This document shows positions 1-39,429 of a DNA stretch of 39,429 bases, in pieces; positions within the stretch are counted from its first letter, which is position 1, and each line of letters begins with the position of its first letter. The notes under the pieces are model-generated. The model saw only the letters and a program-made list of their open reading frames with translations. It made no database searches and was not told the origin of the DNA. Source of the DNA: Flammeovirgaceae bacterium (lineage in GTDB: Bacteria; Bacteroidota; Bacteroidia; Cytophagales; Cyclobacteriaceae). The position numbers and the translations under genes are program-made. The stretch spans positions 1-39,429 of the forward strand of contig JAJTGY010000037.1 of NCBI GenBank assembly GCA_021298015.1, read 5' to 3'.

Positions 1-372
1 CACTGAATTTGGTTGGCTAAAATATAGAGCGGATGACGATGACTCAACTGCTCTTCGAAGGTACTATAAAAACTAAGTTGAGACGATGATGCGTGTTTGG
101 CGAGCATAAAAATCTGCAAGGTTTTCGATATAAATATCTACTTTCTTGCAGATTTCTTCAACGCAAGAATGCCTGTTTTATGCGTAAACAAACTTAAATA
201 AGGTTTTTAAGGGACGACTAAGTATTTTTGAGATGGCTTCTAGTGACAATTCCGGGTTCATGTTTCCCCGCGCTGGCGCTGGCTGCCGGCTTTTCTTTGC
301 TTTCTTCTTGTGTACGCTGTTGTCGCTTGCCGGCCATGTTATGCGCTGCGCGAACCGGGGCGGCACCCAAAA
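1..372. other. Non-coding stretch at left edge
   Basis: I see no convincing gene here. The short reading frames have no family resemblance. The stretch is AT-rich up to about 235, then becomes GC-richer. It contains a perfect 11-bp inverted repeat (listed separately) and a weaker 7-bp pair (43-49 with 76-82). It lies downstream of ppdK and at the window edge, so it may contain the regulatory region of a gene outside the window. Confidence 0.5.
110..155. repeat. 11-bp inverted repeat with 24-nt spacer
   Basis: AAATCTGCAAG at 110-120 is the exact reverse complement of 145-155. The spacer is AT-rich and there is no T-run typical of an intrinsic terminator. It could be an operator, a weak terminator for a gene to the left, or a remnant repeat. 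The sequence alone does not decide. Confidence 0.45.
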
Positions 373-400
373 AAAAGGCAGGACGTTCATCCTGCCTTTT
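373..400 (-). terminator. Intrinsic terminator of ppdK
   Basis: An 11-bp perfect stem (373-383 with 390-400, core GGCAGGA/TCCTGCC) encloses a 6-nt loop. In the minus direction it is followed by a run of eight T (complement of 369-376). It lies 20 nt past the ppdK stop codon, so it terminates that transcript. The A/T flanks could also work in the plus direction. Confidence 0.88.
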
Positions 401-419
401 CTTTTTGTGCGTACGTTGA

Positions 420-3236
420 TCAGTTGCTGCTATACGTTGACTCTCCCAGTTTGGCGTGTGCGGCTGCGAGCCGTGCAATGGGCACGCGCGGGCCGGAGCA
501 CGATACGTAGTTCAGTCCGATGCTGTGGCAGAATAAGATAGATTCCGGATGACCGCCATGCTCACCGCAGATCCCCACCTTTAAATTGGGATTTGTCCTG
601 CGGCCATCTTGAACGGCCATGCGCATGAGTTTGCCCATGGCGCGGCTATCCAAAACTTCAAACGGATTATCTTTCAATACACCTTTCATGATATAGAACG
701 GTAGAAACTTGTTCTCCGCGTCCTCACGCGAAAACGAGAACGTTGCCTGTGTAAGGTCATTCGTGCCGAAGGAGAAAAACTCGGCTACGGTGGCGAGTTC
801 TTCGGCCTGGAGGCAGGCGCGCACGGTTTCCATCATGGTGCCGAATTTGAAATGGAGCTTTACCTTTTGTTCGGCTTCGAGGCGTGCTTTGATTTCGTTA
901 ACGTGTACGTTGATCTGTGCAAGCTCTTCTACGGTGATCACCTGCGGCACCATGATTTCGGGGCGCACGTCTATGCCCACGCGCTGACAGTCGGCTGTAG
1001 CCTCCAAAATGGCTGAAATCTGCATGCGGTAGATTTCGGGGAAGGTGATGCCGAGGCGCACACCGCGGTGGCCCAGCATCGGATTCACTTCATGCAGCTC
1101 GCGCACTTTTTTCAGCATCTGTTCTTTCTTTTGGATGGCCTGGGTGACGAGGTCGGCACCGGCCGCGGTAAACGGCTCGAGCGATTTGTCTGCGATTTTC
1201 AGGTCGGCATTCAACAGGCGCAGACTTCCGAAAAGGTTGTTCACTCCGCTTACCGTTTCTTTCAGATGCTTGAGGTTCTGCAGTTCATCGCGCAGCACAT
1301 CTTCGGTGGGCAGAAACTCGTGGATAGGCGGATCCAGCAGACGGATGGTAACGGGCCGCGGGGCCATGGTGGTGAGGATCTCGCGGAAGTCTGTGCGCTG
1401 GATGTCTTTCAGGCGCCCAAGTGCGGCTTCGCGTTCTTCGGCTGTGGCTGCCAGAATCATTTCGACTACGATCGGCAAGCGGTCCACATCGTTGAACATG
1501 CGCTCGGTGCGGCACAGGCCGATGCCCATTGCCCCGAAGTTCAGCGCCTTTTTTGCAGCGGCAGGTGTGTCGGCATTTGCCATCACCTTCATGGTGGCGG
1601 CCTCATCGGCCCAGGTGAGCAACTTCTTCAGCTCGTCTGAGAACGTGGGTTCCACCATGGGAATGGTTCCTTTATAGACATAGCCCGTGCCCCCGTCAAT
1701 GGTGATGAAGTCGCCTTCGTGCAGGGTTTTGTCGCCAATCACGGCCTGGCGCAGTTTTACGTCCACCTGAATGCCTTCGGCACCGGCCACACAGGGCTTG
1801 CCCATGCCGCGGGCCACCACGGCTGCGTGAGACGTTTTGCCGCCCCGGCTGGTGAGCACCCCCTGGGCTGCGAAGAACCCATGGATATCTTCGGGCTTTG
1901 TTTCTTCCCGCACGAGGATGACTTTTTCGCCCGCTTTGCCAAGCAGCTCGGCCCGGTCGGCATCGAAAACGATGTGGCCGGAGGCGGCCCCCGGTGAGGC
2001 GGGCAGACCCTGCGCGATGGGATCTACCTTGTGGAGCGAGTCGAGGCGCGGGTGCAACAGTTGTTCAAGGATTTCCGGCTTGATGCGCAGCAGCGCCTGC
2101 TCGCGGGTGATGAGCCCCTCGTGCGCCATTTCTACCGAAGTGCGCACCATGGCAGTGGTGTTCATCTTGCCGTTGCGGGTTTGCAGGCAGTAGAGCACGC
2201 CTTTTTCGATGGTGTATTCAAAATCCTGCACCTCGCGGTAGTGGGTTTCCAGTTTCTTGCGGAGCTCTTCCAGTTGCCGGTAGAGTGTGGGCATTTCGGT
2301 GGCCAGCTGGGCTACCGGTTTGGGTGTGCGGATGCCGGCCACCACATCTTCGCCCTGTGCGTTGGTGAGGTACTCGCCAAACATCACGTTTTCGCCTGTG
2401 CCGGGGTCGCGTGTGAAGCCCACACCCGTGGCGCAGTCGTTGCCCATGTTGCCGAACACCATGGTGACCACATTCACGGCTGTGCCGTTGGCCATGGCGG
2501 GTGTGATTTTAAATTCTCTGCGATAATCTACCGCGCGCTTGCCCATCCAGGAGTTGAACACCGCCTTGATGGCGATCTCGAGTTGTTCGAACACATCTTC
2601 CGGAAAGGGCCGGCCGGTATGCTCGCGCACCACGGTGAGAAAACGCTCGCTCACTTCTTTCAGGTCGCTGGTGGTGAGGCCCACATCCACTTTCACTCCG
2701 GCCTTACGTTTGATTTCGTCAAAGTGGGAATCAAATTTTTCATCCGGTACACCGAGGGCCACTTTGCCGAACAGTTGAATGAATCTGCGGTAGGCATCGT
2801 AGACAAAGCGCTCGTTGCCCGTCTGGGCAATTAATCCTTTCAGGGTTTGGGAGTTGAGCCCCAGGTTGAGGATCGTATCCATCATGCCCGGCATGGACAT
2901 GGCCGACCCCGAGCGCACGGACACCAGCAGCGGTTTATAGGCATGGCCGAATTTCTTGCCGGTGGCAGATTCCAGCGCACGCATGTTCTCGCGCACCTGC
3001 TCCATCACGCCATTGGGCAGTGCGCGGCTGGGTTCTGCGAGGTAGGAGAGGCATGCCTCGGTGGAGACCACAAAACCCGGAGGCACATTCAAGCCGATCT
3101 GGGTCATCTCGCACAAATTGGCGCCCTTGCCACCGAGCAGGTGTTTGTTTTTGCCGTCACCTTCATGAAAGGAGAACACATATTTTTTTGCAGGCACACC
3201 CTTGGCCGTGGGTGCTTCGAGTTCCATCGTTTCCAT
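420..3236 (-). CDS. ppdK: Pyruvate, phosphate dikinase
   Basis: This enzyme interconverts pyruvate + ATP + phosphate with phosphoenolpyruvate + AMP + diphosphate in the cytosol, linking glycolysis and gluconeogenesis. The 938-residue product has the full domain order. The N-terminal ATP-grasp nucleotide-binding domain includes GGKGANLCEM near residue 35 and the SVRSGSAMSMPGMMDT segment near 106. The central phosphohistidine domain carries GGKTSHAAVVARG with the swivelling His at 470. The C-terminal PEP/pyruvate TIM barrel has the conserved GICGEHGGHPES with catalytic Cys at about 890. The length is slightly above the usual 870-910 because of a short N-terminal extension. The ATG at 3236 is the first in frame, and ATG codon 4 is a possible alternative. 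It is transcribed alone, diverging from the E2 gene, and ends at the terminator at 373-400. No regulatory protein gene (DUF299) is adjacent. Confidence 0.97.
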   Translation of the reverse strand: METMELEAPTAKGVPAKKYVFSFHEGDGKNKHLLGGKGANLCEMTQIGLNVPPGFVVSTEACLSYLAEPSRALPNGVMEQVRENMRALESATGKKFGHAYKPLLVSVRSGSAMSMPGMMDTILNLGLNSQTLKGLIAQTGNERFVYDAYRRFIQLFGKVALGVPDEKFDSHFDEIKRKAGVKVDVGLTTSDLKEVSERFLTVVREHTGRPFPEDVFEQLEIAIKAVFNSWMGKRAVDYRREFKITPAMANGTAVNVVTMVFGNMGNDCATGVGFTRDPGTGENVMFGEYLTNAQGEDVVAGIRTPKPVAQLATEMPTLYRQLEELRKKLETHYREVQDFEYTIEKGVLYCLQTRNGKMNTTAMVRTSVEMAHEGLITREQALLRIKPEILEQLLHPRLDSLHKVDPIAQGLPASPGAASGHIVFDADRAELLGKAGEKVILVREETKPEDIHGFFAAQGVLTSRGGKTSHAAVVARGMGKPCVAGAEGIQVDVKLRQAVIGDKTLHEGDFITIDGGTGYVYKGTIPMVEPTFSDELKKLLTWADEAATMKVMANADTPAAAKKALNFGAMGIGLCRTERMFNDVDRLPIVVEMILAATAEEREAALGRLKDIQRTDFREILTTMAPRPVTIRLLDPPIHEFLPTEDVLRDELQNLKHLKETVSGVNNLFGSLRLLNADLKIADKSLEPFTAAGADLVTQAIQKKEQMLKKVRELHEVNPMLGHRGVRLGITFPEIYRMQISAILEATADCQRVGIDVRPEIMVPQVITVEELAQINVHVNEIKARLEAEQKVKLHFKFGTMMETVRACLQAEELATVAEFFSFGTNDLTQATFSFSREDAENKFLPFYIMKGVLKDNPFEVLDSRAMGKLMRMAVQDGRRTNPNLKVGICGEHGGHPESILFCHSIGLNYVSCSGPRVPIARLAAAHAKLGESTYSSN

Positions 3237-3366
3237 ATATGCAGTTGGGTAAATTTTGATTGGATAAAATTCCGCCTGTTGGTACCCAAAAAGTATGACC
3301 TTGGTCAGCGGCCGATCAGACTATCGTCAGGCTTACCAATGGCCGAAAGAACCCTAAACGGCACTT

Positions 3367-3403
3367 TTTGCAATCGTTAGCGAATCAAAAAATGCTACCT
3401 TTA
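3367..3403 (+). promoter_or_regulatory. Candidate promoter of the E2 gene
   Basis: TACCTTTA at 3396-3403 matches the Bacteroidota -7 box TAnnTTTG except for the last base. A TTTG lies at 3367-3370, but the 25-nt gap is longer than the usual 18-20, so the -33 assignment is weak. A start site near 3410 would fall just before the ATG at 3422, which supports that start over the upstream TTG frame. Confidence 0.4.
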
Positions 3404-3421
3404 CGGCCCAAATTTGCACCA

Positions 3422-4714
3422 ATGGCACAGGTAGAATTGATCATGCCCAAAATGGGCGAAAGCATCATGGAAGCTACGATCCTCAACTGGCTGAAAAAGC
3501 CGGGCGACCGGATTGAGCAGGACGAAAGCGTGCTGGAGGTGGCCACAGATAAGGTGGATACAGAGGTGCCTTCAACCGATGCCGGGGTTCTAAAAGAGAT
3601 TTTGGCCCAAAAAGGTGAGGTAGTGAAGGTGGGCAAGGCCATTGCCATCATCACCACCGATGCAGAAGCACCCAAAAGCAGCACCCCGGCAGCCCCTGCC
3701 CCTGCCGTGAAAGAGACGAAGCAAGAACCCGTGGTGACGGCTGCGATTCCGCAAACACAGGGAAGCAACGGTCACCCGGTGGCGCAAGATTACAAGTCCA
3801 ATTCACGGTTCTACTCTCCGCTCGTCAAGAGCATTGCTCGCGAAGAGAACATCGCGGTAGCCGAGTTGGAGACGCTGCCCGGATCGGGAGCCGAGGGTCG
3901 GGTGACGAAGAAGGACATCTTGGCGTACGTGCAGAATCGCAAACTCGGGCGGTCCATGGGCAGCAGCCTCACCAGCGCTCCATCGGTGCCGGCCTCGATC
4001 AGTGCCGGTGATGAGATCATTCAGATGGATCGTATGCGCAAAATGATTGCCGACCGCATGGTCGAAAGCAAGCGTATCAGTCCGCACGTTACTTCATTTG
4101 TGGAGGCTGATTTGACCAACGTGGTATTGTGGCGAACGAAAGTGAAGGAGGAGTTTCAGAAGCGGACGGGTGAATCCCTGACATTTACGCCTGTTTTTGT
4201 GGAGGCCATTGTTTCAGCCATCAAAGATTTTCCGATGATCAACATCCAGGTAGATGGCGACCGGATTATTCGTAAGAAAGAGATTAACATTGGTGTTGCC
4301 GTGGCTCTGCCCACGGGCAACTTGATTGTTCCTGTCATCAAAAATGCTGATCAGCTGAGTTTAACTGGTCTGGCAAAAGCTGTAAACGATCTGGCCAAGC
4401 GGGCTCGCGAAAACAAACTGAAACCCGATGAACTTTCCGGAGGCACCTACACCATTTCGAATGTAGGTTCTTTTGGCAACGTGATGGGCACTCCCATTAT
4501 CGTGCAACCTCAGGTTGGCATAATGGCCACGGGCGCAATTCTTAAGAAACCCGCGGTTTTGGAAACGCCTTATGGTGACGTCATCGCCATTCGCCACAAA
4601 ATGTTCCTGTCTCACTCGTATGATCACCGGGTGGTGGATGGAGCGCTGGGCGGCAGCTTTGTGCGCAGGGTTGCGGACTACCTTGAAAAATTCGATATCA
4701 ACCGGGGTTTCTAA
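3422..4714 (+). CDS. 2-oxoacid dehydrogenase complex E2 (lipoyl acyltransferase)
   Basis: This is the E2 core of a 2-oxoacid dehydrogenase complex, which transfers the acyl group from E1 to CoA through a swinging lipoyl arm. From the ATG at 3422 the protein has 430 residues. It has one lipoyl domain (about 1-77, with the lipoylated Lys44 in EVATDKVD), an Ala/Pro-rich linker (80-125), a peripheral subunit-binding domain (about 130-170) and a catalytic acyltransferase domain (200-430) with the active-site motif DHRVVDG (His402, Asp406). The frame stays open upstream to a TTG at 3368, but the lipoyl domain begins right at 3422, so I reject the extension. No E1 or E3 gene is adjacent. The C-terminal third most resembles branched-chain 2-oxoacid E2 proteins of Bacteroidota, but pyruvate or 2-oxoglutarate specificity cannot be excluded. 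The next gene follows after 20 nt. Confidence 0.93.
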   Translation: MAQVELIMPKMGESIMEATILNWLKKPGDRIEQDESVLEVATDKVDTEVPSTDAGVLKEILAQKGEVVKVGKAIAIITTDAEAPKSSTPAAPAPAVKETKQEPVVTAAIPQTQGSNGHPVAQDYKSNSRFYSPLVKSIAREENIAVAELETLPGSGAEGRVTKKDILAYVQNRKLGRSMGSSLTSAPSVPASISAGDEIIQMDRMRKMIADRMVESKRISPHVTSFVEADLTNVVLWRTKVKEEFQKRTGESLTFTPVFVEAIVSAIKDFPMINIQVDGDRIIRKKEINIGVAVALPTGNLIVPVIKNADQLSLTGLAKAVNDLAKRARENKLKPDELSGGTYTISNVGSFGNVMGTPIIVQPQVGIMATGAILKKPAVLETPYGDVIAIRHKMFLSHSYDHRVVDGALGGSFVRRVADYLEKFDINRGF

Positions 4715-4734
4715 ACGCCCCCAATCTATTTGCC

Positions 4735-5883
4735 ATGAAATTCGGAACCAAAGCCATTCACGCTGGCGTGGAGCCAGACCCTTCAACCGGGGCCATTATG
4801 ACTCCCATATTTCAAACCTCCACCTACGTTCAGGAGTCACCGGCAAAACACAAAGGATATGCGTACGCGCGCGGGGCCAATCCCACGCGCAATTCACTTC
4901 AAAAGAGCATTGCTGCACTGGAAAATGGAAAGTTTGGGTTGTGCTTCTCCAGCGGCATGGGTGCCACCGATGCGGTGATCAGGTTGCTCAACCCCGGAGA
5001 CGAAGTGATTACGAGCAACGACTTGTACGGGGGCTCGTACCGTATGTTTAAACGGGTGTACGAAAGATTTGGGATCAAATTTCATTTTATTGATCTGACA
5101 GACGTAAAAAATGCGGAGTCCTTGATCAATGAAAAGACCAAGTTGTTTTGGATCGAAACACCGTCCAATCCACTGATGCGCATCATCGACATCGGAGCGT
5201 GCGTAGCATTGGCTAAAAAGAAGAATTGCCTCGTAGCGGTCGATAACACCTTTGCTTCTCCTTACCTGCAAAATCCGTTGGATCTGGGAGCGGATATTGT
5301 CATGCACTCCGTGACGAAGTACCTGGGAGGACACAGCGATGTGATTATGGGTGCGCTGGTGGTAAACAATGAAAAACTGTATCAGGATCTGGCTTTCATC
5401 GCCAATGCCTGTGGTGCGGTTCCTGGACCACAGGATTCGTTTTTGGTCTTGCGCGGCATCAAAACGTTACACTTGCGCATGGAGCGCCATTGCCAAAACG
5501 GGCGTATCATTGCCGATTACCTGCGCAACCACGCCAAAATTGGAAAGGTGTACTGGCCGGGTTTTGCGGATCACCCCAATCACGCCATAGCCCGGAAGCA
5601 AATGCGCGACTTTGGCGGCATGTTGTCATTCACCCTTCGGGACGATCGCGAAGAAAACGCTCGCCAATTCATGGAAAGCGTAGCATTGTTTTCCCTGGCG
5701 GAATCACTCGGTGGCGTTGAATCCCTGATCAACCATCCGGCTTCGATGACGCATGCCAGCATACCGCGCGAAGAACGTCTGAAAAACGGATTGACGGATT
5801 CATTAATCCGGTTGAGCATAGGCGTGGAAGATGCCGAAGACTTGCTCGAAGACTTGAATCAGGCCTTCTCCAAAATCGCATAA
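4735..5883 (+). CDS. metB: Cystathionine gamma-synthase (or gamma-lyase), PLP enzyme
   Basis: This belongs to the Cys/Met metabolism PLP family. It probably condenses an O-acylated homoserine with cysteine to make cystathionine for methionine synthesis. The 382-residue length is typical. Visible motifs are YARGANPTR near 43, FSSGMGATDA near 71, the DNTFASPYLQNPL segment near 170 and the PLP-binding SVTKYLGGHSD with Lys195. The C-terminus has the family's SLGGVESLINHPASMTH motif. Gamma-synthase and gamma-lyase are hard to separate by eye, and the call rests on common annotation of this subgroup. The gene starts 20 nt after the E2 stop on the same strand and may be co-transcribed, with no obvious metabolic link. 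It is convergent with the histidine kinase gene, 42 nt away, with only a weak hairpin between them. Confidence 0.88.
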   Translation: MKFGTKAIHAGVEPDPSTGAIMTPIFQTSTYVQESPAKHKGYAYARGANPTRNSLQKSIAALENGKFGLCFSSGMGATDAVIRLLNPGDEVITSNDLYGGSYRMFKRVYERFGIKFHFIDLTDVKNAESLINEKTKLFWIETPSNPLMRIIDIGACVALAKKKNCLVAVDNTFASPYLQNPLDLGADIVMHSVTKYLGGHSDVIMGALVVNNEKLYQDLAFIANACGAVPGPQDSFLVLRGIKTLHLRMERHCQNGRIIADYLRNHAKIGKVYWPGFADHPNHAIARKQMRDFGGMLSFTLRDDREENARQFMESVALFSLAESLGGVESLINHPASMTHASIPREERLKNGLTDSLIRLSIGVEDAEDLLEDLNQAFSKIA

Positions 5884-5925
5884 CTGCAACTGAGGTTACG
5901 CGTATTCGCTAAACCTGAGGAGAAA

Positions 5926-7929
5926 TCAAGCCAAGGGAATGCGAACAATGAACTCACTTCCCTTGGTTGACGTGATAAGTTCAATGGTTCCGTTTAGTCG
6001 ATCGACCAGTGTTTTCACAATGGCTAAACCTAATCCATTTGAACTCTCATTAGCGGTCGGACGTGCACTTAACTTTCTGAACTTCTGATAAAGGAACGGT
6101 TTATCCTGATCAGCAAAACCAGGCCCCTGATCTTTCACCATCAACTGAATTTCCTGTGGGGTACTTCGCCCGGTTACATGAACGGATGAACCTTTTGGCG
6201 AAAATTTGATCGCGTTGGACACTATGTTGTCTAAAATCCGGCTGAGGTAGATAGGATCGCTCGTGATCGGGCCGTGAAATGCTGTTGTTGTGACTATTGC
6301 AATGGACTTGGCTACAGCCGTGGGAGCGAGAATGCTTAGACGTTCTTTTAGCCAGGTATCCGGTTGAAACGAATGAGGGTGGCTGTTATCCTGGCTATCC
6401 TCCAGGGCGTGTACGTCCAGCAGGTCGGTAATCATGTCCAGCCCACCCCTAGCGCTAGCCTTCAACAGTCGGGTATAGTTTTTTTGATTATCGGTCAGCC
6501 CCCCTTCTAATTCCAAAATGGTCGCAAGGCCATGCACACGATTTAATGGAGACTTCAAATCATGAGCAACAATGCTCATGAGGGTGTCTTTCTCATGATT
6601 GAGGTCCGAGAGCTTTTTATTTTGCAGGGCCAATTGTTTGTTGGTCTCGCGCCTGCGTTTGGCATTTAACCAAATAATGAAAGTAATGATCCCCAAAGAT
6701 CCGATTATGATCATGAGGATGGTTCGCTCCATTCGTTGGGAAGCAATCAACTGATTGTTGCGGGCTTCTTGCTCTTTGAGTAACTGGTTTTCGCGTTCCT
6801 TCTTTTGAATCTCAGTTTGAAATTCCGCACGCTCAGCCTGGCGGGCCAAATCCAGATCCAGCAGCGAGTCTTTCAACAACAGGTAGGAGTTCAAGTGTTG
6901 AAGTTCCTCTTTAGACTGCTTCAATTCTTTTGAAATCAACCAGAGCCCTTCATGCGCCTCCATCTGGTTCACAATGTCTTTTCGCTGGCGGGCAATAAGC
7001 AGCGCAGTATCAAAATGGTGGCGTGCCTCTGGCCATCGCTGTTGCTTGAATAAAATCTGGCCCAACATCAAATGCGCACGAGGCAACAATAACGTGTTGT
7101 TTAACTGATCTATTACATCAAAACCCTCTTTGGCCAGCTGCTCAGCCTGTTGCAGCTGTTGGGGGGTGGCCAGGTAATTTTGTGCCAGGTAAATTTTGAC
7201 ATCCGCCAGATTGATTTCATCATGAATTTGATTTCCGTAACGTTCGGCCATCCGAAATTGACTGGTTGAACTTTCAAAATCATTGGCCTCCTGATACAAC
7301 GGACCCAGTTGTACATGTGCCGACATGATATCGCGCATGTTCCCCAACTTCTCCCGAATCTTCAACGCCCGGCTGTGATACTGTTCGGACTTGGCATGGT
7401 CCTTCTGAAGGCGAAACAGATTGGCGAGGCTTTGCAAGGCATAGGCAATGCCGGAAGAATCGCGGGTGGAGATGAATGCAGACTCTGCCTTGAGCAGGTG
7501 ATCATACGACCTGGCCAAAAGACCTTGATCAAAAAAAAGATGCCCAAGATTATTGTTGCTGTGCCCTATTTGAATGGTGTCACGTTGACTAGTAGCTAAA
7601 TCCAATGGGCGCTGGTACGCCTCGGAAGCCGCAATTCGGTCGCCTGTGTAGTTCAGAGCCACACCCTCGTAGTTGATCAATTGAGCAAGCGAAGTGAGTT
7701 TCAACTTCTCACCAAGCGCATAGGCTTGCCGGGCTATTTGGATCGTGCTGTCCGGGTAGGCGAATCGGTATTCCCAGGCCAGTCTGGAGAGAATGTCATA
7801 GCGTTGCTTTCCTTCGGCATCTCCCAACTCTATGCGAAGCGAGTCGATCAACGCCTGATTTTGGGCTACGGCAGCAGTGGCCATGCCCACCAAAAGACAG
7901 ACGATAGGGAGTTTTCTTGCCATTCCCAT
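5926..7929 (-). CDS. TPR-containing sensor histidine kinase (orphan)
   Basis: This is a membrane sensor kinase of a kind common in Bacteroidota: signal peptide (about 1-22, ending AVAQ), periplasmic tetratricopeptide-like helical repeats (about 30-345), a coiled-coil segment rich in Glu, Gln and Lys, one transmembrane helix (about 404-422) and a cytoplasmic kinase core. The HisKA dimerisation box contains VAHDLKSP with the phospho-acceptor at His456. The ATPase domain has the N box DNIVSNAIKFSP, the G1 box DQGPGF and the G2 box NGLGLAIVK. Numbering is from the ATG at 7929. The frame runs on to a TTG at 7944, but that codon overlaps a perfect TAnnTTTG box and would add residues before the signal peptide. 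ATG 7923 is also possible. There is no receiver domain and no response regulator gene nearby, so its partner and ligand are unknown. The MFS gene upstream ends 77 nt before the start. Confidence 0.9.
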   Translation of the reverse strand: MGMARKLPIVCLLVGMATAAVAQNQALIDSLRIELGDAEGKQRYDILSRLAWEYRFAYPDSTIQIARQAYALGEKLKLTSLAQLINYEGVALNYTGDRIAASEAYQRPLDLATSQRDTIQIGHSNNNLGHLFFDQGLLARSYDHLLKAESAFISTRDSSGIAYALQSLANLFRLQKDHAKSEQYHSRALKIREKLGNMRDIMSAHVQLGPLYQEANDFESSTSQFRMAERYGNQIHDEINLADVKIYLAQNYLATPQQLQQAEQLAKEGFDVIDQLNNTLLLPRAHLMLGQILFKQQRWPEARHHFDTALLIARQRKDIVNQMEAHEGLWLISKELKQSKEELQHLNSYLLLKDSLLDLDLARQAERAEFQTEIQKKERENQLLKEQEARNNQLIASQRMERTILMIIIGSLGIITFIIWLNAKRRRETNKQLALQNKKLSDLNHEKDTLMSIVAHDLKSPLNRVHGLATILELEGGLTDNQKNYTRLLKASARGGLDMITDLLDVHALEDSQDNSHPHSFQPDTWLKERLSILAPTAVAKSIAIVTTTAFHGPITSDPIYLSRILDNIVSNAIKFSPKGSSVHVTGRSTPQEIQLMVKDQGPGFADQDKPFLYQKFRKLSARPTANESSNGLGLAIVKTLVDRLNGTIELITSTKGSEFIVRIPLA

Positions 7930-7941
7930 GATTGAGAATGT

Positions 7942-7949
7942 CAAAATTA
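7942..7949 (-). promoter_or_regulatory. -7 promoter box of the histidine kinase gene
   Basis: TAATTTTG on the minus strand is a perfect TAnnTTTG box, ending 12 nt before the ATG at 7929. I see no good TTTG at the -33 position. If it is active, the kinase is transcribed separately from the MFS gene with a leader of only a few nucleotides. Confidence 0.5.
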
Positions 7950-8006
7950 CGCCCTACGCTTGTAGCGCCCCCGGTCATGTAAGAATATCTTTGTTTTACG
8001 AGTGGT

Positions 8007-9233
8007 TTAATCCTTTTCAACGAAGTTCAAATCACGGGAGAACGTTTCATCGATCCAGCGCAATGCCAACAGCCCAATGGCCACCGTCAAAAGTCCAACC
8101 AGTAAGGCTCCGGTTACCAGCCCAACGTAACCCCGGAAGAACTTAAACAACAGGGTGAGCGGCACCACCGTGCCCCGGATAAAGTTGGGAACCGAGGTGG
8201 CCACCGTTGAACGGAGATTGGTGCCAAACTGCTCGGCTGCCACGGTTACAAACAGAGCCCAGTACCCTACCCCAAAACCAAGAGCAAAACAAACTGCGTA
8301 AAAACCGGTGGCGCTGCTAATGGGGCCATACAGATAGAAAATGACCACAGCTAATGTGATCAGTATAAAACCGAAAACCACTTTTTTTCTGGATCGCACA
8401 GCCTGACTAATGAATCCACTCGACAAGTCCCCTGCTGCCAGTCCAATGTAACTAAACATCACCGCATCACCCGAGTTCACCGTGCCCTGAATGGCAAGCG
8501 CAGCCGCAAACTCGGGCGAAAACGTGATCAAAATGCCGATGACATACCAAATCGGCAGCCCGATCAGGATGCATCCGATAAATTTTATGAGCCTCTCGCG
8601 CGAGCGGAACAACTGTAAAAAATTCCCGCGCTCCACTTCCTGTTCTTTGATTTTCAAAAACACACCAGACTCAAAAACGCCTACCCGTGCAATAAGCAGC
8701 ATAAGCCCAAGCCCGCCACCGATAAAGTAAGCTGTTTGCCACTCAAAGTTCTTGGCGATAATGTTGGCCAACACGGCTCCCATAAGACCTACGGTAGCCA
8801 CCAGCGTAGTGCCATATCCGCGCAGGCGGGTTGGCAAGATTTCCGCCACCAACGTGATACCTGCTCCCAGTTCACCGGCCAATCCAATACCGGCAATAAA
8901 CCGGAGCACCGCATATTGGTCAACCGTAGTAGCAAAGCCATTGGCAATGTTGGCAAGGGAGTACAAAAGAATAGATCCAAACAAAACGGACAAGCGTCCG
9001 CGCTTGTCGCCCATGATACCCCAAATGAGGCCACCCACGAGCAAGCCCGTCATCTGAACGCGAATAAGAAATTCCCCGGTCGCCAGCATATCGGCATCCG
9101 AAACACCCATAGAGCGTAGGCTGCTGATGCGCACGATGCTGAAAAGCAACAGATCATAGATATCGACAAAGTAGCCGAGCGCAGCCACGAGCACCGGGGC
9201 GCTGAACAAAAGCCGGTAGTTGGTTTTCTCCAT
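8007..9233 (-). CDS. MFS transporter, substrate unknown
   Basis: A 408-residue inner-membrane protein with about 12 hydrophobic helices. It carries the major facilitator signature between helices 2 and 3 (WGIMGDKRGRLSVLFGS, near residue 91) and a related AEILPTRLRGYGTT segment between helices 4 and 5. A short basic/acidic loop around residues 205-215 separates the two six-helix halves. It ends in RWIDETFSRDLNFVE, as in the metabolite/proton symporter branch of the superfamily. The substrate cannot be read from the sequence. It starts at ATG 9233, diverges from the Asp-box protein gene, and precedes the histidine kinase gene on the same strand by 77 nt. That pairing may be incidental, because the kinase has its own -7 box. 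Confidence 0.88.
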   Translation of the reverse strand: MEKTNYRLLFSAPVLVAALGYFVDIYDLLLFSIVRISSLRSMGVSDADMLATGEFLIRVQMTGLLVGGLIWGIMGDKRGRLSVLFGSILLYSLANIANGFATTVDQYAVLRFIAGIGLAGELGAGITLVAEILPTRLRGYGTTLVATVGLMGAVLANIIAKNFEWQTAYFIGGGLGLMLLIARVGVFESGVFLKIKEQEVERGNFLQLFRSRERLIKFIGCILIGLPIWYVIGILITFSPEFAAALAIQGTVNSGDAVMFSYIGLAAGDLSSGFISQAVRSRKKVVFGFILITLAVVIFYLYGPISSATGFYAVCFALGFGVGYWALFVTVAAEQFGTNLRSTVATSVPNFIRGTVVPLTLLFKFFRGYVGLVTGALLVGLLTVAIGLLALRWIDETFSRDLNFVEKD

Positions 9234-9385
9234 AATTTCAACGGTAAAATACCTTTCTTTCCGTGATTGTCAATCACCAACCACACCAAAATCCCCAGGG
9301 TAGTTACGGTTAGCCACTGATCAAAAAAAATGAGAAAAAGAGATGATTTGGGTGTAAATCGGGGTACAAACTTTCAAAAAAACCT

Positions 9386-12300
9386 ATGCGATACAACTTG
9401 CTCCTGGTGCTCCTGCTCCTGATGGCGGGCACGGTAATGGCACAGAAAAAGAATACCCCTGCAGCCAAACCTACCACCACCTTTGATGAAAAGCTCTACA
9501 ACGGCCTGGAATGGCGAAGCATTGGCCCCTTCCGCGGTGGGCGCTCGGCTTCGGTGACCGGTGTGCCCGGTAAACCCAACCTCTATTATTTCGGTGCTAC
9601 GGGCGGTGGCGTGTGGCGCACTACCGATGCCGGCAACTCCTGGGAAAACATTTCTGACGGATTTTTTGGCGGATCCATTGGCGCTGTTGCCGTAAGCGAA
9701 TGGGACAATAACGTAATCTACGTGGGCGGTGGCGAAAAAACCGTGCGCGGTAACGTATCCTACGGTTACGGCATGTGGAAATCGGTCGATGCCGGCAAAA
9801 CCTGGACACACCTTGGCCTGAAAGAATCAAGGCATATACCCCGTGTTCGCATTCACCCGAAAAATCCCGATGTGGTGTATGCCGCTGTCCTGGGCGACTT
9901 ATTCAAATCGTCTGAAGAACGTGGTGTTTATAAATCCATTGACGGGGGAAAAAACTGGAAGCGAACCCTGTTTGCCAATGCCGATGCAGGTGCGGTTGAC
10001 CTGTGCTTCGACCCGAACAATGCGCGAATCATGTATGCCTCCACCTGGCGCATTCGCAGAACGCCTCACAGCCTGGAAAGCGGTGGAGAGGGTTCGGCTA
10101 TGTGGAAGAGCACAGATGGTGGAGAGACGTGGACCAACATTTCAACTAACAGCGGGCTGCCGAAAGGTACCTGGGGCATCGTAGGCGTAACCGTATCACC
10201 TGTAAACTCCAATCGGGTGTATGCCATTATTGAAAACGAAAATGGAGGTGTATACCGGAGCGATGACGAGGGAAAAACCTGGCGCAAGATGAATGATAGC
10301 CGCGATCTTCGCCAACGCGCCTGGTACTATTCGCGCATTTATGCCGATACCCAGGACGTTGATATGGTGTACGTGGTAAACGTGAGCTACCACCGATCCA
10401 AAGACGGGGGCCGCACATTCCAGGCTTACAATGCCCCACACGGTGACCATCACGATTTGTGGATTGCACCGGAAGACAACCAGCGAATGGCGATTGCTGA
10501 TGATGGAGGTGCCCAAGTGAGTTTTGATGGCGGAGAAAACTGGACAACTTACGGCAATCAACCTACAGGACAGTTTTACCGGGTAGTTACCGACAACGCA
10601 TTCCCGTATCGGATTTATGGCGCCCAGCAGGATAATTCGACCATACGCATTTATCACCGCACGGATGGGTTTGCCATCACCGATCGGGATTGGGAAGAAT
10701 CGGCCGGAAGTGAAAGCGGACACCTCGCACCCGATCCTGCCGATCCGGAAATCGTGTACGGTGGCAATTATGGCGGCTTGCTGGAAGTTCTAAATCATCG
10801 CACGAACGAAAGCCGCGCAGTGAATGTATGGCCCAACAACCCCATGGGCCATGGAGTGGAAGACATGAAGTACCGGTTCCAATGGAACTTCCCCATCTTC
10901 TTCTCACCGCACAACCCCAAGAAGTTGTATACTACCTCGAATCACGTCCATGTTTCACTAAATGGCGGCCAATCCTGGGAAACCATCAGCCCCGACTTAA
11001 CGCGCAACGACAAGTCGAAGATGGGGTCATCCGGTGGTCCGATTACAAAAGACAATACGAGTGTAGAATACTACTGCACTATTTTCGCGGCAGGCGAGTC
11101 ACCTTATGAAAAGGATTTTGTGGTGACCGGTTCGGATGACGGCCTGGTGTATGCCACCACGGATGGCGGCAAGAACTGGCAAAACATCACACCGAAAGAC
11201 ATGCCCGAGTGGACCATGATCAACAGCGTGGAATTTGATGCACACGCTAAGGGAGGGATCTACATTGCCGGCACCCGGTACAAATCCGGTGACTATCGCC
11301 CCTACCTGTACAAATCAAAAGACTACGGCAAAACGTGGGTGCGCATCACGGACGGTATTGACGCAGGCCATTTCACGCGCGTATTGCGGGCCGACCCGAA
11401 GCGCAAAGGACTACTCTATGCCGGCACCGAAACGGGTATGTACATTTCATTTGACGATGGAACCAGTTGGAAACCCTTTCAACTTAATCTACCAATCGTG
11501 CCCATTACCGACCTTACACTGCGAAACGACAATTTGATTGCCGCCACACAAGGGCGTGGATTTTGGCTGATCGATGATCTGACGCCCCTCCATCAGTTAA
11601 ACGACCAGGTCGCAGCTGGTGACGCCTACCTATACAAACCGATGCCCAGCTACCGCATGGGGCCCGGCTTCAGTTTTGGCCGCGCACCACGAACCGCTGG
11701 GCAAAATCACCCGGGTGGAGTAACGGTGCATTTCATAGTGAAAGATACGACCAAGGCCGAGGTTACATTAGAGTTTCTGCAGACGGATGGAAAGCTGATC
11801 AAGAAATTCTCAACCAAACCCGACCTGAAGGCCAAAGAAGAAAAACTCACACTCAAACAGCCGGGTATGAACAAATTCAACTGGAACATGCGATACCCGG
11901 ATGCCGACCGGTTTGATGGCCTGATCCTGTGGGCTTCATCGCTGAGCGGACCCCGGACCCTGCCGGGTACGTACAAACTGCGGCTCACCGTAAACGGAAA
12001 ATCCATGGAAACGGACTTCGAGATTCTCAAAGACCCCCGCTCGACCGGCACCGATGCCGATCTGAAAGCCCAGTTTGATTTTCTGCAGGAAGTGATTGCC
12101 AAAGTGAGTGAAACACACACTGCTATCAAGAAAATCCGGACTGCCCGTGAGCAGATCAACCGTGCTATCGATCCTATCAAAGATCAAAAAGAGGCTATGA
12201 AAGATGTGCTCGACAAGGCAAAGGCTATTCAGGATGATATGAAGAAGATTGAGGAAGCGCTGTACCAGACCAAGAACCGCAGTGGTCAGGACCCCCTCAA

Positions 12301-12520
12301 CTTCCCCATTCGCCTGAACAACAAGCTTGCACACCTGAATTCACTGGCGGGTTCGGGCAATTTCCGACCTACCGATCAGATGATTGCCTTCAAACAGGAG
12401 ATCACAGCCGAAATTGATGCACAGTTGGCCGCGCTGGACAAAATCTTCAAACAGGATGTGCCCGCGTTTAATGCGCTGGTAAACCAGAAAAATATTGATG
12501 CGGTGGTTCTGAAAGACTGA
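9386..12520 (+). CDS. Exported Asp-box (BNR/VPS10-like) beta-propeller protein
   Basis: A 1044-residue protein with an N-terminal signal peptide (about 1-19, ending VMAQ). It contains at least ten Asp-box motifs of the form D-x-G-x-x-W (TDAGNSW, VDAGKTW, IDGGKNW, TDGGETW, DDEGKTW, FDGGENW, LNGGQSW, TDGGKNW, KDYGKTW, DDGTSW), spread over about residues 50-700. These mark sialidase/sortilin-type beta-propeller blades. An immunoglobulin-like segment follows (about 770-880). The last 150 residues are alpha-helical, Lys/Glu-rich and probably coiled coil. Such proteins are often annotated as glycosyl hydrolases, but Asp boxes are structural and I see no catalytic sialidase residues, so no enzymatic role is claimed. 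There is no type IX sorting domain at the C-terminus. The gene is monocistronic and ends at the terminator at 12537-12567. Confidence 0.9.
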   Translation: MRYNLLLVLLLLMAGTVMAQKKNTPAAKPTTTFDEKLYNGLEWRSIGPFRGGRSASVTGVPGKPNLYYFGATGGGVWRTTDAGNSWENISDGFFGGSIGAVAVSEWDNNVIYVGGGEKTVRGNVSYGYGMWKSVDAGKTWTHLGLKESRHIPRVRIHPKNPDVVYAAVLGDLFKSSEERGVYKSIDGGKNWKRTLFANADAGAVDLCFDPNNARIMYASTWRIRRTPHSLESGGEGSAMWKSTDGGETWTNISTNSGLPKGTWGIVGVTVSPVNSNRVYAIIENENGGVYRSDDEGKTWRKMNDSRDLRQRAWYYSRIYADTQDVDMVYVVNVSYHRSKDGGRTFQAYNAPHGDHHDLWIAPEDNQRMAIADDGGAQVSFDGGENWTTYGNQPTGQFYRVVTDNAFPYRIYGAQQDNSTIRIYHRTDGFAITDRDWEESAGSESGHLAPDPADPEIVYGGNYGGLLEVLNHRTNESRAVNVWPNNPMGHGVEDMKYRFQWNFPIFFSPHNPKKLYTTSNHVHVSLNGGQSWETISPDLTRNDKSKMGSSGGPITKDNTSVEYYCTIFAAGESPYEKDFVVTGSDDGLVYATTDGGKNWQNITPKDMPEWTMINSVEFDAHAKGGIYIAGTRYKSGDYRPYLYKSKDYGKTWVRITDGIDAGHFTRVLRADPKRKGLLYAGTETGMYISFDDGTSWKPFQLNLPIVPITDLTLRNDNLIAATQGRGFWLIDDLTPLHQLNDQVAAGDAYLYKPMPSYRMGPGFSFGRAPRTAGQNHPGGVTVHFIVKDTTKAEVTLEFLQTDGKLIKKFSTKPDLKAKEEKLTLKQPGMNKFNWNMRYPDADRFDGLILWASSLSGPRTLPGTYKLRLTVNGKSMETDFEILKDPRSTGTDADLKAQFDFLQEVIAKVSETHTAIKKIRTAREQINRAIDPIKDQKEAMKDVLDKAKAIQDDMKKIEEALYQTKNRSGQDPLNFPIRLNNKLAHLNSLAGSGNFRPTDQMIAFKQEITAEIDAQLAALDKIFKQDVPAFNALVNQKNIDAVVLKD

Positions 12521-12536
12521 AAAGTTTTGAATAAAC

Positions 12537-12567
12537 AAAAAAGGTCGTCCCAAAGACGACCTTTTTT
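12537..12567. terminator. Bidirectional terminator between convergent units
   Basis: A 13-bp stem (12537-12549 with 12555-12567, core GGTCGTC/GACGACC) with loop CCAAA is flanked by an A-run on the left and a T-run on the right, so it can act in both directions. It ends the Asp-box protein gene (plus) and the aromatic operon (minus), whose stop codon is at 12597. Confidence 0.92.
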
Positions 12568-12596
12568 GTTTTAGCTCCAGTAAAGAAATCCAGGCA

Positions 12597-13703
12597 TCAA
12601 ACCGCTTTTTCAACTTTATCATTCATCACGCGTTGCTGCACCTGAATCGACTCGTAGTGAATGAGCTTGAGTAAATCCGTTACAAAATCCTGACTCAATC
12701 CCATTGCATTACCTTGGGCCAGTCGCGTATTCAGGATTTCATCCCAGCGATTTACCTGAAGAATGGTTACGTTGTTGTCGCGCTTGTAGTGCCCGATTTG
12801 CTCCGAGATTTTCATGCGGGCGCTCATCTTGCCCATGATGTCATCGTCCAGTTGATCGATCTGCTCCCGGAGAATGGTCAGCGTGTCGCGAAACTCTTTA
12901 CTCACCACTTCAGCTTTACGAACAATCAAAGCGTCCAGCATCTTTCCAAAAGCAGCTGGAGTGATTTGTTGCTTGGCATCGCTCCACGCCTGATCGGGTG
13001 TAATGTGGCTCTCCAGCATGATACCCGCCATGTCCAGATCAAGTGCTTTCTGAGCCACAAAGGGCAGCAACTCGCGGTTACCACAGATATGGCTCGGGTC
13101 GCAAATAATCTCCAACTCCGGAAAACGAGTCTTCAATTCAATAGCAAAATCCCACATGGGTGCATTGCGGAATGGTCCCTTATCGAACGAGGAAAAACCG
13201 CGGTGTATGGCAGCCAATGTTCGGATACCTGCGCGGTTGAGTCGTTCCAATGCGCCAATCCAAAGTTCAAGATCCGGGTTTACCGGGTTCTTCACCATCA
13301 CGGGGATGTCCACCCCTTGCAGGGCATCCGCAATTTCCTGAACCGAAAATGGATTGACCGTGGTACGGGCACCCACCCACAGCACGTCCACCCCGGCCTT
13401 AAGGCAGGCCTCCACATGCGCAGCTGTGGCCACCTCGGTGGTAACCGGGATGCCGGTTTCTCTTTTTGCCGCCATCAGCCAGGCTAAGCCGGCCTCCCCT
13501 GCTCCTTCGAACTGACCCGGCCGCGTACGTGGTTTCCAGATGCCGGCTCGCAACAAATGCACCCGATTGAGTGCCTTCAATTGCATTGCCGTAGTTACCG
13601 TTTGATGCTCGGTCTCCGCACTGCATGGGCCGCTGATGATAATGGGGGTTTGAATGCCCAACCAGCCAGCCAAACTATTGGTTTGTAATCCCTTCTTGCT
13701 CAT
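12597..13703 (-). CDS. Bifunctional DAHP synthase / chorismate mutase
   Basis: The N-terminal domain condenses erythrose 4-phosphate and PEP to DAHP, the first step of the shikimate pathway. The C-terminal domain converts chorismate to prephenate. Residues 1-265 form a short DAHP synthase related to KDO8P synthase (type I-beta): SGPCSAE near 24, RAGIWKPRTRP near 52, AIHRGFSSFD near 164 and CDPSHICGNR near 200. Residues 275-360 form an AroQ-type helical chorismate mutase (LREQIDQLDDDIMGKMSARMK onward). The 368-residue length fits this fusion, which is typical of Bacteroidota. The mutase domain is expected to give feedback control by prephenate or its products. The ATG overlaps the tyrA stop by 4 nt (ATGA), implying translational coupling. 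It is the last gene of the aromatic operon. Confidence 0.94.
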   Translation of the reverse strand: MSKKGLQTNSLAGWLGIQTPIIISGPCSAETEHQTVTTAMQLKALNRVHLLRAGIWKPRTRPGQFEGAGEAGLAWLMAAKRETGIPVTTEVATAAHVEACLKAGVDVLWVGARTTVNPFSVQEIADALQGVDIPVMVKNPVNPDLELWIGALERLNRAGIRTLAAIHRGFSSFDKGPFRNAPMWDFAIELKTRFPELEIICDPSHICGNRELLPFVAQKALDLDMAGIMLESHITPDQAWSDAKQQITPAAFGKMLDALIVRKAEVVSKEFRDTLTILREQIDQLDDDIMGKMSARMKISEQIGHYKRDNNVTILQVNRWDEILNTRLAQGNAMGLSQDFVTDLLKLIHYESIQVQQRVMNDKVEKAV

Positions 13704-14599
13704 ACTCTATTCAAAATAACGGTTTTTTCCTTTTGTTGTTTGGTCTTTAATTCAATGCCATCGAGCACGCGCCTGATTTCGTTGGCGCTGCTCAGCATTT
13801 GGTGAAGTTCCTTCACGTCACCTTTCACCAGGTGGTAGTGAAATTTTTGCAGGTGCATGATGTACTCCAGCAACGCCTGGCTCAGGTACCGGGCATTTTG
13901 CTCAAAAATGGGCGCCCACATATCGGGCGAACTCTTGGCGAGGCGAACGGTGGACGAAAAACCGGTGCTGGCCAGCTCAAAAATGTTACGCTCATCTTTT
14001 TCGATGTCCAACACCGTTTGCCCGAGTAAAAAAGAACTCACATGCGAAAGATGTGACACGTAGGCCACGTGGCGGTCATGTTCATCCGCGTCCATATACA
14101 CCGTCTTCATGCCAAGAACAGAAAACACATTCTCGACCCGGGCAAGGGCATCGGCTGCTGAGCGGCTACGCTCACAAATAATGTTCGTCTTTCCCGCAAA
14201 CAATCCGGTAAAAGCCGCACGCGGGCCCGAATTTTCAGTGCCCGCCAGTGGATGGGCAGCCACAAAACGTTCGCGACCGGGATGTTGATCAAGCGCATCG
14301 CAAATCTGCTTCTTGGTTGAACCTACATCAAAAACCACACAGGTGGGCGAAATGCGATTCAGCACATCAGGCAATAGTTGCACCAGTGCCCCGACCGGAA
14401 TGGCCGCGACAATCAGGTCACTCTCAACGGCCAGCCGGTCGACCGTAACACATTCATCAATCAAACCAAGCCGAACAGCCTCTTCACCGGTTTCCTCCAG
14501 CTGGTCGGCACCCAATACCCGGCTGGCCAAGCCTGATTTCTTTAAATCCAAGGCTATGCTGCCACCAATCAACCCAACGCCTATGATACCGAGATTCAT
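13700..14599 (-). CDS. tyrA: Prephenate dehydrogenase
   Basis: This enzyme oxidatively decarboxylates prephenate to 4-hydroxyphenylpyruvate, with NAD(P) as acceptor, on the tyrosine branch. The 299-residue protein starts with a Rossmann fold (GVGLIGGSIALDLKKSG at 7-23). It has FDVGSTKKQ near 90, the substrate-loop motif AAHPLAGTENSG near 114 and the DEHDRHVAYVSHLSH segment near 168, which contains the catalytic and substrate-binding histidines. The C-terminal half is helical, and there is no ACT domain. Both ends overlap neighbours by 4 nt (ATGA at each junction), so its translation is probably coupled to both the aminotransferase and the DAHP synthase. Confidence 0.95.
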   Translation of the reverse strand: MNLGIIGVGLIGGSIALDLKKSGLASRVLGADQLEETGEEAVRLGLIDECVTVDRLAVESDLIVAAIPVGALVQLLPDVLNRISPTCVVFDVGSTKKQICDALDQHPGRERFVAAHPLAGTENSGPRAAFTGLFAGKTNIICERSRSAADALARVENVFSVLGMKTVYMDADEHDRHVAYVSHLSHVSSFLLGQTVLDIEKDERNIFELASTGFSSTVRLAKSSPDMWAPIFEQNARYLSQALLEYIMHLQKFHYHLVKGDVKELHQMLSSANEIRRVLDGIELKTKQQKEKTVILNRV

Positions 14600-15789
14600 C
14601 GTACTTCCACCTTTATCTTTTTTTCCACGAGCGCCTGATGTTGCTGAATGCGTTCAAGCGCAATCTTCATCTGCCCAACCGGGCTGCACAACGAAATGCG
14701 AATATGCCTCGCGCCCTTTGAACCAAAAATGAAACCGGGCGTAATGAAGACATGGGCACCGTAAAGAATTTCATCCACCCACTTTTCCACTTCGGCAATG
14801 CGTTCGTTTACGCGAGCCCAAACAAACAATCCGGATTGATCCAGCGCGTATTGGCAATCCAACTCATCCAATATCTGGTGAGCCACTACCTTTCGTCCGC
14901 GGTATACGTCATTCAGTTCATTGAACCACTCACGGGAGTGCCGAAGTGCTTCGGTGGCCGCCTGCTGCAACCCGAGAAACATGCCGGAGTCCATATTGCT
15001 CTTTACCCGTAAAATGGCATCCAGAAATTCCGGCTTACCGGCCACCCATCCGATGCGCCAGCCTGCCATGTTGTGCGACTTGCTGAGCGAATTCAACTCG
15101 AGCGCAACCTCCTCAGCCCCGGGTATCGACAAGAGACTGAGTGGTGAATCGTTCAGGATCAGGCTGTACGGATTGTCGTTGACGATCAGAAAGTGATGCT
15201 GACGAGCGAGGCTGACAAGTTCTTGCAACTCCTCCGCTCGGGCCACTCGCCCGGTAGGCATGTGAGGAAAATTTACCCACATCAACTTCACACGCGAAAG
15301 ATCCTGCTGGCGTAAGGCATCCAAATCGGGCGCCCAGTTTTGTTGTTCGTCCAGTGCATACGTTCGGATTTTTCCACCGACCAGGTTGGTAACACTGGAA
15401 TAAGTGGGGTAACCAGGGTCTGGTACCAGCACTTCATCGCCTTCATCCACAAACGCCATGGCAATGTGCATAATGCCCTCCTTACTGCCCATCAGGGGTA
15501 GAATTTCCCGTTCAGGGTTCAGGGAAACACCATAGGTGTCTCGGTAAAAAGCCGCGATGGCCTGACGCAGCGCAGGTATGCCTTTGTAGCTTTGGTAGCC
15601 ATGCGTATCCGGAAGGCGTGCAGAATCAATCAACGCATCAATCACGTTTGAGGTGGGGGCAAGATCGGGACTGCCAATGCCGAGGTTAATCACTTTCCGG
15701 CCTTGCGTGTCGAGGGCCCGAACCTCAGCCAACTTGCGACTGAAGTAGTATTCATCTACGCGTGTTATTCGTTTTGCCGTTTGAATCAT
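14596..15789 (-). CDS. Class I PLP aminotransferase (aromatic operon)
   Basis: A fold-type I aminotransferase of 397 residues from the ATG at 15789. The frame extends to a TTG at 15795, which overlaps the pheA stop, and the ATG two bases after that stop is more likely. Its position between pheA and tyrA suggests it transaminates phenylpyruvate and 4-hydroxyphenylpyruvate (or prephenate) in the last step to Phe and Tyr; this is inferred from context. Motifs: GYQSYKG near 65, NDNPYS with the PLP-ring Asp near 205, and SLSKSHNMAGWRIGW with the Schiff-base Lys at about 237. The usual NPTG motif reads NFPHMPTG, so the Asn that normally contacts the PLP ring oxygen is Met (about 177). By family it is close to LL-diaminopimelate and aspartate aminotransferases. 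Confidence 0.92.
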   Translation of the reverse strand: MIQTAKRITRVDEYYFSRKLAEVRALDTQGRKVINLGIGSPDLAPTSNVIDALIDSARLPDTHGYQSYKGIPALRQAIAAFYRDTYGVSLNPEREILPLMGSKEGIMHIAMAFVDEGDEVLVPDPGYPTYSSVTNLVGGKIRTYALDEQQNWAPDLDALRQQDLSRVKLMWVNFPHMPTGRVARAEELQELVSLARQHHFLIVNDNPYSLILNDSPLSLLSIPGAEEVALELNSLSKSHNMAGWRIGWVAGKPEFLDAILRVKSNMDSGMFLGLQQAATEALRHSREWFNELNDVYRGRKVVAHQILDELDCQYALDQSGLFVWARVNERIAEVEKWVDEILYGAHVFITPGFIFGSKGARHIRISLCSPVGQMKIALERIQQHQALVEKKIKVEVR

Positions 15790-15791
15790 GG

Positions 15792-16637
15792 TCAACTGAA
15801 TTGAATGTTAGCTTTTTTGTACTCGCCCAGAATATTGAGGTTGCGCACCTGCCGCAGCACAACTTTCAACGCCTGATCATATTGCTTGCGCTGGCGCCAC
15901 TCCACATCCACATGAATCGAGTACTCGCTGGGTTTTCCAATAATGGGTACAGACTGAATCTTCGTGAGATTGATCTGGTGCTGCTTGAAAATAGTGAGGA
16001 TGTCGGCCAGACTGCCGGCCTCATTTCTTACCTCAAAGCACAGTGTCGCTTTGTTGGCGCCCAAACCGTTGGCCTCCCGGCTCAACATCAGAAAGCGAGT
16101 GAAATTTTTCTTATGAGTCTCAATTCTCCGCTCCAGGATATGCAATCCAAACTTTTTTGCTGCCTGCTCATTGGCCACGGCTGCAGTATCTTTCAGCTTC
16201 TCATCGCGAATGCGCCTGGCAGAAAACGCTGTGTCTTCACTCTCGCGGATGGCCACTCCGGGCAGTGCGTGGAGAAACTCGGCACATTGGCGGATCGCCA
16301 TCGGGTGGGACTCAATTTGCCGGATGTTCTGCATAGCGACACCGGGCAGCGCCATTAAATGCATATGGATGGGCAGATAAAGCTCACCATGGATTGAAAA
16401 ATGGTTTTGTTGCAGCAAAAAGTAATTCGGTAAAATGCTACCCGCGATCGAATTTTCGATTGCCATCACCGCATGATCGGCCTCCCCGCTCTTTAAAGCC
16501 TCGCACAGGCGATGAAACGAAAGGCACTCAACCGTTTCTATTGATTTACCAAAGAATGAGAAGGCTGCTACTTCGTGGAAACTGGTAGCTATGCCCTGAA
16601 TGGCGATGCGCGGCCTGATGTTATTCTTTTTTCCCAT
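15792..16637 (-). CDS. pheA: Prephenate dehydratase
   Basis: This enzyme converts prephenate to phenylpyruvate, the committed step to phenylalanine. From the ATG at 16637 the product has 281 residues: a dehydratase domain (about 8-185, with AIENSIAGS near 59 and HKKNFTRFLML near 174) and a C-terminal ACT domain (about 195-270, NEAGSLADIL). The ACT domain normally binds Phe for feedback inhibition. The usual ESRP motif of the ACT domain reads QSVP here. There is no chorismate mutase domain, which is instead fused to DAHP synthase in this operon. The frame continues to a TTG at 16646 that I reject. The ATG lies 12 nt after the attenuator-like hairpin and downstream of the aromatic leader peptide, so this gene is probably the first to feel attenuation. 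The aminotransferase ATG follows 2 nt after the stop. Confidence 0.94.
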   Translation of the reverse strand: MGKKNNIRPRIAIQGIATSFHEVAAFSFFGKSIETVECLSFHRLCEALKSGEADHAVMAIENSIAGSILPNYFLLQQNHFSIHGELYLPIHMHLMALPGVAMQNIRQIESHPMAIRQCAEFLHALPGVAIRESEDTAFSARRIRDEKLKDTAAVANEQAAKKFGLHILERRIETHKKNFTRFLMLSREANGLGANKATLCFEVRNEAGSLADILTIFKQHQINLTKIQSVPIIGKPSEYSIHVDVEWRQRKQYDQALKVVLRQVRNLNILGEYKKANIQFS

Positions 16638-16649
16638 GGTCTTCAAATG

Positions 16650-16678
16650 AAAATCCCCCGTTTATGGCGGGGGATTTT
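16650..16678 (-). terminator. Attenuator-type terminator hairpin before pheA
   Basis: A perfect 10-bp stem (16669-16678 with 16650-16659, AAAATCCCCC/GGGGGATTTT), extendable by a G:C pair, has a 7-nt loop. In the minus direction it ends in TTTT followed by CATTTG, a moderately U-rich tail. It sits in the 5' leader of pheA, 12 nt before the ATG, and after a leader peptide rich in aromatic codons. That position makes it a conditional (attenuating) terminator rather than the end of an upstream gene. An alternative is translational control of pheA initiation by the same hairpin. Confidence 0.78.
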
Positions 16679-16698
16679 CGACTAGCTTGTTTATCAGT

Positions 16699-16782
16699 TC
16701 AACAAAGCGATGTTCGTTTCAATCCCCCCTGGGCCTGAAAAAAATAATACCAGAAATAAAATCGCTTGTGGTTCATTTTCAT
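16699..16782 (-). CDS. Aromatic leader peptide (attenuation control)
   Basis: A 27-codon frame begins with ATG at 16782 (a second ATG at codon 3) and ends with TGA at 16701-16699. Codons 8-15 read FYFWYYFF: four Phe, three Tyr and one Trp in a row. Charged residues precede this run (HKR) and follow it (KR). Nothing of this kind is expected by chance, and it lies directly upstream of the operon that makes phenylalanine and tyrosine and carries the shared DAHP synthase. By analogy with pheL, trpL and hisL, ribosome stalling here would report low charging of aromatic tRNAs. The peptide itself probably has no function after synthesis. Confidence 0.85.
   Translation of the reverse strand: MKMNHKRFYFWYYFFQAQGGLKRTSLC
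16721..16729 (-). promoter_or_regulatory. Candidate antiterminator arm inside the leader
   Basis: GGGGGGATT in leader codons 18-21 duplicates the 3' arm of the terminator hairpin and can form eight base pairs with its 5' arm (AATCCCCC at 16676-16669). The two pairings are mutually exclusive. A second local stem (16708-16701 with 16691-16685, one bulge) containing the leader stop codon would lie in the loop. An early pairing (16767-16761 with 16711-16705) competes with that second stem. Confidence 0.65.
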
Positions 16783-16832
16783 TTCAACAGCGTGAAGAAA
16801 GGTGAATTTGCCTGAAAGTGCAAATGAGAGAC

Positions 16833-16840
16833 GAAAATTA
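16833..16840 (-). promoter_or_regulatory. Candidate -7 box of the aromatic operon
   Basis: TAATTTTC on the minus strand matches TAnnTTTG at all but the last base. It would place transcription start near 16826, about 44 nt before the leader-peptide ATG. No clear TTTG is seen 18-20 nt upstream, so this is tentative. Confidence 0.35.
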
Positions 16841-16872
16841 TAACAAAACGGATGTCGCCTAACCCCCGTTAG

Positions 16873-16904
16873 TTCGCCACAAGGTTCAATTTTGGTTACC
16901 TTTG
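16873..16904 (+). promoter_or_regulatory. Promoter of the coiled-coil lipoprotein gene
   Basis: TACCTTTG at 16897-16904 is a perfect -7 box. TTCG at 16873-16876 is a one-mismatch -33 box with a 20-nt gap. The box ends 6 nt before the ATG at 16911, so the mRNA would have almost no 5' leader. The upstream TTG frame start overlaps the box and is not used. Confidence 0.6.
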
Positions 16905-16910
16905 GGCATT

Positions 16911-17366
16911 ATGAAAACGATGATTAAGCTTGCTTCAATTTACGCCATGGCCCTTCTGTTGCCGGCCAGCTGTGGAAAATCAACCCACGACCAACACAAC
17001 CACGGCAAAGCCGAGGGCGACAACCCGAACCAGGTGTTGTACAACCAGGTAATGGACATCCATGACGAGGTAATGCCAAAAATGGAGGACCTCTATAAGC
17101 TTAAGAAAAAAATGGAGGAAGAAATTGCCCAGGCACCCAATCTGACCGAAGAACGAAAGCAGGAATTGGAAGGCCTGATTGCCAAACTGGACTCCGCCAA
17201 TCTTGCTATGATGGACTGGATGCACGAGTTTAATCCACTGCCCGATTCCGCCAATCAGGAAGATGCGCGCGAGTACCTCGAAAACGAGATGGAACGGGTA
17301 AAAAAGGTTCGGGAAAAAATGCTGGACGCGATTAAAGAGGTACAGCAAAAGGTGCAGCCGGAATAA
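16911..17366 (+). CDS. Small coiled-coil lipoprotein, function unknown
   Basis: A 151-residue protein from the ATG at 16911 (ATG 16920 is an alternative). It begins with a hydrophobic signal ending in LLPASC, which looks like a lipobox with Cys at 21, so it is probably lipidated and periplasmic or outer-membrane attached. A short His/Asp-rich segment follows (HDQHNHGK). From about residue 45 on it is helical and highly charged, with heptad-like spacing (DEVMPKMEDLYKLKKKMEEE and ENEMERVKKVREKM), so probably coiled coil. Similar proteins in Bacteroidota are sometimes labelled viral A-type inclusion protein, which says nothing about function. The His-rich stretch hints at metal contact, but this is weak. 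It is convergent with the SET gene, with a 12-nt gap and no visible terminator. Confidence 0.75.
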   Translation: MKTMIKLASIYAMALLLPASCGKSTHDQHNHGKAEGDNPNQVLYNQVMDIHDEVMPKMEDLYKLKKKMEEEIAQAPNLTEERKQELEGLIAKLDSANLAMMDWMHEFNPLPDSANQEDAREYLENEMERVKKVREKMLDAIKEVQQKVQPE

Positions 17367-17378
17367 TCGCCTAACCGA

Positions 17379-17882
17379 TCAGTGCTTTTGCGACTGTCGC
17401 TTGGCCAGCTTGTGGTGCGGTAGCTCAACTTTGCCTGACTTCACCCCGCGTTTGGCTTTGTTCTTCTGATCAAGCCGAATGTTATATCGAATCACCTGCC
17501 AATACTCAGCCCCGTACCCCACAAAAATCTCTGACCCGGCCGGGATATCTTTAATGGCCTTGATGAAGCACTTCCGTTTTTCCGTGTCATACTCCCCGTT
17601 ATTGGTCAGGCCTTCCACGCGGGTCAACCCCCGGGCATCGTTGGCGTAGCGGCCCAATGCTTTGCGGTGCGTCCACGCATCAATGCAATACCGGTTATTG
17701 AAAAAAAAGACGTACCCGTTGCGATCGTCCGCCATCTTCTCGACCTCCTTCCAGGTGACAGGCGTACCCTTGTACTCCACAATGCGTGTTCCTTTCTTAA
17801 TATCGATGCGGGTGAACAACCCCTTGCCGGCACCGGGTAACCCCGATCGCTTGACGTAAAGATGTTTTTCGAGTAGAGCCAT
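17379..17882 (-). CDS. SET-domain protein (putative lysine methyltransferase)
   Basis: A 167-residue protein from ATG 17882. The longer TTG frame to 17900 is rejected because the family N-terminus matches MALLEK. SET motifs are in order: GAGKGLFTRIDIKKGTRIVEY (18-38; Gly-rich SAM loop), GRYANDA (77-83; the position of the NHSC-type motif) and FVGYGAEYW (120-128; the catalytic-Tyr region). The tail (130-167) is strongly basic, which could contact RNA or ribosomal protein. The known chemistry of the family is S-adenosylmethionine-dependent protein lysine methylation; the substrate here is unknown. It lies just beyond the rpsJ terminator on the same strand, so proximity to ribosomal genes is suggestive only. 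Confidence 0.82.
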   Translation of the reverse strand: MALLEKHLYVKRSGLPGAGKGLFTRIDIKKGTRIVEYKGTPVTWKEVEKMADDRNGYVFFFNNRYCIDAWTHRKALGRYANDARGLTRVEGLTNNGEYDTEKRKCFIKAIKDIPAGSEIFVGYGAEYWQVIRYNIRLDQKNKAKRGVKSGKVELPHHKLAKRQSQKH

Positions 17883-17922
17883 AAAAATTTGCGCGCGCAA
17901 GATGCTAAAAAAGGATCAACGA

Positions 17923-17950
17923 AAAAGCCCCGTCTACCGACAGGGCTTTT
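17923..17950 (-). terminator. Terminator of the str operon after rpsJ
   Basis: An 8-bp stem AAAAGCCC/GGGCTTTT (17923-17930 with 17943-17950) continues inward past a C-A mismatch with GTC/GAC and a TACC loop. On the minus strand it is followed by a T-run. It lies 22 nt after the rpsJ stop and ends the rpsL-rpsG-fusA-rpsJ transcript. Confidence 0.85.
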
Positions 17951-17972
17951 CTTATACTTGAAATGAGTTGAA

Positions 17973-18278
17973 CTACACTTTGATCTCAACATCAACGCCA
18001 CTGGGCAACTCCAGCTTCATCAGCGCATCTACTGTTTTAGCACTGTTGGAATAAATATCAACCAGGCGCTTAAACGTGCACAACTGAAACTGTTCGCGCG
18101 ACTTCTTATTGACGTGCGGAGAGCGCAATACGGTGAACTTCTCTTTTTCCGTGGGCAACGGAATAGGACCGCTTACCACAGCACCGGTTGCCTTAACAGC
18201 CCGAACGATTTTCTCAGACGATTTATCAACCAGATTGTGGTCGTACGACTTGAGCTTGATTCTGATTTTCTGATTCAT
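17973..18278 (-). CDS. rpsJ: Ribosomal protein uS10
   Basis: This is a 30S head protein, also known as the NusE antitermination factor that binds NusG's C-terminal domain. The 101-residue sequence matches the family throughout ([12 protein letters not shown] at the start, SGPIPLPT near 36, [10 protein letters not shown] near 55, [11 protein letters not shown] at the end). It starts 22 nt after fusA on the minus strand and is the last gene of the str unit. In many bacteria rpsJ heads the S10 operon (rplC, rplD and so on), but here a terminator and an unrelated gene follow. Confidence 0.98.
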
Positions 18279-18300
18279 AATCTAAACGCCTTTTAGATAT

Positions 18301-20415
18301 TTATTTAGCGGCAACAGTGCCTTTAACTTCTTCAATCACCTTATCCGCCAGGTTCTTCGGCACGGGTGCATAGTGCGAGAACGTGAGGGTGGCCGATGCA
18401 CGGCCGGACGTAATCGTACGAAGGTCGGTCACATAACCAAACAACTCCGACAACGGCACATCGGCTTTTATCACCTGGGCGCCACCGCGGGTATCCATGC
18501 CCTTCATGATCCCCCGTCTGCGGTTCAGGTCACCCGTCACCGAGCCGGTATATTCATCCGGTGAAATTACTTCCACACCCATGATCGGCTCCAGCAACTG
18601 CGGACCGCACTTAGCAGCCGCCTCCTTAAAGCCGATGCGGGCAGCCAATTCAAACGACAAAGAGTCGGAGTCCACATCGTGGTAAGAGCCGTGGAACAGG
18701 CGTACCGTCATGGAGTCAATGGGGTAACCCGCCAGCGGGCCGTTGACCATTGCCTGAGCAAAACCTTTTTCGACTGCCGGAATAAATTCGCGGGGGATAA
18801 CACCACCGACAATATCATTCACAAACTCAAGACCGGGCTTGTCTTCGGGGCCAAGCTCACGCGGACCGATTTCAAACACGATATCGGCAAACTTACCACG
18901 ACCACCCGTCTGCTTCTTATACACTTCTTTATGCTCAACCGACTTGGTAAGGGCTTCTTTGTAAGCCACCTGGGGAGCACCCTGGTTGATCTCAACCTTG
19001 AACTCGCGCTTCAGGCGGTCAATGATAATTTCAAGGTGCAATTCGCCCATACCACGCAAAATGGTCTGGCCGGTTTCCTGATCCGTATTCACGCGAAGCG
19101 TAGGATCTTCTTCCACCAGCTTGGCAATAGCCATACCCAGTTTGTCGGCATCGGCCTGCTTTTTGGGCTCAATAGCGTAACCGATAACCGGCTCAGGGAA
19201 GATCATGGACTCTAACACCACAGGCCGTTTTTCGTCACAGAGGGTATCCCCTGTTTTAATATCCTTAAAGCCAACCACAGCACCAATGTCCCCTGCCTGT
19301 AGGCGTTCGATTTGATTCTGCTTATTGGCATGCATCTGGAACACGCGGGAAATCCGTTCTTTTTGTCCGGAACGGGTATTCTGGATGTAAGAACCTGATT
19401 CAAGCACACCCGAGTATGCACGCACGAAGCATAGGCGGCCCACGAAAGGATCGGTAGCAATCTTAAAGGCCAATCCTACAAAGGGTTCCTTTTCGTCAGG
19501 ACGAATTTCAACTTCACCTTCGGTGTCGGGGTCAGTACCCAAGATCACGTCCTTGTCCATCGGTGATGGAAGTAGCTCCATGACGTAATCCAGCATGGTT
19601 TGTACGCCCTTGTTCTTGAACGAGGAGCCACACACCATGGGTACAATCTTCATATCCACCACGGCTCTGCGCAGCGCGCTGAGAATTTCCTGTTCGGTGA
19701 TCGAGTTCGGATCCTCGAAGAACTTCTCAATCAGCGTTTCGTCATACTCGGCTACTGCCTCGAGCAATTTCTCGCGGTATTCGTAGGCCTCGTCCTTCAT
19801 ATCATCCGGAATCGGCACTACTTCATAGGTCATGCCTTTATCATGCTCATTCCAGATAACACCGCGGTTATTCACCAAGTCAACTACACCTTTGAAGTTA
19901 TCTTCGGCACCAATCGGCAACTGCAGGGCTACTGCTTTGCTGCCGAGTTTCTCCTTCACCTGCTGACAAACACCAAGGAAATCAGCACCGGAGCGGTCCA
20001 TTTTGTTCACAAAGCCAATGCGGGCGACTTTATAATTGTCGGCCAAACGCCAGTTCGTTTCGGACTGGGGCTCAACACCGTCCACCGCACTAAAAAGGAA
20101 TACTAAGCCGTCCAATACACGCAGCGAACGATTCACTTCTACGGTGAAGTCCACGTGGCCCGGTGTATCAATAATGTTGACATGGTATTTGTTACCACGA
20201 TAGTTCCAATAGACGGTAGTGGCGGCAGACGTGATGGTGATACCCCGCTCCTGTTCCTGCTCCATCCAGTCCATGGTGGCCGCACCATCATGCACCTCAC
20301 CAATTTTGTGGTTTACACCGGCATAATACAAAATGCGCTCGGTGGTCGTTGTCTTACCCGCATCAATGTGAGCGGCAATACCGATATTACGTGTATATCT
20401 TAAATCTCTGGCCAT
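18301..20415 (-). CDS. fusA: Elongation factor G
   Basis: This translational GTPase catalyses translocation and, with RRF, ribosome recycling. The 704-residue length is standard. G-domain motifs are visible: [15 protein letters not shown] (G1, near 15), [12 protein letters not shown] (G3, near 83) and NKMDRSG (G4, near 137). Domains II-V follow, with [17 protein letters not shown] in domain IV and [14 protein letters not shown] in domain V. It lies 8 nt after rpsG and 22 nt before rpsJ. The conserved N-terminus and ATG at 20415 fit the family. Confidence 0.98.
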
Positions 20416-20423
20416 GGGTTCGC

Positions 20424-20894
20424 TTAGAAACGGAAATGGGAGAATGCTTTGTTGGCTTCGGCCATTCGGTGTGTGTCGTCCTTTTTCTTCATCGCAGCAC
20501 CTTCACCTTTGGACGCAGCTAAAATCTCGGCTGCCAACTTATCCATCATGGTTTTTTCACCGCGCATACGGCTGTAGTCGATCAGCCACTTAATACTGAG
20601 GTTGATTTTGCGATCCGGGCGAATTTCTACAGGCACCTGAAAGGTTGCCCCGCCAACTCTGCGGCTCTTCACCTCAACTGACGGCATCAGGTTATTTAAT
20701 GCGCGTTTCCACACCTCAAGACCCGGCTCGCCACCTGCCTTCTTTTCAACCTGGGCAATGGCATCGTAAAAAATAGTGTAGGCAGTACTCTTCTTGCCTT
20801 GCTCCATCAGGTAGTTCACAAACTTGGTTACCAAGGTGTCGCTGAACTTAGGGTCAGGCAACAAATATCTCTTCTTAGGCTTCGACTTTCTCAT
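20424..20894 (-). CDS. rpsG: Ribosomal protein uS7
   Basis: This primary 16S rRNA binding protein nucleates assembly of the 30S head. It has 156 residues, the usual length, with [17 protein letters not shown] at the start, the [15 protein letters not shown] segment near 80 and [23 protein letters not shown] near 109. In other bacteria S7 represses its own operon by binding the rpsL-rpsG junction. Here that junction is only 13 nt, so any such site would have to use coding sequence. Confidence 0.98.
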
Positions 20895-20907
20895 GGGTCT
20901 TTATCGA

Positions 20908-21336
20908 TTACTTTTTACCACCAGATTTAGCAGGGGCACCTTTGGCGGCCGCACCAGCAGCACCAGCCTTCGGACGCTTGGCTCCGTACTTCGAGCGGCC
21001 TTGCAGACGGCCATTTACTCCAGCCGTATCCAACGCACCACGAATGATGTGGTAGCGAACACCGGGCAGGTCTTTTACACGACCACCGCGGATCAGCACG
21101 ATCGAGTGCTCTTGCAAGTTGTGGCCCTCACCGGGGATATAGGCATTCACCTCTTTGCTATTGGTGAGGCGTACGCGAGCCACTTTGCGCATGGCCGAAT
21201 TCGGCTTTTTAGGCGTTGTGGTGTACACCCGAGTACACACGCCCCTGCGCTGCGGACAGGAATCCAGGGCAGGAGACTTCGACTTAAAAGTTAGTTTCTT
21301 GCGGCCTTTTCTTACAAGTTGCTGAATGGTAGGCAT
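20908..21336 (-). CDS. rpsL: Ribosomal protein uS12
   Basis: This is a decoding-centre protein of the 30S subunit. The 142-residue sequence has the invariant [19 protein letters not shown] and [13 protein letters not shown] motifs. The lysines altered in streptomycin-resistant mutants of other bacteria are present in their usual form, so the sequence looks drug-sensitive. The C-terminus is about 18 residues longer than the E. coli protein, with a low-complexity Ala/Gly/Lys tail ([20 protein letters not shown]). It is the first gene of the str unit, preceded by a strong promoter with a 33-nt leader. Confidence 0.98.
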
Positions 21337-21375
21337 TTACAATCAGTTTGGTTACCCTTCAAATTTTTAGGACTG

Positions 21376-21406
21376 CAAAGGTATCCAAAACGGGGTGTTA
21401 TACAAA
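21376..21406 (-). promoter_or_regulatory. str operon promoter
   Basis: Read on the minus strand: TTTG (21406-21403), 19 nt, TACCTTTG (21383-21376), then CAGTCC. This is a full match to the Bacteroidota housekeeping promoter. Transcription would begin near 21369, about 33 nt before the rpsL ATG. The word TACCTTTGCAGTCC is identical in the tRNA-Trp/secE promoter. Confidence 0.85.
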
Positions 21407-21437
21407 AGCTTCAAAGAAAGAATTTTAGGCTACCGAG

Positions 21438-21461
21438 GCCCAAAAGACCGCGAATTTGGGC
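21438..21461 (-). terminator. Possible weak terminator after DUF3467
   Basis: GCCCAAA (21438-21444) pairs with TTTGGGC (21455-21461), a 7-bp stem with a 10-nt loop. It lies about 55 nt past the DUF3467 stop and before the str promoter, but no T-run follows on the minus strand. Efficiency is doubtful, and read-through from rpoC/DUF3467 into rpsL is possible. Confidence 0.4.
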
Positions 21462-21514
21462 TAAAATGCCGGCAAAGTGTCAATCTATTCCGATAGTTAA
21501 GGCTACTTGGCAAA

Positions 21515-21844
21515 TTACGCCTCACCCATCGTGCCCCCAAAGTTCATGGGGAATTTCGGCATCTCTTCAGTTTGCTTGATGGGGCCGAAGGTGGCTTCGT
21601 ATTTACTGATGTTATCCTTGAGGGCTGCCAGCAGACGATTGGCATGCTCAGGTGTAATGATGATGCGGGATTTCACCCGGGCTTTAGGAACCCCCGGCAT
21701 AAGGCGAATAAAGTCGATGACGAACTCACTGTTGGAGTGCGCAATCATGGCCAGGTTCGAGTAAATACCTTCCGCTATTTCTTCACTCAACTCAATGTTG
21801 ATCTGGTTAGCGGCTGATTGAGGCTCTTTGGGTGTGTTGGCCAT
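21515..21844 (-). CDS. DUF3467 family protein
   Basis: A 109-residue cytosolic protein of unknown function. The sequence matches the DUF3467 family as I know it: INIELSEEIAEGIYSNLAMIAHSNSEFVIDF, then PGVPKARVKSRIIITPEHA and a C-terminal Gly/Met-rich end. It lies between rpoC and rpsL on the same strand, 74 nt after rpoC, behind a hairpin that may terminate most rpoBC transcripts. From memory this placement next to RNA polymerase genes recurs in Bacteroidota, suggesting but not proving a role linked to transcription or translation. Confidence 0.88.
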   Translation of the reverse strand: MANTPKEPQSAANQINIELSEEIAEGIYSNLAMIAHSNSEFVIDFIRLMPGVPKARVKSRIIITPEHANRLLAALKDNISKYEATFGPIKQTEEMPKFPMNFGGTMGEA

Positions 21845-21865
21845 AGTTTTTGCATTTTAGTAAAA

Positions 21866-21899
21866 TACCCGTTCGACCACCGGGGTGATCAAACGGGTA
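21866..21899 (-). terminator. Hairpin terminator after rpoC
   Basis: TACCCGTT (21866-21873) pairs perfectly with AACGGGTA (21892-21899), and an inner GACCAC/GTGATC arm with one mismatch extends it. On the minus strand the stem is followed by a short TTTTA tract. It lies 19 nt after the rpoC stop, in the 74-nt gap before DUF3467. It is likely to be a terminator, possibly partial. Confidence 0.7.
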
Positions 21900-21918
21900 C
21901 TTGCCATTCATATGTCAA

Positions 21919-24900
21919 TTAATCCTGTAGCTCACGCTCGCGGGTACGAGGCGAGGCCGGGGCTGAGGTCGCCTCCACCATGCGATCGTACTCCTCTTCG
22001 GAACCCACAATGAGATCGTTAAATCTCCGTTGACCAGTTCCGGCCGGAATAAGGTGACCCACGATTACGTTCTCCTTCAACCCGGCCAGGGTATCAGCCT
22101 TACCGCGAATGGCGGCTTCGCTCAACACCTTGGTGGTTTCCTGGAATGAGGCAGCCGACAACCAGCTCTCCGTCTTCAACGAAGCTTGCGTAATACCTTG
22201 CAGTGTAGGAGCCGAAACGGCAGGCAGCGCATCGCGAACTTCCACAGCGCGCAGATCCTTGCGTTTCAGTGCCGAGTTCTCATCACGCAACTCGCGCGCG
22301 GTGATGATCTGCCCCGGCTTGAACTTCTGTGAATCCCCGGCATCCGTAACAAACTTCTTATCCAGAATGGTGTCATTCACCTCACGGAACTCAAATTTGT
22401 CAACGTACTCGCCCTGCAGGAAGCTGGTGTCTCCACTGTCGAGGATCTCCACTTTCTGCATCATCTGGCTTACGATGGCCTCAATGTGCTTGTCGTTAAT
22501 CTTTACACCCTGCAGGCGGTATACTTCCTGAATTTCATTTACGAGGTATTCCTGAACGGCCGTAGGGCCTTTAATCGCCAGGATGTCTGAAGGTGTGATG
22601 GCACCATCCGACAGGGGCTGGCCAGCCTTCACAAAGTCGTTATCCTGAACGAGGATGTGCTTGCTCAACGGCACGAGGTAACGCTTCTGCACACCATCGC
22701 GGCTCTCGATGAAGATTTCACGGTTACCACGCTTGATACCTCCGTAGGTAACTACGCCATCAATCTCGCTTACCACCGCGGGATTTGAAGGATTCCGTGC
22801 TTCAAACAATTCGGTTACGCGCGGCAAACCACCCGTGATATCGCGGCTCTTGCCAACCGCGCGCGGGATTTTTGCCAACACCTGACCAGCTTTTATCTGA
22901 TCGCCACGGTCAACGGCCAGGTGAGCCCCAACCGGTATGTTGTAGCCCTTCGTGTCTGTTTTTCCTTTCACGATAATGGCCGGGTTCTTCGTTTTGTCGC
23001 GCGTTTCGGTAATCACCTTTTCGCGGTGACCGGTTTGCTCGTCCGATTCTTCTTTGTAGGTAATGCCTTCAATGATCGACTCGTACTCGATTTCACCATC
23101 ATATTCCGACAGAATCACCGCATTGTACGGATCCCAATTACACAACTCCTCCCCTTTGTCCACCTTCTGGCCATCTTTGATCAGTAAGAATGCACCGTAA
23201 GGAACGTTGTTGGTAATCAGTACGCGACCCTTCTCCTTATCCAGGATTCGAATTTCACCGGTACGACCCATCACCACGATCTTCTTATTTCCTTCCGCAT
23301 CGGTAGTCTCTACCGTACGAATTCCTTCAAACTCAACTACGCCCGGGAACTTCGCTTTAATGCTGGCTTCGGTGGCAATGTTCGAGGCTGTACCGCCCAC
23401 GTGGAACGTTCGTAGCGTCAATTGTGTACCCGGTTCACCGATCGACTGGGCCGCGATTACACCAACCGCCTCTCCCGCCTGCACCATCTTACCGGTCGAA
23501 AGGTTACGTCCATAGCACTTTGCGCAACCACCCACGCGGCTTTCGCACGTTAACAGCGAGCGGATTTCGACCTCTTCAATGCTCGTTTCTTCAATCTGCT
23601 TCGCGATGTCTTCGGTAATCTCCTGGTTGGCCGCACAGATCAACTGCTCGCTGAGGGGATCGTACACATCGTGTACGGATACACGACCCACAATACGTTC
23701 CGACAGCGGTTCCACGATATCCTCGTTGTCCTTAAGGGCCGTTACTTTCAAACCACGCAATGTTCCGCAATCATCTTCCGTGATCACCAGGTCTTGCGCC
23801 ACATCCACCAACCTGCGGGTGAGGTAACCGGCATCGGCCGTTTTCAAAGCCGTATCGGCCAAACCCTTCCGCGCACCGTGTGTGGAGATAAAGTATTCCA
23901 ATACATCCAAACCTTCTTTGAAGTTGGAGAGAATGGGGTTCTCAATAATCGACCCTACGGAACCAGCCAAATTCTTCTGCGGTTTGGCCATCAGTCCGCG
24001 CATACCGCCCAACTGGCGAATCTGCTCACGCGAACCACGGGCACCCGAGTGCATCATCATGTAGATGGAGTTGAATCCTTGTTGATCCTCCTCCAACTGC
24101 TTCATCAGCGTGTTGGTGAGCATCGTGTTGGTTCTCGTCCAAATATCAATTACCTGATTGTACCGTTCATTGTCCGTGATGAGACCCATCATGTAGTTGT
24201 TCCAAACGGCATCAACTTCTTCCTGAGCGTTAGCAACCAGCTTCTCTTTTTCGGCCGGAACCTTCACATCGCCCAAGCCCATGCTCAAACCCCCTTTGTA
24301 GGCCATCTGGAAACCGAGTTCCTTAATATCATCCAGGAACTTGGCTGTCTTCGAGAGGCCCGCGGCCTTGAACACATCGGCAATGATACCCTGCAGTTTT
24401 TTCTTAGTCAGCAGTTCGTCAACAAAGCCTACTTCCTCAGGCACCACCTGGTTGAAAATCACACGACCGGTTACGGTCTCGATCATCCTGCGGGTGAGCT
24501 TGTTGTCTTTTTTGTCGCGCGCATTCACACGAACCTTGATGATCGCATGTTTGGACAAGCGACCTTCGTTAAACGCAATAATGACTTCTTCAGGTGAGTA
24601 GAATACCTTGCCCTCTCCTTTTTCGCCTTTGCGTCCTTTGGTGAGGTAATAGAGACCCAACACCATGTCCTGCGAAGGAACGGTGATCGGTGCACCATTT
24701 GACGGGTTGAGGATATTGTGCGAAGACAACATCAACATGGACGCCTCCAGGATTGCCTCCTGACCGAGCGGCACGTGAACGGCCATCTGGTCACCGTCAA
24801 AGTCAGCGTTAAACGCAGTACAAACCAGCGGGTGCAATTGAATGGCCTTACCCTCGATCAACTTCGGCTGGAATGCCTGGATACCCAAACGGTGCAGCGT

Positions 24901-26223
24901 TGGAGCGCGGTTCAAGAGCACCGGGTGCCCTTTCAACACGTTCTCCAGAATATCCCAAACTACCGGATCTTTCCGGTCAACAATTTTCTTAGCGGACTTC
25001 ACCGTCTTCACAATGCCTCTTTCAATGAGTTTGCGAATAATGAACGGCTTGAATAATTCAGCTGCCATGTCCTTGGGCAAACCGCACTCGTGCAGTTTCA
25101 ACTCAGGACCTACCACAATCACCGAGCGACCGGAGTAGTCTACGCGCTTACCCAGCAAATTCTGACGGAAACGACCTTGCTTACCTTTAAGCATATCGCT
25201 CAACGACTTTAAGGCGCGGTTTCCATCGGAACGCACAGCATTCACCTTTCGGCTGTTATCGAACAGCGAATCAACCGCTTCCTGAAGCATACGCTTTTCG
25301 TTGCGCAGGATCACCTCAGGTGCTTTAATATCAATCAGGCGCTTCAATCGGTTGTTCCGGATGATCACACGTCTGTACAAATCGTTCAAGTCGGATGTGG
25401 CAAAGCGGCCACCATCCAACGGCACCAACGGGCGGAGTTCCGGGGGAATCACCGGCACCATCTTAATCACCATCCACTCGGGGCGGTTTTCCACGCGCGT
25501 GTTGGCTTCGCGGAACGCTTCTACCACTTTCAAACGCTTCAAGGCTTCAGCCTTACGCTGCTGCGAAGTGTCTGTGGCGGCCTGGTGGCGCAATTCATAC
25601 GACAATGTGTTCAGGTCAAGGCGGGCCAACAGCATCTCCAGAGCATCGGCACCCATCTTGGCAATAAACTTCTTCGGGTCAGTGTCATCCAGCATTTGGT
25701 TCTCGCGCGGCAACTTGTCCACGATGTCCAGGTATTCTTCCTCGGTCAGGAAGTCAAGACGGTTAACACCATCCTCTTCCTTGATTCCGGGCTGAATAAC
25801 AACATAGCGCTCATAATAAATGATCTGATCAAGCTTCTTGGTGGGTAACCCCAACAGGTAGCCAATCTTGTTCGGCAGAGAGCGGAAATACCAGATGTGA
25901 GCTACGGGCGTCACCAATTCGATGTGCCCCATGCGCTCGCGTCTGACTTTCTTTTCCGTTACCTCAACGCCACAGCGATCGCAGATAATACCCTTATACC
26001 GGATGCGCTTATACTTGCCGCAATGACATTCCCAATCTTTAACCGGACCAAAGATGCGTTCGCAGAACAAACCCCCCATCTCCGGCTTGTACGTCCGGTA
26101 GTTGATGGTTTCGGGCTGCGTAACTTCACCGTGCGAACTCTCGAGTATAGACTCGGGAGACGCCAGACTAATGGTAATCTTGGAAAAGTCGTTGTTGATC
26201 TTTTTATTTTTTCTGAAAGACAT
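21919..26223 (-). CDS. rpoC: RNA polymerase subunit beta'
   Basis: This is the largest subunit of the core RNA polymerase and holds the catalytic magnesium. The 1434-residue sequence has the N-terminal zinc ribbon (Cys66, Cys68, Cys81, Cys84), the absolutely conserved [15 protein letters not shown] with the three catalytic aspartates (near 470), the bridge-helix/trigger-loop region ([24 protein letters not shown]) and the second zinc site ([13 protein letters not shown]). The C-terminal clamp ends in an acidic/Arg-rich tail. ATG 26223 gives the expected start. It follows rpoB after 96 nt. Confidence 0.99.
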
Positions 26224-26281
26224 GCTGTGTGTTTTTTCAGTTAACTAACTCTGAATTATAGGTTCATGGTCCATAGTCGAC

Positions 26282-26316
26282 AGTCAATGGGTATTATAAA
26301 CCACTGACCATTGACT
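26282..26316. repeat. Inverted repeat in the rpoB-rpoC gap
   Basis: AGTCAATGG (26282-26290) is the exact reverse complement of CCATTGACT (26308-26316), with a 17-nt spacer. Next to it (26262-26281) lies GGTTCATGGTCCATAGTCGA, built of similar words (CATGG, GGTCCATAG). The block looks like a degenerate intergenic repeat placed in an otherwise tight operon. There is no T-run, so it is probably not a terminator. It could be an mRNA processing site. Confidence 0.6.
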
Positions 26317-26319
26317 CAA

Positions 26320-29300
26320 CTAATCCATCGTAATCTCAAGTGCAAGACCACGCAACTCGTGAACAAGCACATTAAACGACTCGGGGATGTTCGGCTTGCG
26401 CATGTTTTCTCCCTTCACGATTGATTCGTAGGCTTTCGCGCGACCAATCACATCGTCCGACTTCACGGTAAGGATTTCCTGCAGGATATGGGAAGCGCCA
26501 AATGCCTCGATTGCCCACACCTCCATCTCACCGAAACGCTGACCTCCGAACTGCGCCTTACCACCCAGCGGTTGCTGCGTAATGAGCGAGTACGGTCCGA
26601 TTGAACGAGCGTGCATCTTGTCATCGACCAGGTGACCCAGTTTCAACATATACGCAACGCCCACCGTTACCGGCTGGTCAAACTTTTCACCGGTCAATCC
26701 ATCATACAGGAATGTACGTCCATACTCGGGCAGGTTAGCTTCTTTCAGTTCGGCCGAAACGCTGTCTAATGAAGCACCATCAAATATCGGTGTAGCATAC
26801 TTTCGGTTAAGTCTCTTGCCCGCCCACGCCAATACGGTTTCATAAATCTGGCCCAGGTTCATACGCGAAGGTACACCGAGGGGATTCAGACAGATGTCAA
26901 CCGGTGTTCCATCTTGCAGGAACGGCATGTCTTCTTCGCGCACAATACGGGCAACTACACCCTTATTACCGTGGCGACCGGCCATTTTATCACCTACCTT
27001 TAACTTGCGCTTCTTGGCCACATAGACTTTCGCCAGTTGCACAATACCGGCTGGCAACTCGTCACCCACCTCAAGTGTAAAGCGCTCACGCTTAAACTCA
27101 CCTGAAATGATGTTACGCTTGTTGAGGTAGTTCTTCACCACTTGCGCCACCAGATCATTGGTATGATCATCGGTAGTCCACGCCTCCAGACTTACGTCCG
27201 CAATCAGGTTTACCTCTTCCGGTACATTGTAGTTGCTCTCATCCCGATAGATATTCTTGTCTGGGAAGAGATTGCTCTCGATCACCTTGGAGCTGAATTT
27301 CACACCCTTGCTGATCAATTCATCACCAAACTTATGCTTCACCCCCTGGCTGGTTTTACCCGTGAGCAACGTGGTGAGCTTCTTAATCATCTCGTTGCGC
27401 AGCTCTATCAGCTGTTTGCTGTAGCGGTTCTTGAGTGCATCAAGCTCTTTTTTCGATTTGCTGCGAAGATCCTTGTCACGCTTGGGCCGCGAGAAAAGTT
27501 TTGTTTCAATAACGACACCCTTCAAAGAGGGCGGTGCCTTGAGCGAAGCATCCTTCACATCACCGGCTTTGTCGCCAAAGATGGCGCGAAGCAGCTTTTC
27601 TTCGGGTGTTGGGTCAGTTTCACCCTTGGGGGTGATTTTTCCAATCAGAATATCACCTTCCCGAACTTCAGCACCAATGCGGATAATGCCGTTCTCGTCC
27701 AGATGCTTGACCGCTTCCTCGCTTACGTTCGGAATTTCAGATGTCAACTCTTCTTCCCCACGCTTGGTATCACGCACTTCCAATTCAAATTCTTCGATGT
27801 GAATGGAGGTAAACACATCATCGCGCACCACGCGCTCGGAGATTACGATGGCATCTTCAAAGTTGTACCCCTGCCACGGCATGTACGCCACAACCAGATT
27901 GCGACCCAAAGCCAACTCACCATTGGCGGTGGCGTAACCCTGGCACAACGGCTGTCCTTTCACCACTTTATCACCTTTCTTCACCAGCGGAGTCAAGTTG
28001 AGACAGGTATCCTGATTCGTTCTGCGGAACTTGATCAGGTTGTAGGACTTCAATTCATCATCGAAACGCACCACTTGCTGTTCATCGCTCACGTCATAGC
28101 GGATCGAGATCTTGGTGGCATCCACAAACTCAACCACTCCACTACCTTCAGCCAGGATCAATGCACGGGAGTCGATGGCAATCTTGCCCTCTAAACCTGT
28201 ACCAACAATCGGAGCTTCGGGACGTATCAACGGGACGGCCTGCCGCTGCATGTTGGAGCCCATCAAGGCACGGTTTGCATCATCATGCTCGAGGAAGGGA
28301 ATCATCGAAGCCGCAATCGACACAATCTGGTTCGGTGCCACATCCATGTAGCGCACTTCTTTCGGTTCAACCACCGGGAAGTCACCCTCAAAGCGTGCCT
28401 TTACCTTTTCTACGTCAAACTCTCCATTGCTCTTCAACTTTTCTTTCGCCTGGGCAATGTTGTGGGTATCCTCCTCTTCCGCTGTAAGGAAAATAATATC
28501 TTTTTTGACCTTGCCTTCTTCAACCTTGCGGTAAGGGGTTTCGATGAATCCCATCTTATTCACTTTGGCATGAACGCACAAGGATGAAATCAAACCGATG
28601 TTCGGACCTTCGGGCGTTTCAATGGTACACAGACGGCCATAGTGTGTATAGTGTACGTCACGGACTTCAAAACCCGCGCGTTCGCGCGAGAGACCACCCG
28701 GACCGAGTGCCGACATCCTGCGTTTGTGTGTAATCTCCGCCAGCGGGTTGGTTTGATCCATGAACTGGCTCAACTGGTTGGTACCGAAGAAGGAGTTGAT
28801 AACGGACGACAGCGTGCGCGCATTGATCAGGTCAACCGGCTTAAAGTCTTCGTTATCGCGCACGTTCATGCGCTCCTTAATAGTGCGGGCCATACGAGCC
28901 AAGCCAACGCCAAATTGCGAATACAATTGCTCGCCAACGGTACGCACGCGTCTGTTACTCAAGTGGTCGATATCATCCACTACTGCCTTCGAGTTGATCA
29001 AACCAATCAGGTATTTCACGATCAGGATAACATCCTGCGTGGTCAACACACGCTGATCGGCAGCCAAATCAATCCCTAGTTTTTTGTTGATCCGGTAACG
29101 GCCAACTTCACCGAGGTCATAACGCTTCTCACTGAAGAACAAACTCTGGATAATATCACGAGCCGTTTGCTCATCGGGCGCTTCCGTGTTACGCAACTGA
29201 CGGTATATCTGTTCTACGGCTTCTTTCTCCGAGTTGCTGTTGTCTTTGGCCAGGGTATTGAAGATGATTTGGTAGTCCGCCACGTTAACATCTTCGCGAT

Positions 29301-30186
29301 GAACGATGATGGACTTCACACCCGAGTCCAAAATGACGTCAACATCCTCAGCCGTAATGACGTGATCGCGCTCCAACAAAACTTCGTTGCGATCAATCGA
29401 CACCACTTCACCGGTATCTTCGTCCACGAAGTCCTCTGTCCACGTCTTCAACACGCGGGCGGCCAACTTGCGGTCCACCACGCGCTTCAGTGCATTCTTA
29501 TTGGCTTCCACCTCTTCGGAGAGGCCGAATAAATCCAGAATATCTTTATCGCTGCCGTACCCAATGGCACGCAACAGCATAGTTACCGGAAACTTCTTTT
29601 TTCGGTCGATGTAAGCATACATAACCGCGTTAACATCGGTAGCAAATTCAATCCAGGATCCCTTGAAAGGAATGATACGGGCCGAATACAGCTTGGTACC
29701 GTTCGTGTGTTTACTCATGGCAAAGAACACACCCGGAGAGCGGTGAAGCTGCGATACAATGACGCGCTCGGCACCGTTGATCACGAAGGAGCCTTTTTCC
29801 GTCATGTACGGGATATTACCGAGAAACACTTCCTGCTCAATCGTCTCGAAATCCTCGTTGTCCTCATCGTTGCAGGTGAGGCGCAATTTGGCTTTCAACG
29901 GTACAGAAAACGTTAATCCGCGATCGATACACTCGTCCACCGAGTACTTGGGAGGATCGATGGTGTAGTCTACAAACTCGAGCACGAAATTTTCGCGCGA
30001 GTCCGAAATCGGGAAGTTTTCGGCAAACACTTTAAAGAGGCCCTCATTCTGCCGCTTTTCAGCGGGTGTTTCAATCTGCAGAAAGTCTTTAAACGACTGC
30101 AGTTGAACATCTAAGAAATCCGGATACTCCAGTACGCGGTCGATGGAAGAGAAATCAATCCTTCCGTTACTATTCTTCTTTGCCAA
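26320..30186 (-). CDS. rpoB: RNA polymerase subunit beta
   Basis: This is the beta subunit of core RNA polymerase and the target of rifampicin. It has 1288 residues. The rifampicin-pocket region ([20 protein letters not shown], then [16 protein letters not shown]) has the usual sensitive residues. Other landmarks are [40 protein letters not shown] and the C-terminal [19 protein letters not shown]. The start codon appears to be TTG at 30186 (TTG GCA AAG AAG). No ATG or GTG lies in frame upstream before a stop or downstream before conserved sequence, and the N-terminus from this TTG aligns with RpoB proteins of the phylum. The start is preceded by an A-rich stretch. It lies 145 nt after rplL, with a hairpin in the gap. 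Confidence 0.98.
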
Positions 30187-30254
30187 GGTGCTTTTTTTTA
30201 AAATTCCTGGACTGCAAGTACTAACTAAACGGGCACGATATAAATAGGGAAAGA

Positions 30255-30280
30255 CCCCAACCCGGTTACGGGATTTGGGG
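30255..30280 (-). promoter_or_regulatory. Hairpin in the rplL-rpoB gap (possible attenuator)
   Basis: CCCCAA (30255-30260) pairs with TTGGGG (30275-30280), and CCCG/CGGG inside closes a GTTA tetraloop, with a 2-nt bulge. On the minus strand it is followed by TCTTTCCCTATTTATA, a poor U-tract, so partial termination is more likely than full. Its place matches the rplL-rpoB attenuator known in E. coli, which sets the ratio of ribosomal protein to polymerase transcripts. Confidence 0.55.
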
Positions 30281-30331
30281 CCTGCCCTTGCGGTGTCAGA
30301 CGGTGCCCTGCGCCTTCAAACGTAGATTGAA

Positions 30332-30712
30332 TTACTTCAATTCTACTTCGGCACCGGCTTCTACTAATTGCTTCTTCAGGTTTTCAGCTTCGTCTTTCGG
30401 GAGACCTTCCTTGATCGTTTTAGGAGCGCCATCCACTACATCCTTCGCTTCTTTCAAGCCAAGGCCGGTGAGATCCTTCACCAACTTCACGATTTGGAGT
30501 TTGTTGGCTCCGGGGCTCTTCAATACTACATCGAAGTTAGTCTTTTCAGCAGGGGCTGCAGCGCCACCACCGCCAGCGGCCGGGCCAGCTACTGCAACTG
30601 CTGCCGCTGCGGGCTCAATGCCGTAAGTTTCTTTCAAATAAGAAGCTAACTCGTTTACTTCTTTAACGGTAAGCTCTACCAGTGAATCGCCAAGTGATTT
30701 GATGTCTGCCAT
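30332..30712 (-). CDS. rplL: Ribosomal protein bL12 (L7/L12)
   Basis: This forms the multicopy stalk of the 50S subunit that recruits translation factors. Its 126 residues comprise an N-terminal dimerisation domain ([19 protein letters not shown]), an Ala/Gly-rich hinge ([22 protein letters not shown]) and the conserved C-terminal domain ([20 protein letters not shown], then [21 protein letters not shown]). It lies 37 nt after rplJ. The hairpin and a 145-nt gap to rpoB follow. Confidence 0.98.
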
Positions 30713-30749
30713 GATTGATACGTGTTTAAAATTTTGAATTCAGTTAAAA

Positions 30750-31277
30750 TTACTTTGCCCGCGTTTCCAGTGCTTTCACCAGGCCAGCAACGGTTTGTTT
30801 GCCGCTTAACAGGGCAGACAACACATTCTTGGCCGGAGATTGCAGCAAGGAGATCACTTCGCCAATAAGCTCGTTTTTCGATTTCAACTCGCTTAACAGG
30901 TTGAGGTTTTCCTCGCCCAAAAACAAATCGGAGTCAATAGAGGCGGCCTTAAAGGCCGGCTTGCCTTCCATCTTTTTGCGATATTCTTTGATCACGCGTG
31001 CCGGGGTGTTTCCTGCCTCTTTCGAGAAGATAACACCCGAAAAGCCGTGCAATACCTTGAACAGGCCCTCAAAATCACTGCTCTGCTTCTCCAGCGCCTT
31101 GCGGATCATAGTGTTCTTGTACACACGGTACTCCACACCATGCTTGAAGCAAATTCTGCGGAATGCATTAATTTGCCCCACCGTAAGACCGGAAGCGTCA
31201 GTAATATAAAAGTGCGTGTTCTGAGCAAATTTCTCAGAAAGCTCTTCTATGATTTGCGCTTTTTCTTCTCTGGTCAT
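30750..31277 (-). CDS. rplJ: Ribosomal protein uL10
   Basis: This stalk base protein anchors L12 dimers to 23S rRNA. Its 175 residues include MTREEKAQIIEELSEKFAQN at the start, DASGLTVGQINAFRR near 28 and YRVYKNTMIRKAL near 51. The C-terminal helix (NVLSALLSGKQTVAGLVKALE) is where L12 binds. The gap to rplA is only 10 nt, so there is no room for the long structured L10-binding leader known upstream of rplJ in E. coli. If autoregulation exists, its site must be inside rplA or elsewhere. Confidence 0.98.
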   Translation of the reverse strand: MTREEKAQIIEELSEKFAQNTHFYITDASGLTVGQINAFRRICFKHGVEYRVYKNTMIRKALEKQSSDFEGLFKVLHGFSGVIFSKEAGNTPARVIKEYRKKMEGKPAFKAASIDSDLFLGEENLNLLSELKSKNELIGEVISLLQSPAKNVLSALLSGKQTVAGLVKALETRAK

Positions 31278-31287
31278 TGGTTAATAA

Positions 31288-31986
31288 TTACAGACCTGCA
31301 ATAGAACTCTTATCGATCCTGATGCCCGGGCTCATGGTTGTCGAAAGACAGATACTTTGAACGTATGTACCTTTCGCAGAGGCCGGTTTCAGCTTTGCCA
31401 CCATGTTGATCAGTTCAGCAGCATTGTCTCTGATTTTGTCTGCGCTGAAGGAAGCCTTCCCAACACTGGCATGGATAATTCCCTGTTTGTCGATTTTGAA
31501 GTCAACCTTACCCGCCTTCACTTCACGCACGGCTTTGCCTACCTCGAGGGTAACGGTTCCTGACTTCGGGTTGGGCATCAAGCCACGGGGACCCAATACC
31601 TTACCTAATTTACCTACTTTGGCCATCACGGTAGGCGTGCAAATGATCACGTCAATATCCGTCCAGCCGCCTTCGATTTTGGTGATGAATTCATCCAGAC
31701 CTACGTGCTCGGCACCGGCATCCTTCGCCTCCTGAACTTTGTCAGGTGTGCAAAGCACCAGTGTGCGAACTACTTTACCCAGACCGTGCGGCAGGGCTAC
31801 TACGCCTCTTACCATTTGGTCGGATTTTTTCGGGTCTACCCCCAATCGAATATCCAGATCCACCGAAGCATCAAACTTGGTGAATGTAATTTCCTTTACC
31901 AGCTTGGCAGCATCTTCCAGCGCGTACTCCTTTTCGGCATTGTACTTCGCGGCTACCGCCTTTCTATTTTTTGATACTCTTGCCAT
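31288..31986 (-). CDS. rplA: Ribosomal protein uL1
   Basis: This protein of the mobile L1 stalk helps release deacylated tRNA and, in many bacteria, represses translation of rplK-rplA. Its 232 residues are standard. Motifs: [17 protein letters not shown] near 15, [16 protein letters not shown] near 62 and [15 protein letters not shown] near 132, which is the RNA-binding signature. It starts 12 nt after rplK. Confidence 0.98.
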
Positions 31987-31998
31987 AGCTCTGTACTG

Positions 31999-32442
31999 TT
32001 AATTTTCCCAAGGTGCCTTACCCGATACCGTTACACCCATGCTGCGGGCCGTACCGGCTACCATTTTCATGGCCGACTCGATTTTGAATGCGTTCAGGTC
32101 GGGCATTTTGGTTTGTGCAATTTTTTTGATCTGATCCCACGAGATAGAACCCACCTTCAGGCGGTTCGGCTCTTTTGAGCCTTTCTGGATTTTGATCGCC
32201 TCCATGATCAGCACTGCGGCCGGAGGGGTTTTGATAACGAAGTCAAACGACTTGTCATTATATATAGTGATCAACACGGGTAGCACCTGGCCGGGCTTGT
32301 CCTGGGTGCGCGCGTTAAACTGCTTGCAGAAGTCCATGATGTTAAGACCCTTGGAACCGAGGGCTGGACCGATAGGAGGAGCCGGGTTGGCTGAACCGCC
32401 TTTAACCTGAAGTTTCAAATAACCTGTTACTTCCTTTGCCAT
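31999..32442 (-). CDS. rplK: Ribosomal protein uL11
   Basis: This is the GTPase-associated centre protein, needed for RelA-dependent stringent signalling and the site of thiostrepton action in other bacteria. Its 147 residues contain the proline-rich N-terminal linker ([27 protein letters not shown]) and the C-terminal 23S-binding domain ([26 protein letters not shown]). It lies 24 nt after nusG and 12 nt before rplA. Confidence 0.98.
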
Positions 32443-32466
32443 AACTTAAAATGATCAATAAGCCGC

Positions 32467-33024
32467 TTAATCTAGTTTTTCTACCTGCATGTAGCTGAGT
32501 TCTACCGGGGTATTCCGCCCGAAGATTTTCACCGTTACATTCAGTTTCTTCTTATCTTCAAAAATTTCCTCTACCGTTCCGGTAAAACCGCTGAAAGGAC
32601 CATCCATCACCTTCACCGACTCGCCTTTGATGAAAGGCTTTTCCAGTTTTTCTTCAAACTGGTCAACCTCATCCACTTTACCGAGGATACGGTTCACTTC
32701 GCTTTGACGCAGGGCCACCGGATCTTTTGTTTGGTGCGAGCCGTTGGAGCCGAGGAACCCGATCACGCCCGGAATATTGTTCACCGCGTGATAGGCCTCT
32801 CCATTGGACAGGTCGGCCGACACCAGCACGTAACCCGGGAAAAAGTTTTTCTCGCGTACGCGCTTCTTGCCATTCCGCATTTCATACACCTTCTCAGAAG
32901 GTATGAGAACCTGCGGAATGAACTCGGTTAACTTGGCACGCGCAATTTCATTCTCCAGGTAGGTTTTCACCTTTTTTTCCTGGCCGCTGATCACGCGCAA
33001 CACATACCACTTCAATTCTCCCAT
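32467..33024 (-). CDS. nusG: Transcription termination/antitermination factor NusG
   Basis: NusG binds RNA polymerase through its N-terminal NGN domain and couples it to the ribosome (S10) or Rho through its C-terminal KOW domain. From ATG 33024 (MGELKWYVLRV) it has 185 residues. The frame runs on upstream through a segment overlapping secE, and that extension is rejected because the NGN domain begins at MGELKWYV. Motifs: NFFPGYVLVSADLS near 68, the NIPGVIGFLGS segment near 93, and the KOW core GPFSGFTGTVEEIF near 145. secE ends 10 nt upstream. Confidence 0.97.
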   Translation of the reverse strand: MGELKWYVLRVISGQEKKVKTYLENEIARAKLTEFIPQVLIPSEKVYEMRNGKKRVREKNFFPGYVLVSADLSNGEAYHAVNNIPGVIGFLGSNGSHQTKDPVALRQSEVNRILGKVDEVDQFEEKLEKPFIKGESVKVMDGPFSGFTGTVEEIFEDKKKLNVTVKIFGRNTPVELSYMQVEKLD

Positions 33025-33034
33025 GGCTACCGAA

Positions 33035-33226
33035 TTAGAACGACTCATAAAACTTCGCAAGGGCATTCTTGAAGCCCAAATCCATGGCACCAATAACCAA
33101 AGCAAAAATCAAGGAGGCCACCAACACCAAAATGGCGCTGCTCTGCAACTCATTGAATTTCGGCCACGAAACCTTGTTACGGATTTCGTCAATCGACTCC
33201 AGAACGTATGTTTTTACCTTTTCCAT
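33035..33226 (-). CDS. secE: Preprotein translocase subunit SecE
   Basis: This is a small essential subunit that clamps SecY in the inner membrane. It has 63 residues: an amphipathic N-terminal helix with the conserved KVSWPKFNEL motif (18-27), then one transmembrane helix (about 30-52). This is the short single-helix form. It lies 20 nt after the tRNA-Trp gene and 10 nt before nusG, so the mRNA for secE onward is probably released by tRNA processing. Confidence 0.96.
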   Translation of the reverse strand: MEKVKTYVLESIDEIRNKVSWPKFNELQSSAILVLVASLIFALVIGAMDLGFKNALAKFYESF

Positions 33227-33245
33227 CGATCGTTGTCTTTCTCTG

Positions 33246-33318
33246 CACGGGTGGAGAGACTCGAACTCCCAGCCAACGGTTTTGGAGACCGCTACTCTAC
33301 CAATTGAGCTACACCCGT
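33246..33318 (-). tRNA. tRNA-Trp (CCA anticodon)
   Basis: A 73-nt cloverleaf: acceptor stem ACGGGTG/CACCCGT, D-arm GCTCAATTGGTAGAG, anticodon loop CTCCAAA with anticodon CCA, T-loop TTCGAGT, discriminator G. The CCA end is not encoded. It lies between tuf and secE as the first product of the unit started by the promoter at 33392-33421. Confidence 0.97.
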
Positions 33319-33391
33319 GTGTTTTTCAAAGTTTTTCTCCTGTTGGGCCCCCTTTGAATCCGCCACCCGTACCCTAAATTCAAAAGGACTG

Positions 33392-33421
33392 CAAAGGTAG
33401 AACAATTGACCCTAAAACAAA
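33392..33421 (-). promoter_or_regulatory. Promoter of tRNA-Trp-secE-nusG-rpl-rpo unit
   Basis: Read on the minus strand: TTTG (33421-33418), 18 nt, TACCTTTG (33399-33392), then CAGTCC. It is a perfect match to the phylum consensus. The predicted start near 33385 gives a leader of about 67 nt before the tRNA. The -33 box overlaps the distal arm of the tuf terminator. Confidence 0.85.
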
Positions 33422-33453
33422 AGCGCCCTTTAGAAAAATCTAAAGAGCGCTTT
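33420..33453 (-). terminator. Terminator of tuf
   Basis: AAAGCGC (33420-33426) pairs with GCGCTTT (33447-33453); after a C-A mismatch, CTTTAG pairs with CTAAAG around an AAAAAT loop. On the minus strand it is followed by TTGTTTT. It lies 34 nt past the tuf stop and ends the tRNA-tuf transcript just where the next promoter begins. Confidence 0.85.
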
Positions 33454-33487
33454 ACTATTGATTATCAGGCCTTTAGCCAAAAAAGGC

Positions 33488-34675
33488 TTAGTCCAGAATC
33501 TCAGTTACCTGACCAGAACCTACAGTGCGGCCACCTTCGCGGATAGCGAAACGAAGACCTTTCTCCATGGCGATCTTGTTGATCAGCTCCACTTCGATGG
33601 TCACGTTATCACCCGGCATAACCATTTCCACGCCCTGAGCCAGCTTAATCTCGCCCGTTACGTCTGTGGTGCGGAAATAGAACTGGGGACGGTACTTGTT
33701 AAAGAACGGGGTATGACGGCCACCCTCTTCCTTGCTCAGTACGTACACCTCGGCCTTGAACTTGGCATGAGGCGTAACGGAGCCCGGCTTGCAGATAACC
33801 ATACCGCGGGTGATTTGCTCTTTTTCAATACCGCGCAGCAACAAACCTACGTTGTCACCGGCTTCACCGCGGTCAAGAATCTTGCGGAACATCTCAACAC
33901 CCGTGATAGTCGAGGCGAGGTTCTCTGCGCCCATACCCAGAATCTGAACGGGGTCACCGGTCTTAATTACACCGCGTTCGATACGACCGGTAGCTACTGT
34001 ACCACGACCTGTGATAGAGAATACGTCTTCAACCGGCATCAGGAAGTCCTTATCGATAGCGCGAACCGGCAGCGGAATGTAGTCATCAACAGCGGCCATC
34101 AGTTCTTCAATTTTGGCTACCCAGTTGGCATCGCCATTCAAGCCACCCAAAGCAGAGCCGCGGATAACCGGAATTTTGTCGCCAGGGAAATCGTATGAAG
34201 AAAGAAGTTCACGAACTTCCATTTCAACCAGATCAAGCAATTCAGGATCGTCTACCAGATCAACCTTGTTCATGAATACCACCAACGCAGGAACACCTAC
34301 CTGACGAGCCAACAGAATGTGCTCGCGGGTTTGCGGCATCGGGCCGTCAGTGGCAGCCACCACCAGAATGGCACCGTCCATCTGGGCAGCACCGGTAACC
34401 ATGTTCTTCACATAGTCAGCGTGGCCAGGGCAGTCAACGTGTGCGTAGTGGCGCTTTTCAGTTTGGTACTCAACATGCGAAGTGTTGATGGTGATACCGC
34501 GTTCTTTTTCTTCCGGAGCATTGTCGATGGAAGAGAAGTCGCGTTCAGCAGCGAGACCTTTTTTCGCCAACACCTTGGTGATGGCTGCGGTCAGCGTAGT
34601 TTTACCATGGTCAACGTGGCCGATGGTACCCACGTTTACGTGGGGTTTGGAGCGGTCAAATGTTTCCTTTGCCAT
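33488..34675 (-). CDS. tuf: Elongation factor Tu
   Basis: This GTPase delivers aminoacyl-tRNA to the ribosome. Its 395 residues show [14 protein letters not shown] (G1, 19-32), [12 protein letters not shown] (G3, near 80), NKVDLVDD (G4, near 135), and domains II and III with [13 protein letters not shown] and [14 protein letters not shown]. It lies in the classical tRNA-Tyr, tRNA-Gly, tRNA-Thr, tuf order, with its own terminator. No second tuf copy is present in the str operon of this window, where tufA sits in many other bacteria. Confidence 0.99.
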
Positions 34676-34974
34676 ATTTGAAAATCCCAGTTAAAGTTTA
34701 AAGTGTATAGTTTGTTTTAAGTTAAAATTCCTACAAAGATTTCTCCGCCTGAGAAACCTATACACCCTAAACATGGTAAGCCTTTCGAATAAGGGTTATT
34801 CGCCTTGACAACTCGCCTCACCGTAATTGATGGTCGCTACCCATCAGTGATTGGAATTTTCAAAAATCAATATGTTCATCAGATCGCCCGTTGGCGATCC
34901 TTTGCGCGATGCCGGGACTCATTCCCCGACTTCGTTCGCTGCCGTTGCCTTCCTGACCCAGGAACTGCCTGTAG
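34676..34974 (-). other. Leader between tRNA-Thr and tuf
   Basis: A 299-nt stretch with no gene. It holds three perfect palindromic hairpins: TTCCTG/CAGGAA with a 3-nt loop (about 34950-34964), GATCGCC/GGCGATC with a CGTT loop (34882-34899) and CGAATAA/TTATTCG with a GGG loop (34786-34802). None has a T-run, so they are more likely processing or stability elements of the tRNA-tuf precursor than terminators. I see no clear promoter for tuf here. Confidence 0.55.
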
Positions 34975-35046
<72 letters not shown>

Positions 35047-35102
35047 CAGTTGTGTCACTATTTCATATCCAACCCCAGCTCCTCTGAAGTTGAAACTACC
35101 CG

Positions 35103-35175
35103 AGCGGGAGACGAGGTTCGAACCCGCGACCTGCAGCTTGGAAGGCTGCCGCTCTACCAACTGAGCTACTCCCGC
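35103..35175 (-). tRNA. tRNA-Gly (TCC anticodon)
   Basis: A 73-nt cloverleaf with acceptor stem GCGGGAG/CTCCCGC, anticodon stem GCAGC/GCTGC, loop CTTCCAA (anticodon UCC) and T-loop TTCGAAC. CCA is not encoded. Confidence 0.96.
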
Positions 35176-35179
35176 TTAT

Positions 35180-35203
35180 CCACCGAAGCCTTGGCGGAGG
35201 TGG
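35180..35203. repeat. REP-like palindrome A between tRNA genes
   Basis: Outer arms CCACC/GGTGG flank the core GAAGCCTTGGCGGAGG. The core matches 12 of 16 bases with the reverse complement of the nearby palindrome at 35237-35264 (GTAGCTTTAGCGAAGG), while the outer arms differ but stay complementary. Confidence 0.55.
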
Positions 35204-35236
35204 ACTCTCATCCAACCAAAGCCGACTTCTTGAGAC

Positions 35237-35264
35237 GTAGGCCTTCGCTAAAGCTACGGCCTAC
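35237..35264. repeat. REP-like palindrome B between tRNA genes
   Basis: A 7-bp outer stem GTAGGCC/GGCCTAC surrounds a core whose reverse complement is GTAGCTTTAGCGAAGG. It lies 4 nt from the 3' end of the tRNA-Tyr gene. Together with palindrome A it looks like a pair of oppositely oriented REP-type elements. Confidence 0.55.
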
Positions 35265-35267
35265 ATG

Positions 35268-35350
35268 TGGGGAGAACAGGATTCGAACCTGTGAAGACAT
35301 AAGTCAACAGATTTACAGTCTGTCCTCGTTGGCCGCTTGAGTATCTCCCC
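35268..35350 (-). tRNA. tRNA-Tyr (GTA anticodon)
   Basis: An 83-nt class II cloverleaf with a long variable arm: acceptor stem GGGGAGA/TCTCCCC, anticodon stem ACAGA/TCTGT, loop CTGTAAA (anticodon GUA), T-loop TTCGAAT, discriminator A. CCA is not encoded. It is the first gene of the tRNA-tuf unit. Confidence 0.96.
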
Positions 35351-35418
35351 GCGAAATCTGTTTCAGAACGCGCCTGTCTTCGGGCCCCTTTTCGGGGGGT
35401 CTCAAAAAAACAGGAGTG

Positions 35419-35449
35419 CAAAATTATACGGTTTTTCGGATTCGCCAAT
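35419..35449 (-). promoter_or_regulatory. Promoter of the tRNA-Tyr-Gly-Thr-tuf unit
   Basis: Read on the minus strand: ATTG (35449-35446; one mismatch to TTTG), 19 nt, TAATTTTG (35426-35419), then CACTCC. The start would be near 35412, about 60 nt before the tRNA-Tyr gene. The leader contains a GC-rich segment (around 35380-35400) that can fold. Confidence 0.75.
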
Positions 35450-35489
35450 CCCTGGCTGGAATTCTGATCGTTTTAGGCAGATTGCCGGG

Positions 35490-35786
35490 CTACATGAGCA
35501 CCAGATCTTGCACGGCTTCCTGCCCAAACTCCTTTCGCAGGACCTCCAGAATCTGCGGTTTGTGCAAGTTTAGGTCGTGCTTAAGTCCGGCTGACTGCAA
35601 CTCAACAAATAGTACGCGATTCCGAATGAAGATTCTCCGGGTTTGCCGGGCTACACCCTTGCCGACCAGCCGCTCCCAGGAAGCCACTACGTTGGCCTCG
35701 TCAAAACGGCCTTCTAACCGATAGGACTGCAAAAGTTGCCGGATGGCGTTGCTTACATGCTGAAACTCTTCACCCTTCTTAGCCAT
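35490..35786 (-). CDS. DUF721 (DciA-like) protein
   Basis: A 98-residue protein from ATG 35786; the frame continues to a TTG at 35792. It has the DUF721 pattern: an N-terminal helical part (SNAIRQLLQSYRLEGRFDE), the conserved WERLVGKGVARQTR segment, then FIRNRVLFVELQSAGLKHDL. In other bacteria the related DciA recruits replicative helicase. It follows recF on the same strand by 34 nt, a pairing that recurs in many bacteria and supports a replication-linked role, which remains an inference. Confidence 0.85.
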   Translation of the reverse strand: MAKKGEEFQHVSNAIRQLLQSYRLEGRFDEANVVASWERLVGKGVARQTRRIFIRNRVLFVELQSAGLKHDLNLHKPQILEVLRKEFGQEAVQDLVLM

Positions 35787-35789
35787 GGC

Positions 35790-35797
35790 CAAAGGTA
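35790..35797 (-). promoter_or_regulatory. -7 box immediately before DUF721
   Basis: TACCTTTG on the minus strand is a perfect TAnnTTTG box ending only 3 nt before the ATG at 35786. No -33 TTTG is evident. If used, the transcript would be leaderless or start inside the gene. It may be a chance match inside the recF-DUF721 unit. Confidence 0.35.
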
Positions 35798-35820
35798 CCC
35801 AAATATGACCGATTCGGGTG

Positions 35821-36921
35821 TCAGGCGGGAGTCACGCGGCCTTGCTCTACCCGGTAGAGGCGGGGCAAAATCCCGGCTTGCTCGAAAATACGACCGGCCC
35901 GTATCGGGCTGGCATCGGTGATAAACACCTGGCCGAACGAGTCACTCTTCATCAATTCCATTAATTTTTTCACCCGCTGGTCGTCCAGCTTGTCAAAAAT
36001 GTCATCCAACAACAAAATGGGCTTATCACCGGGTCGCTCCAGAGTCTGAAACTCGGCCAGTTTGAGCGCCACCACGAATGACTTTTGTTGGCCCTGCGAT
36101 CCAAACTTTCGTAGATCGCGCCCACTCAATGAAAACGTGAACCGATCGCGATGTGGCCCGATCGTGGTGCGCAACGCCACCAGGTCTGTTGGGATGGCCC
36201 TTTGCAGCAGTTCTGCCAAACCTGGGCCGGGCGAACTGAATTCATAGCCGATATCCGGCTGCTCACCCGTACCTCCGCAAACAAACGAGTAGTGTTGAAC
36301 CAGGCGTTGGGTAAACACGGGCAGCAACCGCTGACGGTAGCCGATAATCACGCTCGCGCTTGCCGCCAGGTGCTGGTGGTATTGCGCAAACAAGTCGTAG
36401 TCGACCCGCCCCGATTGTGCCGAGAGCTGCAACAAGGCATTGCGCTGTTTCAGGTAGTAGTGATAGCGAATGAGTTCAGTCAGATAATCGGGAAAGAGTT
36501 GAGACAGAAGGCTGTCGAAAAACCGCCTGCGACTTTCACTGGATCCGGTAACCAACTCACCATCGCGGGGGCAAATCAACACCACGGGATACTTCCCGAT
36601 GTGCTCCGCCAGACGTGTATACTCCACATCATTCTCGCGAACTGATTTCTTCCCTTTTTGAAAAGCGCAGGCGACTTCGGCCACGCCTGTGGGCCGTTCA
36701 AATTTTCCTTTCACCAAAAACTGGTGTTGTCCCTCGCGCACATTCTGGCCGTCAGCCGGGGCAAAGGCGCTTTTGGTAAACCCGAGGTAGTAAATGGCAT
36801 CCAGCAGATTGGTTTTGCCACTTCCGTTCATGCCCATCAATACATGGCAGCCTTCGGCAAATTCGAGGTACTGATCCTCGTAGTTCTTAAAGTTGTAAAC
36901 GTGCAGGTGGCGAAGCAACAT
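35821..36921 (-). CDS. recF: DNA replication/repair protein RecF
   Basis: This SMC-like ATPase loads RecA at single-strand gaps together with RecO and RecR. From ATG 36921 (MLLRHLHVYNFKNYED) it has 366 residues. The longer frame to 36948 is rejected on family N-terminus. Walker A is GMNGSGKT (30-37), the signature region is FGSQGQQKSFVVALKLAEF (near 285), and Walker B is PILLLDDIFDKLD (near 310). It diverges from pdhA with 96 nt between starts and is followed by DUF721. It is not next to dnaA/dnaN, the classical neighbours in other phyla. Confidence 0.96.
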   Translation of the reverse strand: MLLRHLHVYNFKNYEDQYLEFAEGCHVLMGMNGSGKTNLLDAIYYLGFTKSAFAPADGQNVREGQHQFLVKGKFERPTGVAEVACAFQKGKKSVRENDVEYTRLAEHIGKYPVVLICPRDGELVTGSSESRRRFFDSLLSQLFPDYLTELIRYHYYLKQRNALLQLSAQSGRVDYDLFAQYHQHLAASASVIIGYRQRLLPVFTQRLVQHYSFVCGGTGEQPDIGYEFSSPGPGLAELLQRAIPTDLVALRTTIGPHRDRFTFSLSGRDLRKFGSQGQQKSFVVALKLAEFQTLERPGDKPILLLDDIFDKLDDQRVKKLMELMKSDSFGQVFITDASPIRAGRIFEQAGILPRLYRVEQGRVTPA

Positions 36922-36947
36922 GTTGTGGGGTACCGCGCATACCAGCA

Positions 36948-36979
36948 TTTGGCGATTGCTAAATCGTGCCGTATTTTCG
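36948..36979 (+). promoter_or_regulatory. Candidate promoter of pdhA
   Basis: TTTG (36948-36951), 20 nt, TATTTTCG (36972-36979; one mismatch to TAnnTTTG), followed by CAGTTC. Transcription would start near 36986, about 32 nt before the pdhA ATG. The -33 box lies in the divergent recF upstream region. Confidence 0.6.
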
Positions 36980-37017
36980 CAGTTCTCTTGTTACGTTGAA
37001 CACTCAAAATTAGCAAT

Positions 37018-38049
37018 ATGGCTACCACAGCCCAAGCCAAAACCAAGACCAACGCAGCCCCCGATTCATTTTCGAAGGAGACGTACATGTTCTGGTTCGA
37101 AAGCATGTACCTGATGCGCAGATTTGAAGAGCGGGCCGGTCAACTCTATGGCATGCAAAAGATTCGCGGTTTTTGCCACCTCTACATCGGGCAAGAGGCT
37201 TGTGCGGCAGGAGCTGTTACCGCCTTGCGAAAGGGCGATAAATGGATTACCGCCTATCGCGACCACGCCCACCCGCTGGCGTTGGGCACGGACCCTAAGT
37301 ACGTGATGGCCGAGTTATACGGCAAAGAAACCGGTATAACCAAAGGCAAGGGCGGCTCCATGCACATCTTTGACAAGAATGTGAATTTCATTGGCGGCCA
37401 TGGCATTGTGGGGGCACAGGTACCCATGGGGGCGGGCATTGCGTTTGCCGAGATGTACAATAACACCGGCAATGTGTGCATTTGCCACATGGGCGATGGT
37501 GCCGTGCGGCAGGGAGCCTTTCACGAAGCGCTAAACCTGGCCATGCTGTGGAAATTGCCGGTGATCTTTGTGATCGAGAATAACGGCTACGCCATGGGCA
37601 CTTCCGTGACGCGCACCTCGAACGTGCACGAGCTCTATACGCTGGGTGAATCGTACGATATGCCGGCCGAACCCGTGGATGGTATGAAGGTGGAAGATAT
37701 TCATCTGGCTGTGGCTCGCGCAGCTGAACGGGCTCGGGCTGGCGAAGGCCCTACCCTGCTGGAATTCCGCACCTACCGCTACAAAGGCCACTCGATGAGT
37801 GACCCTCAGAAATACCGCACCAAGGAAGAGGTCGAAGCCTACAAGCAGCGCGATCCGGTTGAACAAGTGCGCGACACCATTTTGAAGAAGAAATTCGCCA
37901 CTGCGGCTGAATTGGAGGCCATTGAAGCCAAGGTGAACGCACAGGTGGAAGAGAGCGTTAAGTTCTCCGAAGAATCCGCCTTCCCGGATCCGAAAGAGGC
38001 GCTCACGGACATCTACGTACAAACCGATTACCCCTTCGTGCTCGACTAG
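37018..38049 (+). CDS. pdhA: Pyruvate dehydrogenase E1 alpha subunit
   Basis: This is the thiamine-diphosphate-dependent E1 alpha of the pyruvate dehydrogenase complex, which decarboxylates pyruvate and acylates E2. The 343-residue sequence has FCHLYIGQEACAAG near 52, GKGGSMH near 111 and the thiamine-binding motif GDG (159-161) ending in ENN (187-189). It also has YRYKGHSMSDPQKYRT (253-268), the loop that is phosphorylated in mitochondrial homologues. The first 18 residues are low complexity (Ala/Thr/Lys). E1 beta and the cognate E2 are not adjacent. The E2 gene at 3422 is 33 kb away and of branched-chain type. It ends at an intrinsic terminator 40 nt on. Confidence 0.95.
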   Translation: MATTAQAKTKTNAAPDSFSKETYMFWFESMYLMRRFEERAGQLYGMQKIRGFCHLYIGQEACAAGAVTALRKGDKWITAYRDHAHPLALGTDPKYVMAELYGKETGITKGKGGSMHIFDKNVNFIGGHGIVGAQVPMGAGIAFAEMYNNTGNVCICHMGDGAVRQGAFHEALNLAMLWKLPVIFVIENNGYAMGTSVTRTSNVHELYTLGESYDMPAEPVDGMKVEDIHLAVARAAERARAGEGPTLLEFRTYRYKGHSMSDPQKYRTKEEVEAYKQRDPVEQVRDTILKKKFATAAELEAIEAKVNAQVEESVKFSEESAFPDPKEALTDIYVQTDYPFVLD

Positions 38050-38055
38050 GGCGCT

Positions 38056-38086
38056 TTTGGCAAATCCGGTTGAATCATTAGTTTTA
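38056..38086 (+). promoter_or_regulatory. Promoter of the TPR membrane protein gene
   Basis: TTTG (38056-38059), 19 nt, TAGTTTTA (38079-38086; one mismatch to TAnnTTTG). The start would be near 38093, inside the left arm of the pdhA terminator hairpin, so the new transcript would not carry the intact hairpin. Confidence 0.55.
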
Positions 38087-38089
38087 CAG

Positions 38090-38116
38090 CCCCGTTGAAC
38101 ACGGGGTTTATTTTTT
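38090..38116 (+). terminator. Terminator of pdhA
   Basis: CCCCGT (38090-38095) pairs with ACGGGG (38101-38106) around a 5-nt loop, followed by TTTATTTTTT. It lies 40 nt after the pdhA stop and directly before the next gene's ATG at 38121. Confidence 0.88.
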
Positions 38117-38120
38117 GGTC

Positions 38121-38816
38121 ATGGCGAAAAAAGAGGAAAAAAAGGACATTTTAGACAACGCAGAAGCGCTTCAGGAAAAAGTCGTTTCCGCAGAGCATTG
38201 GGTTGAAGAGAATCCAAAAATCGTAATTGGTGTTGTGGTTGTGTTGCTGCTGGCAGCCGGTGCCTATTTTGGCGGCCGCTATTGGATTGATACCCGCGAT
38301 CAGGAAGCCCAAACCGAAATGTTTCAGGCCATTCGGTACTTCGAAAAGGACAACCTGGACACACTGGAGTTGGCATTGAATGGTGACGGCAATAACCTCG
38401 GCTTCCTGCAAATTATTGACGATTACAAGTGGACACCCGCGGCCAACCTGGCGAATTTCTATGCGGGGGCGGCTTACCTGAAACAGGGAAAATTTCCCTT
38501 GGCCATTTTCCACCTCAAAGATTTTGAATCGAACGACTTGCTGGTGCAGGCCCGTGCCTACAGCCTGATTGGCGATGCCTATATGGAGCAAAAGGATTAT
38601 GCGAATGCCGCCAGTTATTACGACAAGGCCAGTTCGTATAAGCCAAATAAGTTTTTCACTCCGCAATACCTGATGAAAGCGGCCCTGGCGTACGAGTTGC
38701 TTCAGGACACCGTGAAGGCCAAGGCCGCTTATCAGCGCATAATCGATGAATATTGGGATAGCGCGGAAGTGCAAAACGCCAAGAAGTTCAAGGCTCGACT
38801 GGATAATAATTCGTAA
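38121..38816 (+). CDS. YfgM-like TPR membrane protein
   Basis: A 231-residue protein from ATG 38121. The frame extends two codons to a TTG, which overlaps the terminator T-run. It has a charged cytoplasmic N-terminus (MAKKEEKKDILDNAE), one transmembrane helix (about 33-52, IVIGVVVVLLLAAGAYFGG) and a periplasmic helical-repeat domain with TPR signatures (ANLANFYAGAAYLKQGKFPLA near 113, ARAYSLIGDAYMEQKDYANA near 148). The layout is that of YfgM, which in E. coli associates with the Sec translocon and periplasmic chaperones. The functional transfer is inference. It is followed by its own terminator and then ribH. Confidence 0.82.
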   Translation: MAKKEEKKDILDNAEALQEKVVSAEHWVEENPKIVIGVVVVLLLAAGAYFGGRYWIDTRDQEAQTEMFQAIRYFEKDNLDTLELALNGDGNNLGFLQIIDDYKWTPAANLANFYAGAAYLKQGKFPLAIFHLKDFESNDLLVQARAYSLIGDAYMEQKDYANAASYYDKASSYKPNKFFTPQYLMKAALAYELLQDTVKAKAAYQRIIDEYWDSAEVQNAKKFKARLDNNS

Positions 38817-38828
38817 TCAATACCTTAC

Positions 38829-38836
38829 TATATTTG
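38829..38836 (+). promoter_or_regulatory. -7 box upstream of ribH
   Basis: TATATTTG is a perfect TAnnTTTG box, but no TTTG is found 18-20 nt upstream. The start would be near 38843, within the terminator stem at 38839-38857, giving a leader of about 33 nt to the ribH ATG. Confidence 0.45.
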
Positions 38837-38838
38837 AA

Positions 38839-38863
38839 GGGCAGCCCAACGCTGCCCTTTTTT
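38839..38863 (+). terminator. Terminator between the TPR gene and ribH
   Basis: GGGCAGC (38839-38845) pairs perfectly with GCTGCCC (38851-38857) around CCAAC, followed by TTTTTT. It lies 22 nt after the TPR gene stop and shows that the longer TTG-started frame of ribH (from 38834) is not real. Confidence 0.92.
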
Positions 38864-38875
38864 ATTGATCGCCAT

Positions 38876-39337
38876 ATGCCGGGACAATTAAAATCAACCA
38901 CAGGGGCCAAAGCCCGAAAAATTTCAAACAAGAAGTTCGGAATTGTAGTGGCCGAATGGAACGAGGAAATTACCGAAGCCTTGTACCAAGGGGCGTGGAA
39001 TGCCCTTATTGAAATGGGCGCCAGTAAACGCAACATATCGCGCGTAAACGTGCCGGGCAGTTTCGAACTTCCCTTGGGCGCACAACGGCTGGCCGAACAA
39101 AAAAAGGTTGATGCCGTCATTTGCCTGGGTTGCGTCATTCAGGGCGACACACCACACTTTGATTACATCTGTCAGGCAACCAGCTATGGCATCATGAAAG
39201 TGGGTTTAAAAACCGGAAAGCCCGTTGTGTTTGGCGTGCTTACCACGCTCAACACACAACAGGCTCTCGATCGGGCTGGCGGCAAACTCGGCAACAAAGG
39301 CGAAGAAGCCGCGGTGACAGCTGTGGCTATGCTTTAA
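38876..39337 (+). CDS. ribH: 6,7-dimethyl-8-ribityllumazine synthase
   Basis: This is the penultimate step of riboflavin synthesis, condensing a pyrimidinedione with 3,4-dihydroxy-2-butanone 4-phosphate; homologues form pentamers or 60-mers. From ATG 38876 it has 153 residues, the standard length. Motifs: AEWNEEIT (26-33), with Trp28 at the usual aromatic stacking position; PGSFELP (60-66); GCVIQGDTPHFDYICQ (85-100), with the catalytic His94; and FGVLTTLN (119-126). No other riboflavin genes or FMN riboswitch are seen nearby. Confidence 0.97.
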   Translation: MPGQLKSTTGAKARKISNKKFGIVVAEWNEEITEALYQGAWNALIEMGASKRNISRVNVPGSFELPLGAQRLAEQKKVDAVICLGCVIQGDTPHFDYICQATSYGIMKVGLKTGKPVVFGVLTTLNTQQALDRAGGKLGNKGEEAAVTAVAML

Positions 39338-39429
39338 TCCCGGAATTGTCATTAGGAAAAAGTTCTACTGGCGGCCATTAGAGAAAACATGTGAAAAAGA
39401 TTTGATAATCAACATTTTAAGTTGTGCAA
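39338..39429. other. Right-edge intergenic sequence
   Basis: 92 nt after ribH with no gene and no clear terminator. It is AT-rich toward the edge and could contain the start of a promoter for a gene beyond the window. Confidence 0.5.

Follow-up and report, generated by a model that had tools for sequence, protein, structure and literature searches.

Results

The window, that is, the whole 39,429-nucleotide stretch of DNA that was analysed, carries on its minus strand an operon for Phe and Tyr synthesis preceded by a short leader ORF and a hairpin (Table 1). The genes for PheA, the aminotransferase, TyrA and DAHP synthase lie on one strand and nearly touch each other, and their Pfam domains confirm the earlier proposal that a Phe/Tyr operon, DAHP synthase included, follows the leader. 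The 27-codon minus-strand frame described in the first-pass annotation was recovered, with FYFWYYFF as its codons 8-15. It had been placed 62 nt ahead of the operon; the upstream position holds, and the distance is 61 nt by our count, from the end of the leader stop at 16699 to the pheA ATG at 16637. A second in-frame ATG at 16776 (MNHKRF...) occupies the usual start position in relatives, so the peptide may have 25 rather than 27 residues; we think that this ATG, opening a frame of 25 codons, is probably the conserved start.

Table 1. Leader, RNA elements and operon genes in the window. Sequences of regions 1, 2, 1' and 3 were read from the window and the near-identical locus L002.
Feature	Coordinates	Strand	Description
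Leader ORF	16699..16782	-	27 codons + TGA; encodes MKMNHKRFYFWYYFFQAQGGLKRTSLC
Sensor	16738..16761	-	TTT TAT TTC TGG TAT TAT TTT TTT = FYFWYYFF
Region 1	16761..16767	-	AAGCGAT; pairs with region 1'
Region 2	16721..16728	-	GGGGGATT; antiterminator strand within the ORF; identical in sequence to region 4
Region 1'	16705..16711	-	ATCGCTT
Region 3	16669..16676	-	AATCCCCC; common to antiterminator (2:3) and terminator (3:4)
Intrinsic-terminator-like hairpin	16649..16679	-	GAAAATCCCCCG-ccataaa-CGGGGGATTTTC, then ATTTG
Region 4	16652-16659	-	GGGGGATT; in the 3' arm of the hairpin; repeated in the leader just after the run
pheA	15792..16637	-	prephenate dehydratase + ACT (Pfam); ATG at 16637
Aminotransferase gene	14596..15795	-	class I/II aminotransferase (Pfam)
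tyrA	13700..14599	-	prephenate dehydrogenase (Pfam)
DAHP synthase gene	12597..13703	-	DAHP synthase - chorismate mutase fusion (Pfam)

On the other side of the leader a plus-strand ORF begins at about 16902, and thus the hairpin between leader and pheA appears not to serve an upstream gene. A simple promoter and terminator scan detected no terminator at this hairpin, presumably because its T-run lies inside the stem. A degenerate seven-codon pattern matched 73 times on the two strands of the 3.6-Mb genome; as the reversed pattern gave 140, the pattern as such is not enriched. Seven-codon runs made up entirely of Phe, Tyr and Trp codons were found by eye in three places, this leader, C32:27115 and C83:783. 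The last two are not obvious leaders, and a Phe/Tyr/Trp biosynthetic operon was seen only behind 16699-16782.

Conservation of the leader

Related pheA genes were sampled in two sets. The first comprised 69 loci, four of them from distant Pseudoalteromonas, the nearest being 99% identical and labelled Cyclobacteriaceae; for the second, genomes of the same family were searched, with a match in 185 of 196, and 30 loci were taken. The Pseudoalteromonas loci (L067-L070), a truncated locus (L064) the window itself (L001/L071) and duplicates were dropped before 71 distinct upstream regions were counted, a sample of near kin, since most were found through a close pheA. A conserved aromatic frame in relatives, on which the first-pass annotation had made its reading depend, was looked for and found: a leader with an aromatic run is present in 68 of the 71 regions. 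It is absent directly upstream of pheA in L061, L099 and L100, whose pheA is about 50% identical. Locus L063, where our script picked the wrong ORF, does have a leader (MKTHILNSQFFYYFFNPLFGMQGSI) and was left out of the spacing, duplex, folding, codon and post-run counts. Locus L055 was excluded from the codon and post-run residue counts; its run (L055:4845-4978) is shifted by one missing T relative to its near relative L051, perhaps through a real leader loss or an assembly error. The order pheA-aminotransferase-tyrA-DAHP synthase was found in 56 of 62 loci checked, and the other six are loci cut short in which the first two or three genes of that order are visible.

Beyond near kin, the leader was searched for in other families of the class (which we take to be Bacteroidia). 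By a measure of six aromatic residues in nine, 19 of 20 upstream regions carry it, and one of 20 does on the antisense strand; these regions come from four families, 15 of them from one. In L122, also within the class, no aromatic leader was found directly upstream of pheA, nor was one in locus L132. Outside the class it was seen in none of 29 pheA loci, 12 of which belong to one family. When genomes of the same family with a more distant pheA were read, a clear leader stood directly upstream in 13 of 40 regions (antisense, 0 of 40), L180 being doubtful and L181 too short to judge. In one genus, for which three genomes were fetched at length (L245-L247), the aromatic leader lies about 3.5 kb further upstream of pheA, in front of a longer operon in which DAHP synthase, aroB, aroA and pheA follow one another (genes named by eye). 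Its lack directly upstream of pheA thus need not mean absence, and to judge from these arrangements the leader can stay at the head of the operon when gene order changes. A covariance-model search gave matches at E<=0.01 in 131 of 295 genomes, many of them weak and not counted as real; of 20 listed matches whose surroundings were inspected, 15 lie at pheA or DAHP-synthase operons with an aromatic leader, two at thr operons (identified by eye) with a Thr/Ile leader, and three show neither.

In 18 of 64 loci a Bacteroidetes-type promoter box, TAnnTTTG according to a passage of PMC9723704, stands no more than 100 nt from the leader ATG; mononucleotide shuffles gave 3.8. Its position is -25 to -28 in 12 of those 18, so that the RNA would begin close to the leader ATG. 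The leader upstream region of this window has no perfect match to the box.

Selection on the aromatic codons

In the runs of 66 loci, 526 of 540 codons are aromatic, a figure lifted by the fact that a run ends on aromatic codons by definition. The counts are TTT 237, TTC 45, TAT 108, TAC 115 and TGG 21. Among other T-initial codons, TTG, TAG and TGT do not occur and TGC occurs once, where 11.2, 8.9, 14.4 and 6.7 would be expected. In the TG box, TGG was observed 21 times and TGT plus TGC once, against expectations of about 1 and about 21. These expectations assume independent codon positions, and the loci are related, so that the events are not independent. The presence of TGG and the absence of TTG, TAG and TGT therefore indicate that aromatic identity is selected. 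By contrast with the run, the five residues that follow it are of 53 kinds in 66 loci, and because of this variation we consider that outside the run it is mainly the RNA that is conserved.

Phe and Tyr are present in all 67 scored runs and Trp in 21. The first-pass annotation had the peptide cover all three aromatic amino acids, which is right for this leader and does not hold in general. Judged by its codon content, the leader is best described as a putative sensor of Phe and Tyr, with Trp codons added in some cases.

Putative terminator and antiterminator

In 62 of 67 loci a region 2 resembling GGGACTT begins at a distance of 8-11 nt from the last aromatic codon of the run: 10 nt in 31 loci, 9 in 16, 11 in eight and 8 in seven. 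Rarer spacings are 13 nt (two loci) and 12, 7 and 5 nt (one each). Region 2 lies within the leader ORF in 67 of 67 loci, and the stop ends 2-24 nt beyond it, the exception being L055 (85 nt) with its one-base shift in the run. A hairpin with a T-rich 3' end, T-richness being demanded by our script, follows in 68 of 68 leader loci. CCC occurs after the run in 48 of 66 loci, about 30 being expected after shuffling the zone; this is suggestive of a possible small inner hairpin between the CCC and the GGG of region 2.

Duplex energies were compared with dinucleotide-preserving shuffles, bulges being allowed. Over 67 loci the 2:3 duplex averages -17.4 kcal/mol, against -9.2 for shuffled sequences and -15.6 for partners swapped between species, and the 1:1' duplex -13.1 kcal/mol, against -7.1 and -9.5. 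No more than five of 100 shuffles were as good in 63 of 67 loci for 2:3 and in 48 of 67 for 1:1'. An initial test of 1:1', with ungapped pairing and mononucleotide shuffles, had been weak (at most 10 of 200 shuffles as good in 19 of 67 loci), and more than half of the shuffles do as well as the real 1:1' duplex in four of 67 loci (L040, L057, L059 and L066).

Covariation was scored on an alignment of 42 of the 67 sequences, 25 being left out. Standard pairs fill 95.8% of cells in helix 3:4, with 30 two-sided changes against a shuffle mean of 7.6; 90.2% in helix 2:3, with 15 against 4.7; and 77.0% in helix 1:1', with 46 against 22.2. The covariation score of each helix was matched by none of 500 shuffles and was lower in six slid registers, bearing in mind that relatedness alone can also lift such scores over shuffles. 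Neither the tally of covarying pairs nor that of pair types showed an excess over shuffles for 2:3 and 1:1': for 2:3, 226 and 209 of 500 shuffles were as high, and for 1:1', 491 and 496 of 500. As registers differ between lineages, the 1:1' count, made in one register, probably falls short of the true number. Folded whole, the leader does only slightly better than its shuffles (z -1.78).

Three features expected of an attenuator were found: a short ORF rich in codons for the end products of the operon; an intrinsic terminator, at the sequence level, between leader and first gene; and a mutually exclusive antiterminator that uses the terminator's 5' arm, backed by the shuffle, swap and slide controls and by three of five covariation measures. 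The terminator and antiterminator, which the first-pass annotation did not mention, are the stronger evidence.

Ribosome positions and folding

For folding, each leader transcript was taken up to and including region 3, and the stretch covered by a ribosome was masked. A ribosome with its A site on the last aromatic codon leads to a predicted 2:3 helix (probability at least 0.5) in 66 of 67 loci. A ribosome at the stop, represented by its footprint alone, blocks 2:3 in 34 of 34 short leaders; of the 32 long leaders evaluated, the kind found in the window, 31 could still form it (L055, the 33rd long leader, was left out of this evaluation). When pairing across the ribosome at the stop was disallowed, 2:3 formed in none of 66 evaluated loci. 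In ribosome-free RNA up to region 3, 2:3 prevails at equilibrium in 47 of 67, so the thermodynamic protection that 1:1' offers is not strong. In these models the "on" geometry is clear, and so is the "off" geometry for short leaders. Because the footprint leaves 2:3 possible in long leaders, their "off" state would need strand separation by the ribosome, or release and refolding.

Leaders at the his, trp and thr operons

The same genome carries a His leader before hisG (L224, G000:C73; MNNSFSVHGHHHHTLWAGKSVS and a stop) and a Trp leader with WWW before trpE (L223, G000:C71; MKLQVRNNWWWHMSDKLM and a stop), each followed, by eye, by a terminator-like hairpin. Within the class, a leader with at least three His in seven residues precedes hisG in 26 of 29 loci (antisense, 2 of 29). 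For trpE, at least three Trp in seven are found in 11 of 20 judgeable loci and at least two in 17 of 20 (antisense, 0 of 21). This sample left out partial, weak trpE-type matches (L320-L328) and an hisG fragment (L299). L271 has a His leader, L305 has only 54 bases upstream, too few to judge, and L302 shows no clear leader in its 193 upstream bases.

At two thr operons (L249 and L251) a Thr/Ile leader beginning MIFNTSIITTIIITTG stands before a hairpin with a T-run. Upstream of the genome's own thrA (L268, G000:C70) there is a possible Thr-containing leader, MYLSRTFFAFIITRYSTTTGWRP and a stop, and no clear hairpin was seen there. The regions upstream of its ilvD and second homoserine dehydrogenase gene gave no convincing leader. 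At the Rfam gathering threshold, the his (L224), trp (L223) and thr (L251) leaders had no match.

Discussion

We propose that the Phe/Tyr operon is, very probably, controlled by a ribosome-mediated transcription attenuator. The first-pass annotation had suggested leader-peptide attenuation, and the presence of the leader in nearly all near kin together with a covarying terminator and antiterminator strengthens this reading. As RNA polymerase makes the leader RNA, a ribosome would translate its aromatic peptide. When charged tRNA-Phe or tRNA-Tyr (here also tRNA-Trp) is scarce, the ribosome would stall on the run, leaving region 2, just 3' of it, free to pair with region 3 once this is made. With 2:3 formed, the 3:4 terminator could not form and the operon would be transcribed. 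When charged tRNAs are plentiful, the ribosome would reach the stop and mask region 2 or sit between regions 2 and 3; region 3 would then pair with region 4, and transcription would end ahead of pheA. Helix 1:1', inside which the run and region 2 lie, probably represents the ribosome-free state, in which it may help to keep region 2 out of play. The ORF, the selection on its aromatic codons, the three covarying helices with their spacing and the linkage to the operon can, on comparative grounds, be taken as established; translation of the leader, for which the codon-level selection speaks indirectly, stalling of the ribosome, the part played by 1:1' and termination in the cell are what we infer.

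A hairpin between a leader and a gene could also act on translation, by sequestering the pheA start until ribosome stalling opens it, and in this window just 11 nt separate the end of the hairpin from the pheA ATG. However, the estimated distance from hairpin to gene ranges from -19 nt (a rough or mis-set start) to 175 nt and is at least 40 nt in 16 of 67 loci, which is far for sequestration, and the hairpins have T-rich 3' ends, though our script demanded such ends. We therefore consider translational attenuation improbable. Still less credit can be given to a nascent-chain arrest like that of TnaC, in which the peptide itself would stall the ribosome on a free amino acid or another signal. 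The run is highly conserved as a peptide, as this explanation would have it, but arrest peptides are sequence-specific, whereas here Phe, Tyr and Trp swap at the same positions across species and the post-run residues are variable; moreover, the His and Trp leaders of the same genome fit their own pathways. That a chance ORF merely neighbours an unrelated terminator is hardly credible: aromatic codons are T-rich and short ORFs common, but the leader recurs in 68 of 71 regions, with codon-level selection and covariation, and in other families six-in-nine aromatic windows occur on 19 of 20 sense against one of 20 antisense strands.

Leader genes have also been described as ribosome "antennas" for reinitiation, with a preferred distance of 11-14 bp in Bacteroidetes, in passages of PMC4833913. 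We rejected this role for the present leader, as the 61-nt gap does not fit.

Transcription attenuation by a leader peptide is an already known kind of regulation, and the assignment of this leader to it as a conserved member is well supported. The pheL leader of enteric bacteria combines an ORF with Phe codons, a terminator and an antiterminator, with pheA downstream, and the locus studied here shares all of these with pheL and its Rfam family, RF01859. At the gathering threshold Rfam found four tRNAs only in the whole window, and no T-box or other described cis-regulator. Below threshold, the best of 4227 families at the leader was RF01859 (Phe_leader), full length and on the right strand; its gathering score of 55 was not reached (25.5 bits, E 0.016-0.027). 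Several main-helix pairs of RF01859 are unmatched here and, unlike in pheL, Phe and Tyr codons, at times joined by Trp, occur together in the run, and region 2 lies within an additional helix, 1:1'. One leader that senses several end products of its operon is familiar from ilvL and thrL of E. coli; multi-amino-acid sensing is common to these and the present leader, with branched-chain or Thr/Ile codons there and aromatic codons here.

The first-pass annotation could not say whether such a leader had been described in Bacteroidota; something similar has been mentioned there. For Flavobacterium psychrophilum, passages of PMC9723704 report "strong clues" that amino-acid operons are attenuated through leader peptides, as well as a structured element 5' of pheA that other genera of Flavobacteriaceae also have. 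Phylum, gene and the kind of mechanism suggested are the same as here; the peptide, its aromatic run and the anatomy described above do not appear in those passages. In Acholeplasma, the uORFC-13-1 motif upstream of aroF resembles our case in having a leader ORF with one or more Phe codons before a terminator at an aromatic pathway gene, and differs in phylum, in gene and in that only "at least one" Phe is reported for it, according to PMC8632094. Leader-peptide-like sORFs are mentioned for Bacteroides thetaiotaomicron in passages of PMC7366714 that name no amino-acid operon. A 2010 survey states, in a passage of PMC2965389, that no leader-peptide system was known to have been shown outside Proteobacteria and Actinobacteria, its exceptions being a his case of its own from Firmicutes and the atypical leader of ermC. 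We found no description of this peptide or its anatomy in the open-access literature; comparative papers in subscription journals may be missing from that search.

The mRNAs of this group of bacteria naturally lack Shine-Dalgarno sequences, according to the abstract of PMC6847099. We think it likely, though short of certain, that Bacteroidia with such mRNAs run a set of attenuators: for Phe/Tyr, and at times Trp, at pheA, and others at the trp, his and thr operons. The pheA leader would be a topological variant, its ribosome-free helix (1:1') enclosing region 2 rather than using region 2 directly.

If this is true, the first ribosome would follow RNA polymerase closely enough to decide termination, despite the unusual translation initiation, and the leaders would offer a direct test of transcription-translation coupling in bacteria without Shine-Dalgarno sequences. 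Annotators gain small genes that gene callers skip. In summary, a probable attenuator with its full anatomy was traced through several families of one Bacteroidota class, beside his, trp and thr leaders, which suggests how a large environmental and gut-associated group of bacteria may control amino-acid synthesis.
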